From NCBI RefSeq assembly GCF_004217145.1, contig NZ_SHKR01000011.1, positions 1,240,001-1,304,000 of the forward strand: a DNA stretch of 64,000 bases. Reading direction: 5' to 3'. A program made the position numbers and the translations under genes. The stretch is from Kribbella rubisoli (GTDB lineage Bacteria > Actinomycetota > Actinomycetes > Propionibacteriales > Kribbellaceae). How positions within the stretch are numbered: position 1 is the first letter of the stretch; the number at the start of each line of letters is the position of its first letter. This document shows, one piece after another, positions 1 through 64,000 of the stretch. A model generated the notes under the pieces. The model did no database searches, was not told the DNA's origin, and saw only the letters and a list, made by a program, of their open reading frames with translations.

Positions 1-95
1 GTCTCGACGTCCGCGAGCGCGCCCGGCCCGCCGGCCAGCATGATCATCGCCTCGCCGATGCAGACTGCTGCCGTCTCAGGGAGCGGTTCGGGCAT
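1..95 (-). CDS. PfkB-family sugar kinase, N-terminal fragment (KDG-kinase-like)
   Basis: Only the first 31 codons lie in the window; the gene runs off the left edge. The start is ATG at 95. The translated N-terminus contains CIGEAMIMLAGGPGAL, the first beta-strand and sugar-binding loop typical of PfkB/ribokinase kinases, and the GEAM-type signature resembles 2-keto-3-deoxygluconate kinases. It is divergent from an operon that ends in a KDPG aldolase, so phosphorylation of a keto-deoxy sugar acid is a reasonable inference. The exact substrate cannot be read from 31 residues. Confidence 0.65.
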   Translation of the reverse strand, partial: MPEPLPETAAVCIGEAMIMLAGGPGALADVE

Positions 96-174
96 CGGCA
101 CTCCTTGGCGACGGGGTGTGGGATGGGGGTGCGCGTTGACGCAACTTTGGCCGCGATGCTACAACCGACGAGTC

Positions 175-202
175 AGAATACGCAATGAGCGTTGCGTATT
201 CT
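175..202. promoter_or_regulatory. Perfect 11-bp inverted repeat, probable operator
   Basis: AGAATACGCAA (175-185) and TTGCGTATTCT (192-202) are exact reverse complements around a 6-bp spacer. The site lies between the divergent sugar kinase and the D-amino-acid operon, about 25 bp before the chosen start of the latter. A second, shorter palindrome (GTTG-ACG-CAAC, 135-145) is nearby, and a possible promoter TTGACG (136)/TACAAC (160) lies just upstream. The layout suits an IclR- or GntR-type repressor of the divergent pair; no such regulator gene is in view. Confidence 0.55.
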
Positions 203-226
203 GCAACTTCGACCCCAGGGGATCAG

Positions 227-1531
227 ATGCCTGCTTACGATGCCGCCGCCGTCGCCGCTCTCGCTGACCAGCAGGTGAGCTGGCGGGACAAGGCCCTGCC
301 GCCAGGTTTCTGGGGCCGGACCGTCGCCGAGCTCGTCGCCGACCGGCCACGGCTCTCCCAGCTGCCCACCCCGCTGATGACGCTGTCCGCGCCCGGCCTG
401 CGGCACAACGTCGACACCCTCGACACCTGGTGCAAGCGCCACGGTGTCGAGCTCGCGCCGCACGGGAAGACCACGATGGCGCCCGCGCTCTGGGCGATGC
501 AGCTGGACGCCGGCGCCTGGGCGATCACGCTCGCCAACGGCTTCCAGCTCGGCGTCGCCCGCGCGTACGGCGTACAGCGGGTGCTGATCGCGAACGCCGT
601 GATCTCCCCGCTGCAGCTGCGCTGGATCGCCGACGAGCTCGCGGCGGACCCGTCGTTCGAGGTGATGGTGTGGGCGGACTCGGTCCGCACCGTCGAGATC
701 ATGGAGGCAGCCCGGTCGGCGTACGTCGGACCAGCTGCGCGCCGGCTCGATGTGATGGTCGAGGTCGGCGGCATCGGCGGCCGGACCGGTGCCCGCGACG
801 CAGAGACCGCTCTGGCCGTCGGCCATGCGATCGCGGACGCATCGACGCTGCGACTCGTCGGCGTCGCCGGGTACGAGGGTGCGATCGGGCACGGTGTCGA
901 CGAGGCCAACCTCGAGGAGGTCCGCGCCTACCTGCGCGACCTGGCCGAGGTCCACCACCGGCTCAAGAGCGTGTACGACGCGGACGTCGTACCCATCGTC
1001 AGCGCGGGCGGAAGCCAGTACTTCGAGCAGGTCGCGAAGGTCCTCGCATCGGAGGCCGGCAACGGCGCCCGGGTCGTACTGCGATCCGGTGCGTACATCA
1101 CCCACGACGACGGGCTGTACCGCCGGGTGTCCCCGCTCGGCGAGCACCCGCGGACCGACGGCGAGCAGCTCGTCCCGGCGATGCACGGCTGGATGCGGAT
1201 CACGTCGCAGCCCGAGCCCGGCCTCGCGATCTTCGACGGCGGGCGCCGCGACTTCCCGTTCGACCAGGACTGGCCCGAGCCGCAGCTGATCCGGCCGCGG
1301 TCCGAGGGATCGCCGATCCTGCCGGCCACCGGGATGACCGTCACGAACCTGAACGACCAGCACGGCTACCTGCGCTTCGGCGACGAGCAGTCGGTCGTGA
1401 TCGGCGACGAACTCCGCGTCGGCCTCTCCCACCCCTGTACGGCGTTCGACAAGTGGGGCCTGATCCCGGTCATCGACGACCCCGACGCGGCCGATCCCGT
1501 CATCGTCGACCTGGTCCGGACGTTCTTCTGA
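227..1531 (+). CDS. D-serine deaminase-like / D-threonine aldolase-like PLP enzyme
   Basis: A 434-residue fold-III PLP enzyme of the alanine-racemase N-domain type. The Schiff-base lysine is in PHGKTTMAP (about K81), and the C-terminus carries HPCTAFDKW, the His-x-Cys metal site of DSD1/D-threonine-aldolase enzymes. It should deaminate or cleave a D-amino acid in the cytoplasm. An upstream in-frame ATG at 185 is rejected because it lies inside the operator palindrome; ATG 227 has AGGGG six nucleotides before it. The stop is one base from the next gene's start, a D-amino-acid deacylase, so the two probably act in sequence: deacylase frees the D-amino acid, this enzyme degrades it. Confidence 0.85.
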   Translation: MPAYDAAAVAALADQQVSWRDKALPPGFWGRTVAELVADRPRLSQLPTPLMTLSAPGLRHNVDTLDTWCKRHGVELAPHGKTTMAPALWAMQLDAGAWAITLANGFQLGVARAYGVQRVLIANAVISPLQLRWIADELAADPSFEVMVWADSVRTVEIMEAARSAYVGPAARRLDVMVEVGGIGGRTGARDAETALAVGHAIADASTLRLVGVAGYEGAIGHGVDEANLEEVRAYLRDLAEVHHRLKSVYDADVVPIVSAGGSQYFEQVAKVLASEAGNGARVVLRSGAYITHDDGLYRRVSPLGEHPRTDGEQLVPAMHGWMRITSQPEPGLAIFDGGRRDFPFDQDWPEPQLIRPRSEGSPILPATGMTVTNLNDQHGYLRFGDEQSVVIGDELRVGLSHPCTAFDKWGLIPVIDDPDAADPVIVDLVRTFF

Positions 1532-1532
1532 G

Positions 1533-3122
1533 ATGACAGATCTCCTCATCACGGGGGCGCTGGTCATCGACGGCTCCGGCTCCCCCGGGTACCACGCCGA
1601 CGTCGCGGTCGACGCCGGGCGGATCGTGGCCATCGGCAACGACCTGCCCGGCGCGGACCGGACGATCGACGCCGACGGGCTGGTGCTGGCACCCGGGTTC
1701 ATCGACATGCACTCGCACTCCGACCTGCAGATCCTGGTCAACCCCGACCACACCGCGAAGGTCAGCCAGGGCGTCACGCTGGAGGTGCTCGGCCAGGACG
1801 GGCTCTCATTCGCGCCGATCGACGATCCGACGCGGGCCGTCGTACGTCGTCAGATCGCCGGGTGGAACGGTGAACCGGACGACTTCGACTTCACCTGGTC
1901 GACCGTCGCCGGATACCTCGGCCGCCTCGACGAGGGCGTCGCCTGCAACGCGGCGTACCTGGTTCCACAGGGCACGCTGCGGATGATGGTCGTTGGCACG
2001 TCCAACCGTCCGGCGACCGCTTCGGAACGTGCGACGATGAAGCAACTACTCGCGGACGGCCTGCGGGACGGCGCGGTCGGGATGAGCAGCGGGCTGACGT
2101 ACACGCCGGGCATGTTCGCCGACACCGACGAGCTCGTCGAGTTGTGCGAGGTCGTCGCGCAGTACGGCGGGTACTACGCCCCGCATCAACGCTCGTACGG
2201 CAAGGGCGCACTCGAGGCGTACGCCGAGATGGTCGAGGTGGCACGCCGGTCCGGATGTGCGCTGCACCTCACGCACGCAGTCATGAACTTCGCGCCGAAC
2301 GCCGGCCGCGGAGTCGAACTGGTCGCGATGATCGACGAGGCGCTCGCCAGCGGGGTCGACCTCACCACCGACACCTATCCGTACTTGCCTGGGGCAACCA
2401 CCCTGGCCGCGATCCTGCCGAGCTGGACCGCCGAGGGCGGGCCCGACGCGTTGCTGTCCCGGCTTCGCGATCCGGAGGCGCGGTCGAAGATCACCTATGA
2501 GCTCGAGCAGGTCGGCTCGGACGGCTGTCACGGCTGCGTCGTCGAGTGGGACACGATCGAGATCGGCGGCGTACGCAACCCCTTGCTGTCCGACGCGGTT
2601 GGCCACACCGTCGCCGAGCTTTCGGCGCGCTCCGGCACTCCCGCCGCCGACATCTTCTTCGACATCCTGGTCGGCGACGATCTCGCCACGTCGATCCTGC
2701 AGCACGTCGGCCACGAGGAGAACGTCCGCGCGATCATGCAGCACCCGTCACACACCGGCGGTTCGGACGGGATCCTGGTCGGCGGCAAGCCGCACCCACG
2801 TTCGTGGGGCACGTTCCCCCGATACCTCGCGCATTACGTCCGCGAGCTCGGCGTACTCGAGCTGGCCGACTGCATCCACCACCTGACCGGCCGCCCGGCG
2901 CGCCGCCTCCGCCTGCCGGACAGGGGCTTTGTCCGCGAGGGCTACGCCGCCGATCTGGTTCTGTTCGATCCCGGGGCCGTTCGCGACGCCGCCACCTTCC
3001 CCGAGCCTCGCCAACAGGCCGAGGGCATCCCGTACGTCTTCGTCAACGGCACGCCCGTCATCGACGACTCGCACCGAACGACCGCCCGCCCCGGCCACGC
3101 CATTCGCCGTACCACCAGCTGA
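1533..3122 (+). CDS. N-acyl-D-amino-acid deacylase (amidohydrolase)
   Basis: 529 residues, the usual length for D-aminoacylases of the metal-dependent amidohydrolase superfamily. The N-terminal beta-domain is followed by GFIDMHSHSD (H60, H62), the metal-binding strand-1 motif. Further His residues occur in LHLTHAV and near HPSHTGGSDGILVGG, and the C-terminus has the expected YAADLVLFDP closing beta-sandwich. Where classical D-aminoacylases have a metal-bridging Cys in GNCG, this protein has GQDG, so it belongs to a subfamily without that Cys and its substrate may differ. It is the middle gene of a three-gene operon. Confidence 0.85.
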   Translation: MTDLLITGALVIDGSGSPGYHADVAVDAGRIVAIGNDLPGADRTIDADGLVLAPGFIDMHSHSDLQILVNPDHTAKVSQGVTLEVLGQDGLSFAPIDDPTRAVVRRQIAGWNGEPDDFDFTWSTVAGYLGRLDEGVACNAAYLVPQGTLRMMVVGTSNRPATASERATMKQLLADGLRDGAVGMSSGLTYTPGMFADTDELVELCEVVAQYGGYYAPHQRSYGKGALEAYAEMVEVARRSGCALHLTHAVMNFAPNAGRGVELVAMIDEALASGVDLTTDTYPYLPGATTLAAILPSWTAEGGPDALLSRLRDPEARSKITYELEQVGSDGCHGCVVEWDTIEIGGVRNPLLSDAVGHTVAELSARSGTPAADIFFDILVGDDLATSILQHVGHEENVRAIMQHPSHTGGSDGILVGGKPHPRSWGTFPRYLAHYVRELGVLELADCIHHLTGRPARRLRLPDRGFVREGYAADLVLFDPGAVRDAATFPEPRQQAEGIPYVFVNGTPVIDDSHRTTARPGHAIRRTTS

Positions 3123-3134
3123 GAGGAACTTGTT

Positions 3135-3767
3135 GTGAACACCGTGGAGCTGCTTCGAGCCGACCGGGTGCTGACCGTCGTCCGCGCCCCGGAGATCTCC
3201 GACGCCCGCGACCTCTGCGCCGCACTGGTTGCCGGCGGCATCCATGTCGTCGAGCTCACCTACACCACCCCCGACCTCCCCCGGCACCTGGAACGCGCCG
3301 CGTCCACCGCCGCCGAGACAGGGGCAGTTGTCGGCGCCGGCACCGTGCAGACCGCAGACCAGGCAACTCAGGCGATCAACGCCGGCGCCCAGTTCCTCGT
3401 CACCCCGGGCCAGGGCCCCGAAGCCGCCGCCGTCGCCGAGGCAGCGCGCGCCGCTGGGATCCCCGTCGTACTGGGCGCCTTCACCCCCTCCGAGGTGATG
3501 ACCGCGCTCGCCCTCGGCTCGGCCGCGGTCAAGATCTTCCCGGCGCACCACCTCGGCCCGAAGTATTTCAAGGACCTCAACGGCCCGTTCCCCGGCGTAC
3601 CGCTGATCCCGTCCGGCGGCGTCAACGCCACCAACGCCCACGACTTCCTCGCCGCCGGCGCCCTGGCCGTGAGCGCGGGCACCGACGTCGTCTCACCCGC
3701 CGACGTCGCGGCCGCCAACTGGTCGTCCATCACCGCCAAGGCGAAGACCTTCAGCGCAGCGCTGTAG
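3135..3767 (+). CDS. eda: 2-keto-3-deoxy-6-phosphogluconate/4-hydroxy-2-oxoglutarate aldolase
   Basis: 210 residues, class I aldolase with a TIM-barrel fold. The catalytic Glu is in VVELTYTTP (E40), the phosphate-binding glycines in GAGTV and PSGGV, and the Schiff-base Lys in AVKIFPA (K133). It splits KDPG to pyruvate and glyceraldehyde-3-phosphate or acts on a related 2-keto-acid. The start is GTG 3135 with AGAGGA seven nucleotides upstream. It closes the D-amino-acid operon and pairs logically with the divergent PfkB kinase, which would make its phosphorylated substrate. The link between D-amino acids and KDPG is not obvious and suggests an amino-sugar or sugar-acid substrate. Confidence 0.88.
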   Translation: MNTVELLRADRVLTVVRAPEISDARDLCAALVAGGIHVVELTYTTPDLPRHLERAASTAAETGAVVGAGTVQTADQATQAINAGAQFLVTPGQGPEAAAVAEAARAAGIPVVLGAFTPSEVMTALALGSAAVKIFPAHHLGPKYFKDLNGPFPGVPLIPSGGVNATNAHDFLAAGALAVSAGTDVVSPADVAAANWSSITAKAKTFSAAL

Positions 3768-4460
3768 CTATTGGACGGTGATGCTGCCGTAGCTGGTCCG
3801 TAGGTAGAGGCGGCTCGACGAGCTGGGGTCGTTGGGAATGTTGACCTCGGTCGACCCTCGAGCCGCCAGGGCGTCGATCGCGTACGTCGTCGTCCGTGGG
3901 AGCTGAACCGTCAGAGAACCGTCGCTGGTTGTGGCGTTGACCTGGTCCGGGGCGCTGTCGAAGAGGATGTCGACCGAGCCGTGCACCGCGTCCACAGAAA
4001 CCCGCGGACTGCGCACCCGGGTCAGCGTGATCGAACCGTCGGTGGCTTCCACGGTCAGTGGTGAGGCAACCCCGACCGCATCCACGGACGTCCGCTCGGC
4101 CTTGGCCTGTACGGCGGACGCGCCGGGCACCTCCACAGTCACCTCTACGTCGCAATGCACATCGGGACACCCGGTCGCGACGTCGAGCACGCCGCCGACC
4201 GTCGACACCTTCACACTCGGCTGCGCGACGGCGTACGTCCCGTCGACCGTCACGTGTACCTGTCCGTCCGCGCTGGCCAGCAGTTGCAGCGGTACAGCCG
4301 ACACCACCTTCACGCCCTGCGGTCCGGGCGCGTACGAGGCCGAATAGCTGTACGGCAGCTTGCCGCGGATCAACGACACCGTCACTGCGGCGCCGGTGAT
4401 GACGAGCACCAGCACCGGCACCAGCCCGATGATCAGCATCCTTCGCTGCGCGCTCGTCAT
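3768..4460 (-). CDS. Membrane-anchored DUF4097-like beta-repeat protein
   Basis: 230 residues: a short cytoplasmic start, one membrane helix (about residues 8-28), then an extracellular beta-rich domain of repeated VEATDGSITL / VDAVHGSVDI / ATTSDGSLTV strands, the pattern of DUF4097 'putative adhesin' right-handed beta-solenoids. Two Cys in TGCPDVHCDVEV may form a disulfide. The start ATG 4460 overlaps the stop of the response regulator (TGATG), so it is translated from the two-component mRNA. It may be an output or accessory of that system. Function unknown. Confidence 0.7.
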   Translation of the reverse strand: MTSAQRRMLIIGLVPVLVLVITGAAVTVSLIRGKLPYSYSASYAPGPQGVKVVSAVPLQLLASADGQVHVTVDGTYAVAQPSVKVSTVGGVLDVATGCPDVHCDVEVTVEVPGASAVQAKAERTSVDAVGVASPLTVEATDGSITLTRVRSPRVSVDAVHGSVDILFDSAPDQVNATTSDGSLTVQLPRTTTYAIDALAARGSTEVNIPNDPSSSSRLYLRTSYGSITVQ

Positions 4461-5113
4461 CACGTGTCCAGGAACTTGAGGACAGCGAGCACGCGGCGAT
4501 GCTCTCCGTCGGTCGGCGTGAGGTTGAGCTTCAGGAAGATGTTGCTGATGTGCTTCTCCACGGCACCTTCGCCGACGACCAGCGCCTGCGCGATCCCGCC
4601 GTTCGACTTGCCCTCCGCCATCGCGCGGAGAACGTCCTGTTCCCGTGGGCTCAGCACCGCCAGCGGATCGACGCGCCGCGAACGCACCAGCAGCTGCGAG
4701 ATGACCTCCGGGTCCAGCGCCGCGCCACCGTCCGCAACCCGGCGCAGTCCGTCGATGAACTGATCCACATCGGCGACCCGGTCCTTCAGCAGGTACCCGA
4801 CGCCGCCTGGGTTCCCGCCGATCAGTTCGCTCGCATACCGCTCCTCGACGTACTGCGAGAGCACCAGTACACCGACGTCGGCGTACTGCTCGCGGATCAC
4901 CAACGCCGCCCGCAGTCCTTCGTCGGTGAAGGTCGGCGGCATCCGTACGTCGACCACACACACGTCGGGCCGATGCGCCTCGACAGCCTTGAGCAGAGCG
5001 TCGCCGTCACCGACAGCCGCGACCACCGTGCAGTCCTGCTCCTCCAGCAACCGCACGATGCCTTCACGCAGCAGCACCGAGTCTTCCGCGATCACCACCC
5101 GCGTCTCAGCCAC
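4460..5113 (-). CDS. NarL/FixJ-family response regulator
   Basis: 217 residues. The receiver domain (1-120) has the acidic pair E10-D11, the phospho-acceptor D55 in VVDVRMPP, and the conserved Lys in GYLLKDRV. The C-terminal LuxR-type helix-turn-helix (about 150-210) begins LSPREQDVLRAMAEGKSN. It should bind DNA after phosphorylation by the histidine kinase, whose reading frame it overlaps by 8 bp at its 5' end. The C-terminus HRRVLAVLKFL is typical of actinobacterial LuxR regulators. Confidence 0.92.
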   Translation of the reverse strand: MAETRVVIAEDSVLLREGIVRLLEEQDCTVVAAVGDGDALLKAVEAHRPDVCVVDVRMPPTFTDEGLRAALVIREQYADVGVLVLSQYVEERYASELIGGNPGGVGYLLKDRVADVDQFIDGLRRVADGGAALDPEVISQLLVRSRRVDPLAVLSPREQDVLRAMAEGKSNGGIAQALVVGEGAVEKHISNIFLKLNLTPTDGEHRRVLAVLKFLDT

Positions 5114-6383
5114 AGGGCACCTCCGCGATCAGCGTGGTCCCGCCACCGGGCGGGCTGTCCACCGTGAGTCGTCCGTCCACACCGGCCACGCGATCGGTCA
5201 GTCCGCGCAAACCACTGCCCCCGGCCGGATCGGCGCCACCTTGTCCGTCGTCGCGTACCTCGACCCGCAGTACGTCGCCGACCCGTGTCACCTTGACCTC
5301 CGCTTGTGCCGCCTCTGCATGTTTGGCCACGTTGGCGAGCGCCTCCGTCACGACGAAGTACGCGATCGACTCGATCGTCAGCGACGGCCGGGGCTGGACG
5401 TCGACGCTCAGCCGGACCGGTACCGGTGACCGGGCCGCGACCGCGGACAGCGCCGCGTCCAGACCGCGATCGGTCAGCACCGGCGGGTGCAGTCCTCGCG
5501 TCAGGTCGCGGATCTCGGCGATCGCCTGCATCGCCTCCGAATGCGCTTCCTCGATCAGCGTGCGCACGGCGGGCTCCTTGTCGCCCAACCGGTTCTTCGC
5601 CCGCCCGAGCGTCATCGCCAGCGACACCAGCCGCTGCTGCGCGCCGTCGTGCAGGTCGCGCTCCATCCGCCGCCGCTCGACCTCGACCGAGTCGACCACC
5701 TGCTGCCGGCTCGTCACCAGCTGCGTGACGCGTTCGGACAGGGCACCGGTCTCGGAACGGCCGAGCAGGACTCGCGCGAGCTCCCCGTCCAAAGCCGATG
5801 CCATCCGCATCAGGAACGGCGACGCCACCAGCAGGAACACCGCAGCGCCGACCGCCACCATCGCGGCCGTCTTGGGTGAGTCGATCACGAACGGTCCGAG
5901 CTGCGCCTGACCGGCGGCGAACCGGTTGTAGAACAGCGGCAACGCGATCAGCACCGGGGGCACCGCCCAGACGAGCAGGATCAGCACGAACCAGGTTATT
6001 GCTAGCGGCAACAGCAGCACGTAGTACAGGAACTGCCGCCACATCCCCCGGTCGGCCACCGCGAGCCTCGCGTCGGCGAGCCGTGATCCGGCCCTCGGCG
6101 GCGGAATCAACGGCAGGATCTCCTGCTCGCGAGTGATCCGCGCCCGCGCGCGTTCCCATCCGGCCACCACGTACACGAACCGGTTCGCGCCGACGGTCAG
6201 CGGGATCCCGACGTACGCGAGCGGCAACGCCAGTAAGGCCACGCAGACCGTGAGCAGAACCAGCAGGCCGGAGGTGAGCACGACCACCGCGTCGCCGAGC
6301 AGGTGGATCGTTGCCAACCACAAGTACGGCGAACGCCACAGCCGCCACGGAGCCCGGGGGACCGGGTTCGCAGCAACCGTCAT
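5106..6383 (-). CDS. NarL-type sensor histidine kinase (sensor domain of membrane helices)
   Basis: 425 residues. The N-terminus holds a sensor region with about four membrane helices (roughly 30-65, 120-155 and 175-195) and no large extracellular loop. It is followed by HisKA_3 with the phospho-acceptor His in RDLHDGAQQRL (about H245) and an HATPase domain with N-box EALANVAKHA and G-boxes DDGQGG and GSGLRGL. ATG 6383 is preferred over GTG 6392 because GGAGG lies eight bases before it. It heads the kinase-regulator-DUF4097 operon. Kinases of this build often sense membrane or envelope stress; the signal here is unknown. Confidence 0.9.
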   Translation of the reverse strand: MTVAANPVPRAPWRLWRSPYLWLATIHLLGDAVVVLTSGLLVLLTVCVALLALPLAYVGIPLTVGANRFVYVVAGWERARARITREQEILPLIPPPRAGSRLADARLAVADRGMWRQFLYYVLLLPLAITWFVLILLVWAVPPVLIALPLFYNRFAAGQAQLGPFVIDSPKTAAMVAVGAAVFLLVASPFLMRMASALDGELARVLLGRSETGALSERVTQLVTSRQQVVDSVEVERRRMERDLHDGAQQRLVSLAMTLGRAKNRLGDKEPAVRTLIEEAHSEAMQAIAEIRDLTRGLHPPVLTDRGLDAALSAVAARSPVPVRLSVDVQPRPSLTIESIAYFVVTEALANVAKHAEAAQAEVKVTRVGDVLRVEVRDDGQGGADPAGGSGLRGLTDRVAGVDGRLTVDSPPGGGTTLIAEVPCG

Positions 6384-6537
6384 CCGGACCACCTCCCCGT
6401 GTCAGCGCCTGCTTGCCGTCACAACTTACGTCGTCGGGACGGGCGGCCGGCATGAGGACATCCCACGGACCTGACCGGGGGTTATCCCCACCCCGGTTCG
6501 TGGGCTGACCGGACTGTGCCGGGCGGCCGCCGCCGGG

Positions 6538-7092
6538 ATGCTCGAAGACATGACGACGACACTCGGCAACAGGCCATACAAACACCTTGCCCACCCCACC
6601 GCCCCGGTCGCTGACACCCTGGACGGCAAGCTCGGCGACGCGATCGACGACCGTGTGGCCGACGCCCTCGAGGACTACATCGCCGAGGGCCGGCTGGACG
6701 GCCGGATCCGTCCGCGCCGATCCCCGGTCGGTCTGGCCACCGCCGTCGCCGCCGGAGTCGCGGCGGTGCTCCTGCCCTGGTGCCTGATCCTCGCGGCCAC
6801 GCTGCCGAGCACCTACCAGGCGGGCCATTGGAAGCTCACCTGGATCGGGCTCGACTGCGGCACCGCGATCGCCGCGGGCCTCACGGCGTACCTGCTGCAC
6901 AAGCGCAACAGGTACGCCGCTCTGACCGCGATGGCTGCCGGGACACTGCTGACGGCCGACGCCTGGTTCGACGTTAGTACGGCGTCGGCCGGCTTCGACC
7001 GCACCCTCTCGCTGACCGAGGCTCTGCTGCTGGAGCTGCCCCTGGCCGTGTGCGCCTTCGTGGTCGCAGCCCGAGAGCTCAAGAGGCGATGA
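6538..7092 (+). CDS. Hypothetical membrane protein
   Basis: 184 residues (180 if the ATG at 6550 is used). A soluble N-terminus with the acidic amphipathic segment DTLDGKLGDAIDDRVADALE is followed by four membrane helices in the second two-thirds (about 62-85, 100-118, 122-145 and 160-182). The C-terminus is ELKRR. The layout resembles small DUF-type actinobacterial membrane proteins, but I do not recognise the family. It is divergent from the two-component operon, and its 3' end overlaps the convergent ligase gene by 14 bp. Confidence 0.6.
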   Translation: MLEDMTTTLGNRPYKHLAHPTAPVADTLDGKLGDAIDDRVADALEDYIAEGRLDGRIRPRRSPVGLATAVAAGVAAVLLPWCLILAATLPSTYQAGHWKLTWIGLDCGTAIAAGLTAYLLHKRNRYAALTAMAAGTLLTADAWFDVSTASAGFDRTLSLTEALLLELPLAVCAFVVAARELKRR

Positions 7093-8200
7093 GCTCCATC
7101 ACCGGACCTTCGTGCAGCGCCCGGTACACCTTGTCCCGCAGGGAATTGGCCTCTGCATCTGTCAGGGTGCGATCCACGGGCCTGAGGACCAGCCTGACCA
7201 GCAGATTGCGTTGACCCGGCGTCAACTGGAGGCGTTCGCGGGCAGCCGTCGGCAAGTCGTCGTACGACGTTTCGCCCAGCACCTCCAGTGACTCCGCCGC
7301 ATCGGCATCCGGCCCGAGCGCGGCACGGACCTTGTCACCAAGCACCTCCGCCGAGACGTCGGCTGAGGCGCCGACTACGACCGACAGGTCGCGTCGTACC
7401 GGCGGCATCGACGAGACCGGCTTGTACGGCGACAGATCCAGCATCTGGCTCGCCACCCGCGGCTCCGTCGACCTGAGCAGGCGGATGTCCCGGATGCCCT
7501 TGCGGAGCATCATCAGCCGGTCGAGACCCGGTCCCATCGCGAGCCCGGTCCAGCTCTCGTCCAAGCCGGCCATGCGCAGGACATGCGGCGCCGCGACCCC
7601 GCACTCGCCGATCTCGATCCACTGATCGTCCAGCAGAACGTCGATCTGGCGGCCGTGGATCGTGTACGGGTGCACCGCCGGCACAGTGCGGTAGGTCTGG
7701 CCGGGGAGGATCGTGTCGACCAGGCGGGCGATCATCTCCTCCAGCTCCGGCTCCCCCAGCGTGACGTTGCGGCTGACCCGCCACAGATCGAGCTGGTGCG
7801 GGGTCCCGGTGTGCTGCCAGTCGACGGAGTCGCGGCGGTAACAAATGCCCGCGCAGATCATCAGCACATCCGACGCGTCGGACTTCGCCAGCTCACGCAG
7901 CGCGGGCGGGATCATCGCCGATGTGTGACTTCGCAGTACTTCGGCGTCGGAGACGTAGCGGGTGTAGCGCGCCTCGCGGGTCACCGCGTCGGTCGCGTAC
8001 CCGAGGTTGTCGTAGTTGTCGGCCAGCGGTACGACGGGATGATCGCGGCGCGTCCAGATCTCGGTGTACGGCCAGGCCGCGCCGAGCGACGTACGGATCG
8101 ACTCGACGACCAACTGGACGGCGTGTGGTCCCTGAGCAGGGTCGGTGAGGTCGCGGAGGGCCAGGGCAGCGTGCAGTTCTTCGGCAGTGAGGACAGACAT
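7079..8200 (-). CDS. PheS-related single-chain ligase (SrmL-like, function unknown)
   Basis: 373 residues. A class II aminoacyl-tRNA-synthetase catalytic core resembling PheS/PylS has motif 2 ICYRRDSVDWQHTGTPHQLD and motif 3 MGPGLDRLMMLRKGIRDIRL. It is fused to a C-terminal ferredoxin-fold anticodon-binding (FDX-ACB) domain like the end of PheT (from about 270; RRDLSVVV to LRDKVYRALHEG). This is the layout of mitochondrial PheRS, but bacteria use an alpha2-beta2 enzyme, and this protein matches the group named 'PheS-related mystery ligase SrmL'. Start ATG 8200 has GGAGAG six bases upstream. A Cys-rich upstream frame probably regulates it. The amino acid and acceptor are unknown. Confidence 0.82.
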   Translation of the reverse strand: MSVLTAEELHAALALRDLTDPAQGPHAVQLVVESIRTSLGAAWPYTEIWTRRDHPVVPLADNYDNLGYATDAVTREARYTRYVSDAEVLRSHTSAMIPPALRELAKSDASDVLMICAGICYRRDSVDWQHTGTPHQLDLWRVSRNVTLGEPELEEMIARLVDTILPGQTYRTVPAVHPYTIHGRQIDVLLDDQWIEIGECGVAAPHVLRMAGLDESWTGLAMGPGLDRLMMLRKGIRDIRLLRSTEPRVASQMLDLSPYKPVSSMPPVRRDLSVVVGASADVSAEVLGDKVRAALGPDADAAESLEVLGETSYDDLPTAARERLQLTPGQRNLLVRLVLRPVDRTLTDAEANSLRDKVYRALHEGPVMELIAS

Positions 8201-8206
8201 GAGTTT

Positions 8207-8270
8207 CTCTCCAGGATGACGGTCTCGACGGGGGTCCACCCCGGTCGGCCGCGGTCACCTCAGGAGAGAG
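8207..8270 (-). promoter_or_regulatory. Shine-Dalgarno / anti-Shine-Dalgarno pair of the ligase mRNA
   Basis: On the minus strand the ligase ribosome site CCTGGAGAG (8215-8207) can pair with CTCTCC in the leader coding region (8268-8263, six bases), extended after a two-base interruption by AGG with CCT. The anti-site starts one codon after the Cys triplet of the leader peptide. A small CGGGG/CCCCG hairpin lies between the two. This geometry fits translational attenuation: a ribosome paused on the Cys codons covers the anti-site and leaves the ligase start free. Confidence 0.5.
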
Positions 8271-8343
8271 CGCAGCAGCAGCTCACCCCGTCGGCACCGT
8301 CGTGCCGGCCGGGGCGCAGAAATCGCCGCCCGTACTGCGTCAT
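8260..8343 (-). CDS. 27-residue Cys-Cys-Cys leader peptide of the ligase gene
   Basis: The frame MTQYGRRFLRPG...GVSCCCALS has three consecutive TGC codons (residues 22-24) four codons from its stop, and ends 60 bp before the ligase start. A TACAGT box (8356-8351) lies seven bases before its ATG, the standard spacing for a leaderless actinobacterial transcript, so the peptide would be translated from the first base of the mRNA. Consecutive codons for one amino acid just before a gene are the mark of an attenuation leader responding to charged tRNA-Cys. It is too short to be found by length-filtered gene callers. Confidence 0.7.
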   Translation of the reverse strand: MTQYGRRFLRPGRHDGADGVSCCCALS

Positions 8344-8350
8344 GCCGTCC

Positions 8351-8356
8351 ACTGTA
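8351..8356 (-). promoter_or_regulatory. -10 box TACAGT, leaderless promoter of leader peptide and ligase
   Basis: TACAGT followed by seven bases and then the leader ATG. No good -35 box is visible upstream. Confidence 0.5.
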
Positions 8357-8426
8357 CCGGCCGCACACCAGCCCCGCCCGCGAAATTCATCCCGCCTGGG
8401 CCGGAGCGAGTGCGACGATGGGCCGC

Positions 8427-9464
8427 ATGCGATGGATCGACACTCTGGAAGCTGCCGCAGCCGAGAAGCTGCCGGAGGCCGTGCACCGCTACTTCCGGCA
8501 GGGCTCGGCGGGCGGGGTCAGCGTCGGCGAGGCGACCGCGGCGTGGTCGGCGTACCGGTTCCGGCCGCACGTGCTGAACGACGTCTCCGCGATCGATCTC
8601 AGGACGACGGTGCTCGGCGTACCCGTCGACGCACCGATCCTGGTCTCGCCGTCGACAATGCACCGGATGGCCGACCCGGACGGCGAGCTCGCGATGGCGC
8701 GTGGCGTTGGCGCGGCGAACTCGCTGCTCGGGATCTCCAGCAACGCCGGCACAAGATTCGCGGAGCTCGGTGCGACCGGGGTGCCATGGTGGCTGCAGAT
8801 CTATGTCCTGCGGAACCGCGAGATCACCCGGCGCATGCTCGACGCCGCGGTCGAGGCCGGCGCGCGTGCCGTCGTACTCACCGTCGACACACCGGTGGTC
8901 GGCCGGAAGGAAGACGACGGCGACACGGTCTGGGATCTGGCGCAACCCGGACAGTTCCTGGCCAATCTGCCCGACGGCGAGTGGAGCGACGACGACCTCG
9001 ACAAGGCCGACGACCTGAACCCCGACGTGATCGGCTGGCTCGCCGATCGGACCGGTCTGCCGGTGGTGGTGAAGGGCGTCCTCCGCGGCGACGACGCCAA
9101 ACGCTGCGCAGATGCGGGTGCCGCCGGAATCATTGTCTCGAACCACGGCGGCCGTCAGCTCGACGCGTCGATCCCGACCGCCCAGGCCCTGCCCGAGGTC
9201 GCCGAAGCCGTGGCCGGAACCGGGGTCGAGCTGTACGTCGACGGCGGGATCCGTCGCGGCGAACACATCCTCGCCGCCCTGGCCCTCGGCGCTCGAGCGG
9301 TTTTCGTCGGCCGGCCGGCGCTCTGGGCACTGACTGTCGATTCGTCGGCCGGCGTCACGCGGCTCCTGACCGATCTCGGCGAAGAGCTCGAGCACACCCT
9401 GAGCCTGGTCGGCCAGCCGACGCCGTCATCGCTGACCCCTGACCTTGTCACGCTCAGGAGATGA
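8427..9464 (+). CDS. FMN-dependent alpha-hydroxy-acid oxidase/dehydrogenase
   Basis: 345 residues (an ATG at 8418 would add three). A TIM-barrel flavoenzyme of the lactate/glycolate oxidase family. It has the FMN phosphate loops and the active-site signature VSNHGGRQLD (substrate Arg and catalytic His), plus LPVVVKGVL with the flavin-contacting Lys and VDGGIRRGEHILAALALGA. It should oxidise an L-2-hydroxy acid to the 2-keto acid. The substrate (lactate, glycolate, mandelate) cannot be decided. Its stop overlaps the start of the formyltransferase-like gene by ATGA, so the two are co-translated. Confidence 0.85.
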   Translation: MRWIDTLEAAAAEKLPEAVHRYFRQGSAGGVSVGEATAAWSAYRFRPHVLNDVSAIDLRTTVLGVPVDAPILVSPSTMHRMADPDGELAMARGVGAANSLLGISSNAGTRFAELGATGVPWWLQIYVLRNREITRRMLDAAVEAGARAVVLTVDTPVVGRKEDDGDTVWDLAQPGQFLANLPDGEWSDDDLDKADDLNPDVIGWLADRTGLPVVVKGVLRGDDAKRCADAGAAGIIVSNHGGRQLDASIPTAQALPEVAEAVAGTGVELYVDGGIRRGEHILAALALGARAVFVGRPALWALTVDSSAGVTRLLTDLGEELEHTLSLVGQPTPSSLTPDLVTLRR

Positions 9465-10300
9465 GGTTGCGGATCGTTGGCCTGAACGCGTTCCTGCCCG
9501 GCTTCCGGCTCGTCCACGAGTTCGCCGAACAGAACGGGCACGAGCTCGTGCTGGTGGTGACCCTGCCCGAGACCGGCAGGTACGGCGCTGCCGATCCGAT
9601 GGTCGCCGGCCTGCCGGACGACACGAATGTCCTGATCACCCGTAAGCTCCGCGCCGTCGCCGCCCCGGCGATCGCAGCGCTCCGGCCGGACGTGGTCATC
9701 TCGGCCGCCTTCCCCCGGCTGATACCGGACGAGATCCTCGAGATCCCGAAGTACGGCGCGATCAACTGCCACCCGTCGCCGCTGCCCGCGGGACGCGGAC
9801 CGACACCGCAGCGGCTGATCTACGAAGGTGACGAGCGGGTCGGGGCGACGGTGCATCGGACCGCGTCGGAGTTCGACACCGGCGCGATCCTGGCCCAGCG
9901 CATCACGCCGCTGCCCGACGATCTCAACGGCACCGGGCTGATGCAGTCCTGGGGCACGATGCTGCGCGAGTGCCTCGCCGAAGCTGTACCGCGTCTGGTG
10001 GCCGGCGATCCCGGTGAGCCACAAGATCCTGCTTCGGCCTCCGAAGCGCCGTTCTTCACCGACGCCGAACGAGTTCTGGATCTGACCGAGCCGGCCCGCG
10101 TCATCCGCCGCAAATGCGCCGCCCTCAACGTCACGTCACCCAGTGCCCAGGCGGACCTGGACGGCGCGACCCACCTCATCATCCGCACCGACCCGGCCGA
10201 CCTCTCCCGCTCAGGTGCACCGGGCACCATCCTCGAGCGCCATGACGACGGCTGGACCGTCCAGACAGCCGACCACGCCCTCCGACTGACCCGAGGCTGA
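9461..10300 (+). CDS. Formyltransferase-family protein (Fmt-like)
   Basis: 279 residues, close to methionyl-tRNA formyltransferase in length. The N-terminal formyltransferase domain has the catalytic/folate region INCHPSPLPAGRGPTPQ (Asn-x-His) and a downstream Asp in SEFDTGAILAQ. The remaining C-terminal half is poorly conserved. It may formylate an amine on a sugar or amino acid rather than Met-tRNA; housekeeping fmt normally sits next to def. Start ATG 9461 overlaps the oxidase stop, so a joint pathway is likely, but I cannot name it. Confidence 0.75.
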   Translation: MRLRIVGLNAFLPGFRLVHEFAEQNGHELVLVVTLPETGRYGAADPMVAGLPDDTNVLITRKLRAVAAPAIAALRPDVVISAAFPRLIPDEILEIPKYGAINCHPSPLPAGRGPTPQRLIYEGDERVGATVHRTASEFDTGAILAQRITPLPDDLNGTGLMQSWGTMLRECLAEAVPRLVAGDPGEPQDPASASEAPFFTDAERVLDLTEPARVIRRKCAALNVTSPSAQADLDGATHLIIRTDPADLSRSGAPGTILERHDDGWTVQTADHALRLTRG

Positions 10301-10304
10301 CAAG

Positions 10305-10338
10305 CAGAAAGCCCCCAGGAGAACCCGAGGGCTTTCTG
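10305..10338. terminator. Bidirectional hairpin terminator
   Basis: A perfect 10-bp stem CAGAAAGCCC/GGGCTTTCTG with a 14-nt loop lies between two convergent genes (formyltransferase-like, + strand; rplA, - strand). The A-rich and T-rich stem ends can serve either direction. Confidence 0.8.
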
Positions 10339-10354
10339 TGTGAAGAGGTGAGGC

Positions 10355-11077
10355 TCAGGCCTCGACCGACTCCTCGGTCAGGTTGCGGGACAGATTGGGG
10401 TCAACCTGGACACCCGGTCCCATCGTGGTCGAGAAGACCGTCTTCTTGATGTAGCGGCCCTTCGAGCTGGCCGGCTTGAGCCGCATGATCTCGTCGAGCG
10501 CGGCGCTGTAGTTCTCCACCAGCTGGGTCTCGTCGAACGACGCCTTGCCGATGATGAAGTGCAGGTTCGCGTGCCGGTCGACCCGGAACTCGATCTTGCC
10601 GCCCTTGATGTCGTTCACGGCCTTCGTCACGTCCGGCGTGACCGTGCCGGTCTTCGGGTTCGGCATCAGACCACGCGGGCCGAGGACGCGGCCGAGCCGG
10701 CCGACCTTGCCCATCAGGTCAGGGGTCGCGACGACGGCGTCGAAGTCGAGCCAGCCGTCGGTCACCTTCTTGATCATGTCGTCGTCGCCCACGAAGTCGG
10801 CGCCGGCGGCCTTCGCCTGCTCGGCCTTCTCACCGGTGGCGAAGACGAGGACCCGTGCCGTCTTGCCAGTGCCGTGCGGAAGGTTGACGGTGCCGCGCAC
10901 CATCTGGTCGGCCTTGCGGGGGTCGACCCCGAGCCGCATCGCGACGTCGATCGTCGAGTTGAACTTCTTGCTGCCCGCCGCTTCCTTGGCCAGCTTGATG
11001 GCCTCGAGCGGGGTGTACAGGTGATCGAAGTCGATCTTGTCCGCGATCGCGCGGTATGCCTTGCTGCGCTGTGCCAT
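10355..11077 (-). CDS. rplA: 50S ribosomal protein L1
   Basis: 240 residues, normal for actinobacterial L1. [38 protein letters not shown] and the C-terminal [17 protein letters not shown] are family hallmarks. It binds the 23S rRNA L1 stalk and usually represses its own mRNA. A longer frame up to 11110 exists, but AGGAG nine bases before ATG 11077 fixes the start. It lies directly downstream of rplK, as in nearly all bacteria. Confidence 0.97.
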
Positions 11078-11187
11078 TTCTTTGGTCTCCTGTGTGCGAA
11101 CGGTGTTCATCGTTCGCGGGGTTGTGGTGATCGGGCGAGTTTGCGCCCTGCCACTCCTGCTGGTCCGCCGCGGCGGACCGGGTGACG

Positions 11188-11619
11188 TTACTTGTCGACG
11201 ACGACGCCCATCGAACGGGCGGTGCCCTCGATGATCTTCATCGCGGCGTCGATGTCGCGGGCGTTGAGGTCCGGCATCTTGGTCGTGGCGATCTCGCGGA
11301 CCTGGTCCTTGGTGATCTTGCCGACCTTGTCGCGCTGCGGAACGGCGGAGCCCTTCTGCAGACCGGCGGCCTTCTTGATCATCTCCGGCGCCGGCGGCGT
11401 CTTGGTGACGAACGTGAAGGAACGGTCTTCGTAGATCGTGATCTCGACCGGTACGACGTTGCCACGCATGGACTCTGTCTGGGCGTTGTACGCCTTGCAG
11501 AACTCCATGATGTTGACGCCGTGCGGGCCGAGCGCGGTACCGACCGGCGGAGCCGGCGTCGCGGCACCGGCCTGGAGCTGCACCTTGACCAGGGCAGCGA
11601 TCTTCTTCTTGGGAGGCAT
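11188..11619 (-). CDS. rplK: 50S ribosomal protein L11
   Basis: 143 residues. The N-terminal domain [20 protein letters not shown] and [20 protein letters not shown] form the thiostrepton/GTPase-centre binding region. The C-terminal rRNA-binding domain ends in [10 protein letters not shown]. It lies between nusG and rplA in the conserved secE-nusG-rplK-rplA order. Confidence 0.98.
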
Positions 11620-11631
11620 TCTGTCGGGTCC

Positions 11632-12810
11632 TTAGACTTTCTGGATCTGGTTGAAGCTGAGTTCCACCGGGGTCTCCCGGCCGAAAATCTCCACCAGGGC
11701 CTTGATCCGCTGGGCCTCGGCGTTGATCTCCGTGACTGTGGCGTGCAGGGTCGCGAACGGCCCGTCGACCACCATGACCGAGTCGCCGACTCCGAAGTCG
11801 GCGACCTCGACCTTCTTCTTGGCCGCGGTCTTGGCGGGTGCGGCACCGGCTTCGGCTGCCGCCGCTTCGGCCGCCGCCACGACGGCCGGAGCGAGCATCT
11901 TCTCAACCTCTTCGAGGCTGAGCGGGACCGGCTTCTGGCTGTTCCCGACGAAGCCGGTCACCGACGGCGTGTGCCGCACGGTCGACCAGGACTCGTCGGT
12001 CAGGTCCATCCGGACCAGCACGTAACCGGGGAGGACGGTGCGCTTGACCATCCGGCGCTGACCGTTCTTGATCTCGGCGACCTCTTCGGTCGGCACGATG
12101 ATCTCGAAGATGTAGTCCTCCATGTTCAGGGAGTTGATCCGGTTCTCCAGGTTGCCCTTGACCCGGTTCTCCATCCCTGAGTACGTGTGGACGACGTACC
12201 AGTCGCCGATCTGCGAACGCAGCCGGCTGCGGAGCTCCTCGAGCGGGTCGCCCGGCTCCTCCGGCTCCGGTTCCGCCTCTTCGGCGTCCTCGTCGTCGGC
12301 CTCCGCAGCGGCGGCGGCTGCCGCCAGCGCGTCGGCGTCGGCGTCGTCATCGTCGGCCTCACCGCTGGAGAAGACCACCTCGTCGGCAGCGGCGGGCTGC
12401 TCGGCAGTGGTCAGCGGCGCGGTCTCGGCGGTCTGCTCGGCCAGCTCCTCGGCGGCGTCCTCGACGTCCTCCTCGGTCACCACCTCGGCGTCCTCGGCCT
12501 CGTCGGCGGCAGCGACCACGACGACCGGCTCGTCGTCGGACGTGTCGTCGTCCGCCGGCGGCGTCTCCGACTCGTCGTCGGCGGCGTACTCGTTGTCGGA
12601 CTCTTCGTCGACCACGTCCTCGTCGCTGTCCTCGTTGTCGAGGTCCGCGAACGGGTCGTCATCGTCGTCGTCGTCACCGAACAGGTCGTCATCGTCGGTG
12701 GCGTTCTCGTCGAAGTCGACCTCGAGGTCGACGTCGGAGTCGGATACGTCGAACTCGTCCTCGTTCTCGAGGATCTCGTCGTCGCGCTCGGACACGTCGT
12801 ACTCCGTCAT
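11632..12810 (-). CDS. nusG: Transcription termination/antitermination factor NusG with long acidic N-terminus
   Basis: 392 residues against about 180 in E. coli. Residues 1 to about 205 are an almost purely acidic and Ala-rich tail without predicted fold. The NusG N-domain starts at [20 protein letters not shown] and contains [10 protein letters not shown] 35-residue Ala-rich linker is inserted before the KOW domain ([20 protein letters not shown] to [11 protein letters not shown]). Acidic extensions are known in actinobacterial NusG, though this one is large. It contacts RNA polymerase, Rho and S10. Confidence 0.96.
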
Positions 12811-12879
12811 CTGGATCGGGGTCTGTCTGCTTCGGGTCGGGCCGGGGCCCTGGGCCTACGGTGGGTCGTTCGGCGAACC

Positions 12880-13122
12880 TCAGCCGAAGATCTTGAACAT
12901 CGCCCAGCCGAAGGCGAGGTCGAGGACCGAGACGATCGCGATGACGAACACCACGAAGGTCAACACGACCGCGAAGTAGGTGGAGAGCTGCTTGCGGGTC
13001 GGCCAGACGACCTTGCGGAGCTCGGCCACCACCTCGCGGTAGAAGCGCACCAGTCCACGGCGCTGCTTGCCTTCCGCAGGCTTGCCGGCGCCGGACGGTG
13101 CCGGGGTGCGCGTCTCCGTCAC
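12880..13122 (-). CDS. secE: Preprotein translocase subunit SecE
   Basis: 80 residues. A basic N-terminus is followed by the conserved amphipathic segment FYREVVAELRKVVWPTRKQL and one membrane helix (about 48-70), the single-span form of SecE found in Gram-positive bacteria. It holds SecY together in the Sec channel. It is first in the secE-nusG-rplK-rplA cluster, after tRNA-Trp. Confidence 0.97.
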   Translation of the reverse strand: MTETRTPAPSGAGKPAEGKQRRGLVRFYREVVAELRKVVWPTRKQLSTYFAVVLTFVVFVIAIVSVLDLAFGWAMFKIFG

Positions 13123-13177
13123 GACCTACCTCTTTCGCTAGCGGCGGCCTGACCGGCCCTGCGCCGGTCAGGATTTG

Positions 13178-13250
13178 CAGGGCACGAGGGACTTGAACCC
13201 CCAACCTTCGGTTTTGGAGACCGATGCTCTGCCAGTTGAGCTAGTGCCCT
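13178..13250 (-). tRNA. tRNA-Trp (CCA)
   Basis: 73 nt; acceptor stem AGGGCAC/GTGCCCT, anticodon stem TCGGT/ACCGA with loop CTCCAAA, T-loop GGTTCAAGT. The tRNA-Trp upstream of secE is a classic arrangement. Confidence 0.95.
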
Positions 13251-13327
13251 CTGCAATCCATCCGGACGCCGCGTCGGACCTGATCTCAGGCATGCCGGAT
13301 CAGGGCCACCAACGCCCGGACTAGAAG

Positions 13328-13357
13328 AGTGTACGGGCTCCGAGCCACCTGGTCGAA
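13328..13357 (-). promoter_or_regulatory. Promoter of the tRNA-Trp-secE-nusG cluster
   Basis: Reading the minus strand, TTCGAC (13357-13352), an 18-bp spacer and TACACT (13333-13328) match the actinobacterial housekeeping consensus and place a start of transcription about 70 bp before the tRNA. Confidence 0.5.
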
Positions 13358-13459
13358 CTGAGGCTCCACCCGAACGACCCCTTACCCGGGCGCCGCACCG
13401 CGACCAGAACCATACAGCCTCCAACCGGTCCCAACGGACCGCACCCCCCGCGTGTTCCC

Positions 13460-13547
13460 GGATCCCCAGGCCATCACAATCGGCCCACCCGGCCCCGTTT
13501 CCGCGTGGGCCGACCGGAAACTGCTGATTGTGATGGCCTGGGGATCC
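13460..13547. repeat. 88-bp palindromic repeat, family 1 copy 1
   Basis: Left arm 13460-13481 and right arm 13526-13547 are exact 22-bp reverse complements; the core CCAGGCCATCACAATC is shared with the copy at 41334-41426. A nested CGGCCCAC/GTGGGCCG stem lies inside the 44-bp spacer. It sits in the space between the divergent tRNA-Trp and aspC promoters, so it is not a terminator. The shared arms and unrelated loops suggest a REP/MITE-like dispersed element. The rest of 13358-13604 shows nothing I can assign. Confidence 0.75.
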
Positions 13548-13604
13548 GCGTCACCTGGTGGTACCGCCAGGTGAGCGACACCGGACCGGTGCCAGGATGG
13601 CCGC

Positions 13605-14798
13605 ATGGGTTCCAGGATCTCGGCGCGGATCGGCGCCATCAGTGAATCGGCGACGCTGGCGGTCGACGCCAAGGCGAAGGCACTCAAGGCGGCCGGACGG
13701 CCGGTCATCGGGTTCGGCGCGGGTGAGCCGGACTTCCCGACGCCGGACTACATCGTGGAAGCAGCGGTCGAGGCGGCGCGGGATCCGAAGAACCACCGGT
13801 ACAGCCCGGCCGGCGGCCTGCCGGAGCTGAAGCAGGCGATCGCGGTCAAGACCAAGCGGGACTCCGGCTACGAGATCGAGGCGGCCCAGGTACTCGTCAC
13901 GAACGGCGGCAAGCATGCGGTCTACAACGCGTTCGCGACGCTGCTCGACCCAGGCGACGAGGTGCTGCTGCCGGCGCCGTACTGGACGACGTACCCGGAG
14001 ACCATCCGGCTGGCAGGCGGTGTGCCGGTGGAGGTGCTCGCGGACGAGTCGCAGAACTACTCCGTCACGGTCGAGCAGCTCGAGGCGGCCCGGACCTCGC
14101 GGACGAAGGCGCTGCTGATCTGCTCGCCTTCGAACCCGACCGGTGCCGTCGACAGCCCGGAGACGCTCGAGGCGATCGGCCGCTGGGCGCTCGAGCACGA
14201 CCTGTGGGTGATCACCGACGAGATCTACGAGCACCTGACGTACGGCGATGCCCGGTCGACCTCGATCCCGGTCGTCGTACCCGAGCTGGCCGACAAGACC
14301 GTCGTACTGAACGGTGTCGCCAAGACGTACGCGATGACCGGCTGGCGGGTCGGCTGGATGATCGCCCCGGTGGACGTGATCAAGGCCGCCACCAACCTGC
14401 AGTCGCACCAGACCTCGAACGTCTGCAACGTCGCCCAGCGGGCCGCACTCGCCGCGGTCTCCGGCGATCTGAGCGCTGTCGAGGAGATGAAGAAGGCGTT
14501 CGACCGCCGTCGGCGGACCATGGTCCGGATGCTCAACGACATGCCCGGCGTCGAGTGCCCGGAACCGACCGGAGCGTTCTACGCGTATCCGTCGGTCAAG
14601 GGTGTGCTCGGTCGCGAGATCGCCGGACGTACGCCGACCACGTCGTCGGAGCTGGCCGATCTGATCCTGGACGAGGTCGAAGTGGCAGTGGTGCCGGGTG
14701 AGGCGTTCGGTGCGCCGGGGTACCTGCGGCTGTCCTATGCGCTCGGCGACGACGACCTGGCCGAGGGGCTGAGCCGGATCGCGAAGCTGCTCGGCTAA
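13605..14798 (+). CDS. aspC: Aspartate aminotransferase-type PLP aminotransferase
   Basis: 397 residues, class I fold type I. It has [25 protein letters not shown], the PLP contact SNPTGAV, the pocket aspartate in [12 protein letters not shown] and the Schiff-base Lys in [14 protein letters not shown]; it ends with [10 protein letters not shown]. It transfers amino groups between aspartate and 2-oxoglutarate (subgroup I-gamma), with possible prephenate activity. No Shine-Dalgarno is seen; CAGGAT six bases before ATG 13605 is a weak leaderless box. Placement next to secE/tRNA-Trp is common in actinomycetes. Confidence 0.92.
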
Positions 14799-14841
14799 CG
14801 CGGATCAGCCGGCGGATTTCGTCCGGCGGGTAGGGCCTCGG

Positions 14842-14847
14842 TAACCT
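14842..14847 (+). promoter_or_regulatory. -10 box TAACCT, leaderless start of adenosine deaminase
   Basis: TAACCT is six bases before ATG 14854 and no Shine-Dalgarno is present. A GCCGG/CCGGC hairpin just upstream may end the aspC transcript. Confidence 0.4.
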
Positions 14848-14853
14848 TCGGTA

Positions 14854-15888
14854 ATGACGCAGCGGGATCTGCGGGTGCTGCCGAAAACACACCTGCATCT
14901 GCACTTCTCCGGGTCGATGCGGCATCTGACGCTGGTCGAGCTGGCGGACAAGCACGGGGTCCGGCTGCCGGACGCACTGCGGACCGACTGGCCGCCGGAG
15001 CTGTCGGCGGCCGACGAGCGCGGCTGGTTCCGGTTCCAGCGGTTGTACGACATCGCCCGTTCGGTGCTGCGGACCGAGGACGACGTACGGCGTCTGGTCC
15101 GTGAGGCGGCCGAGGACGACCGTGCCGACGGATCGCGCTGGCTTGAGATCCAGGTCGACCCGTCCGGGTACACGAACCGGTTCCACGGGATCACGGAGTT
15201 CACGGACCTGGTGCTCGACGCCGCGCGCGATGCGTCGGAGTCGACAGGCATCTCGGTCCAGGTGATCATCGCCGCGAACCGGACCCGTCACCCGCTGGAT
15301 GCACGGACGTTGGCGCGGCTGGCATCGCAGTACGTCGGCCGCGGGGTGGTCGGGTTCGGCCTGTCCAACGACGAGCGCCGCGGTACGACGTCCGAGTTCG
15401 CCCCGGCCTTCCGCATCGCCCGCCACGCCGGGCTCCTCGCCGCACCCCATGGCGGCGAGCTGTGCGGTCCGGCCACGGTGCGCACCTGCCTCGACGAGCT
15501 CGGCGCCGGCCGCATCGGCCACGGCGTACGTTCCGTCGAGGACCCGGACGTGTTGAAGCGCGTGGTCGACGCCCAGATCGCCCTCGAGGTCTGCCCCGCC
15601 TCCAACGTCTCCCTAGGCGTCTACCGCCGCCCCGAAGACGTCCCCCTCCGCTACCTCTACGAGGCCGGCGCCCGCATCGCCCTAGGCGCCGACGACCCCC
15701 TGCTCTTCGGCTCCCGCCTGGCCGAACAGTACGAAACCGCCCGCGCCGTCCACGGCTTCACCGACCCCGAGCTAGCCGACCTGGCCCGAAGCTCGGTCCT
15801 AGCCTCCACCGCCCCACCAGAAACCCAAAAATCCCTCCTAACCGAAATAGACCAATGGCTAGGAACCCCAGCAACAGTCCCAGCCTGA
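14854..15888 (+). CDS. Adenosine deaminase-family protein
   Basis: 344 residues. The metal site is in THLHLHFSGSMR (His-x-His). HGGELCGP carries the metal His and catalytic Glu, RIGHGVRS the catalytic His, and GADDPLLFG the Asp pair. It should deaminate adenosine or a modified adenine to the inosine/hypoxanthine form. The last 35 codons use A-ending and T-ending codons far more than the rest (CTA, AAA, ATA), perhaps because they overlap the next gene's translation start. Confidence 0.88.
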   Translation: MTQRDLRVLPKTHLHLHFSGSMRHLTLVELADKHGVRLPDALRTDWPPELSAADERGWFRFQRLYDIARSVLRTEDDVRRLVREAAEDDRADGSRWLEIQVDPSGYTNRFHGITEFTDLVLDAARDASESTGISVQVIIAANRTRHPLDARTLARLASQYVGRGVVGFGLSNDERRGTTSEFAPAFRIARHAGLLAAPHGGELCGPATVRTCLDELGAGRIGHGVRSVEDPDVLKRVVDAQIALEVCPASNVSLGVYRRPEDVPLRYLYEAGARIALGADDPLLFGSRLAEQYETARAVHGFTDPELADLARSSVLASTAPPETQKSLLTEIDQWLGTPATVPA

Positions 15889-16457
15889 CCGTCTACCTCG
15901 CTCGGCACGGCCAGACCGAGTGGAACGTCACCGGCCGCCGCCAAGGCCGCTTGGACTCACCACTCACCGCCCTCGGCCTGCAACAAGCCGGCCAGAACGC
16001 CGAACTGCTGTCCGAAGAGGGCATCGACGCAGTCTTCGCGAGCCCGCTCGGCCGGGCGGGACAGACAGCTTCGATCATCGGCTCGGCGCTCGGTCTGACC
16101 GTGACGGTGCTCGACGAGCTGTCCGAGATCGACCACGGGCTGTGGTCGGGGCTCACGTCGGCCGAGATCGACGCGGGGTGGCCGGGGCAGCGTGGCGTTC
16201 GTGAGCGGGACAAGTACGGGTTCCGGTTTCCCTGCGGTGAGAGTTATGCGGACGGAGATGTGCGGGCCGGTCGGGCGCTGGCTGAGGTTGCGCGGACCGG
16301 CGTACGGCGGCCGTTGCTGGTGTCGCACGAGATGATCGGACGGATGCTTCTGCGGCAACTCGGCGTACCGGATGCGCTCGGGACGCAGCAGCCGTCCGAC
16401 GTGGTCTACCGCGTGCAGACCGGTGGCACGGTCGAACGGTTGACCAGCGCAAATTAA
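15855..16457 (+). CDS. Histidine-phosphatase (phosphoglycerate mutase-like) protein
   Basis: 200 residues. The phospho-acceptor motif is YLARHGQTEWN, followed by FASPLGRAGQTA, the Glu in LSEIDHGLWSG and the second catalytic His in LLVSHEMIGR. It is a broad phosphatase, possibly of phosphoglycerate or nucleotides. ATG 15855 lies 34 bp inside the adenosine deaminase gene; no start codon after the deaminase stop keeps the first beta-strand intact. The overlap means translational coupling. Confidence 0.82.
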   Translation: MARNPSNSPSLTVYLARHGQTEWNVTGRRQGRLDSPLTALGLQQAGQNAELLSEEGIDAVFASPLGRAGQTASIIGSALGLTVTVLDELSEIDHGLWSGLTSAEIDAGWPGQRGVRERDKYGFRFPCGESYADGDVRAGRALAEVARTGVRRPLLVSHEMIGRMLLRQLGVPDALGTQQPSDVVYRVQTGGTVERLTSAN

Positions 16458-16520
16458 GTGCCGGGAGAGTTCCGGTTCAGGTCGTTGCCTGGGGAATTGG
16501 GCGGGCCTAACTTTGCTGGC

Positions 16521-17891
16521 ATGACGCCGACGAAGATCCTGCTGCCAGAAGACGAGATGCCGACGCGGTGGTACAACGTGCTGCACGATCTGCCGACGCC
16601 TCCGCCGCCGGTGTTGCATCCGGGGACGGGGCAACCGATCGGGCCGGATGATCTGGCGCCGCTGTTCCCGATGGACCTGATCATGCAAGAGGTCTCACCG
16701 GAGCAGTACGTCGATATCCCGGGCGAAGTGCTCGACGTCTACCGGCTCTGGCGACCCAGCCCGCTGTACCGCGCGCATCGGCTGGAGAAGGCGCTCGATA
16801 CGCCGGCACGCATCTACTACAAATACGAAGGCGTCTCCCCGGCGGGATCGCACAAGCCCAACACCGCCGTCCCACAGGCGTACTACAACGCGAAGTCCGG
16901 CGTCCGGAAGCTGACGACCGAGACAGGCGCAGGCCAGTGGGGGACGGCGTTGGCCTTCGCCTGCGCGCAGTACGACTTGGAGTGCGAGGTCTGGCAGGTG
17001 CGGGCGTCGTACGACCAGAAGCCCTATCGGCGGACGATGATGCAGGTCTTCGGCGCGACCGTGCACCCAAGTCCGTCGGACCTGACCCAAGCCGGACGGA
17101 AGATCCTTGCCGAGCACCCCGACTCCCCCGGTTCACTCGGGATCGCGATCAGCGAAGCAGTCGAGGCCGCGGTTCAGGATCCGCAAGTGCACTACGCCCT
17201 CGGCTCGGTGCTCAACCACGTGCTGCTGCACCAGACGATCATCGGCGAGGAAGCGCTGATCCAGCTCGCGATGGTTGGCGAGACCCCCGACTTGCTCGTC
17301 GGCTGCACAGGCGGCGGGTCGAACTTCGGCGGCCTGGCCTTCCCGTTCCTGCGCGAGAAATGGGCCGGCCGGATGTCACCCGTCGTCCGCGCGGTCGAGC
17401 CCGCGGCCTGCCCGTCGCTGACCCAGGGCACGTATGCGTACGACTTCGGCGACACCCTCGGCATGACGCCGCTGATGAAGATGCACACGCTCGGCCACGA
17501 CTTCATCCCCGACCCGATCCACGCCGGCGGTCTGCGGTACCACGGGATGAGCCCGCTGATCAGCCACCTGTACGAGTCCGGCGAGATCGAGGCCGTCGCC
17601 AAACCCCAGTCCGAGTGCTTCGCGGCGGGCGTCCAGTTCGCCCGCACCGAAGGTATCGTCCCGGCCCCCGAGCCGACGCACGCCCTCGCCGCTGCCATCG
17701 AAGAAGCCCAACGCTGCAAGGAGTCCGGCGAGGAGAAGGTCATCCTCACCGCCCTCTGCGGCCACGGCCACCTGGACCTCGCGGCGTACGACGCCTACCT
17801 CTCCGGCGCGATGACCGACCGCAGCTGGGACGACGCCGAGATCCAATCAGCAGTCGCCGAAGCCCTGACGCGTCTGCCCGCCCTTGGCTAG
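16521..17891 (+). CDS. TrpB2-type tryptophan synthase beta-like PLP enzyme
   Basis: 456 residues from ATG 16521, the usual TrpB2 length; an in-frame GTG at 16458 would add an unlikely 21 residues. The PLP lysine is in [11 protein letters not shown], the Glu in [10 protein letters not shown], and the phosphate loop is [11 protein letters not shown]. TrpB2 proteins lack parts of the TrpA interface and probably use free indole or another nucleophile with serine. There is no trpA next to it. It may salvage indole. Its stop overlaps the convergent gene by 4 bp. Confidence 0.88.
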
Positions 17892-18391
17892 CGTCCGCCG
17901 CGCTTCCACCACGGCTTCGGGCGCTTGGCGACAGCGGTGAGCCAGTCCGGCGGGATGGCCCAACCGCGCGAGCTCAGCGCCTCGAAGTAGTCGGTCTTCA
18001 GGCTGTCCGGCAGCCAGTACGTCGCTCTGCGCTGCCCGGACACCTCGAAGTACGTCGTCCGTTGGCGCTGGCTCCACACCGTCGCCTGGCTAGAGCTGTA
18101 CGCCAGCCGCACGTAGTCCCAGCGCGCCTGCTCATCGTCCATATCGAACTCGCGCTCAGGCACGCGTGCCGAGCCGCGGGGCTCCTGATCGATCTCGTCG
18201 ATCAGCTTCTGTACGACGGCGCGGTCGTCGGTCATCTCCTCCGGCAACCGCAGCCCGACCGGATCCAGCACGACCGCGCCCAACCGCGGCCGAGCCACCT
18301 CCAGAAACACCTCGAGCAGCGCGAACCCTTCCTCGGCCCGCCCGAACAGCTCCAGCTCGGCACGCAAGGTAGTAACGGCTTCCTCGACCAC
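17888..18391 (-). CDS. Hypothetical protein
   Basis: 167 residues, soluble. The N-terminal half is helical and Glu-rich; the C-terminal half has many aromatic residues ([25 protein letters not shown], broken here for length: [13 protein letters not shown]) and ends in a basic [12 protein letters not shown]. No membrane segment, signal or family motif is recognised. It is a stand-alone gene convergent with TrpB2. Confidence 0.55.
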
Positions 18392-18430
18392 CCGACAACC
18401 CTAAGGGCTGCCCGCCCCGAACGGAGGGGC

Positions 18431-18470
18431 TGCCCCTATCTGCCCCGGGTTGCCCCGCGATGCCCCGCCG
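18431..18470 (+). repeat. Four TGCCCC repeats at exact 10-bp spacing
   Basis: TGCCCC begins at 18431, 18441, 18451 and 18461, one helical turn apart, just 5' of the HTH/TPR regulator operon. Same-face repeats suggest cooperative protein binding. Confidence 0.6.
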
Positions 18471-18580
18471 TGCTCACGCTCAGCAAGCACGACGGCGAGG
18501 CACCACCGGCGTACCTGCCCTGATTTACGGCCACGAAGCGGTCCACGATTGCGGCCAAAACCCTTTCCCAGCAGTGTTTT

Positions 18581-18610
18581 CGGGGCAGCTCGGGGCATCG
18601 TGGGGCAGAT
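18581..18610 (+). repeat. Three GGGGCA repeats at 10-bp spacing (inverted orientation)
   Basis: GGGGCA occurs at 18582, 18592 and 18602, the reverse complement of the TGCCCC units 110 bp upstream, and 47 bp before the -10 box of the regulator gene. Together the two clusters form a large inverted operator region. Confidence 0.6.
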
Positions 18611-18656
18611 CATCCACAAGGCCCGATTTCGTGGTCGCAGAGGGTGTTCGGCGTCT

Positions 18657-18662
18657 TACAGT
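18657..18662 (+). promoter_or_regulatory. -10 box TACAGT, leaderless promoter of the HTH/TPR operon
   Basis: TACAGT followed by seven bases and ATG 18670. It supports that ATG over an in-frame start at 18460 which would read through the repeats. Confidence 0.5.
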
Positions 18663-18669
18663 TACCGCC

Positions 18670-19980
18670 ATGTCAGAGCCCAACGAGATGTTGCGCGGCG
18701 CGCGAGAGAGCACGCCCTCGCGCCGCGCGCCGGGCGAACACATGTCCCGGGCCGAGCTCGCCGACGCGATCTGCGCCTGGCTCTGGGACACGACCGAGAT
18801 CAAGTACGAGCTCGACGGCCACTACATCGCCAAGCTGGAACGCGGCGCCGTCCGCTGGCCCGGCGCCGCCTACCGTTCCGGTCTGCGTCATGTCCTCGAT
18901 GTTGCCGCCGACAACGAACTCGGGTTCTTCCCGCCGTCCGGCATCGCCGTTACCGAGCCGGAGCCGACACCGCCCTCGATGGTCGGTCACGACGACGACC
19001 TGATCCACGCGAGTGACGAGTCCATCGCCCTGCTGTCGTTCGCCGAGGAGTCCAACGTCGGCGAGCTCACCGTCGAGCAGCTGCAGGCCGACATCGAGCG
19101 CATCGCACAGTCCTACCTCCGTACGCCGACCAGACCGCTCTTCGCCAAGAGCCGCGCGATCCGCGACCGCGCCTTCGCACTACTCGCCGGCAACCAATCC
19201 CCACGCCAATCCCGCGACCTGTACTCCGCGGCCGGCTGGGCGATCACCATGCTCGCCTGGATGTCCGTCGACCTCGGCCGCCCCGACATCGCCGAGAGCC
19301 ACACCCGCACCGCCTGGGCCTGCGCCGAGGCCGCGGACCACGACGTACTGCGGGGCTGGATCCGCGCCACCCAACACACCGCCGCCTTCTGGCAGGAGGA
19401 TTTCGTCCGCGCCGCGGCGTACGCCGAAGACGGACTGCGGTACTCCGCCGGCACCTCACGCCTGTTCCTCGCCAGCGCGGCGTCGGTCGACAACGCCCGC
19501 GCCGGCCAACCCGACAAGGCCCGCGACATGCTCGAGCTGGCCCAACAACTGTCCGTGCGCCAGGCCGACTCCGAGCCGGGCGGCCTCCTGCTGTGTACGC
19601 CGGAACGCGCCGAGGGATTGTGGGCGGATACCTATCTCGCCTTCGGCCAACCGGAGCACACGTCGACCCACGCCGATCACAGCGTCGCCCTGTTCGAGGC
19701 AGCGCCGTACGTCCTGCGGAACCAGGGATCCGAACGCATGGCCCGTTTGCAGCAGGCCAAAGCCCGGCTGCTCCTCGGCCAGCTCGACGGTGCGATCGAG
19801 GCCGTCGAGCCGGTGCTGGAGCTTCAGCTGGAGTACCGCGTTCGTCCGCTGATTCATCGCCTCGCGGAGGTCGCGGCGCTCACGTCGCCGTACGCCCGAA
19901 CGCCGAAGGCGCGCATGCTCCGCGCGCGCATCGCCGAGTTCACCCAGCTCCCGGCACGCAGGAAAGAGGACCAGACATGA
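18670..19980 (+). CDS. HTH/TPR-type transcriptional regulator
   Basis: 436 residues. An N-terminal helix-turn-helix of the Streptomyces type (MSRAELADAICAWLW, then HYIAKLERGAVRWPGAAYRS, residues about 25-75) is followed by about 300 residues of helical hairpins resembling TPR repeats (e.g. AGWAITMLAWMSVDLGRPD, QPDKARDMLELAQQLS). It is likely to bind the phased TGCCCC repeats upstream and respond to a peptide or small molecule through the TPR part. Its stop overlaps the next gene (ATGA). Confidence 0.82.
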   Translation: MSEPNEMLRGARESTPSRRAPGEHMSRAELADAICAWLWDTTEIKYELDGHYIAKLERGAVRWPGAAYRSGLRHVLDVAADNELGFFPPSGIAVTEPEPTPPSMVGHDDDLIHASDESIALLSFAEESNVGELTVEQLQADIERIAQSYLRTPTRPLFAKSRAIRDRAFALLAGNQSPRQSRDLYSAAGWAITMLAWMSVDLGRPDIAESHTRTAWACAEAADHDVLRGWIRATQHTAAFWQEDFVRAAAYAEDGLRYSAGTSRLFLASAASVDNARAGQPDKARDMLELAQQLSVRQADSEPGGLLLCTPERAEGLWADTYLAFGQPEHTSTHADHSVALFEAAPYVLRNQGSERMARLQQAKARLLLGQLDGAIEAVEPVLELQLEYRVRPLIHRLAEVAALTSPYARTPKARMLRARIAEFTQLPARRKEDQT

Positions 19981-20621
19981 TCAAGGACGTCCGCGATCAT
20001 TGGTACTGGCGCCCCAACTGGCGGCCCGGGCGATCGTTCTACACCTGGCATGTCGTCTTTCCGGAAGACTCCGTGGTGACGGAGGTCCACGCGGCGTACC
20101 AGCACCTGGTCGACTCGCTGCCCGGGATCACGCCGGTGGCGGTGAGCCGGCTGCACCTCACGGTGCAAGGAGTCGGGTTCACCGACAAGGTGCCGCGGGC
20201 GGATCTCGACCTGATCGTCGAGGCCACGCGTCGGCGGCTCGAGCACTTCCGGCCGTTCGAGATCAAGCTCGGTTCGGCCGTCGTCGATGTCGAGAGCCTG
20301 CAGCTCCCGGTGGAGCCCGTCGACCGGATGCGCAGGCTCCGCGCCCAGCTGCGTGCCGCGATCACCGACGTGTGGGGCCGCGACTCGGTGCCGGCGCTGC
20401 CGGAGCTCGATCCACACATCTCGCTGGGCTACTGGAACCAGGTCGCCCCGGCCGAGCCGCTCGAGAAGCGCGTGAAGGCACTGGGCGGCGGTGTCGCCAG
20501 GACCGAGCTGACCGACGTCACGCTGATCGAGCTCAACCGCGACCACAGCCAGTACGAGTGGACGCCGTACGCGACCGTGCCGCTGGGCATCCAAGTGTCA
20601 CGCGACGGGACCGGCGGATGA
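19977..20621 (+). CDS. 2H phosphoesterase (2'-5' RNA ligase superfamily)
   Basis: 214 residues. Two H-x-[ST] motifs, HLTV at H60 and HISL at H147, about 87 residues apart, define the LigT/2H fold. Members hydrolyse cyclic phosphodiesters such as 2',3'-cyclic nucleotides, 2'-5' RNA bonds or cyclic oligonucleotide signals. Start ATG 19977 has GAGGA eight bases upstream and overlaps the regulator stop; its own stop overlaps the next gene, so all three are coupled. A role in RNA repair or signal breakdown is possible; the substrate is unknown. Confidence 0.78.
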   Translation: MIKDVRDHWYWRPNWRPGRSFYTWHVVFPEDSVVTEVHAAYQHLVDSLPGITPVAVSRLHLTVQGVGFTDKVPRADLDLIVEATRRRLEHFRPFEIKLGSAVVDVESLQLPVEPVDRMRRLRAQLRAAITDVWGRDSVPALPELDPHISLGYWNQVAPAEPLEKRVKALGGGVARTELTDVTLIELNRDHSQYEWTPYATVPLGIQVSRDGTGG

Positions 20622-21277
20622 ACGCCACCGCAACCAGCCTGTACGCCGGCGACGCGGCGGCACGCGTCATCCGAGCCCTCCTGGACTTCCGCAGCCTGTG
20701 GACAACCCATGACCTGGTCACGACCAGCGGCGTGCCGGCCCAATCGGTACGCGGAATCATCGACGCCCTCGACCAAGAAGATCTGGTCGAACGCCGAGCC
20801 CCCGGAGTAGTCACTGTCCCCAGCTGGCTGGCCCTGGTACGCCGCTGGAACGAGGACTTCCGCTTCACCCGCAACACCCACCTCACCTACTGGCGCACCA
20901 AACCCGGCACCCCACCCCTCCTGGACCGAATCCCCACCACCCCAATCCGCCACGCCGTCACCGGCACCACCGCAGCCCACCACTGGTCCCCAGCAACCCC
21001 CACCGGCCGCACAGTCATCTACACCCCCGACGCGCAAGCAGCCGCAACCCTCTGGGAACTAATCCCAACCAGGACGAGGTACAAGTCGGTCGTGCTGGCC
21101 GAGCCCGAGTCAGACGTCGTCTACACCCGCTCCCGCAAAACCCCCACCGGCCTCCGCCTGGCCGCTCCCGCCCAGGTCCTCGCAGACCTACTCACAGGAG
21201 CCGCCACACCCCGGACTCCGGCCGCAGCCCCCTTGACCCACTGGATGCAACAACACGAACTCGACTGGCGCTACTGA
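20618..21277 (+). CDS. AbiEi-like winged-helix protein
   Basis: 219 residues. The N-terminal winged helix (about 12-70: RVIRALLDFRSLWTTHDLV, then GVPAQSVRGIIDALDQEDLV) is followed by an alpha/beta domain with GTTAAHHW and TPTGLRLAAPAQVLADLL, as seen in AbiEi-family antitoxin-like proteins. There is no AbiEii nucleotidyltransferase toxin beside it, so a classical type IV toxin-antitoxin pair is not present. It is third in the coupled operon and may be an autorepressor or a partner of the 2H enzyme. The 3' half is rich in A-ending and C-ending codons (CCA, ACC). Confidence 0.6.
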   Translation: MNATATSLYAGDAAARVIRALLDFRSLWTTHDLVTTSGVPAQSVRGIIDALDQEDLVERRAPGVVTVPSWLALVRRWNEDFRFTRNTHLTYWRTKPGTPPLLDRIPTTPIRHAVTGTTAAHHWSPATPTGRTVIYTPDAQAAATLWELIPTRTRYKSVVLAEPESDVVYTRSRKTPTGLRLAAPAQVLADLLTGAATPRTPAAAPLTHWMQQHELDWRY

Positions 21278-23490
21278 CCGTAGGCACGGATGGAGACGAC
21301 GTGGGCTCGGGGGGCTCCGTTGGTGCGGTTTGTGGTTAGGCGGAGCTGGGTGGTTTGGGTGGGGGTTTGTAGGTGGTGGTGTTGGGTGCGGTGGTGGTTG
21401 GCGGTGACGGTGGCGATGGGGTGCCAGGGGGCGTCCCGGCCGTTGCGGGATTCGAGGGTGTAGTCGGAGAGGAGGGTGGGGAGGGACTCGAAGGGGGTGC
21501 GGTGGTGGTGGAGGTTGATGAGGTCTTCTTGGACGTCGGCGTCGAGGATGACGACGACCTCCGAGAGTTCGACCGGCTCGGGCCAGGTGAGCTCGAGCCA
21601 CGGGTTCGGGTCCCACGCGAGGTCTTCGGAGGACCAGAGGTTGGGCCCGCCGTACGGGCGCGAGTAGCCGCCGATCACCTTCGAGGGTGCGTACGCCGCG
21701 GTCTCGCCGAGGCGGATGCACAGCCCGCCGCGGGGCAGGATGTGCTTCCAGGCGCGGAACTGCTCGGTCCATTGCTCATCCGGGCCCGGCTCACGGTGGG
21801 CAAAATGCACCATGCCCGGCAGCGCGGTCGACGCTGTGTGGACGGAGATGTCCGGCGTCTTCCGGAGTACGACGAAGGCGTTGGTCGGGGCGGACGGGTG
21901 CCACGACAGCGGCACCTGGATCCAGCGCTTCTCACCGGCGGGTACGTCGATCGTGCAGGAGTCGACGAGTGCGGCGGGCAGGTAGTTCTGCGGCTTGACC
22001 GGATCGTGCAGCTCGACGGTCAACGAGCCGCCGGCGGAGTCGACGAGCAGCTCGAAACCGTCCAAAGCCGGGTCAACCGGAACGACCATGCCAAGGTCAT
22101 CGGTCAGCGCCAGAGTGCCCGACGAAACCTCGACCACCGGGCGGGTCAAACTCGAAGACGCACTCACCGACGCAGACAAAGCAAGGTTCGCAGGATCGTC
22201 ATCGACCACGCCGAGGACCGACGAGTCGGCGCGGGTCAGTGCGTGCTTGACCAGATCGAAACGCGAGCCCGCCACCTCCCGCGGCGACAAACCGTTGCGC
22301 AAGGCAACAGAAGCGCCGACCCCGGCCGCCTCACCGAGTAGCGCGCACGTCGCCATTACCCGCGTCGTACCGAACGCTACGTGACTCGCGCTGATGTTGC
22401 GCCCGGCCATCCACAGGTTCCGCACGTTCCGCGAGTACAGCGACCGCAACGGGATGTGGTAGTTCCCGTCCGGATGCCAATGCTTCGACCCACGCTCAGC
22501 CGCATACACCCCACCAGGCGGATGCAGGTCGATCGACCATCCACCGAAGGCAACCCGGTCCTCGAACAGAGTCTGTTCCAAAACATCTTGCTGGGTCAGG
22601 ACATGATCTCCGAGGAACCGCCGGTACTCGCGCTTCCCCGGCACCGACCCGATCCACTCCAGCGTCAGGTTGTCCGCATCGAACCGCCCGGAGTTCTTGA
22701 TGTAGTCCCAGATGCCGTACACCACGCCCTGCAACTCGTCCCGGATCGCCTCGTTGTCGTCGACGACGTCGAGCGAGCCGCCCCACTCGATCCACCAGAA
22801 CGCGCACCCGTTCATATCGGTGCGGATCACCCGCCGCTCCGGGATCGCAGTCTCGGTGACGTCCTTCGCGAACGACGGCGGCACGAACCGCACCGGCTCG
22901 CCGGCGTCCTTCGTGTAGAAGAGAATCGTGCTGCCGAGCGTGTTCGAGTCCGGTACATCCGGCGCCCACGACTCGTCGTACAGAGATCGAGGCTCCCGCC
23001 CGGTCCGAAACTCGGCCCCGGCAAGCACCCCGACCAGCCCGTCACCCGAGCAGTCGACGTACGCCGGACTGACGAAGCGGATCTCCTTCTCCGAGCCCAT
23101 CTGCCACCCGGTCACCGAGCTGATCACACCGTCGGAAGCCTGCACCGAGCGGACATCGGTGTTCAGGTAGAGCGTGATCAGCGGCTCGGCGCGGACCGCC
23201 TCGAGCAGCACCAGATCCCAGTAGTACGGGTTCCCCAGCGGGTTCTGGTACTGGTTCTCGACGAACAGCTCGCCCATGATGCCGGTCTCGCGGGCGAAAC
23301 TCTGGACGCCGTGCGCGGTCGCCCCGCACACCCACACCCGCACCTCGCTGGACGAATTGCCGCCGAGCACCGGCCGGTTCTGCACCAGCGCCACGCTGCT
23401 CCCCTGCCGCGCGGCGCCGATCGCCGCGCAGATCCCGGCGAGCCCGCCGCCGACGACGGTCAGATCGGTCTGGACCTCGAGCTGCTGCAT
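21271..23490 (-). CDS. Large FAD-dependent oxidoreductase with C-terminal discoidin-like domain
   Basis: 739 residues. The FAD-binding Rossmann motif is VVGGGLAGICAAIGAARQG (about 12-30), followed by GGNSSSEV and the closing AGRNISASHVAFGTTRVMAT, as in the FAD_oxidored (PF12831) family. Residues from about 420 form beta-rich domains; the last 120 look like an F5/8-type carbohydrate-binding fold (LWSSEDLAWDPNPWLELTW). No signal peptide. It ends the RpiR sugar operon and probably oxidises the imported sugar or glycoside. It overlaps the convergent gene by 7 bp. Confidence 0.8.
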   Translation of the reverse strand: MQQLEVQTDLTVVGGGLAGICAAIGAARQGSSVALVQNRPVLGGNSSSEVRVWVCGATAHGVQSFARETGIMGELFVENQYQNPLGNPYYWDLVLLEAVRAEPLITLYLNTDVRSVQASDGVISSVTGWQMGSEKEIRFVSPAYVDCSGDGLVGVLAGAEFRTGREPRSLYDESWAPDVPDSNTLGSTILFYTKDAGEPVRFVPPSFAKDVTETAIPERRVIRTDMNGCAFWWIEWGGSLDVVDDNEAIRDELQGVVYGIWDYIKNSGRFDADNLTLEWIGSVPGKREYRRFLGDHVLTQQDVLEQTLFEDRVAFGGWSIDLHPPGGVYAAERGSKHWHPDGNYHIPLRSLYSRNVRNLWMAGRNISASHVAFGTTRVMATCALLGEAAGVGASVALRNGLSPREVAGSRFDLVKHALTRADSSVLGVVDDDPANLALSASVSASSSLTRPVVEVSSGTLALTDDLGMVVPVDPALDGFELLVDSAGGSLTVELHDPVKPQNYLPAALVDSCTIDVPAGEKRWIQVPLSWHPSAPTNAFVVLRKTPDISVHTASTALPGMVHFAHREPGPDEQWTEQFRAWKHILPRGGLCIRLGETAAYAPSKVIGGYSRPYGGPNLWSSEDLAWDPNPWLELTWPEPVELSEVVVILDADVQEDLINLHHHRTPFESLPTLLSDYTLESRNGRDAPWHPIATVTANHHRTQHHHLQTPTQTTQLRLTTNRTNGAPRAHVVSIRAYGQ

Positions 23491-23501
23491 GCAGAAACCT
23501 T

Positions 23502-24413
23502 TCAGGTATCAGGATTGACGAAGGTGTCGGGATGGAGATCGGCGTCCGGATGTACGACGGGCTGCCCCGGCCCGTTCGGGTGATTCGCGGTGAGGTGATC
23601 GGGCACCCGCTGCGCGACCAGCACGAACAACAGGCCGGCCGTCAGTACGTCGCTCGCGCGGCCGGCGAAGAACTCGGTCCAGTTGGCGCCGTTCGGCGTA
23701 CCGGTGTCGAAGGTGACGTCGGCCAGCCGCGCGATCGGTGAGTCGACCATCCCGGTGATCGCGACCGTCAGCGCACCCTCCTCGTGCGCCCGGCGGACGA
23801 ACTCCAGCGTCGTCGGGTCGGTCCCGGAGCGCGTGACGGTCAGCGCCACATCCCCGGAGCCGAGCAGACCGGCGCCGATCTGCGACGACTGCGGCCCGTC
23901 GAAGAACCACACCGGGATCCCGATCCTCAGCAACCGGATGTAGAGCTCCCGGGCCGGGACCGCGTCACCCCACTCGCCATAGATATGAGTACGGCGTGCG
24001 CCGGCGATCGCGTCCGCGACCCGCGTCGCCGCGGCGAGATCGATCGCGGCCAGCGCGTTGCGCAGTGCGTTCGCCTGGGTCGACGCGAGCACGTTCAGCA
24101 CCTGCTCGGGCGGATCGGCCGGACCGATCGCCATGCCGATGTCGCTCGCCCACCCGGCCTCCAGCCCGCGGCCGACCTCCATCGCCAGTGCGGCCCGTAG
24201 CGCGGGATAACCGGCGTACCCGAGGTGCGTCGACAGGCGCGTCACCGTCGCGGCCGACGTCTGGGCGACCTCGGCCAGCTTGGTGATCGATCCGCGCGCG
24301 ACCTCGTCCGGGTTCGCCAGGATGTGCTCGGCGACCCGCTGCATCGCACCGTTCAGCTCGGGCAGCGCTCGTTTGACCAGCTGCAACGGGCTCGGCGTAC
24401 CAGCTCTCTCCAT
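23502..24413 (-). CDS. MurR/RpiR-family transcriptional regulator
   Basis: 303 residues. The N-terminal HTH_6 domain (ELNGAMQRVAEHILANP, SAATVTRLSTHLGYAGYP) is followed by a SIS sugar-isomerase fold (about 130-260; RRTHIYGEWGDAVPA, VALTVTRSGTDPTT) that binds a phosphosugar. Start ATG 24413 has AAGGAA six bases upstream; a longer frame to 24497 is less likely. It is inside the sugar ABC operon and probably acts at the CTGAAAAA palindrome at 28937-28953. The C-terminal tail (NHPNGPGQPVVHPDADLHP) is low-complexity. Confidence 0.85.
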   Translation of the reverse strand: MERAGTPSPLQLVKRALPELNGAMQRVAEHILANPDEVARGSITKLAEVAQTSAATVTRLSTHLGYAGYPALRAALAMEVGRGLEAGWASDIGMAIGPADPPEQVLNVLASTQANALRNALAAIDLAAATRVADAIAGARRTHIYGEWGDAVPARELYIRLLRIGIPVWFFDGPQSSQIGAGLLGSGDVALTVTRSGTDPTTLEFVRRAHEEGALTVAITGMVDSPIARLADVTFDTGTPNGANWTEFFAGRASDVLTAGLLFVLVAQRVPDHLTANHPNGPGQPVVHPDADLHPDTFVNPDT

Positions 24414-24465
24414 GTGAAATTCCTTCCCCACGCCACTGCCCCGGTCGTCTGCCATCCAGCGATCA

Positions 24466-25842
24466 TCACGTATAGACGAACTGGGCACTGGCCACACCGT
24501 CGGTGTCGCTCACCACCCGCACCCAGTGCGCACTGAAACCGGGCGGGAACACATGCGTCCGGATCTGCCCCGGTTCAACCGTCAGCGTCTCCACCGCGCC
24601 GAACCGTCCGTGGCCGTGGAAGTCGATCTCGACCGTCAGGTTCATCCGCGAAGAGCCGAAGTTCTCCAGGTGAAGGCACTTCCCGTCGAACCCGGTCATC
24701 AGGTACGGATCCGAGGGCACTCCGGCCTCGACCGGCGTCTCCCACCACGGCCCGCCCCAACCGGCCGGCTTCCCGAAGTTCCACAGATCGTCGGTCTTCC
24801 CGAACCACAACCCCGACTGCGGCTCGGCCGTCGTCGGGTTCAGCCCGTGGCTTGGCGAGGCGTTGTCCGCGCCCGCGACCAGCATCCCGCGCCAGGAGCA
24901 GAAGTCACCCAGCACCCACAAGTGCGTCGAGATCGGCCGCACGCCCCAGATCCGCCCGCCGTACGCCCACGGTGACAACTCGTAGAACATCCCGTGATGG
25001 TCGAGCAGCAGCCGCTCGTGCTCGACCTCCCGGATCCGCGGCCATTCGGTCTGCCATTTGTGGTCGAAGCAGTGCGACGCCTTCGGCAGCCGGTACCGCG
25101 TCCACTGCTGATCCGCCTCGGTGAACACCTCGAGGATCGCCGAGGCCCGGTCCCACCCGGTCGCGAAGATCGTCCCGCCGAATTCGTGCCGCCCGCCGAT
25201 CGCGGTGAACGGATCCTCCCGCAGTACCTTCCACGCGCTCCCGTTGTACTCCGCCAGCCGGCCCCGCGACCGCTCGCCGGCCCACTCGGGCTCGGCGTAC
25301 TCGTTGGAACACACGACGAGCCGGCCGAACGACGTGTAGCAGTCCTTGTAATGCACCTTCATCTCGCCGTCGGTGCCGAGCTCGTCGTTCAGGTCGAAGA
25401 GCTGCGTGCACTCGTACGTCGTGAGGTCGAGCTCGAGCAGTTCGCCCTCCATCGCGAGCACGTACACATGCGTGTCGGGCTTGGTCAGGTGTCGCGACGT
25501 GCCGCAGACCCGGAGCGGCTGGAGCTCGGGGATCGTGACGATCTTGTGGTGCTCGTCGATCACGTGCGGCCCGAGCACCAGCTTCGACGTCGGGAAGTGC
25601 ACGAACCGGTTGGTGTACGTGCCGTCGACGCCGAGTGTCTCGGCGACGATCTCCATCGAGAAGTCGGCGTCGATCCGGCGAAGGCTGACGCCCGCGCCGG
25701 ACGGAGCCTTGTGGGAGTTGTAGTTCTGGACGTAGAGCTTCCCGTTCCACGGCATCAGCGAACCGACGCCGAGCTCGCTGCGCGGCGGACCGAAGTCGCC
25801 GATCTGGGCGAGATGCGGGAAGACACCTGAGACGTTGTTCAT
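24466..25842 (-). CDS. Hypothetical protein of sugar ABC operon, probable beta-propeller
   Basis: 458 residues, no signal peptide. Repeated strands with aromatic/Asp turns (MPWNGKLYVQNYNSH, THVYVLAMEGELLELDL, GGRIWGVRPISTHLWVLGDF) suggest a propeller, with a small beta-sandwich at the end (VEIDFHGHGRF ... GQIRTHVF). Four His and many Trp residues could form a sugar site. It overlaps the upstream permease gene by ATGA and must be made with it. It may be a cytoplasmic glycoside-processing protein. I do not recognise a family. Confidence 0.65.
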   Translation of the reverse strand: MNNVSGVFPHLAQIGDFGPPRSELGVGSLMPWNGKLYVQNYNSHKAPSGAGVSLRRIDADFSMEIVAETLGVDGTYTNRFVHFPTSKLVLGPHVIDEHHKIVTIPELQPLRVCGTSRHLTKPDTHVYVLAMEGELLELDLTTYECTQLFDLNDELGTDGEMKVHYKDCYTSFGRLVVCSNEYAEPEWAGERSRGRLAEYNGSAWKVLREDPFTAIGGRHEFGGTIFATGWDRASAILEVFTEADQQWTRYRLPKASHCFDHKWQTEWPRIREVEHERLLLDHHGMFYELSPWAYGGRIWGVRPISTHLWVLGDFCSWRGMLVAGADNASPSHGLNPTTAEPQSGLWFGKTDDLWNFGKPAGWGGPWWETPVEAGVPSDPYLMTGFDGKCLHLENFGSSRMNLTVEIDFHGHGRFGAVETLTVEPGQIRTHVFPPGFSAHWVRVVSDTDGVASAQFVYT

Positions 25843-26654
25843 TTGATCCCTGTGTGAGTCATGGCGGCGATGAACCGGCGTTGCAGGACGACGAACACGA
25901 TCAGCACCGGGACGATCGAGATCACCGAGGCGGCCATCGTCAGGCCGGGGGCGATCTGTCCCTGTTCGTCGACGAAGTTGGTCAGGCTGAGCGGGAGCGT
26001 GTAGCGGTCCGGGTTGCTGATCAGCACCAGCGGCGTCTCGTAGTCGTTCCACGACCAGACGAACGCGAGGATGCCGAGCGCACTCATCACCGGCGTTGCC
26101 AACGGCAAGTAGATCCGGGTGAACACGCGCCACTCGTTCGCGCCGTCCATCCGGGCCGCTTCGGCGAACTCGGCCGGCTGGCTGATGAAGAACTGCCGCA
26201 TCAGGAACGTACCGAGGACGGTGAACATGCCCGGCAGGATCAACGCCCACAACGTGTCGTACAGCCCGAGCTTCTGGAAGTAGATGAACCGCGGCACGAG
26301 CAGCAACTGCGCGGGGATGATCGCGGTCGCGAGGTAGAGGAGGAACAGCTTGTCGCGGCCCTTGAACGACATCCGCGCGAAGGCGTAGCCCGCCATCGTC
26401 GCGGTGATCAGCTCGCCCGCGACCCGCAGTACTGCGACGAAGATCGAGCGGCCGAACGCCGGGAGGACCGAGGTCGCGCCGGTCAGCACCGTGGTGAAGT
26501 TGTCCCACTGGAACGGGTTCGGGATCCATTGCATCGGGATCTTGTACGCGTCCACGTCCGGCTTCAGCGCGGTCGAGATCATCCACGCGAACGGCGCGAG
26601 GAACGCCAGCGCCAGGATCCACAGCGGGATCCCCCACATCCACTTCTTACTCAT
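25839..26654 (-). CDS. Carbohydrate ABC transporter permease (MalG type)
   Basis: 271 residues from ATG 26654. Six membrane helices and the EAA loop EAARMDGANEWRVFTRIYLPLATP that contacts the ATPase. It is the second permease of a CUT1 importer; no ATPase gene is in the operon, so a shared MsiK-type ATPase is likely, as usual in actinomycetes. Start chosen at MSKKWMWG, overlapping the first permease gene by 8 bp. Confidence 0.93.
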   Translation of the reverse strand: MSKKWMWGIPLWILALAFLAPFAWMISTALKPDVDAYKIPMQWIPNPFQWDNFTTVLTGATSVLPAFGRSIFVAVLRVAGELITATMAGYAFARMSFKGRDKLFLLYLATAIIPAQLLLVPRFIYFQKLGLYDTLWALILPGMFTVLGTFLMRQFFISQPAEFAEAARMDGANEWRVFTRIYLPLATPVMSALGILAFVWSWNDYETPLVLISNPDRYTLPLSLTNFVDEQGQIAPGLTMAASVISIVPVLIVFVVLQRRFIAAMTHTGIK

Positions 26655-27576
26655 TGAGGGCCCTTCCTCGCTGTGCACGCCAGGTCAGCAGCGTCAGGAC
26701 GAGTACGCCGACGAACGTCACCAGGCCGATCGCGGACGCATAGCCGAACCGGTAGAACTGGAAGCCTGTTTGGTACATGTAGTACGAGATCGTCGTGGTC
26801 GAGTCGCCCGGGCCGCCCGCGGTGATCAGCGCGATCAGGCCGAAGCCCTGCGACGCCCCGATGATCAGCGTGACCAGCAGGAAGATCGTTGTCGGTAGCA
26901 ACGACGGCCAGGTGATCACGCGGAACTTCGCCCACGCGGACGCGCCGTCGATGTCAGCCGCTTCGTACAGCTGCCGCGGGGCGTCCTGCAGCGCGGACAG
27001 ATAGATCAGCGAGCAGTACCCGACGCCGCCCCAGATCGCCATCACGATCAGCGCGGGCAGCGCCCAGTGCGAGGAGGCGAACCAGCCCGGTTGGATGCCG
27101 AAGGCATCGAGGACCTGGTTGACCAGGCCGGCCTTCGGGTTCATCAGCATCAGCCACGTCATGCCGATCGCGACCACGTTGACGATGTACGGGAGGAAGA
27201 AGATCGCCCGCAGTACGGCGCGGCCTGGCAGCGGGCGGTTGAGCGCGATGCCGAGGGCCAGTCCGAGTACGACGGTCAGCGGGACCGACACCACGACGTA
27301 CACCAGCGTCAGGCCGATCGCGTGCCAGAAGCCGGGGTCGCGGGCGATCGCGACGAAGTTGTCGATGCCGTTGAAGGTGATGCCGCCGAGACCGGACACC
27401 AGGTTCCAGTCGGTGAACGCGAGAACCACCACGCTGATCAGCGGGATCAGCGTGAACGCGATGACGCCGAGCAGGTTCGGCGCGATGAACAGGAAGCCGA
27501 TCCAGCCGCGCGGTTTGATCCCGGGCGCCTTCTCGGTCCGGACCCGCGAGGCGGTGGCGACTGCGGCGGTGGCCAT
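26647..27576 (-). CDS. Carbohydrate ABC transporter permease (MalF type)
   Basis: 309 residues. A short cytoplasmic N-terminus (TEKAPGIKPRGWIGF) is followed by six membrane helices, and the EAA loop reads YEAADIDGASAWAKFRVITWP. It forms the channel with the MalG-type permease. Start ATG 27576 overlaps the binding-protein stop. Confidence 0.93.
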   Translation of the reverse strand: MATAAVATASRVRTEKAPGIKPRGWIGFLFIAPNLLGVIAFTLIPLISVVVLAFTDWNLVSGLGGITFNGIDNFVAIARDPGFWHAIGLTLVYVVVSVPLTVVLGLALGIALNRPLPGRAVLRAIFFLPYIVNVVAIGMTWLMLMNPKAGLVNQVLDAFGIQPGWFASSHWALPALIVMAIWGGVGYCSLIYLSALQDAPRQLYEAADIDGASAWAKFRVITWPSLLPTTIFLLVTLIIGASQGFGLIALITAGGPGDSTTTISYYMYQTGFQFYRFGYASAIGLVTFVGVLVLTLLTWRAQRGRALNE

Positions 27577-28874
27577 CAGGGCCTCCTCTCGTTACGGGCG
27601 ATCGCGGCGTCGGCGAGCCGCCGTACCTCACGGATCGCGACGCCCGGGTCCTTCTCGCCCAGCCAGCACAGGTCGCGCTGCTGTTTCACGGCGAGAGTGA
27701 TCTCGGGGAACCCCGTCAGCCGGGTATCGGTCGCGAGCTTGGGATCCGCCTCGAGGACGACGCGGCGGAACGAGTCCATGTCGAAGTACTTGTCCGGCTC
27801 CTTGCCGAGCATGCCGGTGATCACCTGGTCATCGGTGACGCCGCCGAGCGCGGGCAGCTTGCCGCCCTTGAGCATCGGCGTCGCGCCCTCGGTCAGCCAG
27901 AACTTCACGAACGCCCAGGCCGCCTCGAACTTCGGCGACTTCGGGTTGATCATGATGAAGTTGCTGTACGAGCCGCCGTTCCAGTCCTTGCCGTCGACGG
28001 TCGGCGAAGGGGCGAACGAGACCTTGAAATCGTGCGGGTACTTCTTCGCGTCGTACAGGTAGCGCAGGTTGAACGGCGCGGTCGACCAGAGGTGGAACTC
28101 CTCGGTCAGGAACGAGTTCTGCTGGTACGCGTCGAGATGGCGGGCGAGGACCTCGGTCCACGGGAACGCCGTACCGTCGGCGATCATCTCGCGACCCACC
28201 CGGAACCCTTGCTCGAAGTGCGGGTCGCCGAAGTTGCTGCGGTTGCCGTCGTACCAGTAGTTGGGTCCGAGGGCGATCCGGGCGATGTCCGGGACGGTGT
28301 AGGCGCCGACGGTCTTGTCCGTGGTCAGCCGCTTCGCCGTACTGCGGAACTCGTCGATCGTCCACGCTTGCGGAAGCTCCACGCCGGCCTGCTGCCGGAG
28401 CTTCTCGTTGAACAGCACGAAGAACGGCTCGCGGGCGGTGGCGAGCGCCTTCACCTTGCCGTTGTCGATGTACGACCGCGGCTGCTCGGTGTCGAGGAAC
28501 ACCTTCAGCTCCGGATCGTTGGTGACCCGGTCGGTCAGGTCCGCCGCGAGTCCGGACCCGGCCCTGAGTGCCATCGCGCCTTGCGAGTAGGTGAAGTACA
28601 CGTCGATGTCGACGCCGCCCTGCAGCGCGGTATCGAGCTTGAGGTTGCCGCGATCGTCGTTCACGAACCGCGTGTAGTCCACCGCGTACTGCGGAAACTT
28701 CGCCTGAAACGCCTTCACCACATCCCCCGGCCCAGACGCGGCCGGCACCCCACCCCAAACCTGCAAAGCCCCCGACCGCCCGCCACCACTCCCACACCCC
28801 GGCACCAGAGCCGCCGCCCCCGCCGCCCCCAGCCCGGCCAACACCTCCCGCCGAGAAAATCTCTTGCGCCTCAC
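27576..28874 (-). CDS. Extracellular sugar-binding protein of ABC importer
   Basis: 432 residues. A twin-arginine-like lipoprotein leader (FSRREVLAGLGAAGAAALVPGC) with lipobox Cys at about 27 is followed by a family 1 solute-binding fold (GGVPAASGPGDVVKAFQAKFP; AYTVPDIARIALGPNYW). Start GTG 28874 has GGGAGG six bases upstream. It is first in the operon and directly after the RpiR operator. The ligand is unknown. Confidence 0.92.
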   Translation of the reverse strand: MRRKRFSRREVLAGLGAAGAAALVPGCGSGGGRSGALQVWGGVPAASGPGDVVKAFQAKFPQYAVDYTRFVNDDRGNLKLDTALQGGVDIDVYFTYSQGAMALRAGSGLAADLTDRVTNDPELKVFLDTEQPRSYIDNGKVKALATAREPFFVLFNEKLRQQAGVELPQAWTIDEFRSTAKRLTTDKTVGAYTVPDIARIALGPNYWYDGNRSNFGDPHFEQGFRVGREMIADGTAFPWTEVLARHLDAYQQNSFLTEEFHLWSTAPFNLRYLYDAKKYPHDFKVSFAPSPTVDGKDWNGGSYSNFIMINPKSPKFEAAWAFVKFWLTEGATPMLKGGKLPALGGVTDDQVITGMLGKEPDKYFDMDSFRRVVLEADPKLATDTRLTGFPEITLAVKQQRDLCWLGEKDPGVAIREVRRLADAAIARNERRP

Positions 28875-28903
28875 TACCCACCTCCCATCAGATTGCGCAA
28901 AAG

Positions 28904-28953
28904 ATTATCTAGCCAGGCACTGATTGTGAAGTCCAACTGAAAAACTTTTTCAG
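28904..28953 (-). promoter_or_regulatory. Promoter and RpiR-type operator of the sugar ABC operon
   Basis: On the minus strand, CTGAAAAA-G-TTTTTCAG (28953-28937) is an exact 8-bp palindrome with one centre base, the pattern of MurR/RpiR sites. It abuts a -35-like TTGGAC (28936-28931); TAGATAAT (28911-28904) is a good -10 after 19 bp. Binding there would block polymerase. Confidence 0.6.
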
Positions 28954-28959
28954 GCCCGA

Positions 28960-29053
28960 GCTAACGACAGGAGGTAGTCCCCTCAGAGGCCACTGCTCAC
29001 GCTCAGCCGACCATCAGAAGCGCCCGCTACGGGCACTACCTCCTGTCGTTAGC
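28960..29053. repeat. 94-bp palindromic repeat, family 2 copy A
   Basis: Arms of 19 bp, GCTAACGACAGGAGGTAGT (28960-28978) and its exact reverse complement (29035-29053), surround a 56-bp centre containing CACGCTCAGCCGACC. It matches copy B at 29956-30049 in length, both arms and centre core, in the same orientation. The right arm supplies the last five sense codons and the stop codon of the DUF559 gene. Each arm contains AGGAGGT, the full Shine-Dalgarno core. Confidence 0.85.
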
Positions 29054-29902
29054 GGTCCGCTGCTCCAGCGCACTCCGCACGGTCTCGACCACCCAGGCGG
29101 GCTCTCCGATCACCTGCTGATAGGTGAACCGCAATACCAGCCAGCCCGCCGTGACCAGATCGTCGTACCGCCGACAGTCCGCGGCGAACGCCGTCGCGGA
29201 TCCGTGGAACGCGTACCCCTCGGCCTCCAGAGCGAGGCGTGCCGGTCGATGACCGAGATCCACCCGGACTCGGACGCCGTCGATGTGGACAACCACCTGC
29301 GGCTCGAATCCGTCGACCCCGGCGCTGATCAGCAAACTCCGCAGCATGGACTCCAGAAAGCTCTCCGACAGCCTGGTCGCCTTGTCCGCAACCCACACAG
29401 CATTCGGGCGGCCCGGTCCGCGCATCGCAACGGCAGCCGACTCCAGCTCGTCTTTCATCAGCCTGCCGGTGGCGAGCGCAGCGTCGGCGACCGCGAGGGC
29501 TTCGCCGAACGGGAGGATCCGGGCGCAGTCGAGGACCGTTCGCTCCAAGGACGTGAGCCGGTCCGCACGCTCAGCCGTGGAGACCGCAGCCCAATGCAGC
29601 TCGGCCGGGCGCCCGGCTCTCGGTCTGCGGTGCGCGGGCACCGTGATGTGCGGTTTCTCCGGGCGCACCAGCACCGGCAGTCCCCAGGCAATCGCTGCGC
29701 TGGTGTGTGACACGACCCCGTCGTACCCGATCGCGGCAAGGCGGTCCTGTCCGAGACTCGGCAGCCCGTAGACCCCGCGGGCCAGTCGCTCGACCTCACC
29801 CCGCTGCAGCGCGGCCTTCAACGCCCCGGCCGGCACCCCCGACAGCTGGGCAGCCGTCGCACAGCCGCCCAGGCGCGCCAGGATCTCGACAACAGATGTC
29901 AC
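29036..29902 (-). CDS. AbiEi-like / DUF559 (PD-(D/E)XK nuclease-fold) protein
   Basis: 288 residues, GTG start 29902. The N-terminus (VVEILARLGGCATAAQLSG) is a winged helix as in AbiEi-type proteins, followed by an alpha/beta domain with SHTSAAIAWGLP. The C-terminus (about 205-285) is DUF559, a Vsr-like endonuclease fold: VRVDLGHRPARLALEAEGY, then DCRRYDDLVTAGWLVLRFTY. The acidic residues of the D..ExE core are present. Its C-terminal ANDRR and stop are encoded by repeat copy A, and copy B lies 54 bp before its start, so the gene is boxed by the two repeats. DNA cleavage or plain regulation are both possible. Confidence 0.75.
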   Translation of the reverse strand: MTSVVEILARLGGCATAAQLSGVPAGALKAALQRGEVERLARGVYGLPSLGQDRLAAIGYDGVVSHTSAAIAWGLPVLVRPEKPHITVPAHRRPRAGRPAELHWAAVSTAERADRLTSLERTVLDCARILPFGEALAVADAALATGRLMKDELESAAVAMRGPGRPNAVWVADKATRLSESFLESMLRSLLISAGVDGFEPQVVVHIDGVRVRVDLGHRPARLALEAEGYAFHGSATAFAADCRRYDDLVTAGWLVLRFTYQQVIGEPAWVVETVRSALEQRTANDRR

Positions 29903-29955
29903 CCATAGATCGTGCTGGATTCGGCCGGATCCTCGCTGGAGTTGTCCACAGGGCC

Positions 29956-30049
29956 GCTAACGACAGGAGGTAGTGGTGCCGGCGACCTCCGGCCACGCTC
30001 AGCCGACCGCGGCGAGTGCCCGTTCCGGGCACTACCTCCTGTCGTTAGC
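29956..30049. repeat. 94-bp palindromic repeat, family 2 copy B
   Basis: Arms 29956-29974 and 30031-30049 are identical to those of copy A; the centre shares CACGCTCAGCCGACC and a CCCG/CGGG small stem. It fills the gap between the DUF559 gene start and the murB stop (30053). Confidence 0.85.
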
Positions 30050-30052
30050 CGC

Positions 30053-31078
30053 TCAGAGGGAGCAGTTCACCAGGACTGGTTCGTTCACGAGGGTGATGTT
30101 GAAGGAGTGTTGGACCTGGGTGCGGACGTGGGTGGCCAGCGTGAGGAGTTCTTTGGCGGTGGCTCCGCCCTGGTTGGTCAGGGCCAGGGTGTGTTTGGAG
30201 GAGACTGCGGCGGCGCCGATTGTGTAGCCCTTGGAGACGCCGGCGTGCTCGATGAGCCAGGCGGCGCTGGTTTTTACCCGGCCGTCGGGTTGGGGCCATT
30301 GGGGGGCGCCGGCGGGGACCGCGGCGGGGGTGTCGAGGATGGGGTTGGTGAAGAAGGAGCCGGCGCTCCAGGTGTCGTGGTCGGCGGGGTCCAGGACCAT
30401 GCCCTTGCTGCGGCGCAGGCCCAGGACGGCCTCGCGGACCTCGGCCATCGGCGCGCGGGAGCCTGGTTCTACGTCTAGGACACGGGCCAGCTCGGCGTAC
30501 CCGACTTCCGCCGACAGATCGCCCAGCGTCAGCTGGAAGGTGACCTCGAGCACGACGTACCGCGAAGGGTCGGCCTTGAAGCGGGAGTTGCGGTAGCTGA
30601 ATCCGCAGTCCGCGGCGAAGATCGTCTCGACCTTCCCCAGAACCCGATCCCACACCCGCACGGAAGCGATCGTCTCGGCGACCTCGTGACCGTAAGCCCC
30701 GACGTTCTGCACCGGTGTCGAGCCTGTCAGCCCAGGGATCCCGGACATCGACTCGAGGCCGCTCCACTCCTCGGCGATCGCCTGCTGTACGACGCCGTCC
30801 CAGTCCTCACCTGCAGCGATGTTCACCATCGCGCCGGAGCACATGTCCGCGTCGACCCGGATCCCCGAGGTCGCGACCTTGATGACGGTCCCGCGGAATC
30901 CGTCATCGCCGATCACCACATTGCTGCCGCCCGAGAGCAGCAGCACCGGCTCGCCGGCGGTGTCCGCGTCGCGGACCGCCGTGATCAGGTCATCCTCGGT
31001 GCTGACCTCGACGAACTTGTCGGCCGGCCCGCCGATTCGCAGCGTGGTGTAGTCGGCCAGCGACACATGCGTTCTCAC
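30053..31078 (-). CDS. murB: UDP-N-acetylmuramate dehydrogenase
   Basis: 341 residues. FAD-binding elements are TLRIGGPADKFVEV, LLLSGGSNVVIGDDG and SGIPGLTGSTPVQNVGAYG; the substrate domain has YRNSRFK and the catalytic Ser in AGSFFTNP. It reduces enolpyruvyl-UDP-GlcNAc to UDP-MurNAc in peptidoglycan synthesis. It is translationally coupled to the upstream MaoC gene (4-bp overlap). The 3' end touches repeat copy B. Confidence 0.97.
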   Translation of the reverse strand: MRTHVSLADYTTLRIGGPADKFVEVSTEDDLITAVRDADTAGEPVLLLSGGSNVVIGDDGFRGTVIKVATSGIRVDADMCSGAMVNIAAGEDWDGVVQQAIAEEWSGLESMSGIPGLTGSTPVQNVGAYGHEVAETIASVRVWDRVLGKVETIFAADCGFSYRNSRFKADPSRYVVLEVTFQLTLGDLSAEVGYAELARVLDVEPGSRAPMAEVREAVLGLRRSKGMVLDPADHDTWSAGSFFTNPILDTPAAVPAGAPQWPQPDGRVKTSAAWLIEHAGVSKGYTIGAAAVSSKHTLALTNQGGATAKELLTLATHVRTQVQHSFNITLVNEPVLVNCSL

Positions 31079-31476
31079 TGGACGCGCACGACCGCCCTGG
31101 CCCGGCCGAGTACCTTCTCCTCGCCGGCAACTGCGGTGATGTCGATCTCGGCCCGTCCGTCCGCGACCTTGTCGACCTTCGCCGAGAACGTCACGTTCAC
31201 GCCCTTGTCGTCATCCGGTACGACGACAGGCTTGGTGAACCGTACGCCGTACTCCAGCAGATCAGCCGGATCCGGGATCCAGTCCGTGACCACGCGTACT
31301 GCGGACGCCATCGTGAGCATGCCGTGTGCGATCACGCCGGGCAGACCGAGCGCGCCGGCCATCCGGTCGCTCCAGTGGATCGGGTTGAAGTCGCCGCTCG
31401 CTCCGGCGTACCGGACCAGGTCCTCGCGCCGGAACGTCACGGTCAGCGGCGGGAGCTCGGTGCCTACCTCGATCAC
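31075..31476 (-). CDS. MaoC-fold (R)-3-hydroxyacyl dehydratase, catalytic subunit (HadB-like)
   Basis: 133 residues, single hot-dog fold. The hydratase motif AGASGDFNPIHWSDRMA has the catalytic Asp and His, followed by GVIAHGML. It pairs with the upstream HadA-like protein as a heterodimer dehydrating 3-hydroxyacyl-ACP in fatty-acid elongation. The two genes overlap by 4 bp. Linkage to rpmG and tRNA-Thr/Met is conserved in actinomycetes. Confidence 0.88.
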   Translation of the reverse strand: MIEVGTELPPLTVTFRREDLVRYAGASGDFNPIHWSDRMAGALGLPGVIAHGMLTMASAVRVVTDWIPDPADLLEYGVRFTKPVVVPDDDKGVNVTFSAKVDKVADGRAEIDITAVAGEEKVLGRARAVVRVQ

Positions 31477-31895
31477 GATTCACCCCGGTTGTGCGAGATC
31501 GTCGATGTCGACGTGGCGATCGGGTCGCCGTCGACGGTGGTCAGGGCGGTCTCGTACATGATCACCTCGACGTCACCGGCCTTGCGCACGGTGGTGATGG
31601 TCGCGGTCGCGGCGATATCGTCGCCGGCCTTGATCGGGCGGGTGTAGCTGAACTTCTGCGCGCCGTGCACGATCCGGTCCAGCCGCAGGCCGAGCTCCTC
31701 GTCGTTCAGCAGCTGCTCCAGCGCGCGGCTGCCGAGCATGAACGCGAACGTCGGCGGCGCGACCGCGTCATCACCGGTGTACGCCGGGTTGGGGTCGCCG
31801 ATCGCGGCGGCGAACTCGCGGATCTTCTCCCGGCCGACCTGGTAGGACTCGGCGGCCGTGTAGCTCCGGCCGACCATCGTGGCGTCGATCGTCAT
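31473..31895 (-). CDS. MaoC-fold dehydratase, non-catalytic subunit (HadA/HadC-like)
   Basis: 140 residues, FAS1-dehydratase-region family. The degenerate hydratase motif AAIGDPNPAYTGDDA lacks the catalytic His, as in HadA/HadC of mycobacteria, which give substrate binding to HadB. Start ATG 31895; TAGGGT eight bases before it (31909-31904) suggests an almost leaderless mRNA. It heads HadA-HadB-murB. Confidence 0.85.
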   Translation of the reverse strand: MTIDATMVGRSYTAAESYQVGREKIREFAAAIGDPNPAYTGDDAVAPPTFAFMLGSRALEQLLNDEELGLRLDRIVHGAQKFSYTRPIKAGDDIAATATITTVRKAGDVEVIMYETALTTVDGDPIATSTSTISHNRGES

Positions 31896-31962
31896 ATCCG
31901 CTAACCCTACTGGCAGACTGTCCCACGGGTGCCGCCGCCCACGATCCGACTGGGGAAGGTTG

Positions 31963-32712
31963 ATGGTGACGGCAGTCGCAGGGCTGGCGCAGTACGCGCC
32001 CAGGTACAAGCTGGAGATCGGTGCACCGGAGGGTGACGACTGGCTCCGGGTGGACCGGATTCTCGAGCCGGGCAGTCCCGAGCTCACCGAGCTGCTCAAG
32101 CGCGACGACGAGGCCAGCAACCACCGCACCGCCCACGCGAACGCGCTCAGCATGATGTCGTTCTACGCCGGCCGCGCACCGGCCACCGCGCTCCTGCTCT
32201 GGGCGCTGGAGGGCCGCGTCCTCGACATCCGCCCGCAGAACCTTTGGGTCCGCCCGCACGAAGGCCACGGCCTCGCAGCCGTCGCCGTACGCTCCGCCAC
32301 CTTCCTCCCCGGCGGATTGGAGACGCTGTACGACGTCGTACTGCGTCAGCACCTGCTCCCGCTCTCCGAGGAGCTGCACCAGCGGACGCGGGCCGGGCTC
32401 CGGCAGGTACACGGTGCGGTCGCGGCCGGATGCGCGATGGGATTCTGCGCGGCGACCCGCGAGGAGATCACCGTGGAACCGGCCTATCTACTCGACCGCT
32501 GGCGGACCTTCGTGGCGAAGGCACCCGGCGGCCTCGAGCGCCTCGGCGACGTGGAGATCGCGGCCGGGAAGCTCGTCTATCTGCGGAACACCTGCTGCCT
32601 CTACTACACGAGCGAGGTCGGCAAGGGCACGCTCTGTGGCTCCTGCTGCCTCACTCCGCGTGACGAGCGTCTCACCGCTTATGAGGGCGGCCGCCCGATC
32701 CTGACCGTGTGA
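31963..32712 (+). CDS. FhuF-like (2Fe-2S) protein
   Basis: 249 residues. The C-terminus has TCCLYYTSEVGKGTLCGSCC, matching the Cys-Cys...Cys-x2-Cys cluster motif of FhuF-type ferric-siderophore reductases. The N-terminal two-thirds are helical without signal or membrane segment. It may release iron from siderophores by reduction; no siderophore genes are near. Start ATG 31963 follows GGGGAAGG and is preferred to a frame beginning at 31879. Confidence 0.72.
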   Translation: MVTAVAGLAQYAPRYKLEIGAPEGDDWLRVDRILEPGSPELTELLKRDDEASNHRTAHANALSMMSFYAGRAPATALLLWALEGRVLDIRPQNLWVRPHEGHGLAAVAVRSATFLPGGLETLYDVVLRQHLLPLSEELHQRTRAGLRQVHGAVAAGCAMGFCAATREEITVEPAYLLDRWRTFVAKAPGGLERLGDVEIAAGKLVYLRNTCCLYYTSEVGKGTLCGSCCLTPRDERLTAYEGGRPILTV

Positions 32713-32724
32713 GGGCACAGCAAA

Positions 32725-32754
32725 AGGGCCGCTTCGGCAATCCGAAGCGGCCCT
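32725..32754. terminator. Bidirectional hairpin terminator
   Basis: An exact 13-bp stem AGGGCCGCTTCGG / CCGAAGCGGCCCT with a 4-nt loop lies between the convergent FhuF-like gene and rpmG. Confidence 0.85.
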
Positions 32755-32770
32755 CGCGAAGCTGCTGAGA

Positions 32771-32938
32771 TCAGCGGGTCTCGCGGTGGTCGGTGTGGTC
32801 GTTGCACCGGTGGCAGTACTTCTTCAACTCAAGACGGTCCGGGTCGTTACGCCGGTTCTTCTTGGTGATGTAGTTCCGCTCCTTGCAGACCGTGCACGCC
32901 AGCGTGATCTTCGGGCGAATGTCGGTTGACTTGGCCAC
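32771..32938 (-). CDS. rpmG: 50S ribosomal protein L33
   Basis: 55 residues from GTG 32938 (too short for a 60-residue cut-off). [19 protein letters not shown] and [16 protein letters not shown] show the zinc-binding CxxC pairs, so this is the zinc-containing (C+) form of L33. It follows tRNA-Met and tRNA-Thr, a standard actinobacterial arrangement. Confidence 0.95.
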
Positions 32939-33004
32939 TGCTGCCTCTTCTTGTCAGGAGTGCGCAACTGAGGTGATCGCACTCTCGAGATACTGCATCG
33001 GTGG

Positions 33005-33078
33005 TAGCGGGGGCGGGAGTCGAACCCGCGACACCACGATTATGAGCCGTGTGCTCTAACCACCTGAGCTACCCCGCC
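33005..33078 (-). tRNA. tRNA-Met (CAT)
   Basis: 74 nt plus an encoded CCA at 33004-33002. Acceptor GGCGGGG/CCCCGCT, anticodon loop CTCATAA, T-arm GGTTCGACT. The G-U first pair and sequence match elongator tRNA-Met of actinomycetes; a tRNA-Ile2 with lysidine is less likely. Confidence 0.92.
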
Positions 33079-33122
33079 GGGAGAGTTCGTCATCCCACCC
33101 GGAGGTGGGACGCCGTTCTCAG

Positions 33123-33195
33123 AGCCCCTTTACGGAATCGAACCGTAGACCTTCTCCTTACCATGGAGACGCTCTGCCGACTGAGCTAAAGGGGC
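33123..33195 (-). tRNA. tRNA-Thr (GGT)
   Basis: 73 nt; acceptor GCCCCTT/AAGGGGC, anticodon stem loop ATGGTAA with GGT, T-loop GGTTCGATT. No CCA is encoded (T discriminator followed by CT). Confidence 0.92.
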
Positions 33196-33210
33196 GGGCC
33201 GAGGAGAGAG

Positions 33211-33239
33211 ATTACACGGTCCGCCACCTCGATGTGAAA
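33211..33239 (-). promoter_or_regulatory. Promoter of tRNA-Thr-tRNA-Met-rpmG
   Basis: On the minus strand TTTCAC (33239-33234), 17 bp, TGTAAT (33216-33211), placed 16 bp before the tRNA-Thr 5' end. Confidence 0.5.
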
Positions 33240-33317
33240 TCGAGCCGGCCAACCCTGCATGCCCCTCAGTCCGTCCCGGAAAGCATACCGGTTCCCTGGA
33301 GTGCTTCTGACCAATTT

Positions 33318-34259
33318 TCACCTCAGTACGGCGTCGTCCGCGGAGAAGTCGTCGGACGCGTCAGCCGGCGGGTTCGCCAGGTGCCATCGGACCGAAGTCT
33401 GCAGGGTCCCGGCCGGCTCCGCGGGTGCCCAGCCGAGCACCTTCCGCGCCTTCGATGAGTCGACCAGCAGATGCTGCGCGACGGTCCCGGTGAGCGAGAG
33501 ATCCTCCGGCAGCAGGTCGTCCCGCACCTTCACCAGCTCCACGTCCGCAGCGTCCGCCGCAGCCAGGATCTGCTCGGCAAACAGCCGGTACGGCGCTGTG
33601 GACGGTTCCGCCAGGTTGAACGCGTCCGGGAAATCCCCCGCGAGCGCCAAGGACACCGCGGCGGCCACGTCCCCGACGTACACGCGGCTGAAGAGGAACT
33701 GCCCCGATCCGACCGGTATCCGCTTCCGGCCGGCCCGCACACGACGCAGCACGAACTCGAACCGCGTCTGGTAGTCGTGCTCGCCGTAGACCGCGCCCAG
33801 CCGCAGCACAGTCGCCCCACGCGGCAGGTACCGCTCTTCCATCTCCAGGTTCTCGTACTGCGATCCGTCGACGAACCGGCGCTCCCGCAGCGGCGACTCC
33901 TCCGTTAACGGCAGGTCATCCGTCGTACGGTCCGAGTGCACACCGTCGTACGCGCGGTAGACGTCACAGCTGGAGATAGCGACCAGCTTCACCGCCGGTC
34001 CGACCGCACCGAGCGCCGCGTCGGCGGCTGCCGCGTTCATGCCGGAGATGTCGACCAGCGCCTCCGGGTCGAACGGCTTGAGCGCTGCAGCCAGCGCCGC
34101 GCCGTCGTGGCGGTCCACGTGGGCATGCTCGACGGGCGCCAGGCCGGACGGCTCGTGGTCGCCGCGGTGGACCACCAGCAGCGTGTGGCCCTCCGCGGTC
34201 AGGCGCTCCACGACAGCCCTGCCGATGAACCGGGTTCCACCCAGAATCGCGATTCTCAT
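33318..34259 (-). CDS. NAD-dependent epimerase/dehydratase (SDR)
   Basis: 313 residues. The NAD-binding motif is ILGGTRFIGRAVVERL at the N-terminus; the extended-SDR strand-4 motif ISSCDVYRAYD is followed by a Tyr in DGSQYENLEMEE rather than the canonical YxxxK, so catalysis may be altered. The closest group is the 'atypical SDR' mRNA-binding/isoflavone-reductase-like set. Start ATG 34259 was chosen at the Rossmann strand; an upstream frame to 34322 has no support. Confidence 0.8.
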   Translation of the reverse strand: MRIAILGGTRFIGRAVVERLTAEGHTLLVVHRGDHEPSGLAPVEHAHVDRHDGAALAAALKPFDPEALVDISGMNAAAADAALGAVGPAVKLVAISSCDVYRAYDGVHSDRTTDDLPLTEESPLRERRFVDGSQYENLEMEERYLPRGATVLRLGAVYGEHDYQTRFEFVLRRVRAGRKRIPVGSGQFLFSRVYVGDVAAAVSLALAGDFPDAFNLAEPSTAPYRLFAEQILAAADAADVELVKVRDDLLPEDLSLTGTVAQHLLVDSSKARKVLGWAPAEPAGTLQTSVRWHLANPPADASDDFSADDAVLR

Positions 34260-34384
34260 GCGCACAGTCCTATCGGTCCGGGCACCGGGAACCCAGACTC
34301 GTCTGCGACCGGCAGAAATCATGTCGAGAACCGCCGGACGGCTTCGTCGTAGGAGTAGGACCTAGTAGAAGGGAAGGACAGCTC

Positions 34385-35008
34385 ATGACTGCAATGCCGA
34401 CAGTTGTCTCGGCTGAGGAGTGGGAGAAGGCTCGTGCGGAGCTGCTGGTCGCGGAGAAGGCGGCCACCCGCGAGCAGGACCGGATCGCCGCTCAGCGACG
34501 GCGGCTGCCGATGGTGGAGTTCCCGGAGTACACGTTTGCGTCGGTGGACGGGCCGGTGACGCTGCTGGACCTGTTCGGCGACCAGCAGCAGCTCGCGCTC
34601 TACCAGTTCATGCACTCCGGCCCGGACCACTTCTGCCCGGGCTGCACGCACTTCACGAAGCACGTCACCAACCTCGACGTGCTGGCCCGGAGCGGACTGG
34701 CCTGGGCGACTGTCTCGGACATGCCGCTCGACCAGATGGCCGGCTACTGGAAGCAGATGGGCTGGAGTGTCCCGTTCGCGTCCTCGGCGGGTACGACGTT
34801 CTCCGCGGACTGCGGCGCGGGCGGTGGATTCCTCCTCAGCATGTTCCTGCGCGACGGCAACACCGTTTACCGCACCTATTCGACCGGCCAGCGCGGTGTC
34901 GACCGGTTGCTGTTCGTCAACCACCTCCTCGACCACGCGCCGTATGGCCGCCAGGAGGACTGGGAGGACTCCCCCGAAGGCTGGCCGCAGGACCCGACGT
35001 ACGGCTAG
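34385..35008 (+). CDS. DUF899 thioredoxin-like protein
   Basis: 207 residues. FMHSGPDHFCPGCTHFTKHV carries the CxxC pair of the thioredoxin-like DUF899 family, followed by FASSAGTTFSADCGAGGGF. Probably a cytoplasmic oxidoreductase; no partner is known. Start ATG 34385 has GGAAGG upstream. Its end overlaps the convergent LLM pseudogene by 4 bp. Confidence 0.85.
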   Translation: MTAMPTVVSAEEWEKARAELLVAEKAATREQDRIAAQRRRLPMVEFPEYTFASVDGPVTLLDLFGDQQQLALYQFMHSGPDHFCPGCTHFTKHVTNLDVLARSGLAWATVSDMPLDQMAGYWKQMGWSVPFASSAGTTFSADCGAGGGFLLSMFLRDGNTVYRTYSTGQRGVDRLLFVNHLLDHAPYGRQEDWEDSPEGWPQDPTYG

Positions 35009-36047
35009 GCCCAGACTCGGCTCGGGTAGGACGAGCGCAGTACTGGCAGGACCTCTGTGACGAAGGTCTCGACGGACTCCCGGTTCTCGTCCTCCGGGAG
35101 TCCGGCGACCTCCAGCGAGACGCCGGACAGCTCATGCCCGAACGCCTCCTGGTAGCGGCCGAACTTGTCGATCACCTGCTCCGGCGACCCGACCAGCACC
35201 GATCCGCCCTCGAGGAAATCCTCCAGCGTCCGGAACGGCAGCTGGTTGTGCCGCGCACCCGGTGAGTCCATGAACGCATCGAAGATCGGCCGGTCCCCTC
35301 GACCGCGTCCTGCGAGCTCTTGCGAACGTAGAGCCCGTTGAACCCCGCACCGACCACGGCGTCGGCCGGATCCCGCCCGTATGCCTCCCAGCGCTCCCGG
35401 TAGTGCCGGATCAACCCGGCGTACTTCTCCAGCGGGTGGAACCCGTTCGCCGAGAACAAGGGGTCACCCCAGCGGGCCGCCAGCTCAGTGGACTCGGTCG
35501 ACGACGCCGACCCATGCCAGAGCGGGATGCCATCCGCTCGGTACGGACGGGGCTGCGTGGTCGCGTCCGTCAACGCAGGGCGGTACTGACCCGACCACGA
35601 CACTCCTGTCTCCCGCAGCAGCCGCCGGAGCAGCTCGTACTTCTCCCGATTACGGTCCCACTGCCCGTCCAGCTCGTATCCGAACAGTGCGTTCTGGTCC
35701 GGGTCGTTCCCCTTGCCGATGATGATGTCCAGCCGCCCACCCGACAGCTGGTCCAGCGTCGCGTAGTCCTCGGCCACCCTCACCGGGTCCAGCAACGACA
35801 GAACAGTCACCGTGGTCAGCAGACGGATCCGCGACGTCACGGCAGCGATGTAGGACAGGACGACCGGCGGTGACGATGAGATGAAGCGCTGCGCATGCCG
35901 CTCCCCCACGCCGTACCCGTCGAAGCCCAGCTCCTCTGCCCACTGTGCCTGTCGTACGACGTGGTGGAACCGTTCTGCCGGGGTCAACTGCACCCCACTG
36001 ATCGGGTCCGGCGAGTTGTCGATCAGCGTGTAGGTACAGAACTTCAT
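35005..36047 (-). pseudogene. LLM-class flavin monooxygenase, frameshifted
   Basis: The N-terminal 250 residues (MKFCTYTLIDNSPDPISGVQ, TLDQLSGGRLDIIIGKGND, SSQDAVEG) read in one frame to about 35296; then the frame changes and the family C-terminus (FMDSPGARHNQLPFRTLEDF, LVGSPEQVIDKFGRYQEAFG) continues in another frame to the stop at 35005. One missing base at the GGGG run (35295-35298) would restore DRPIFDAFMDS. It is either a real inactivating deletion or a sequencing error. Last gene of the sulfur operon, with a 4-bp overlap with the DUF1684 gene. Confidence 0.8.
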
Positions 36048-36823
36048 CGGGGCTTCTTCTCGCCCGCGGTGAGCGGGAGGCCGAGGCGGTTGCCGGCTGG
36101 TGGTGCGGGGCAGGTGCCGTACGCCGTGAACGCGAAGGGCAGGTTGATCGTCCGGTTGAAGTCAATGACCACAGACCCGTCCCGCCCGACCGGTCCGGTC
36201 GTCACAGTGCGCCAGGGGGCCGTCTCCTCGCCGTTCGTCTTGTCGTGGAAGGACAGGTTCAGTCGCCCGTCTCCTGCCGCAGTGGCAACCAGTTCGTACG
36301 CCGTGCCGCCCAGTGCGACATGCACCGCGCCGACCGCGGTCACATGCTGACGCAGGTCCTCCCGCGCGGTGGACACCTCCACTCGCTGCGGCTTCGCGGA
36401 CGGCGTGAAGTACCCGGTCACGACCCAACGGTCATCCAGCGGATACGTCGGTACGCCGGTGAACTCCTGCCTCGTCGCAGCACGTGGGTCCCGCTGCCGT
36501 ACGGCGTACTGCCCGCCGCGGAGCACCAGCTCGACCAGGCGGTCGCCGTACAGCAGCCAGCTGAGCGAACCAGCTTCGGGGACGCTGGCCGACACTGTGC
36601 CGTTCACCGGTTCACCACTGAGTGTCAGCTGCCCGTCAGCCGTCATGTGCGCACGCTGGTCGTCGGACCACCAGATACCTGGCAGACCGGGCAGTGCGAC
36701 CGGGGAGGTGGGCAGCCAGTCGAAGGCGACGACGGACAGCCAGCCGTAGTCGGTGTCCAGGTCGCGTTCGCGTGCCGCGTGCCAGGTGTGCCAGTCCTGT
36801 TCCAGATCGGAGATGACTGTCAT
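36044..36823 (-). CDS. DUF1684-family protein
   Basis: 259 residues, soluble. It has DYGWLSVVAFDWL near the start, VVIDFNRTINLPFAFT and the C-terminal APPAGNRLGLPLTAGEK, matching the NRP/FAY/CPLPP..NRL motifs of DUF1684, although one of the usual Cys residues is missing. No known activity. It overlaps both neighbours by 4 bp inside the organosulfur operon, so a link to that pathway is likely. Confidence 0.75.
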   Translation of the reverse strand: MTVISDLEQDWHTWHAARERDLDTDYGWLSVVAFDWLPTSPVALPGLPGIWWSDDQRAHMTADGQLTLSGEPVNGTVSASVPEAGSLSWLLYGDRLVELVLRGGQYAVRQRDPRAATRQEFTGVPTYPLDDRWVVTGYFTPSAKPQRVEVSTAREDLRQHVTAVGAVHVALGGTAYELVATAAGDGRLNLSFHDKTNGEETAPWRTVTTGPVGRDGSVVIDFNRTINLPFAFTAYGTCPAPPAGNRLGLPLTAGEKKPR

Positions 36824-37905
36824 GACGCCTTCCTCTGTTCGCGGTGGGCTACCTCGGAGCGGACCAGCGGGATGACGTAGCGGCCGAAGTCGACCGCGTC
36901 GTCGTAGATGTCGTAGCCGCGGGCGGAGAAGATCCGGATGCCGAGGTCGTAGTAGTCGAGCAGCGCGGCCGCGACGGTGTCCGGCGTACCGACGAGTGCG
37001 GTCGAGTTACCGCCTCCACCGGTAACACCGGTGGGCGCGGTCCACAGCGCGCGGTCGTGGCGCTCGCCTTCCGCGACGGCCTTGAGCAGTCGCTGGGAGC
37101 CGGCGTTTTCCGGCGTCTTCGAGCGGAGACGTGCCGGAGCCGGCCCGTTCTTGATCCGGCCGAGGATGCTCTCCGCCTTCTCCCAGGCGAGCTCCTCGGT
37201 CGGCGCGACGATCGGCCGGAACGCGATCTGGATGGTCGGCCGGTCCGCCCGGCCCGCACGAGCGGCCTCGGCGTCGATCGTGGCGACCTGTTCGCGAGTC
37301 CCGGCGAGCGGTTCGCCCCAGAGCGCGAAGATGTCCGCCTCGGCGGCACCGACCGCGTAGGCGGCTGCCGACGAGCCACCGAACGAGATCCGTGGCCGGG
37401 GCTGCTGGAGCGGTTTGATGTCGGCGAGGAACTGCTCGAAGCGATAGTGCTCGCCGTTGAAGTCGAATCGGGAGTCGGAGGTCCAGGCCTGCTTGAGGAT
37501 CTGGATGAACTCGCGCGTTCGCCCGTAGCGGTCGTCCTTCGCGAGGAAGTCGCCCTCGGCGGCCTGGTCCGCGGTCGAGCCGCCAGTGATCACATGGACT
37601 TCGAACCGGCCACCGCTGATGTGGTCCAGCGTCGCGAACGTCTTCGCGGTCAGGGTCGGGTAGGCGACGTTCGGCCGGTGCGCGACGACCAGATTGATGC
37701 GCTCGGTGCGGCCGGCGACGTACGCCGCGACCTGGGCCGGGTCGGGCGATCCGGAGTGATACGCGAACAGGATGCGGTCCCAGCCGTTGTCCTCGTGAGC
37801 ACGGGCGAGCTTGGCCGTGTACTCCAGGTCCAGCGGGCCGCCGGTTCGCGGCGTGACCTCGCTGGCGGGGTTGGTCCCGGCGATGCCCAGGAACTCAACT
37901 GGCAT
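36820..37905 (-). CDS. LLM-class flavin monooxygenase (alkanesulfonate-monooxygenase-like)
   Basis: 361 residues. A TIM-barrel luciferase-like enzyme with FAYHSGSPDPAQVAAYVAGR, HRPNVAYPTLTAKTFATLD, ISGGRFEVHVITGGS and KDDRYGRTREFIQILKQAW, the pattern of SsuD/SfnG sulfonate monooxygenases using FMNH2. It should cut a C-S bond and release sulfite. The FMN reductase it needs is encoded upstream in the same operon. Its start is set at MPVEFLGI. Confidence 0.87.
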   Translation of the reverse strand: MPVEFLGIAGTNPASEVTPRTGGPLDLEYTAKLARAHEDNGWDRILFAYHSGSPDPAQVAAYVAGRTERINLVVAHRPNVAYPTLTAKTFATLDHISGGRFEVHVITGGSTADQAAEGDFLAKDDRYGRTREFIQILKQAWTSDSRFDFNGEHYRFEQFLADIKPLQQPRPRISFGGSSAAAYAVGAAEADIFALWGEPLAGTREQVATIDAEAARAGRADRPTIQIAFRPIVAPTEELAWEKAESILGRIKNGPAPARLRSKTPENAGSQRLLKAVAEGERHDRALWTAPTGVTGGGGNSTALVGTPDTVAAALLDYYDLGIRIFSARGYDIYDDAVDFGRYVIPLVRSEVAHREQRKAS

Positions 37906-39772
37906 GGCGTTCTTCCTTCCGTACGGTGGGTGCGAGCAGCTTGAGCAGGTCCCGCGCCACGGCGTCGTTCTGCCGGAAGCCGGGACCGTTGAAATGCGGC
38001 CGGGAGAATCCGGACGAGCCGGCCGAGCCGGATACCGACGGCCCGAGCAGGAACAGCGCGTCGTGGGTGGACCCGTCGGCACGGATCGCCCGGGACCGGG
38101 AGTCGGCCTTGAGCTGCCCGCCGCCGAGGCTGGTCCCGTCGGCCGCGAACAGCTCGTCGGCCGCGAGCGCACCAGAGTCGAGCAGGCCGCGCAGCAGCGG
38201 ATCGGTCGTCGCGAGTACGTCGGGCCGCGGCAGCCGCGCTTCGACGAAGGCCCGCGCGCGGATCTCCCCGCCGGCATCGGGGCTCATGGCAACGAATTGA
38301 TCGTTGTCGATAGCAACATCAAGGTCGGGACCCGCGAACCGGACAATCCCGGCCCGATGCAGTGCGAGCAGCTCCTCCAACCGTCGCGGCGGCGGTCCAC
38401 TGGCAACGAACGAGAAGAAGCCGTGCCATTCGGTCTCGACGCGGCGGACGCGATCCTCGTCCGTCAACTGCCCGTCGGTGATCGCCCGGGACAACACGCT
38501 GTAAATACTCAGCAATGCGTTGAACACCGCGAGATCCGCCGAGTACGCCGGATCCGCCCGCCGCAGCAGATCACCTTCGATCAGCTCGGTCATGAACCGC
38601 TCGAAGCTCGCTCGGTCCTCGAAGCGCAGACCGGCCAGCGGCCGATCCACTGTGCGCCGCACAAACCGATCCGCGGGATCAGGCACAGCAGCAGCCACAA
38701 CAGCCTCGAACTCCGGGGACCAGGTCTCCAGAGCATTCGCGAACTCGGCCCACGACCATCGGACTCGTTCGGGGTGGGCTGTGAACAACTGCTTGTAGTG
38801 GGCGTACGCCAGCTCCTTCTCGATCAGCGGTGCGACATCCCGATCGAAATCAAGCAGCCCCTCACCAAGTGCCTCGGCCGTCAAGTACCGCGTCGGCACC
38901 GGCTTGGTACCGGCGACGGTGTAGCCGAGCTTCGCGTGGTACGGCACGCCGCGCCGCGACCCGACGTACAAGACCGGCTCCTCGCCGGACGGGTGATAGG
39001 TGAGCAGCCCGGAGCACTCGTCGTACCAGCCGCCTCGACCTTCGGTCAGCAGGACCATCAGGTCGATGAATGCCTGACCGAACCCGCGCACGATCACCGG
39101 CGCCTTCGGCCACAACCCGTCGAGGTCGACGTCCGCGGTGTAGCCGGGCGGGATGTACGTGAGGCCGGCATCCGCAGCCTGCGCCGCCCACGCCGACTCC
39201 GATGCCGTGGGCAACCGATCCAAGTAGCCGAGGGCAAGTACTACCGCGTCGGCCGCGATCTCCCGACCCGACTCGAGCACCACCCGCCGGTCCGCGGTGA
39301 GCTCGACCGCGCGCTCGCGATGGGTGGTCAGGGTCGCGGGGAGATCGCGGACGACGCGCTCCCACACCCACGCCAGGTACTCCGCCTGTACCAGCCGCGG
39401 CGGGAAGTCCATCGGCCCCGGCGGCTCGAGCCCGGCCTTCTCCAGGATCACCGCCCCCTCACCGGCGACCCAGGTCGCGAGGTCCGGACCCGGCACGATC
39501 GGCCCGTCGCACTCGACCGACTCGTCGGTGAAGATCGTGACGTCCGACGTCATCGAGTTCATCCACAGCAGCCGCGACTGCGCACGCCGCCAGATCCGCC
39601 CGCCACCGACCGGATACGGATCCACCACATGGATCTCGACCTCACGCCCGTCGAGCAACTCCGCCGCACTGGCCGCGAACCGCTCGAGCAGGCCGACGGT
39701 CCGCGGTCCTCCGCCGACGAACACGATGGTCGCCGGCGGCTCCTTCCACGGATGCAGCTCGGCCACGCTCAT
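37895..39772 (-). CDS. FAD/NAD(P)-binding protein (PF13454-type)
   Basis: 625 residues. An N-terminal FAD motif IVFVGGGPRTVGLLERFAAS and DPYPVGGGRIWRR are typical of FAD-NAD(P)-binding family proteins; a second nucleotide site LALGYLDR and PVIVRGFGQAFIDLMV follows. Such proteins occur in operons with LLM monooxygenases and siderophore enzymes and may be N-hydroxylating or single-component monooxygenases. The start ATG 39772 overlaps the upstream gene; the last 11 bp overlap the next LLM gene. Confidence 0.78.
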   Translation of the reverse strand: MSVAELHPWKEPPATIVFVGGGPRTVGLLERFAASAAELLDGREVEIHVVDPYPVGGGRIWRRAQSRLLWMNSMTSDVTIFTDESVECDGPIVPGPDLATWVAGEGAVILEKAGLEPPGPMDFPPRLVQAEYLAWVWERVVRDLPATLTTHRERAVELTADRRVVLESGREIAADAVVLALGYLDRLPTASESAWAAQAADAGLTYIPPGYTADVDLDGLWPKAPVIVRGFGQAFIDLMVLLTEGRGGWYDECSGLLTYHPSGEEPVLYVGSRRGVPYHAKLGYTVAGTKPVPTRYLTAEALGEGLLDFDRDVAPLIEKELAYAHYKQLFTAHPERVRWSWAEFANALETWSPEFEAVVAAAVPDPADRFVRRTVDRPLAGLRFEDRASFERFMTELIEGDLLRRADPAYSADLAVFNALLSIYSVLSRAITDGQLTDEDRVRRVETEWHGFFSFVASGPPPRRLEELLALHRAGIVRFAGPDLDVAIDNDQFVAMSPDAGGEIRARAFVEARLPRPDVLATTDPLLRGLLDSGALAADELFAADGTSLGGGQLKADSRSRAIRADGSTHDALFLLGPSVSGSAGSSGFSRPHFNGPGFRQNDAVARDLLKLLAPTVRKEERHAS

Positions 39773-41085
39773 GCCTGCAGCCCGAGGTGCGAGCGGAGCG
39801 TCGTACCGGCGTACTCCGAACGGAAGACGCCGCGCTCGCGTAACAACGGCACCACCCGGTCGACGAACTCGTCGAGGCCGCTCGGCGTGAGGTGCGGGAC
39901 AAGCACGAAGCCGTCCGCGGCGTCCTCCTGGACGTGATGGTTGACGGCCTCCGCGACCGTCGTCGGCGAGCCGATGAACGTCTGCCGGTTCTGCTGGTTG
40001 ATGACCGTCTGCCGCAGCGACCAGCCGTGCGCCTCCGCCTGCGCGCGCCACTCCGCGACGATCGGGACCGGATCGTTGTACCCGACCCGCCCCTGCGTCA
40101 CCGACGACCCCACCACCGGGTCCTCGGCCGGCAGCGGACCGTCCGGGTCGTACGCCGACAGGTCGCGTCCCCACAGCAGTTCGGCGAGCACGAGTGCGGT
40201 CGGACCGGACACCTGCTGATCCCGGATGTAGGCCGCCTTGTCGATCGCCTCGTCGTCCGTGTCAGCGACCACGACCGTCACCGCCGGCATGATCTTCAGC
40301 GAATCCTCGGTCCGCCCGTACTTCGGCAGCCGCGACTTCACGTCCTTGTAGAAGGCCTTCCCGCCCTCGAACGTCCCGTGCCGGCTGAAGATCACGTCCG
40401 CGTCGGACGCCGCGAACTCCCGCCCCTGGTCGCTGTCACCAGCCTGGATGATCACTGGCCTGCCCTGCGGTGACGGCGGTAGTCCGAACCGTCCGCGGAT
40501 GGTGAAATGCGCGCCTTCGTCCGCGAAGGCCCCAGCGCCCTCGCGGGCGAACGCACCCGCCGCCTGGTCGAGGACGAGCTGGTCCGCGGTCCAGGAGTCC
40601 CAGAGTTTGCGGACGATCCGCAGCGATTCCTGAGCGCGGACGTATCGATCGGCCTTGTCGAGGTACCCGCCGCGGCGAAAGTTCTCGCCGGTGAACGCAT
40701 CCCACGAGGTGACGACGTTCCAGGCCGCGCGACCGCCCGACACGTGGTCGAGGGTCGACAGTCGCTTCGCCAACTCGTACGGCTCGTTGAATGTCGAGTT
40801 CACCGTCGCCGCCAGACCGAGGTGCGTTGTCACCGCCGCCAAGGCACTCAACAAGGTCAACGACTCAGGCCGGCCGACCACGTCGAGGTCGTGGATCTTT
40901 CCCTTCACCTCACGCAGCCGCAAACCCTCGGCCAGAAAGAAGAAGTCGAACGTCCCACGCTCCGCCGTCTCCGCCAGCTGCCTGAAAGACTCGAACGCGA
41001 TCTGCGACCCCGCCTGCGGATCCGCCCACACGGTCGTGTTGTTCACACCCGGGAAATGCGCAGCCAGATGGATCTGCTTACTCAT
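39769..41085 (-). CDS. NtaA/DszA-family FMN-dependent monooxygenase
   Basis: 438 residues. Family hallmarks are MSKQIHLAAHFPGVNNTTVW, LSTLDHVSGGRAAWNVVTS, NFRRGGYLDKADRYVRAQE and HFTIRGRFGLPPSPQGRPV. NtaA, SnaA and DszA members oxidise sulfones, aminopolycarboxylates or dimethyl sulfide with FMNH2 from a separate reductase. In this operon a sulfur compound is the natural guess. Confidence 0.9.
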   Translation of the reverse strand: MSKQIHLAAHFPGVNNTTVWADPQAGSQIAFESFRQLAETAERGTFDFFFLAEGLRLREVKGKIHDLDVVGRPESLTLLSALAAVTTHLGLAATVNSTFNEPYELAKRLSTLDHVSGGRAAWNVVTSWDAFTGENFRRGGYLDKADRYVRAQESLRIVRKLWDSWTADQLVLDQAAGAFAREGAGAFADEGAHFTIRGRFGLPPSPQGRPVIIQAGDSDQGREFAASDADVIFSRHGTFEGGKAFYKDVKSRLPKYGRTEDSLKIMPAVTVVVADTDDEAIDKAAYIRDQQVSGPTALVLAELLWGRDLSAYDPDGPLPAEDPVVGSSVTQGRVGYNDPVPIVAEWRAQAEAHGWSLRQTVINQQNRQTFIGSPTTVAEAVNHHVQEDAADGFVLVPHLTPSGLDEFVDRVVPLLRERGVFRSEYAGTTLRSHLGLQA

Positions 41086-42119
41086 GGCCGCACCAACCCG
41101 AGCCGCCCCCGCAAACTCCCACCCCGTTCAGCCGGTCCGACCAGCCCACGCTCCCGCAGCAACGGCAGCAGTTGATCGGCAATCACCGGCACATCCAGCT
41201 CGAGCGACCCCGGCCGCAGATGTACGCCGTCGGCACCCGCCGCCGCCCACCCCTCGATCAGCCCGACGAGGCCGTCCACGCCGTCGACGTGCGGCCGAAC
41301 CTCGACCGACACCAGCACCAGTGGGCCGGAGTGCCGGATCGCCAGGCCATCACAATCGCCCGGCGCCCGCCCCTCCCCCGCTCCGGACGCCCGAAGGCGC
41401 GTGATTGTGATGGCCTGGAGATCCGGGTCCGGCAACAACACCACCTCCGCGTCAGCGGCTGCCTCCAACGCGTCGGGCGTGTTCGCCCGGATCGCGGTGA
41501 CAGGATGGCCCTGCGGTGGCCGCGGGACGATCGACGGACCCTTGACGCTGAACGTAGGGGACTCGAAGTCGACGTAGTGCAGCTTCTCGCGGTCGACGTA
41601 CCGACCCGTCGACGCGTCGCGGATGACGGCGTCGTCGTCCCAGGAGTCCCACAGTTGCCGGCTCGCGTCGAGGACGTACCGCGCCTCCCGCCAGGTCTCC
41701 GCAGCAGGCGCGGGCTCACGGCGACCAACCACCGCAGCCGCAGCGGCCGACGACGACACCTCCGCGACCCATCCACCCCGTCCGCCCGAGATGTGATCCA
41801 GCGTGGCCACCGAAGCCTGCACGTGGAACGGCTCCGTATGCGTGACGGTGATCGCCGGCAGCAATCCGATCCGCTCCGTCAGCGGCGCGATCCGCGCGGC
41901 CAGCCCCAACGCATCCAGCCGCACGCTCACCCGATCGGGTACGTCGTCCGGCGCCTCCAACGCGTCGACGAGCGTCACGAAGTCGACCCCGGCCGCCTCC
42001 GCCCGCTGCACCGCCCGCAGCGCCAACTCACCGGTGAGGATCGCGCGCGGATCAACCTCGGCCCCGCGCCACGCAGCCGGATCCGCTCCCGCACCATCGA
42101 TCTCGAGACCAACGATCAT
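41082..42119 (-). CDS. LLM-class flavin oxidoreductase containing an in-frame palindromic insertion
   Basis: 345 residues. The LLM core reads ATLDHISGGRGGWVAEVSS, ARYVLDASRQLWDSWDDDAV and FSVKGPSIVPRPPQGHPVT. Residues about 232-262 (PDLQAITITRL to GLAIR) are encoded by a copy of palindromic repeat family 1; the frame is kept and there is no stop. The segment falls in a loop near the C-terminal third. It is shorter than the NtaA group and lacks one of its helices; activity cannot be judged. It overlaps both neighbouring genes by 4 bp. Confidence 0.82.
   Translation of the reverse strand: MIVGLEIDGAGADPAAWRGAEVDPRAILTGELALRAVQRAEAAGVDFVTLVDALEAPDDVPDRVSVRLDALGLAARIAPLTERIGLLPAITVTHTEPFHVQASVATLDHISGGRGGWVAEVSSSAAAAAVVGRREPAPAAETWREARYVLDASRQLWDSWDDDAVIRDASTGRYVDREKLHYVDFESPTFSVKGPSIVPRPPQGHPVTAIRANTPDALEAAADAEVVLLPDPDLQAITITRLRASGAGEGRAPGDCDGLAIRHSGPLVLVSVEVRPHVDGVDGLVGLIEGWAAAGADGVHLRPGSLELDVPVIADQLLPLLRERGLVGPAERGGSLRGRLGLVRP
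41334..41426. repeat. 93-bp palindromic repeat, family 1 copy 2, inside a gene
   Basis: Left arm 41334-41357 and right arm 41403-41426 are 24-bp reverse complements with one mismatch; the core CCAGGCCATCACAATC is identical to the copy at 13460-13547. The 45-bp centre differs. Its 93 bp are a multiple of three, so the host gene's frame is intact. Confidence 0.8.
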
Positions 42120-43171
42120 GACGCCACCTTCAAGGCCACCGGAATCTCCTTCGTGAAAGGCAGCGGACCGATCGACTCGGGATCAGCCGACGTGTCGAAC
42201 TGCGGTTCGAACCCGGTCGCCAGATACAACCCGGCCGCCTCCGGCTGACGCGGCCCCGTTGTCAGGTACAGCCGCCGATACCCGAGATCCGCAGCTGCCG
42301 CCTCCAGCTCCGCCAGCACGCGACGCCCCAGCCCCTGCCGTCGATGCAGGTGCGACGTCCACATCCGCTTCACCTCAGCGGTCTCGTCGTCATACCGGCG
42401 GATGGCGCCTCCGGCCACCGTCTGACCGCCGTACCGCAGCAGCACGAACGCCCCGCCGCTCTCGACCTGAAAGTCAGACGCCGGTACTTCGGTCAGCTGC
42501 GTATTCGCAGTGGTCCGCCCGTAGCGCGTGCTGTACTCGACCACGAGATCCGCCAGCAACGGCGCCGCCTCAGGATCGTCCGGCCGTACTCGGACCGCCT
42601 CGACGGCAGCGGCCTGCACCGCGCCGCCCTCGACAACCTGCTCGCCCTCGATCGTCGCGAGAAACGCCTCGGTCACGCCGTACAACGGAACAGACGCGGC
42701 CGGATCGAGCAGCAGTCCGCCCCCGTCGTACAACCGGATGTGCGACGACAGCACGAACCACCCCTGCCCGATCGCCTCCGCACCGAGACTCGTCAGCACC
42801 GGCCGGAGCGCATAGTCGATCACCAGCACATGCGCCGGCGTACCGCCCGTTGCCAACGGCAACACGGTCTTGCCCTTCAGCGCGTACTGCGGCAGCAGGT
42901 CGAGGAACACCTTCAGCAGACCGGAGTACGCCGCCTTGTAGACCGGCGTCGTGACGACGACCGCGTCCGCAGCCGCGAGTACCGCAGCCGCCGCAGCGAT
43001 CGCCGGGTCATCGGCCTGACCTCGCAGCAGCGGCTCGGCCGGAAGATCGCGCAACACGATCGGGGTCACGGTGTGGCCGTGGCTGATCAGGCGCTTGGTG
43101 ACATAGTCGAGAACGGCGTCCGTGCGGGAGGGGACCGACGGACTGCTCGAGACAGTTGCAATGGTCGCCAT
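42116..43171 (-). CDS. NADPH-dependent FMN reductase fused to GNAT acetyltransferase
   Basis: 351 residues. Residues 1 to about 180 are an SsuE-like flavodoxin fold (TVSSSPSVPSRTDAVLDY, VVTTPVYKAAYSGLLKVFLD, PLATGGTPAHVLVIDYALRP). Residues about 190-345 are a GNAT domain (VEAVRVRPDDPEAAPLLADL, HLHRRQGLGRRVLAELEAAA, TGPRQPEAAGLYLATGF). The reductase half supplies FMNH2 to the LLM enzymes of this operon. What the acetyltransferase acts on is unknown. There is no sign of an artificial join: a single frame and steady codon use. Confidence 0.85.
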   Translation of the reverse strand: MATIATVSSSPSVPSRTDAVLDYVTKRLISHGHTVTPIVLRDLPAEPLLRGQADDPAIAAAAAVLAAADAVVVTTPVYKAAYSGLLKVFLDLLPQYALKGKTVLPLATGGTPAHVLVIDYALRPVLTSLGAEAIGQGWFVLSSHIRLYDGGGLLLDPAASVPLYGVTEAFLATIEGEQVVEGGAVQAAAVEAVRVRPDDPEAAPLLADLVVEYSTRYGRTTANTQLTEVPASDFQVESGGAFVLLRYGGQTVAGGAIRRYDDETAEVKRMWTSHLHRRQGLGRRVLAELEAAAADLGYRRLYLTTGPRQPEAAGLYLATGFEPQFDTSADPESIGPLPFTKEIPVALKVAS

Positions 43172-43180
43172 CGAGTTCTC

Positions 43181-44137
43181 CTATTTCTTCGGCAGACCGG
43201 GCGGGTTGATCAACGACTTCGGCACGGCCTCGGCCTGCAGGCCCCACTTGGCCAGGACCTTCGCGTAGCTGCCGTCCGCGATCGCCGCGTTGAGCGCGTC
43301 GGCGAGCGGCTTGACCAGGCCGTCGTTCTTCTTGGTGGTGATGCCGACGAGACCCTGTACGGGGTAGCTGGACGAGACCGTGCCGACGATCTCGGTCTGA
43401 TGCTGCGTCGCGACGTGGTACGACGCGTTCGGGTTCGGGCCGAGGTACAGGTCGATACGGCCGGACTGCAGCGCGAGATACGTGTCGGCGGCCTGCTGGT
43501 AGTACTTGAGGTTCGCGGGTTTACGGCCGGCTGCGACGTTCTGCTTGTTCCAGTCGACCAGGATCGCTTCCTGGAGCGTGCCGGAGCTGACCGCGACGGT
43601 CTTGCCGGAGATGTCGGCCGGGCCGGTGATCTTCAGGCCGGACCCCTTCTTCGCCTCGAACGCGTGCAGACCGAGCCGGTACGTCGCGAAGTCGTACTTC
43701 TCCTTGCGCAACTCGGACACCCCGATGTTCGAGATCCCGACCTGGTACTTCCCGGAGTCGAGCCCGAGGAACAAGTTCTCCCAGCTGGTGGTGTCGATCT
43801 CGGGTTGCAGCCCGAGCACACTCGCGACCAGGTACGCGATGTCGATCTCGACCCCGATCGGAGTCTTGTTGTCATCCGCCGTGAACCCCAGCGGCGGCAA
43901 TCCACCACCCGCAGACCCGTTCCCTACAACGAGCTTCCCACTCTCCCGCACCGCAGCGGGCAACTCGGCCGCGATGCTGTCCACCTTGGCCGAGGTGATG
44001 TGCGTCTGCTTCGCGGACGTGTCGAAGGCGACCTGCGATGCGTCGCCGCCCGTCGCGGGCGGGCTGGTCTGCGGGTCAGCACAGCCGGCGAGCACCAGCA
44101 CAGTGATCCCGAACAGCAAACTCCAACTTCTTCTCAT
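43181..44137 (-). CDS. ABC transporter substrate-binding lipoprotein 1
   Basis: 318 residues. The lipoprotein signal MRRSWSLLFGITVLVLAGC ends with the lipidated Cys19. The mature part has the polar-amino-acid SBP pattern (TPIGVEIDIAYLVASVLGLQ, NLFLGLDSGKYQVGISNIGV, YDFATYR). It aligns along its whole length with the next gene, a tandem duplicate. The ligand is probably a sulfur-containing amino acid or sulfonate, judged from the operon. Confidence 0.88.
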   Translation of the reverse strand: MRRSWSLLFGITVLVLAGCADPQTSPPATGGDASQVAFDTSAKQTHITSAKVDSIAAELPAAVRESGKLVVGNGSAGGGLPPLGFTADDNKTPIGVEIDIAYLVASVLGLQPEIDTTSWENLFLGLDSGKYQVGISNIGVSELRKEKYDFATYRLGLHAFEAKKGSGLKITGPADISGKTVAVSSGTLQEAILVDWNKQNVAAGRKPANLKYYQQAADTYLALQSGRIDLYLGPNPNASYHVATQHQTEIVGTVSSSYPVQGLVGITTKKNDGLVKPLADALNAAIADGSYAKVLAKWGLQAEAVPKSLINPPGLPKK

Positions 44138-44147
44138 CAGTCGTCCT

Positions 44148-45080
44148 TCAGCTCGTCAGTGGGAGGCCGGGTGGGTTCACCTCGGATGTGGTGACCGCTT
44201 CCGTGGAGACGTTCCAGCGGTTGAGGACTTTCGCGTAGCTGCCATCTGCGATCACCGCGTTCAGAGCCGCCTGGTAGGCCTTCACCAGGCCGTTGTCCTT
44301 CTTCGTCGTCGCGGCGATCAGGCCCTGCAGCGTCGGCCCCGCGCCGGAGAACTTGCCGATCGTCTCGGTCTCGCCCGACGTCTTCACGTGGTACGCGATC
44401 GACGGGTTCGGCCCGAGGTACGCGTCGATCCGCCCTGAACTCAACGCCAGGTATGTATCAGTGTTCTTCTGGAAGTACTTGATCGTTGCTGCCGGCAACC
44501 CAGCCTTGACGTTCGCCTCGTTCCAGTCGACCAGGATCTTCTCCTGGTTCGTGCCGGACCCGACCGCGATCGTCTTCCCGGCGATGTCCTTGGCGCCGGT
44601 AACCCGCCAGGTCCCGCCCTTCTTCGCCTCGAACGCGATATCGTCCTTGCGGTACGTCGCGAAGTCGTACTTCTGCTTCCGCTTCTCCGTCACGGTGATG
44701 TTCGAGAACCCCACGTCGTACTTGCCGGAGTCGAGCCCGACGAACAGGTTCTCCCAGCTCGTCACCTCGATCTCCGGTTTCAGCCCGAGCGCCTCGGCGA
44801 CGAGATACGCGATGTCGACCTCGAGACCGATCGGGGTCTTGTTGTCATCCGCGTAGAACCCGAGCGGCACGCTGCCGGACCCGAACCCGCCGCCGACGAT
44901 CAAAGTCCCGCGGTCGCGGATCTCGGCCGGCAGCAGTGCGGCAGCGGAATCGTTGCGAGTGGCGGTGATCCGGTTCTGCTCGGCCGACGTATTCACGCCG
45001 GTGTCCGAGGCAGCCGTTGCCTGCGCGCCGCATCCGGCAAGCGTGAGCAGCGCAAGGGAAAGGACAAGAAGCCGTTTCAT
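44148..45080 (-). CDS. ABC transporter substrate-binding lipoprotein 2
   Basis: 310 residues. The lipoprotein signal [17 protein letters not shown] ends with Cys17, and the fold and blocks match protein 1 (TPIGLEVDIAYLVAEALGLK, FVGLDSGKYDVGFSNITVTE). Two binding proteins for one permease suggest a wider substrate range. Its stop is 10 bp from the next start; its start shares one base with the ATPase stop. Confidence 0.9.
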   Translation of the reverse strand: MKRLLVLSLALLTLAGCGAQATAASDTGVNTSAEQNRITATRNDSAAALLPAEIRDRGTLIVGGGFGSGSVPLGFYADDNKTPIGLEVDIAYLVAEALGLKPEIEVTSWENLFVGLDSGKYDVGFSNITVTEKRKQKYDFATYRKDDIAFEAKKGGTWRVTGAKDIAGKTIAVGSGTNQEKILVDWNEANVKAGLPAATIKYFQKNTDTYLALSSGRIDAYLGPNPSIAYHVKTSGETETIGKFSGAGPTLQGLIAATTKKDNGLVKAYQAALNAVIADGSYAKVLNRWNVSTEAVTTSEVNPPGLPLTS

Positions 45081-45832
45081 CAGAGAACCTTCGAGATGAA
45101 AGCGCGGGTGCGCTCGTGGACAGGGTTGTCGAGCACCTCGCGCGGTGCACCCGACTCGACGATCCGGCCGTCGTCCATGAAGATCACCGTGTCGGCGATC
45201 TCCCGGGCGAAGCCGATCTCGTGGGTGACGACGACCATCGTGGCGCCGTCGCGGGCGAGCTCCTTGATCACGTCGAGGACCTCGCCGACCAGCTCCGGAT
45301 CGAGTGCGCTGGTGGGCTCGTCGAACAGCAGGACCTTCGGTTTCAGTGCCAGCGCACGGGCGATCGCGACGCGTTGCTGCTGGCCCCCGGACAACTGCCG
45401 CGGGTACACGTCGGCCTTGTCGCCGACCCCGACCCGCTCGAGCAGTTCCCGCGCGTACGGCTCGACCTCGCTGCGCTTGCGCCGTTGCGCGGACACCGGC
45501 GCCTCGACCACGTTCTGCAGCACTGTCAGGTGCCCGAACAGGTTGAAGGTCTGGAACACGAACCCGACCTGCGACCGCTGCCGCAGGATCTCCCGCTCAC
45601 GCAACTCGTGCAGTTTGTCGCCGCGCCGCTTGTATCCGATCAGCTCACCGTCGATCCGGACCAGCCCGCGATCTACCTTCTCCAGATGGTTGATCGACCG
45701 CAGCAACGTCGACTTGCCCGATCCGGACGGCCCGAGGATCACCGTGACCGCGCCGGCCGGCACGTCGAGATCGATCCCCTTCAGCACTTCGAGATCGCCG
45801 AAGCTCTTGTGCACACCCTTCACGTCGATCAT
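45080..45832 (-). CDS. Polar amino-acid-type ABC transporter ATP-binding protein
   Basis: 250 residues. Walker [11 protein letters not shown]-loop VFQTFNLF, signature [15 protein letters not shown], Walker [14 protein letters not shown] and H-loop VTHEIGF are all present. It drives the importer with the permease and the two SBPs. Start ATG 45832 follows GAGGT. A 4-bp overlap links it to the permease gene. Confidence 0.95.
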
Positions 45833-46722
45833 CGCGTCGTACCTCGTGCGAAGCGGCGCTCCACGTAGTACTGCACGATCGACAGCAGCGTGGTCAGCAC
45901 GATGTACCAGACCGTCGCGACCATGAGCAGCGGTACGACGCGACTGTTGCGGCCGTAGATCACCTGCACCTGGTAGAACAGCTCGGGAATCGCCATCACC
46001 GAGACGATCGACGTGCCCTTGAACAGGCTGATCACCTCGTTGGCGCCGTTCGGCAGGATCGACCGCATCGCCTGCGGCAGCACGATCCGGAAGAACTGCC
46101 GGATCCGTGGGATCCCCAACGCTGCCGCGGCTTCCAGCTGGCCGGCGTCGACCGAGATGATCCCGCCGCGAATGATCTCCGCGGCATACGCCGCCTGATG
46201 CAACGCGAGTCCGAGTACGGCGGCGCCGAGCGGGCCGAACAGGTTGTTCGTACTGAAGTGCACGAACTCCGGGCCGAACGGGATGCCGATACTCAACTCC
46301 TTGTACAGGTACGCGATGTTGAACCAGAACAGCAGCTGCACGATCAGCGGGATCGAGCGGAACGCCCAGATGTAGCCCCAGGCAACTACTTGCAGGAACG
46401 GGCTGCTGGACAAGCGCATCGAGGCGAGGACCGCACCGAGCATGAACCCGAGCACTGTCCCGTACACGGTCAGCTGCACGGTCACCCAGAGTGCGGAGAA
46501 GATCGTCCTGGTGGCGAAGAACTGGAAGAACGTCGGCCAGTCCCAGCCCGGGTTCGTGGCGAGACCGTGCACGAACATCGCAACCAGGACGAGCACAACG
46601 GCAACACCGACCCAGCGCCACGGATGCCGGCGGGCGACAACGGGCAGATCGGCGTCAAGCGGTACTGCGGACGCCGGCGGTCCGGATGCACCGGACACAG
46701 ACGTGACTGACGTGGTGGACAC
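45829..46722 (-). CDS. Polar amino-acid-type ABC transporter permease
   Basis: 297 residues with a 30-residue cytoplasmic lead and five or six membrane helices, and the HisM/GlnP loop [22 protein letters not shown]. Probably a homodimer, as only one permease is encoded. First structural gene after the Cys leader. Confidence 0.93.
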
Positions 46723-46833
46723 GATGAGACTCCCTGGCGGTGGGCAGGCTTCGCGGGCCCTGCGGCGGCGGAGGGCAAGGGGCAGCAGGCGCCCGCACGC
46801 GGACGCCGTCAGCTGGAGACGCGGTGACTCAGG

Positions 46834-46908
46834 TCAGCGCAGACACAGCGCGCTGGAGACCCGGAGAAGGTCGATGTGGAGGCGGTAGTACGGCGGCTTG
46901 CGCGTCAT
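46834..46908 (-). CDS. Cys-responsive attenuation leader peptide
   Basis: 24 residues, MTRKPPYYRLHIDLLRVSSA then LCLR and stop, matching the actinobacterial 'HxDLxRV...C' leader peptide family found before sulfur assimilation genes. AGGAG lies seven bases before ATG 46908. The single Cys codon three codons from the stop would sense charged tRNA-Cys; the 110 bp between it and the permease gene are GC-rich with CGGGC/GCCCG stems that could terminate transcription. It marks the whole operon down to 35005 as sulfur-controlled. A -10-like CATACT lies at about 46946-46941. Confidence 0.75.
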   Translation of the reverse strand: MTRKPPYYRLHIDLLRVSSALCLR

Positions 46909-47249
46909 CCCCGTCTCCTCTCGTCGCTCGTGTCATTTCAGTATGGGACGCCATTGAAAGTTTAGTAAGTCGGTCGACAAAGCTCTCAATATATGGACGG
47001 CTTATACCGGCGCGGAGGGCCTGGTCGGCGCCAATTCGGCGGTGATCCGCGTCACGCCGATAGTTGAGTCTTCACTGGGCAGGTTCACGCCTGAGCGCGT
47101 ACACGGCGGCAGGACGCTCTCACCGAGCGTGTTCGATTTCGTTCATCTCGTCGCAACTTGTGTTTGAGGCGTTTGAGAGCTCCTCGTTATGGTCGTTGAG
47201 GTCGCCGTACCCCCTCAACGGCGAACGCCCCTCCCTGGAAGGTTTTCTC
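46909..47249. other. Intergenic region with hairpin before M23 peptidase
   Basis: 341 bp between divergent transcription units. It holds the promoter area of the sulfur operon (AT-richer stretch 46935-47005) and, near the peptidase, an 8-bp stem CGTTGAGG (47194-47201)/CCTCAACG (47213-47220) with an 11-nt loop, 30 bp before its start. I looked for the conserved blocks of the c-di-AMP (ydaO) riboswitch, which often precedes such genes in actinomycetes, and did not find them. Confidence 0.4.
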
Positions 47250-48167
47250 GTGCCTACGCACCAAGACGTGCCGGAAGCTGATCGGCCGGCACCGCGTCGT
47301 CCGGCTGCCCCGCGCCGGGTGGCCAAGCACCGCTCACTCAGTCGACTCGCAACCCGCCGTACCCAGCTGATCGGTCTGACCGCCGCTCTGGCTGCCGCAG
47401 CCGGGACCACCGCCGTCGGGCTCAGCTCGTCGGCCGCCGGTCCGGCCGCCGCGAACGAAGGCACCGGCCTGAGCCCCTCACAGGCCGGCGCCCTCACCTC
47501 GGCGCGGATCGACCGCCGGGACCTCGGGTCCCGCGACGCGTCCCGGATCGACCTGTCGCTGGCGGCGACCCAGAAGGCAGCGGCCGACAAGGCCGCCAAG
47601 CAGCGCGCCGCGAAGCTGGCCGCGAACGCGACGCTGACGCAGCGCCGGGCACTCGCCCTGGCAGCCGCGAAGGCGGCCTCGGCGAAGAAGGCAGCCGCCT
47701 CGGCCAAGGCCCTGGCCGTGGCGAAGCAGGCGGCGATCGCGAAGGCGGCCGCCATCGCGAAGGCCGCGCCGAAGATCGTCCTCCCGACGACCGGCTACCA
47801 CCTGACCGCCCGCTTCAACCAGGCCGGCGGCCGCTGGGCCCACAACCACACCGGCCTCGACTTCGCGGCCCCGATGGGTACGCCGGTCCGTTCGGTGATG
47901 GCCGGCGAGGTCATCCAGGCCGACTGGGAAGGCGCCTACGGCCGCCAGGTGAAGGTCCGTCACGCCGACGGCACGGTCACGTCGTACAGCCACATGGAAG
48001 AGTTCGACGTTTCTGTCGGCGACTCGGTCCAGGCCGGCTCGATGGTCGGCCGCATCGGCATGACCGGCAACACCACCGGCCCCCACGTCCACTTCGAGGT
48101 CCTCCCCGGCGGCGGCGCCCCCATCGACCCCGAACCCTGGCTCCGCAAACACGGCCTCAAACCGTAG
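47250..48167 (+). CDS. Secreted M23-family peptidase with coiled-coil
   Basis: 305 residues from GTG 47250 (GGAAGG seven bases upstream). A basic N-terminus is followed by a signal/anchor helix (TQLIGLTAALAAAAGTTAVG) and a long Ala/Lys/Arg-rich coiled coil (about 110-195). The LytM domain has the zinc motifs HNHTGLDFAAP and GPHVHFEV. It cuts or positions peptidoglycan cross-links at the cell surface; all catalytic residues are present, so it should be active. Confidence 0.88.
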   Translation: MPTHQDVPEADRPAPRRPAAPRRVAKHRSLSRLATRRTQLIGLTAALAAAAGTTAVGLSSSAAGPAAANEGTGLSPSQAGALTSARIDRRDLGSRDASRIDLSLAATQKAAADKAAKQRAAKLAANATLTQRRALALAAAKAASAKKAAASAKALAVAKQAAIAKAAAIAKAAPKIVLPTTGYHLTARFNQAGGRWAHNHTGLDFAAPMGTPVRSVMAGEVIQADWEGAYGRQVKVRHADGTVTSYSHMEEFDVSVGDSVQAGSMVGRIGMTGNTTGPHVHFEVLPGGGAPIDPEPWLRKHGLKP

Positions 48168-48209
48168 ATCCGCTAGCGTTCCCCCACACACTTCCAAGAG
48201 GGGGAACTC

Positions 48210-48902
48210 TTGAAGCTCTACAAGACGACGCTGGCTCTGCTTGCTCTGATGGCATCCAGCCTTGTCATGGTCCAACCGGGCCAGGCGGCCACCACGCGCG
48301 CCACGGCGGCGACCTGCTCGTTCAAGGTGCCGCCGAGGCTCGCGATGAGCGCAGCTAACACGCACTACGCCGTTCCACTCGGGAGCGACTGTCCGGCCAC
48401 GATGGTCAAGGGTGCCTGGACGGCGACCTTCAAGAACGGCAACGTCGAGAGTGTCCTGTGCCAGAACGGCAAGTGCCCGGGCGTCCAGCTGCCGACGAAC
48501 TACGTGCCGGTCGGCAAGGTCACCTGGGTGGGCGACGCCTCCGGCGGCGTCGACCAGAACAACCAGAAGGTTGCGACCCTGCTGCCTGCCTACACGGAGG
48601 TCCGGTTCGGCTCGTCCGCGAGCGTCAACGCCGGGCGCAAGGGCACGAGGACCGCCTTCCTCACGACGGTCTGGTACTTCAACCCGACGACCAACACGTA
48701 CTCGCGCTGGGCCGGTCGCAAGCTCCTGCTGCAGTACCAGGAGATCGGTACGACGACCTGGAAGGGCCTCGCGTACACCACCACGAACGCCAGCGGGCAG
48801 GCGGCGTACACCTATTACCCCGGTCGGACCCGCAGGTATCGCGTGTACGTGCCGGCGTCGACCTCCGTCTGGGACTACTACAGCCCGACCATCAGCCGCT
48901 AG
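48210..48902 (+). CDS. Secreted protein of unknown function
   Basis: 230 residues from TTG 48210, preceded by AGAGGGGG. The signal peptide is MKLYKTTLALLALMASSLVM, cleaved near GQA-ATT. The mature part is beta-rich with two Cys pairs and a final Ig-like strand set (KLLLQYQEIGTTTWKGLAYT, GRTRRYRVYVPASTSVW), the 'Ig-like repeat' pattern of secreted actinobacterial proteins. No enzymatic motif is seen. Confidence 0.68.
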   Translation: MKLYKTTLALLALMASSLVMVQPGQAATTRATAATCSFKVPPRLAMSAANTHYAVPLGSDCPATMVKGAWTATFKNGNVESVLCQNGKCPGVQLPTNYVPVGKVTWVGDASGGVDQNNQKVATLLPAYTEVRFGSSASVNAGRKGTRTAFLTTVWYFNPTTNTYSRWAGRKLLLQYQEIGTTTWKGLAYTTTNASGQAAYTYYPGRTRRYRVYVPASTSVWDYYSPTISR

Positions 48903-49405
48903 AGCATCTTCGCCATGTCGAGGGCGGCTATCAGGTCGCCCTCGATGAGGAATTCGTTGGGGTGGGTGCCTTCGACGATGTAGCCGTGGCGTTCGTAGAG
49001 GCGGCGGGCTGCGGCGTTGGTGCTGTGGACGTGCAGGCTGATCTTGCGGGCGCCGCGGAGCCGGCCCTCGGCCGTGGCCGCATCCAGGAGCGCGGATCCC
49101 ACACCCAGGCGGCGCGCGGTGGGTGCGGTCGCGAGACCGTTGATCGTCAGTACGCCGGCGCCTTCCGGGAACGGGTACTTGTTCTGCAAGCGCAGATACC
49201 CGACCACCTCGCCGTCGTACTCCGCGACCAGATGCGCCTCCGGACCGCTACGCGCGAAGAACGTGTCCGTCAGATTGTCCTGGTACGACGGGAACCCCGA
49301 CGACGCGTCCCACGAGATCTTCTCGATCGCCAGCAGCGCGGCGTCGTCCTCCTGGACCGCACGTCGTACGGTCACCTCATGGTCGGCTGAAGGTCGTTCA
49401 CTCAC
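48899..49405 (-). CDS. GNAT-family N-acetyltransferase
   Basis: 168 residues from GTG 49405. Acetyl-CoA motif A lies in INGLATAPTARRLGVGSALL, followed by KISLHVHSTNAAARRLYERH. A RimI-like acetyltransferase of unknown target. The stop overlaps the convergent secreted-protein gene by 4 bp. Confidence 0.83.
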   Translation of the reverse strand: MSERPSADHEVTVRRAVQEDDAALLAIEKISWDASSGFPSYQDNLTDTFFARSGPEAHLVAEYDGEVVGYLRLQNKYPFPEGAGVLTINGLATAPTARRLGVGSALLDAATAEGRLRGARKISLHVHSTNAAARRLYERHGYIVEGTHPNEFLIEGDLIAALDMAKML

Positions 49406-49447
49406 CGCACCATCCTCTCCCGCACACCGGGCCAACCGCTTGCCGGG

Positions 49448-50530
49448 TCAGGTATCGACCGGAGCCTGAGGCAGTACGACGGTCGCGGTCAGCCCGCCGT
49501 CCCCGTTCGCGACGAGCTCCAACCGCCCGCGATGGACCTCTACGATCCGATCCACCAGCGCCAACCCCAGCCCGTGGCCCGCCCCGTACCTGCTCTTCGC
49601 GAACGGCTCGACGAACGTCCGCACCACGGCCGGGTCGAGTATCGCGCCGTCGTTCCGTACGACGAGACTCCCGCGGGCGACCGTGACCGCCACGGCGCCG
49701 CCACCGTGCCGGATCGCATTCTGCACCAGATTTGTTACCAGTTGATGCAGTAACACATCGTTGCCCTCGACGACGGACTCCTCGAGCTCGGACGAGAGCC
49801 GCACCCCCGCCTCGGCCGCCTCCGACGAGAGCGCCGGCCACGCAGACCGCAGTACCGTGGCCAGATCGACCGGATCCAGCTCCACTTCCCGGTTGCTCAG
49901 TGCCGTCAGACTGAGCAGCGTTTCCACGATGTTGATCCCGCGCTGATTGGTCTCGGCCAGCCGCTTCACCAGCTGCGGCACGTCCTGATGCTCGGGATCC
50001 GCCTGCGCCACATCGAGCATCGTCTTCATCACCGCGTGCGGCGTCCGCAACTCGTGCGAGGCGTTCGCTGCGAACCGCCGGTACTGCTCGAACGACCGCT
50101 GCAAACGCTCCAGCATCTCGTCGAACGTGTCCGACAGGTCGGTGAATTCGTCCCGGATGCCGGTCAGCCCGATCCGGTGGTCGAGCGAGCCACTCGCCGC
50201 CTTCCGCGCCGCGGCAGTGATGTCCTGCAGCGGTTTCAGCATCCGGCCCGCCAGGAACCACCCGCCGACCAGCCCGATGATCGCCAAGACTCCCAGCGCC
50301 CATCCGGACAGCGTCACCACCAGGTCGAGGATCTCGCCGCGGGTCGGCGCGGGCTGTTGGTCGCGCGGGTTGGCGGCGGTGAGCGGGTAGTTCGGCACGA
50401 TCCGGAAGACGAGCCAGATGATGCATGCGACCACGGCGCCGGCGACGACCAAGAGACCCGCGTAGCTCAGCGTCAACCGCAGCCGGACTGTCAGTCGGGG
50501 CCGCCAAGTCATCAACCGTTCGTCGCTCAT
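49448..50530 (-). CDS. Sensor histidine kinase (VanS/PhoR type)
   Basis: 360 residues. Two membrane helices (about 18-44 and 72-95) enclose a short 28-residue extracellular loop; then HAMP, HisKA with RFAANASHELRTP (phospho-His H159) and HATPase (NLVQNAIRHGGG, GHGLGLALVDRIV). It pairs with the overlapping response-regulator gene. The short outer loop is typical of kinases that sense at the membrane, including VanS-like ones. Confidence 0.92.
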   Translation of the reverse strand: MSDERLMTWRPRLTVRLRLTLSYAGLLVVAGAVVACIIWLVFRIVPNYPLTAANPRDQQPAPTRGEILDLVVTLSGWALGVLAIIGLVGGWFLAGRMLKPLQDITAAARKAASGSLDHRIGLTGIRDEFTDLSDTFDEMLERLQRSFEQYRRFAANASHELRTPHAVMKTMLDVAQADPEHQDVPQLVKRLAETNQRGINIVETLLSLTALSNREVELDPVDLATVLRSAWPALSSEAAEAGVRLSSELEESVVEGNDVLLHQLVTNLVQNAIRHGGGAVAVTVARGSLVVRNDGAILDPAVVRTFVEPFAKSRYGAGHGLGLALVDRIVEVHRGRLELVANGDGGLTATVVLPQAPVDT

Positions 50531-51189
50531 GGTTCACCGATTCGGTAGCCGACGCCGGGCACGGTGTGGATGACCCAGGGGTCGCCCAGCCGCTTCCGCA
50601 ACGCCGAGATCGTCAGCCGGACCGAGTTGCTGAACGGGTCGGCGTTCTCGTCCCAGGCTTTCTCCAGCAGCGTTTCCGCGCTGATGACCCCACCCCTGGC
50701 CGCCATCAGCACCTCCAGTACGGCGAACTGCTTGCGCGCGAGCTTCACGTAGCGGCCGGAGCGGTACACCTCGCGCCGGTACGGGTCGAGCCGCACTCCG
50801 GCGTACTCGATCACCGTCGGTGTGGCGGCAGCGGGCCGTCGTACCAGAGCCCGGAGGCGTACGACGAGCTCGCGCAACTCGAACGGCTTCGTCAGGTAGT
50901 CGTCGGCGCCGAGCTCGAATCCGGCGACCTTGTCGTCGAGATCTCCGGCCGCGGTGAGCATCAGCACCCGGCATCCGATGCCTTGCGCAACGATCTGCCG
51001 GCAGACCTCGTCACCGCTGATCCCGGGCAGGTCGCGGTCGAGGATGACCACGTCGTACGCGTTGACCGTGACCGATTCGAGCGCGGCGTTGCCGTCGAAC
51101 GCCAGATCGGCCGCGATCGCCTCCAGCCGCAGCCCCGCCTGGATCGCCTCGGCGAGATAGACCTCGTCCTCGACGACCAGCACCCGCAT
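50527..51189 (-). CDS. OmpR-family response regulator
   Basis: 220 residues from ATG 51189 (ATG 51198 also possible). Receiver with phospho-acceptor D51 in VILDRDLPG and Lys in LTKPFEL; the winged-helix output (about 125-220) ends in IHTVPGVGYRIGEP. It overlaps the kinase start by 4 bp. Divergent from the VanY-like lipoprotein, a probable target. Confidence 0.92.
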   Translation of the reverse strand: MRVLVVEDEVYLAEAIQAGLRLEAIAADLAFDGNAALESVTVNAYDVVILDRDLPGISGDEVCRQIVAQGIGCRVLMLTAAGDLDDKVAGFELGADDYLTKPFELRELVVRLRALVRRPAAATPTVIEYAGVRLDPYRREVYRSGRYVKLARKQFAVLEVLMAARGGVISAETLLEKAWDENADPFSNSVRLTISALRKRLGDPWVIHTVPGVGYRIGEP

Positions 51190-51276
51190 ACCACCCATTG
51201 AACCAGGCCGGGCGTATCGAAAACGTATCCGGATTTGCAGACGCTCTCGCAACATCACCTTGGATGAACTGTCAGC

Positions 51277-51840
51277 ATGCTGATCGATCACCGCACCGCC
51301 GTCGTGGCGATTGTTGCCGCAGTCACCTGTCTGGGGCTGGCCTCGTGTACGGCGGCCTCGGCCCAGGACGACGCAACCCCGTCTACCTCAGGCTCGAGCG
51401 GCCCGCCCCGCGCGGCAGACGGCGTACTCCCCGACCACACGTCGGCGTACGACACCGACCTGCCCGGCATCGCCAAGCTGGACCCGACGCTCCGCAAGGC
51501 TGTCCAGCAAGCCGAAACCGCCATGCAGGACGACGGAATCACGATGCAGGTCACCACGGGGTGGCGCAGCAAGAAGTACCAGGAAGAGCTGCTGGACAAG
51601 GCAATCCGCAAGTACGGCAGCAAGAAGAAGGCCCTCGAGTACGTCGCCGAACCCGACGCCTCCCACCACGTAACCGGCCATGCCGTAGACATAGGCCCCA
51701 CCAACGCCGACGACTGGCTCTCCCGCCACGGCAACCGCTACGGCCTCTGCCAAACCCTCACCAACGAAATCTGGCACTTCGAACTGGTCACCAAACCAGG
51801 TGAAGATTGCCCACCGATGACGGACCCCGCGAAGAGCTAG
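51277..51840 (+). CDS. VanY-like D,D-carboxypeptidase lipoprotein
   Basis: 187 residues. Lipoprotein signal MLIDHRTAVVAIVAAVTCLG with lipobox LASC; the M15B motifs TTGWRSKKYQ, SHHVTGHAVDIG (zinc His and Asp) and EIWHFEL (Glu and His). It trims the terminal D-Ala from peptidoglycan stems. The divergent VanRS-like pair suggests control by cell-wall stress or a glycopeptide, which is inferred. Confidence 0.87.
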   Translation: MLIDHRTAVVAIVAAVTCLGLASCTAASAQDDATPSTSGSSGPPRAADGVLPDHTSAYDTDLPGIAKLDPTLRKAVQQAETAMQDDGITMQVTTGWRSKKYQEELLDKAIRKYGSKKKALEYVAEPDASHHVTGHAVDIGPTNADDWLSRHGNRYGLCQTLTNEIWHFELVTKPGEDCPPMTDPAKS

Positions 51841-52358
51841 CTGGGTTCTTGGGGTGGGTCGGGGAGGATGGCGAGGGGGCGTTGGACCCAGGCGACGTCG
51901 TGCCAGGTGTTGAGTTTCCAGCCGATGTTTCGGTAGGTGCCGATCGGTTCGAAGCCCAGGGACTTATGGAGGCCTTCGCTGGCTGGGTTCGGGAGGGTCA
52001 TGCCAGCTACGGCGGTGCGGTAGCCGCGTGCAGTTAGGCGAGCGAAGAGAGCCTCGTAGAGGGCGCGGCCGGCGCCGGTGCGGCGGCGGCCCGGTTCTAG
52101 ATAGACGCTGACTTCGCAGGACCAGCGGTACGCCGCGCGCGGTTTCATCGGTCCGCCGTACGCGTAGCCGATGACGCGATCCTCGTCCTCGACGACCAGC
52201 CAGGCATGGGTCGACTGGGCCTGAGCGATCCGCGAGGCCATCTCGGCAGGACCGGGCGGGTCGATCTCGAAGGTGATGGCGGAGTCGGTGACGTAGGGGG
52301 CGTAGATCGCCGCGCAGGCCTCGGCGTCGGCTGCCGAGGCGTCTCTAACCTGAACCAT
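51837..52358 (-). CDS. Phosphinothricin-acetyltransferase-like GNAT
   Basis: 173 residues, ATG 52358. SAITFEIDPPGPAEMASRI, YRWSCEVSVYLEPGRRRTGA and FEPIGTYRNIGWKLNTWHDV are characteristic of Pat/Bar/MddA acetyltransferases, which acetylate phosphinothricin, methionine sulfone or sulfoximine. It should be a cytoplasmic detoxifying enzyme. Stop overlaps the convergent VanY-like gene by 4 bp. Confidence 0.88.
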   Translation of the reverse strand: MVQVRDASAADAEACAAIYAPYVTDSAITFEIDPPGPAEMASRIAQAQSTHAWLVVEDEDRVIGYAYGGPMKPRAAYRWSCEVSVYLEPGRRRTGAGRALYEALFARLTARGYRTAVAGMTLPNPASEGLHKSLGFEPIGTYRNIGWKLNTWHDVAWVQRPLAILPDPPQEPS

Positions 52359-52364
52359 GGCACG

Positions 52365-52390
52365 ATAGTAGCCACAACTGCCGCTATAGT
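52365..52390. promoter_or_regulatory. Back-to-back leaderless promoters with operator-like repeat
   Basis: Minus-strand TACTAT (52370-52365) is six bases before ATG 52358; plus-strand TATAGT (52385-52390) is six bases before GTG 52397. GCCAC (52371-52375) and GTGGC (52389-52393) form an inverted pair around both boxes, so one regulator (the cupin protein itself) could control both genes. Confidence 0.55.
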
Positions 52391-52396
52391 GGCAAC

Positions 52397-52960
52397 GTGA
52401 TTGACGATCTGTCTCGTTCTCTGGCCTCTACCGTCCAGCAGGCCCGCACCGCGCAGGACCTGTCCGTCAACGCATTGGCGGAGCGGTCGGGGGTATCGCG
52501 GGCGATGATCGGCAAGATCGAGCGCGGCGAGGCGCAGCCCACCGCCGTACTGCTGGGAAAGCTGTCCGGAGCACTCGGCATGACGCTGTCCGAGCTCGTC
52601 GCCCGCGCGGAGAACACCGGCGAGCTGCTGCGACGAGCAAAAGACCAGCCCGTCTGGACGGACCCGGTCACCGGGTACCACCGCCGCGCAGTGTCCCCGG
52701 TGACCGAATCACCGCTCGAGCTGGTCGAGGTCGAACTCCCGGCCGGCGCATCGGTCTCCTACCCGGCCGACGCCTACATCTTCAAATATCAGCAGCTGTG
52801 GATCCTCGACGGCCAACTCCGCTTCTACGAAGGACCACAAGTCCACGAACTGCACACCGGCGACTGCCTGCAGCTCGGCCCACCCTCGGCGACAACCTTC
52901 CACAACCCAGGTACGGCGCCGTGCCGCTACCTCGTCGCACTCGTCAAAGGCCGCGCCTGA
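52397..52960 (+). CDS. XRE-cupin transcriptional regulator
   Basis: 187 residues, GTG 52397. HTH_3 (about 12-65: LSVNALAERSGVSRAMIGKI, ERGEAQPTAVLLGKLSGAL) plus C-terminal cupin (about 105-185; LHTGDCLQLGPPSATTFHNP). Proteins of this type bind a small effector in the cupin and often control neighbouring acetyltransferases. Its last 34 bp overlap the convergent monooxygenase gene. Confidence 0.9.
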   Translation: MIDDLSRSLASTVQQARTAQDLSVNALAERSGVSRAMIGKIERGEAQPTAVLLGKLSGALGMTLSELVARAENTGELLRRAKDQPVWTDPVTGYHRRAVSPVTESPLELVEVELPAGASVSYPADAYIFKYQQLWILDGQLRFYEGPQVHELHTGDCLQLGPPSATTFHNPGTAPCRYLVALVKGRA

Positions 52961-54468
52961 AACCACTGCGCCAGCGCATCCCGCAATCCATCCTGCTCGG
53001 CAGCCCCGTCCCGCTCAGCCGCCCACGCGACATACCCATCAGGCCGAATGAGCATCGCGATCGGCCGCTCCCCCAGACCAGTGACGACGTCAACCTCATC
53101 AGGCACAGCGGTTGCGGCGAAGGCGCCGTCCGGTGTCAGGTCGAGCAGGAGCGGGCGGGCCGCCCGCATCAACTCAGCCAACCGCACCCCCGCCTGAGAA
53201 GGCGCCGCGTCCTGCACCGTGAAGTCCGGTGCCCACCGGCCCACCAGCGGATGCGGGCCGTCGTAGTACCGAATGTCCGCGCCCGTGATCAGCTCCGCGA
53301 TCCGCTGGACGTTCCGCGGCTCGGTCAGCAGCTCGCCGAAAAGCTCCCGCAACGCCGTCACTTCATTGCCCGGAGCAACCAATGCGGTCTGGGCCTGCGT
53401 CTGCATCACGACCCGCTCCCCCACCGGCCGCCGCTCGGACTCATAGGTGTCGAGCAGCCCCGCCGGCGCGCGCCCCTGAACCTCCGCCGCCAGCTTCCAC
53501 CCGAGGTTGATCGCATCCTGCAACCCGAGGTTCAACCCAGGCCCGCCCATCGCCGAGTGAACGTGGGCAGCATCGCCGACCAGCAGCACCCGACCTTCGC
53601 GGTACCGGTCGGCCAGCCGGCTGTTGCCGCCCTCGAGCCGGCGCAGCAGCCGCGGTCCGTCGCCGGTCGGCGGCGTCAGCGGGAGATGCACACCGAGCAC
53701 GCGATCGACGCTCGCCTGCAGTTCCGCGAACGTCATCTCGACATCATCGGCAGGATCGTCCCACTCGGCCGTACTCACCGCTTGCCGGCCGGGGAACGGT
53801 GCGAACACGAACATCCCGCGCTCCGTCCGGTGGTGCATGAACGGCGGGATCACGCCGTACCCCGGAATCGTGAGCGCACCGGTCTCCGGATCGACGAGCT
53901 CCGGCGGCACCAGGGCACTCGCCGTACGGGAGACCGTGCGGTCGTTGGTCACGCCGGGGAAATCAATCCCGGCCAGCTTGCGGGTGAGGCTGTGGCCGCC
54001 GTCGGCACCGACGAGATAGCGGGTCCGCAGCTCGTACACACCGTCCGGACCAGTGACCTGCACCGTGACCGAGTCCGCATCCTGCGACAGGCCGGACAAC
54101 TCGTGGCCCGGACGAATCTCGGCACCGAGCTCGAGGGCACGCTCGCGGAGTACAGCCTCGACCCGGACCTGAGGCACCGGCAGCAGATACACAGGATTGT
54201 CCTCGAGCTCCGCGAGCGGCAACTCCATCGCCCCGAAGATGTACGCCGCTTGCGGTTGCGGCGGACCCGGCGTACCGGCGAGACGCGCGTACAGCCCGCG
54301 TCGGTCGAGCATCCGCACAACCTGGCCGACGAGGCCGTTGGCCCGCGGGGTGGAGTTCGGTTCGGGCAGCCGCTCCAGCACCAGAGGCTGGACCCCGGCC
54401 AAGCGCAGTTCGATGGCGAGCATGAGGCCGTTCGGTCCGGCCCCGGCAATGACGACTTCGGCATCCAT
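52927..54468 (-). CDS. FAD-dependent aromatic hydroxylase (PHBH/RdmE family)
   Basis: 513 residues from ATG 54468 (GGAGG six bases upstream). FAD motifs are EVVIAGAGPNGLMLAIEL, the substrate/NADPH loop GADGGHSLTRKLAGI and VLLVGDAAHVHSAMGGPGLN; the C-terminal thioredoxin-like domain ends in VAWAAERD. It hydroxylates an aromatic or polyketide substrate. The TetR gene upstream on the same strand probably controls it. Confidence 0.88.
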   Translation of the reverse strand: MDAEVVIAGAGPNGLMLAIELRLAGVQPLVLERLPEPNSTPRANGLVGQVVRMLDRRGLYARLAGTPGPPQPQAAYIFGAMELPLAELEDNPVYLLPVPQVRVEAVLRERALELGAEIRPGHELSGLSQDADSVTVQVTGPDGVYELRTRYLVGADGGHSLTRKLAGIDFPGVTNDRTVSRTASALVPPELVDPETGALTIPGYGVIPPFMHHRTERGMFVFAPFPGRQAVSTAEWDDPADDVEMTFAELQASVDRVLGVHLPLTPPTGDGPRLLRRLEGGNSRLADRYREGRVLLVGDAAHVHSAMGGPGLNLGLQDAINLGWKLAAEVQGRAPAGLLDTYESERRPVGERVVMQTQAQTALVAPGNEVTALRELFGELLTEPRNVQRIAELITGADIRYYDGPHPLVGRWAPDFTVQDAAPSQAGVRLAELMRAARPLLLDLTPDGAFAATAVPDEVDVVTGLGERPIAMLIRPDGYVAWAAERDGAAEQDGLRDALAQWFQARPLTSATR

Positions 54469-54533
54469 GACGTTCCTCCATCTAGGCATGACTGACCACC
54501 CCGGCGACTGACCGGGGGAATCAAGAAGTTGGA

Positions 54534-55142
54534 CTATTCAGGCACTGGTAGGCCGGCCTCGATCTGGTCGAGCGCCTCGGCCAGCAGGTCGGCGATCGAG
54601 CGGGGCGGATCGGCTCGCATCCACTCGGCCATCACTACCCCTCGGGCTGCGCCGATGACGTCAGCGACGAGCCGCGGATACATCCCGGTGATGCCGGTCC
54701 GCTCGGCGATAGCGGCCGCCATCTCCTCGCCGACCCGGGCGTAGGCGAGCATGATCGCACCCTGCAGCGCAGGCTCGGTCATCATCAACCGGATGCCCTT
54801 GAGCCACTGCTCGTCCGGCGGTCGCCGCCCGCCGTGCCCCTCTTCGCCGAGCGCGAAATGGGCCTCGATCGCGGCCCGGATCGCCACCCACAACGGCTCG
54901 TCGGCGGGCCGGGCCCGGAGCTCCTCGGCGATCTTCAGGCTGCGCTCCACCTCGCGCGCGGCGATCGCGTCCGCCTTGCTGTCGAAGTAGTTGCGGAACG
55001 TCCGCAGTGAGACCCCGGCCTCCGCGGCGATGTCCTCGATCCGCACCGCGCCGTACCCGCGCTCGACGGCGAGCCGGACCGCCGCCCAGCTCAACGCGAT
55101 CCGCGTCTCCTGCTTCTTCCGCTCCCGCAACCCTTCGGCCAT
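54534..55142 (-). CDS. TetR-family transcriptional regulator
   Basis: 202 residues from ATG 55142. TetR_N helix-turn-helix (about 15-60: VRLAVERGYGAVRIEDIAAE, AGVSLRTFRNYFDSKADAIA). TACGGT six bases before the start (55154-55149) gives a leaderless mRNA. It likely represses the hydroxylase 66 bp downstream and itself at the palindrome at 55180-55192. Confidence 0.88.
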   Translation of the reverse strand: MAEGLRERKKQETRIALSWAAVRLAVERGYGAVRIEDIAAEAGVSLRTFRNYFDSKADAIAAREVERSLKIAEELRARPADEPLWVAIRAAIEAHFALGEEGHGGRRPPDEQWLKGIRLMMTEPALQGAIMLAYARVGEEMAAAIAERTGITGMYPRLVADVIGAARGVVMAEWMRADPPRSIADLLAEALDQIEAGLPVPE

Positions 55143-55179
55143 GACACGACCGTAGCAGAAGTTGCCGAAAGAGCAAAGA

Positions 55180-55192
55180 TGCCTTTTAGGCA
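55180..55192. promoter_or_regulatory. Operator-like palindrome before TetR gene
   Basis: TGCCT-TTT-AGGCA, a perfect 5-bp inverted pair about 25 bp upstream of the TetR -10 box and between the divergent TetR and TerC genes. Confidence 0.45.
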
Positions 55193-55243
55193 AATTCACC
55201 ACAACGCGGGAATCCCACCAGCCCGCCATGGTTGGGTTACGAC

Positions 55244-56452
55244 ATGACGGTGTCCCCGCTGGTCTGGGTGCTGACCTTGCTGGCGATTGTCGGCCTGCTG
55301 CTGTTCGACTACTTCTTCCACGTCCGGTCGGCGCACGTCCCGACGCTGCGCGAGGCCGCGGTCTGGTCCGCGCTGTACGTCGGGATCGCGGTCCTGTTCG
55401 GTCTCGGCGCGCTGATCATCGGCGGCACCGAGATGGGTTCGGAGTACTTCGCCGGGTACGTCACGGAGAAGGCGCTCTCGGTCGACAACCTGTTCGTGTT
55501 CCTGATCATCATGACCGGCTTCCGGGTGCCCCGGGAGAACCAGCAGAAGGTGCTGCTGGTCGGGATCGTGGTCAGCCTGATCGCCCGCGCGGGGTTCATC
55601 TTCGCCGGCTCGGCGCTGCTGCACACGTTCTCCTGGGTGTTCTACCTGTTCGGGGTCGCGCTGCTGCTGACCGCCGGCAACATGCTCAAACCGGAGACCG
55701 AGGAGTCGCACCAGGCTCAGAACATCGTGGTCCGGCTGGCCCGCCGCCTCTTTCGCACCAGCGAGGAGTACGACGGCGACCGGCTGATCACCGTGGTCGA
55801 CGGCCGCCGGATGCTGACGCCGATGCTGCTGGTGATGGTCGCGATCGGCGCCACCGACCTGCTGTTCGCGCTCGACTCGATCCCGGCGATCTTCGGCCTG
55901 ACGCAGAACGTGTACGTCGTCTTCACCGCGACCGCGTTCAGCCTGCTCGGCCTGCGGCAGCTGTTCTTCCTGCTCGACGGCCTGCTGGACCGGTTGATCT
56001 ACCTGTCGTTTGGACTGGCCGCGATCCTGATGTTCATCGGCGCGAAGCTGATCCTGCACGCGCTGCACGAGAACAACCTGCCGTTCGTGAACGGCGGCGA
56101 GCACGTCGAGGTGGTCGAGATCAGCACCGGCCTCTCGCTGGCGGTGATCCTGGTCGTCCTGCTGATCACGATCTTCGCCTCACTGTTCAGCACCCGCGGG
56201 CGGACGCAGACCGCGATGGCCCACATCCGCCGCGACGCGAACGCGTACCTCGACCCGGAGTACACCGACGACCCGGACGAGCGGGAGCGGGTCTTCCAGC
56301 GACTGCTCCGCGCTCGCGACCACATCACCGAGCTGGGCCCGAAGGCCAAGCAGCACGTCCTGAACGAGGACGACCTGATGGCCCTGTGCCGCCAGGTCGG
56401 CGAGGCCCACGCCGCCGCCCACGCCGACCACGAGATCCGCCCCAGCCTTTGA
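55244..56452 (+). CDS. TerC-family integral membrane protein
   Basis: 402 residues from ATG 55244 (TTG 55232 also in frame). Seven to nine membrane helices with the acidic residues of the family: EKALSVDNLFVFLIIM and GATDLLFALDSIPAIFGLTQ. Members export Mn2+ or protect secreted proteins from metal stress. No Mn riboswitch is visible in the short upstream gap. The C-terminal 80 residues are soluble and acidic. Confidence 0.93.
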   Translation: MTVSPLVWVLTLLAIVGLLLFDYFFHVRSAHVPTLREAAVWSALYVGIAVLFGLGALIIGGTEMGSEYFAGYVTEKALSVDNLFVFLIIMTGFRVPRENQQKVLLVGIVVSLIARAGFIFAGSALLHTFSWVFYLFGVALLLTAGNMLKPETEESHQAQNIVVRLARRLFRTSEEYDGDRLITVVDGRRMLTPMLLVMVAIGATDLLFALDSIPAIFGLTQNVYVVFTATAFSLLGLRQLFFLLDGLLDRLIYLSFGLAAILMFIGAKLILHALHENNLPFVNGGEHVEVVEISTGLSLAVILVVLLITIFASLFSTRGRTQTAMAHIRRDANAYLDPEYTDDPDERERVFQRLLRARDHITELGPKAKQHVLNEDDLMALCRQVGEAHAAAHADHEIRPSL

Positions 56453-56458
56453 CCTTGT

Positions 56459-56503
56459 GCACGCACCAACCACTTCGGACGCAATGAAATGGTTGGTGCG
56501 TGC
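56459..56503. terminator. Long hairpin between convergent genes (possible mobile palindrome)
   Basis: Arms 56459-56476 and 56486-56503 pair over 18 bp with one mismatch, loop 9 nt; outer bases extend it to about 25 bp. It separates TerC and the permease gene and can stop transcription both ways. An 11-bp direct repeat CAGCCTTTGAC (56443-56453, 56511-56521) brackets it. Confidence 0.6.
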
Positions 56504-56509
56504 TCAAAG

Positions 56510-57340
56510 TCAGCCTTTGACGGCTCCTGACGCGAGGCCGCTGACGTAGAAGCGCTGCAGACCGATGTAGAGGACGACGCACGGGATCATCGCGATCACC
56601 GCGCCGGCCACGAGGGAGCCGAAGTTGATCTCGCCGTACGCGCCGGCCTGGACGTTCACCAACGCGACGGGGAGCGTGTAGAGCTCGTCCTTGGTCAGGA
56701 AGGTGAGCGCGCCGAGGAACTCCGTCCAAGCAGCCAGGAACGCATACAGCGCGACGGTCGCGGCGCCCGGCATGATCAGCGGGCGCAGTACCGAGCCGAG
56801 CATCCGGAACGTGCCGCAGCCGTCCACGTGGGCCGAGTCCTCGAGCTCGACCGGGACCGAGGCGAACGAGTTCCGCATCACGAAGACGCCGAACGGCAGG
56901 TTGACCGTCGTATAGAACAGCACGAGCCCGAACAGACTGTCCGTCAGCCGGAGCGTGTTCATCTCGAGGTAGAGCGGGGTCAGGATCGCCTGGAACGGGA
57001 TCATCATCGACACCACCACGAGCGCGAACAGCACCGGCGCACTCCGGAACCGGAACCGCGCGAACCCGTACCCGGCGAACGTCGCCAGCAGCGCCGTCAA
57101 GATGGCGGTGCTCAAGGCAACGATCAGGCTGTTACCGACAGCCCGGACCAGGTTGCCCGGTCCCTCGATCAGCGTCCGGAAGTTGTCCCAGGTCAAATGG
57201 AAGAACGTCGACGCGTTCGGCGCCGCAACGATCACGTCGTTCGGCTGCACCGACCGGAAGAGTGCCCACAGCAACGGTACGGCGAAGACCAGGAAGGCGC
57301 CGCCGCCGCCGATCACGTAGAAGGTGTTCTTGAGTCTCAT
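56510..57340 (-). CDS. Carbohydrate ABC transporter permease (MalG type), GH127 operon
   Basis: 276 residues from ATG 57340. Six membrane helices; the EAA-like loop is LEDSAHVDGCGTFRMLGSVL. Last gene of the arabinofuranoside operon. Shares one base with the MalF-type stop. Confidence 0.93.
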   Translation of the reverse strand: MRLKNTFYVIGGGGAFLVFAVPLLWALFRSVQPNDVIVAAPNASTFFHLTWDNFRTLIEGPGNLVRAVGNSLIVALSTAILTALLATFAGYGFARFRFRSAPVLFALVVVSMMIPFQAILTPLYLEMNTLRLTDSLFGLVLFYTTVNLPFGVFVMRNSFASVPVELEDSAHVDGCGTFRMLGSVLRPLIMPGAATVALYAFLAAWTEFLGALTFLTKDELYTLPVALVNVQAGAYGEINFGSLVAGAVIAMIPCVVLYIGLQRFYVSGLASGAVKG

Positions 57341-58221
57341 CAGTCCTTCTCCCGAAGCAGCCGGAACTGGGCCGCGGTGACGAGGCCGACCACGATGACG
57401 AGCACGATCGACAGCGCGGTCGCGGCACCGAGCTGCAGCTGGACGAAGGCCCGGTTGTAGATGTACTGGACCACCGTCGTGGTGTCGGTGCCCGGACCGC
57501 CGCGGGTCAGGATGTAGAACTGCGAGAACGCGAGCAGCGAGCCGATCACCGAGATGATCACGGCCATCGCGATCGTGCGTCGCAGGATCGGGATCGTGAT
57601 CTCCCGCTCTGTCTTCCACCAGCCTGCGCCGTCCAGCTCGGCCGACTCGTAGTACTCCCGCGGGATGGCCTGCATGCCGGCCATCAGCAGCATCATCGTC
57701 AGCCCGCTGACCGCCCAGATGACCAGTACGCAGATCAGCCCGGTGGCGAGCGGACCGTCCACCAGCCAGGCCGTCGTACCGTCGGTGATGCCGAGCTTCT
57801 TCAGGACGATGTTGATGATGCCACTTTCCGGCTGAGCCTCCAGGACCGTGACGAAGCTGAGCGTCGAGAGTCCGACGACGAACGGGAGGAAGAAGACCGT
57901 TCGCAGAAATGTCGAGCCACGGCGCTTGCGGCGTACCAGGACTGCGAGGGCGTAGCCGAGCACCAGGATCGGCCCGGTCACGATGACCGTGTAGAGCAAC
58001 GTGTAGAGGACGGACTTGGCGAAGGCGGCGTCAGAGACGATCGCGGTGTAGTTCTTCAGCCCGCTGAACTTCACCGAGCCGATCAGCGGCCAGTTGGTCA
58101 GCGAGATCACCAACGCGAACGCCAACGGCACCAGCACGAAGACGCCGACGAAGAGCACCGCGGGGGTGACCAACAACAACCCGGTCCGTCCCGGATGCGT
58201 CAACGAGCGCGGCGTGCTCAT
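57340..58221 (-). CDS. Carbohydrate ABC transporter permease (MalF type), GH127 operon
   Basis: 293 residues from ATG 58221. Six membrane helices and the EAA loop YYESAELDGAGWWKTEREIT. Works with the MalG-type partner; no ATPase is encoded nearby, so it probably uses a shared MsiK. Overlaps the binding-protein gene by 4 bp. Confidence 0.93.
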   Translation of the reverse strand: MSTPRSLTHPGRTGLLLVTPAVLFVGVFVLVPLAFALVISLTNWPLIGSVKFSGLKNYTAIVSDAAFAKSVLYTLLYTVIVTGPILVLGYALAVLVRRKRRGSTFLRTVFFLPFVVGLSTLSFVTVLEAQPESGIINIVLKKLGITDGTTAWLVDGPLATGLICVLVIWAVSGLTMMLLMAGMQAIPREYYESAELDGAGWWKTEREITIPILRRTIAMAVIISVIGSLLAFSQFYILTRGGPGTDTTTVVQYIYNRAFVQLQLGAATALSIVLVIVVGLVTAAQFRLLREKD

Positions 58222-59528
58222 GCCTGCCCCTGTTTCAGGATGCGGTCGTAGTTCTGCTGGGCTTCCTTCATGGCGGCCTCCAGTTCGCCGTCGAACACGG
58301 CGCGGCGGAACATCTGTAGCCACGGCCCGTCCGGCTGGTTGTAGAGGAGGTTGTAGGACAGCGTGGTCGGCGCGTACCCCTCCTGGATGCGCTCCAGTGG
58401 CAGGGTCGCCAGCGGATACTTCTTCGCGAACTCCGCGGTCCGCGCATCCGACCGCACCGGCGTATAGCCACCGGCCGGCAGATCGATCTGCTGTGGCAGA
58501 TCCAGCGCGAACCGCACGAACTCCCACGCCCCCGACGCATTGCGCGCACCGCGTGGGATACACATGTTGTCGCCGCCGTCGAAGAACGCTGCACCGCCGT
58601 CGGGCCCGGACAACAGCCGCGGCGTGACCTTCTTGTGGAACGCATCGTCGGATGCCGACACGACCACGCTGTAGTTCGACGGGAAGATGCCGATCTTGCC
58701 GGCCCGGAAGTCGCTGCCCCACCGGGACGCATCGTCGGAGAAGTTTGCCCTCGGCACCAATCCGTCGACCCACAACTGCCGGTGCAGCTCGAGCATCCGC
58801 TGGACGACGTCGTTCCCGACGATGTGCCCGGACTGGCTGCCGATCGTGCCCTGGATCAGGTCGGTGTCCGCGGCCCACACCATCGGCTGTACGACGAATC
58901 CGAGCGCGCCCGGGCTGTTCGCCGGGAAGCTCCACGCGTAGATGTCGTCGCCGAGCTTGCGGAGCTTCTTGGCCGCGTCCAGCAGGTTGTCGAACGACTT
59001 CACCGCCTCGTCCGGATCGACCTCGGCGCGGTCGCACAGCTCGGTGTTGAACCAGAACATCGAGTTGTCCGCGAGGTACGGAACGCCGTACACGCGCTCG
59101 TTCTTCGTTGCCAGCCGCAAGTGGCCCGGGCTGAGTTTGTCCCGGAAGTCCAGTGCGGCAAGCGGTTCCGTCAGATCGGTGAACGCGTCGCGGTAGATGA
59201 ACAGCATCGAGTTGATGTCGTCGATGTCGACCAGGTCCGGCACGCTCCGGCCGCGGATCGCGGTCGCCAGCTTGGTGACGTACTGCGCATCCAGGACCGG
59301 CGTCAGCTCGACGGTGAGCCGGTCCTGGGACGCGTTGAACTTCTTCACCAGGTCGGTCAGACCGGTCTGGGTCGCCGCCCGGCACCACACCTGCACCGTG
59401 CCGGTGGCCTCCTGCCCGAAACCCGCCGCCTGGACGTCGGGTTCGGGCAGGACCGAGCTACAGCCCGGGAGCAAACCGGCCGTGGTCGCTCCGGCTGCGA
59501 GGCCGAGGAACTGCCGACGCGTGACCAC
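58218..59528 (-). CDS. Sugar-binding lipoprotein of ABC importer, GH127 operon
   Basis: 436 residues from GTG 59528. A twin-arginine-type lipoprotein signal VTRRQFLGLAAGATTAGLLPGC with lipidated Cys near 24; then a CUT1 solute-binding fold (FNASQDRLTVELTPVLDAQY). Start GTG follows AGGGG that lies within the GH127 gene end, so it is coupled. Probably binds arabino-oligosaccharides. Confidence 0.9.
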   Translation of the reverse strand: MVTRRQFLGLAAGATTAGLLPGCSSVLPEPDVQAAGFGQEATGTVQVWCRAATQTGLTDLVKKFNASQDRLTVELTPVLDAQYVTKLATAIRGRSVPDLVDIDDINSMLFIYRDAFTDLTEPLAALDFRDKLSPGHLRLATKNERVYGVPYLADNSMFWFNTELCDRAEVDPDEAVKSFDNLLDAAKKLRKLGDDIYAWSFPANSPGALGFVVQPMVWAADTDLIQGTIGSQSGHIVGNDVVQRMLELHRQLWVDGLVPRANFSDDASRWGSDFRAGKIGIFPSNYSVVVSASDDAFHKKVTPRLLSGPDGGAAFFDGGDNMCIPRGARNASGAWEFVRFALDLPQQIDLPAGGYTPVRSDARTAEFAKKYPLATLPLERIQEGYAPTTLSYNLLYNQPDGPWLQMFRRAVFDGELEAAMKEAQQNYDRILKQGQA

Positions 59529-59530
59529 AA

Positions 59531-61357
59531 TCAGCCCCTGGGCAGCCAGACACGCATGGCACCGATCTCCCGGTTGGCCCACGCGTAGTACGGAACCGCC
59601 ACAACCTCAACCGCATCCCCGGTCGAGTCCACCGCGCCAGGCTCGAACGACCAGCCCGGCTTGTGGCCAGTACCTGCAAGTCCCTGGGCCTTGAGCACAG
59701 TCACCCCACCCAGCAGCTCCGACTCCTCCGCGGTAGGTGCCTCTAGCAACAGATGGAGGTCGTCGACGTCGGCGGAGTTGTCCACCTGCTCGACCGCGTA
59801 CACCAGCGGGCCGCGTTCGAGAGCAACACAACCGCGAACCGCGTCGATCCGAGGATCTGCTCCGACCAGCCTGGACTGCAGCGGTAGCTGGAGGACGATG
59901 TCGGTGGCGGTGACGCGGGCGTAGGTGCCGGGCTCGGCCGGCTCTCCGTTGACGGTGGCGCCTTCAGCCCACGCCGGAATGCGGAGCTCGACAACAGTCG
60001 ATTCCGGAGCCGTGATACGGACCGTGCCGTCCCACGGGTAGGCCGTCTCCACCCGCAGGTCGCCGATCACACCGGTTGCGTACTGGTGGATCTGGATCGC
60101 GTCATCCGTAGTCGTGGCCAGGTAGCCGTCGAGGCTCGACAAGGTGCGCATGATGTTCGGCGGACAGCAGGCGCAGTCGAACCAGCCGCGTCGACCGTGC
60201 GCCGGACTCCGCCCGTTGTCCGGGTGTGCCGAGCCGCGCAACTGCAGCGGATTCACATAGAAGTACTCCGTGCCGGCCAGCGACACACCAGCGAGGAAGC
60301 CGTTGTAGAGCATCCGCTCGATCGCATCGGCGTACGACGCTTCGCCCGTCGCGAGCAGCATCCGCCATGCCCACTGGATGCCGCCGATCGCCGCACACGT
60401 CTCGGCGTACGCGCGGTCCGCCGGCAGCTCGTACTCGTCGCCGAAGGCCTCGCCCTCCCAGCGTGCACCGAGGCCGCCGGTGATGTAGGTCTTCGTCGAC
60501 CACATGTGGTCGAACTGCCGCTTCAACGCTTCGAGCAGCTGCGCGTCGTCGGTCTCCAGCGCGACATCGGTCGCACCCGCGGCCAGGTAGACCGCGCGAA
60601 CCGAGTGCCCCTCGACCGTGGTCGCCTCGCGGACCGGGACGCGGTCGGAGAAGTACGTCGGCGAGTGGCCGTGGTTCTCGATGATCCCGTGCCCGCGCGC
60701 CTCGACGAACCACTTGGCCAGGTCCAGGTACGCCGCCGTACCGGTTTCTCGATAAAGCTCGACCAGGGCCATCTCGATGACCGGGTGACCGTCGACGTCG
60801 ACGGTCTTGCCGTCGCCGAACGTCGCCACCAGATGATCCGCGAGCTTGGTCGCGACCTCGAGCAGGGCGGTGTCGCCGGTGCAGCGGACCTGGGCGACCG
60901 CAGCCTGGATCAGGTGGCCGGCGCAGTAGTGCTCGTGGCTCCAGACGAGCTGCTGGTAGCGCCCCTCGTCGCCGTACCGGAGCTGGACGACCGAGTCGAG
61001 GTACCCGTCCTCGCGCTGCGCGGCCGCGACCACCGCGGTCAGATCGCGGATGCGCTTGAGCAGGTCCTCGTCGGGGGTGCGCCCGTACTCCCAGGCCGCC
61101 GCCTCGAGCCATTTGTAGACGTCGGAGTCGGCGAAGACCGGACCGATCGCCTCGCCCTCGCCGATACCGGCGGCCAGGCGGAGGTTCTGCAGGTTGCCGG
61201 CCTTCTCGAGCTGGTCCTGGCCGCTGGGGATCGCGTCCAGACCGTTGCGGGTCTGCCGCGGCGCCCAGAAGCCGCCGGTGATCGTGGCCTGGCCGAGTCC
61301 GAGGGGACGCCGGCGCCCCTTGGTCGTGGCGGCCGGGCTGCGGGTGGGTGCGCTCAT
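59531..61357 (-). CDS. Glycoside hydrolase family 127 beta-L-arabinofuranosidase
   Basis: 608 residues. The (alpha/alpha)6 catalytic domain has RAYAETCAAIGGIQWAWRML with E319 and C321, and GWFDCACCPPNIMR with C397 and C398; these match the zinc ligands and nucleophile Cys known in the family. No signal peptide, so it acts on imported beta-L-arabinofuranosyl oligosaccharides, as from hydroxyproline-rich plant glycoproteins. First gene of the operon, divergent from lacI-type regulator. Confidence 0.93.
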   Translation of the reverse strand: MSAPTRSPAATTKGRRRPLGLGQATITGGFWAPRQTRNGLDAIPSGQDQLEKAGNLQNLRLAAGIGEGEAIGPVFADSDVYKWLEAAAWEYGRTPDEDLLKRIRDLTAVVAAAQREDGYLDSVVQLRYGDEGRYQQLVWSHEHYCAGHLIQAAVAQVRCTGDTALLEVATKLADHLVATFGDGKTVDVDGHPVIEMALVELYRETGTAAYLDLAKWFVEARGHGIIENHGHSPTYFSDRVPVREATTVEGHSVRAVYLAAGATDVALETDDAQLLEALKRQFDHMWSTKTYITGGLGARWEGEAFGDEYELPADRAYAETCAAIGGIQWAWRMLLATGEASYADAIERMLYNGFLAGVSLAGTEYFYVNPLQLRGSAHPDNGRSPAHGRRGWFDCACCPPNIMRTLSSLDGYLATTTDDAIQIHQYATGVIGDLRVETAYPWDGTVRITAPESTVVELRIPAWAEGATVNGEPAEPGTYARVTATDIVLQLPLQSRLVGADPRIDAVRGCVALERGPLVYAVEQVDNSADVDDLHLLLEAPTAEESELLGGVTVLKAQGLAGTGHKPGWSFEPGAVDSTGDAVEVVAVPYYAWANREIGAMRVWLPRG

Positions 61358-61400
61358 ATGTCGTGGCTCCTGAGTGAGGACTGAGTTTTCAGGAAATTCC

Positions 61401-61414
61401 GGAACACGTTTTCC
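61401..61414. promoter_or_regulatory. LacI-type operator between GH127 operon and regulator
   Basis: GGAACACGTTTTCC is a 14-bp palindrome with central CG and one mismatched pair, the typical LacI-family site. It lies midway between the two divergent starts (61357, 61494). Confidence 0.6.
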
Positions 61415-61493
61415 TGCACGAAGGTAGAGCGGATGATGGCGGCGGTCAACCCTTCAGGCTAGACTCCCGGAAACCTCGGAAAGGAGTTGCCGG

Positions 61494-62492
61494 ATGGCGT
61501 CACCGCTGCGCTCACAGCCGCGGATCACCGACGTGGCCGCGTTGGCGGGTGTCTCCACGAGCACGGCGTCGAAGGCGCTCAACGACACCGGCCAGCTCCG
61601 CGAGGAGACCCGCGAGCGAGTACGCCGGGCCGCCGAGCAGCTCGGATTCACGCCCGACAGCCGGGGCCGGGCGTTGTCGTCCGGGCGGAGCTTCACGGTC
61701 GGGCTGATCACGACCGACAGCTCCGGCCGGTTCAGCATCCCGATCATGCTCGGCGCCGAGGACGCGCTGAGCGCCGGCGAGATGGCGCTCGTGCTGTGCG
61801 ACACCCGGGACGACCCGCTCCGCGAGCAGCACTACCTCAAGTCCCTGGTGTCCCGCCGGGTCGACGGCATCATCGTCACCGGTCGCCGGACCGAGCCGCG
61901 GGCGCCGATCGACGTACCGATCCCGGTCATCTACGCGTTCAGCCCGTCGACCGATCCCGACGACACGTCGGTGATCGTCGACGACCACGGCGGGGCGGCC
62001 TCGGCCGTGCGGCACCTGCTGTCGCTCGGCCGCTCGAAAATCGCGCATGTCACCGGCCCGGACTCCCACCACAGCGCGCAGGTCCGCGCCGCCGCAACTG
62101 TCGAGGCGGCCGGTGACGCGTTCGCCGGCGAGCCGCTGCACGGCGAGTGGAGCGAACGCTGGGGCCGGCACGCGGTCGACGTACTGCTCCGGGCCCAACC
62201 CGCCGTCGACGCGATCGCGTGCGGCAGCGACCAGATCGCCCGGGGGGTCTGCGACCGGCTTCGCGAGCTCGGTCGCTCGGTCCCGGACGACATCGCGGTC
62301 ACCGGCTACGACAACTGGTCGGTGATGGCGCTCGCGAGCCGGCCGCCGCTCACCACCGTCGACATGGAGCTCGAGGAGCTCGGCCGCCGGACGGCGAACC
62401 TTCTCCTCGACGCGATCGCCGGCTCGGCCCACCCCGGCCCGATGGAGCTCCCCACCCGTCTCATCACCCGGGAGTCGACGCTCGGCACCTGA
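61494..62492 (+). CDS. LacI-family transcriptional regulator
   Basis: 332 residues. LacI HTH RITDVAALAGVSTSTASKAL (about 9-30) with hinge ELGFTPDSRGRALSSG, and a periplasmic-binding-like effector domain (VTGYDNWSVMALASRPPLTT). AAGGAG lies seven bases before the ATG. It likely represses the divergent GH127 operon and is relieved by an arabinose-type sugar. Confidence 0.93.
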   Translation: MASPLRSQPRITDVAALAGVSTSTASKALNDTGQLREETRERVRRAAEQLGFTPDSRGRALSSGRSFTVGLITTDSSGRFSIPIMLGAEDALSAGEMALVLCDTRDDPLREQHYLKSLVSRRVDGIIVTGRRTEPRAPIDVPIPVIYAFSPSTDPDDTSVIVDDHGGAASAVRHLLSLGRSKIAHVTGPDSHHSAQVRAAATVEAAGDAFAGEPLHGEWSERWGRHAVDVLLRAQPAVDAIACGSDQIARGVCDRLRELGRSVPDDIAVTGYDNWSVMALASRPPLTTVDMELEELGRRTANLLLDAIAGSAHPGPMELPTRLITRESTLGT

Positions 62493-62524
62493 CCTGACAT
62501 CTGGCTTGGGCACCTGAACGTCAC

Positions 62525-62550
62525 CTCGGCGACTCCCAGTAGTCGCCGAG
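62525..62550. terminator. Hairpin between regulator and next gene
   Basis: CTCGGCGACT (62525-62534) and AGTCGCCGAG (62541-62550) are an exact 10-bp inverted pair with a 6-nt loop. It may end the LacI-type mRNA, or be an operator overlapping the next promoter (its -10 TAGATT is at 62558). Confidence 0.5.
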
Positions 62551-62570
62551 CGGGCCCTAGATTGGTGCGG

Positions 62571-63749
62571 GTGCTGCGCAAGCTCCTGATCGGCGTAGCG
62601 GTGATCGCCACATTCGTGGCGGGGGTGGGCACCGCACGCCTGGTTCTTGATCCCACCGGTGGCGTGATCAAGCAGCTCGCATTCCTGCGAGCCGAGATCG
62701 AGGACGGAGCGGATCGAGCTGCGCAGAAACAGTTTCCGGAGGGGTACTTCTTCCTGAACGTGCTGTACGGGCTCAGCTGGGTCCAGGTCGGTCTCGACGA
62801 CTCGGCGCAGTCGGCCGACGCGACCGCGGAGGTCCGCTGGTCCCTCGATCGACTCGCCTCCACGGACGGTACGGCGCCGTTCGACCCGTCGCTGCAACCG
62901 CAGTACGGCGTTTTCTACGCGGGGTGGACGAACTGGCTGCGTGGCGGTCTGATCGCCCTCGGCCACTCCGACGCGGCCGATCTCGACACATTCACGAGCG
63001 AGTCGGTCGAGCTCGCCACCGCGTTCCGGACTGCGAAGACGCCGTTCCTCGCGTCGTACCCAGGTCAGGCCTGGCCGGTCGACTCGGTCGTGGCGATCGC
63101 CTCACTCCGCCAGTACGACGCCTTGGTCGCGCCGCGGTTCGGGCAGATCGCGCGGAACTGGGTGACGACGGCGAAGACCAAGGTGGACCCGGCGACGGGT
63201 CTGCTACCACATCAGGTGGCGCCGGAGGAGTCCGGTGCGCGTGGTTCGTCGCAGGCGATGATCCAGCGCTTCCTCGTCGACATCGACCCGACGTTCGCGC
63301 GAACGCAGTACGAGCTCTTCAAGGACAAGTTCGTCACCCGGGTCGGTGTCCGCGAGTACCCGAAGGGCACCACCGGCAACGGCGATGTCGATTCCGGGCC
63401 GCTGGTGCTCGGGATGAGCCTGTCGGCGACGGTGGTTGCGATGGGTGCGGCGCGGGTGCACAACGATCCACTCGGGGATCGGCTCGGGCGGGAGGGTGAG
63501 CTGCTCGGGCTTCCGCTCTCCGGGTTGAAGACCAAGCGCTACGCGTTCGGCGCGGTGCCGATCGGGGACGCGTTCCTGGCCTGGTCGACCTCCGCGCGAC
63601 CGTTGGTCGCGCCCGAACAGCCGAAGCTCGACGGCGGCTCCGGGTGGTGGCGTCTTCCTTGGTTGCTGGTGCTCTGGCTGCCCGCGTTGCTCCTGTGGGG
63701 CGTACTCCGCCTCAGACACCGGGGCCGGAGACGGAGACGTGGACACTAA
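62571..63749 (+). CDS. Membrane-anchored protein of unknown function
   Basis: 392 residues from GTG 62571 (TTG 62562 and GTG 62565 are also in frame). N-terminal helix (KLLIGVAVIATFVAGVGTAR), a large outer domain with helical-barrel character (PQYGVFYAGWTNWLRGGLIA, YPGQAWPVDSVVAIASLRQY, RDPGQ-like turns) and a C-terminal membrane helix (LPWLLVLWLPALLLWGVL) with a basic tail. The outer part resembles glycosidase-type (alpha/alpha) repeats, but I see no catalytic signature. TAGATT seven bases before GTG supports the start. Confidence 0.65.
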   Translation: MLRKLLIGVAVIATFVAGVGTARLVLDPTGGVIKQLAFLRAEIEDGADRAAQKQFPEGYFFLNVLYGLSWVQVGLDDSAQSADATAEVRWSLDRLASTDGTAPFDPSLQPQYGVFYAGWTNWLRGGLIALGHSDAADLDTFTSESVELATAFRTAKTPFLASYPGQAWPVDSVVAIASLRQYDALVAPRFGQIARNWVTTAKTKVDPATGLLPHQVAPEESGARGSSQAMIQRFLVDIDPTFARTQYELFKDKFVTRVGVREYPKGTTGNGDVDSGPLVLGMSLSATVVAMGAARVHNDPLGDRLGREGELLGLPLSGLKTKRYAFGAVPIGDAFLAWSTSARPLVAPEQPKLDGGSGWWRLPWLLVLWLPALLLWGVLRLRHRGRRRRRGH

Positions 63750-63758
63750 GGTGATTGT

Positions 63759-64000
63759 GTGCAACGGATCTCGTCGCGGAACGCCAGGTTTCAGGTGTGG
63801 CAGGCGTCGCTGACCAATCGGACCAAGCGGCAGCGCGCCGGCGAGTTCCTGGTCCAGGGCGTGCGGCCGATTTCTGTTGCCGTAGACAACGGTTGGCCGG
63901 TGCGGGCGCTGATCACCGACGCCTCCCGACCGCTGTCGAAGTGGGCGTCGGAGTTGCTGCAGCGACTCCCGGACGTGGAGCGGGTCGCGATGGCGCCGGA
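63759..64000 (+). CDS. SpoU/TrmH-family RNA methyltransferase, N-terminal fragment
   Basis: The first 80 codons of a gene that leaves the window. GTG 63759 with TAAGGT six bases before it (leaderless). NARFQVWQASLTNRTKRQRA and GEFLVQGVRP are the L30e-like substrate-binding domain of 2'-O-ribose rRNA methyltransferases. The SPOUT catalytic domain would lie to the right. Confidence 0.72.
   Translation, partial: MQRISSRNARFQVWQASLTNRTKRQRAGEFLVQGVRPISVAVDNGWPVRALITDASRPLSKWASELLQRLPDVERVAMAP

Follow-up and report, generated by a model that had tools for sequence, protein, structure and literature searches.

A nuclease-type gene between two copies of one palindrome

Immediately downstream of murB in Kribbella rubisoli, a single gene is boxed by two copies of a palindrome, which raises the question of whether gene and palindromes belong together as one element and, if so, what kind of element this is. 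The unit lies in a window of 64,000 nucleotides, by which we mean the whole stretch of DNA that was analysed. Inverted-repeat analysis and the block swap between close species delimit it, and its features are as follows.

28960..30049: whole unit, palindrome/gene/palindrome, 1,090 bp
28960..29053, minus strand: downstream palindrome, type A, 94 bp, giving the last 5 codons and the stop codon of the gene
28960..28978, plus strand: arm GCTAACGACAGGAGGTAGT
28998..29008, minus strand: off-centre core GGCTGAGCGTG, oriented as the gene sense
29035..29053, minus strand: arm GCTAACGACAGGAGGTAGT
29036..29902, minus strand: gene of 288 aa, AbiEi-like body plus EDxHD/Vsr-like nuclease (DUF559/MTES_1575)
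29065..29353, minus strand: nuclease domain, residues 184-279, with E184, D215, E226, H233 and D242 conserved
29378..29902, minus strand: AbiEi-like body, residues 1-175, predicted to bind DNA (PADLOC and Foldseek)
29903..29955, minus strand: 53-bp leader from the upstream palindrome to the start codon
29956..30049, minus strand: upstream palindrome, type A, 94 bp
29956..29974, plus strand: arm GCTAACGACAGGAGGTAGT
29994..30004, minus strand: off-centre core GGCTGAGCGTG, oriented as the gene sense
30031..30049, minus strand: arm GCTAACGACAGGAGGTAGT

The original prediction described two 94-bp repeats with the same 19-bp arms, in the same orientation, around a 288-residue gene, and this anatomy was borne out. 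Both repeats are inverted-repeat elements of 94 bp that share 78% identity; their 19-bp arms are the same, and so are the sequence and orientation of an inner stretch, CACGCTCAGCCGACC. The arm occurs four times in the window, against 0.01 occurrences expected from shuffled sequence. The upstream palindrome begins 3 bp past the murB stop codon and its end lies 53 bp from the start codon of the nuclease gene. At the other end the residues ANDRR and the TAG stop are read from the downstream palindrome, confirming that the repeat encodes the final five residues and stop codon. Judged by open reading frame and translation, the unit is flanked by murB and by a gene for an ABC substrate-binding protein, and it contains no further gene.

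The protein joins an AbiEi-like body to an EDxHD-type nuclease fold

Pfam matched AbiEi_4 at residues 5-48 of the 288-aa protein and both MTES_1575 REase and DUF559 at about residues 183-279, in agreement with the DUF559-type nuclease originally proposed for the C-terminus; the latter two models were each matched by all 16 of the 16 aligned relatives. Two features were absent from the original prediction: the N-terminal AbiEi part, which the PADLOC AbiEi models recovered at residues 12-158 (E 2e-16), and the copies of the same arms, mostly as 94-bp palindromes, at about 20 further places in the genome. The AlphaFold2 model of the protein has a mean pLDDT of 92. In Foldseek searches the N-terminal body matched the AbiEi antitoxin 6y8q (E 5e-6) and also Rv2827c (1zel), and the C-terminal domain matched Vsr (1cw0) as well as the homing endonuclease I-Bth0305I (3r3p; TM normalised to the target, up to 0.80). 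At least 95% of 59 relatives retain E184, D215, E226, H233 and D242, which we read as the EDxHD pattern, together with R213 and R245. No HUH tyrosine transposase domain was found, as Pfam gave AbiEi_4, MTES_1575 and DUF559 only and the fold is that of AbiEi plus EDxHD/Vsr.

AbiEi and Rv2827c bind paired 23-bp inverted repeats in their own promoters, upstream of the genes (PMC7319586), and the EDxHD enzyme I-Bth0305I forms a dimer on a target almost 60 bp long (PMC3943268). Because of these two precedents it is plausible, by analogy, that an AbiEi-EDxHD fusion could read and cut long inverted-repeat sites.

The murB locus across Kribbella

The place downstream of murB was compared in 36 Kribbella species. 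The gene is found there in 19 species, 17 of which have palindromes on both sides; the exceptions are G011, where the upstream palindrome is degraded, and G023, where a broken gene is accompanied by the downstream palindrome only. Four versions of the arms occur among the species, and left and right sides agree in type:

arm GCTAACGACAGGAGGTAGT: G000 (the genome studied here), G029, G005, G016, G009, G008, G030
arm GTACCGAAGAACGGGTAGT: G002, G022, G015, G011, G018, G033, G017
arm GACAGGAAGTAGT version: G004, G036, G026
arm GTGCAGATCGACAGGATGTG: G032

The palindrome pair is missing from species that lack the gene at this place. A gene present here in all relatives without the repeats would have counted against the original prediction; instead, gene-bearing relatives have palindromes of their own version, an outcome in its favour. 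The prediction also named a clean absence with a short duplication as a sign of mobility: G058 has a compact empty site, and a short target duplication was not seen. In one further species (G019, locus L175, about 353-454 downstream of murB) there is one palindrome and no gene.

Between G016 and G022, identity is 0.93 at the end of murB, 0.64 across the unit, 0.94 downstream and 0.98 in the next gene; between G005 and G011 the corresponding values are 0.91, 0.62, 0.91 and 0.98. The units of G016 and G005, both of type A, are 0.90 identical. As judged from these identities, close species differ by a swap of the entire unit, with its edges at the palindromes.

Arm types pair around each gene and follow the protein

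Two close paralogs in the K. rubisoli genome are likewise boxed by arms of their own:

C1:1007742: arms TCGACAGGAGGTGT-like
C1:1894779: arms CGGATCCCCAGGCCATCACAAT

At 61 family loci of the genus, an automatic finder detected an upstream palindrome in 53 and a downstream palindrome in 54, the upstream one ending about 50-60 bp ahead of the start codon in most cases. Arm similarity was 18.3 for the upstream and downstream pair of the same locus, compared with 8.0 for mismatched loci and a maximum of 11.1 in 10,000 permutations, and at least 10 distinct arm types follow this pairing rule. Moreover, protein identity predicts arm similarity, with a Mantel rho of 0.68 that was reached in 0 of 2000 permutations (phylogeny ignored in both tests).

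Two individual loci deserve mention. At L219 (K. catacumbae, G026, C6:100235) the interiors of both flanking palindromes are identical, which suggests a recent duplication or conversion. At L195 a distant DUF559-type gene (30% identity) lies between palindromes at 1026-1116 and 2328-2432 that have AGGGGTCAACCCC in common, and therefore the boxing rule may extend to more remote families.

Outside Kribbella, arm similarity at 41 loci was 12.3 for own pairs versus 8.0. Clear palindrome pairs were present in Nocardioides, Knoellia, Janibacter, Terrabacter and Quadrisphaera, and a convincing pair was absent at about half of the 41 loci. Nocardioides sp. Soil797 carries about ten extra arm copies, and all six of the six inspected are palindromes of about 57-101 bp.

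Arms and spacing are kept while interiors drift

Across Kribbella 79 type A copies were collected, in which the arm-to-arm core measures 90 bp in 54, 91 bp in 17 and 92 bp in 3. Orthologous type A elements have arm identities mostly of 0.88-1.0, and their interiors range from 0.54 to 0.96. Because arm identity stays high while the interiors drift, arms and spacing appear to be under constraint and the interior sequence to be free. An off-centre core, CTGAGCGTG, is nevertheless common to the interiors of type A and of the unrelated type 3; strong cores in units run along the gene direction in 53 cases and opposite to it in 13.

We discarded a structured RNA as the chief constraint: a search of the palindromes against Rfam returned no match, no fixed-position pairing or covariation was found in type A interiors, and interiors fold barely beyond shuffled sequences (z -0.28 and -0.57). 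Given how little structure the interiors have beyond shuffles, the palindromes are more likely read as double-stranded DNA sites than as hairpins. Integron attC sites, suggested by the GCTAAC/GTTAGC ends, were considered and judged improbable, as the arms look too long and unbulged beside those of attC sites and the copies form no arrays.

Variants of type A were noted. A sub-family in which GGACGTAGT on one arm goes together with a TACGTA-like stretch immediately inside that arm comprises L092, L098, L102, L122, L134, L145, L151 and L153. One copy near a contig start (L012 757-861, the same place as L148) is 105 bp rather than 94 bp long and has perfect arms.

Solo palindromes track the cognate gene

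In the 8.6-Mb genome of K. rubisoli, about 20 more places carry the arm at three or fewer mismatches, and nearly all of them are 94-bp palindromes. The original prediction had anticipated that hundreds of unlinked copies would speak against it; there are about 20 per genome and their counts track the cognate gene. Solos of types A, B and 3 number 5.0, 4.6 and 10.2 in genomes that also hold the cognate gene, compared with 0.9, 0.7 and 1.5 in those that do not, all being lower bounds since they derive from strict patterns in partly draft genomes. The excess is significant for each type (Mann-Whitney p 9e-4, 3e-5 and 2e-5 for A, B and 3, phylogeny ignored). Solo arms form a species-specific consensus in G023, G017 and G003; that of G023 is GTCCCGCTCGACAGGAGGTAGTCG and that of G017 is GGTACCGAAGGACAGGAGGTAGT, which is also the type of one boxed gene of G017.

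In G029 (K. kalugense) there are eleven type B palindromes and no type B boxed gene was found; it may have been lost or missed. Within the window, two solos at 13459-13548 and 41335-41425 belong to the unrelated type 3, with arms CGGATC..CAGGCCATCACAAT, and their cognate boxed gene (G000:C1:1894779) lies beyond the window.

One solo site, C7:477279 between convergent genes, was followed across species. In nine species it is a compact empty junction (with an 11-bp gap in eight). It holds type A in G000 and G009, type B in G012 and G018, arms near the type of its own gene in G014, and other types in G003, G013, G020 and G021; in G017 and G026 the palindrome is of a type that also boxes one of the species' own genes. 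Only empty or solo states were seen there, never a boxed gene. A second place differs between G000 (type A) and G033 (type B), and in a third spacer several species carry type A, with a type 3 palindrome close by in G013. The solos have the look of insertions; no target-site duplication was seen by eye at the filled and empty junctions compared.

Where type A copies lie by gene 3′ ends (n = 93), the arm supplies the stop codon in 34 and the median distance is 4 bp; the neighbouring genes come from a purpose-made gene caller, and three elements fall inside its calls, which are possibly miscalls. G022 and G011 keep intact type A arms at the orthologous solo site C1:1308419, and the gene that each has next to murB is now of type B. 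The constraint on arms at solos exceeds what is expected of simple selfish debris. A search for recent copying of whole palindromes turned up only a few unit pairs. Movement of solos would seem to be old or rare, because solo interiors are as unlike within one genome (identity 0.65) as between genomes (0.64).

Alternative explanations

Could the palindromes simply be operators? An AbiEi-type autorepressor with a scattered regulon would use the upstream palindrome as its operator and the solos as operators or roadblock terminators, the nuclease domain being a tuning device or incidental. The paired 23-bp repeats in the promoters of AbiEi and Rv2827c (PMC7319586) offer a precedent, and the position of the upstream palindrome about 50-60 bp before the start codon at most loci, the retention of arms over drifting interiors, and the many solos adjoining gene 3′ ends (median 4 bp) are what a regulator might leave. 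Autorepression, however, needs no second palindrome at the 3′ end of the gene, and it does not account for five nearly invariant residues of catalytic type, for a solo site that is empty in nine species and filled with several different types in others, or for the swap of whole units at palindrome edges. We therefore regard this explanation as unlikely, although it is the strongest of the alternatives.

Less likely again is a cassette moved or exchanged by ordinary recombination, with solos as scars of gene loss between flanking palindromes, in the manner of solo LTRs. The flanking palindromes form a direct repeat, the G019 murB site has a single palindrome and no gene, and K. catacumbae (G026) has an identical palindrome pair, all as such a process would have it; yet solos are far more numerous than units (about 20-fold for type A in this genome), and the sole solo site compared across species was only ever empty or solo and never held a boxed gene.

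A marking of self and non-self, in which the nuclease attacks DNA unless protein-occupied palindromes identify it as resident, is consistent with the PADLOC AbiEi matches and the constrained arms but is very improbable, as about 20 copies in 8.6 Mb are too few to protect a genome and no modification gene is evident adjoining the unit. Ordinary bidirectional terminators or RNA hairpins unlinked to the gene are the least probable: the arms fold stably as RNA and sit near stop codons, but the sequence itself, and not pairing alone, is conserved and private to gene type, and the interiors have almost no structure beyond shuffles and no Rfam match.

Relation to known systems

RAYT genes have their own repeats on their flanks, repeat numbers vary with the presence of the cognate gene, and the repeats beside orthologous RAYTs may differ (PMC3686654, PMC3116915, PMC3733652). 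The analogy to REP-RAYT pairs drawn in the original prediction holds in anatomy (a single-copy gene between its own palindromes), in private pairing (one repeat class per gene) and in dispersal (extragenic copies that track the gene), and fails in enzyme and sequence tag. RAYTs are HUH tyrosine transposases, in contrast to the AbiEi-EDxHD nuclease found here; REPs carry a GTAG/GTGG tag, whereas the edges here are GCTAAC, GTACCG, CGGAT and others; and the present palindromes span about 90-105 bp, have long arms and a CTGAGCGTG core, and number about 20 rather than hundreds. Lacking both an HUH transposase and the GTAG tag, the unit is not a member of REP-RAYT.

The AbiEi antitoxins of type IV toxin-antitoxin systems share the N-terminal fold (6y8q, 1zel) and bind inverted repeats upstream of their own gene. 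The unit departs from them in its fused nuclease, its second palindrome downstream, its dispersed copies and its arms, which are about 56 bp apart instead of 3 or 13 bp; an AbiEii (DUF1814) toxin gene is not evident among neighbours judged by open reading frame and translation. The EDxHD homing endonuclease I-Bth0305I and Vsr have in common with it the nuclease fold, the conserved E, D, E, H and D and, at a single chromosomal place, block replacement, which on sequence comparison is compatible with homing into a gene-less allele; here, however, there is no intron or intein, cognate palindromes both box the gene and are dispersed, and the DNA-binding body is AbiEi-like. MITEs and insertion sequences are likewise short inverted-repeat elements between genes with empty sites in relatives, but the present element has no transposase of known type, no target duplication was seen, and its interior is free while its arms have stayed conserved over long times. 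In the open-access literature searched, we found no relevant description of DUF559 with palindromic or inverted repeats or of Kribbella palindromes.

A proposed self-associated repeat system

The explanation that we favour, and consider somewhat probable, is that of a repeat system associated with its own gene, operating as REP-RAYT does but with a different enzyme. It rests on the anatomy, the same-type pairing around each gene, the match between arm type and protein, the solos that track the gene, the empty and differently filled sites, the whole-unit swaps and the constraint on arms and spacing. In this scheme both inverted arms of a palindrome are most likely bound together by the AbiEi-like body, and each gene lineage would have a private arm specificity. 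The EDxHD domain, Vsr-like and of homing-endonuclease type, would cut either a target or the palindrome and its vicinity, in the latter case possibly at the conserved off-centre CTGAGCGTG core. Repair or copying after the cut might then have two outcomes: the boxed gene would replace a rival version at the same place, in a homing-like manner, and solo palindromes would be seeded at other gene junctions, chiefly at stop codons. We infer binding and cleavage, and also that the protein itself would drive insertion. Several observations weigh against this explanation: the lack of a visible target duplication, solo interiors as unlike within a genome as between genomes, the type A arms kept in G022 and G011, the type B palindromes of G029, and solo arms more constrained than selfish debris would be.

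Taken more broadly, it is about an even call whether this is a widespread actinobacterial element, in which an AbiEi-EDxHD nuclease both spreads and maintains its private palindrome between genes and replaces rival units at shared places, as a nuclease-driven counterpart of REP-RAYT of independent origin. It resembles a self-spreading DNA system of a kind not described before. If true, bacteria would have a second, independent way to keep short palindrome families tied to a dedicated gene, and one protein would unite DNA-binding and nuclease folds that are each already known. Because many arm types are now matched to their proteins, the pairs constitute a natural code of protein-to-site recognition. 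This opens to test the origin of short repeats, the reason why their ends stay conserved, and the role of the abundant AbiEi_4/DUF559 genes of actinobacteria.
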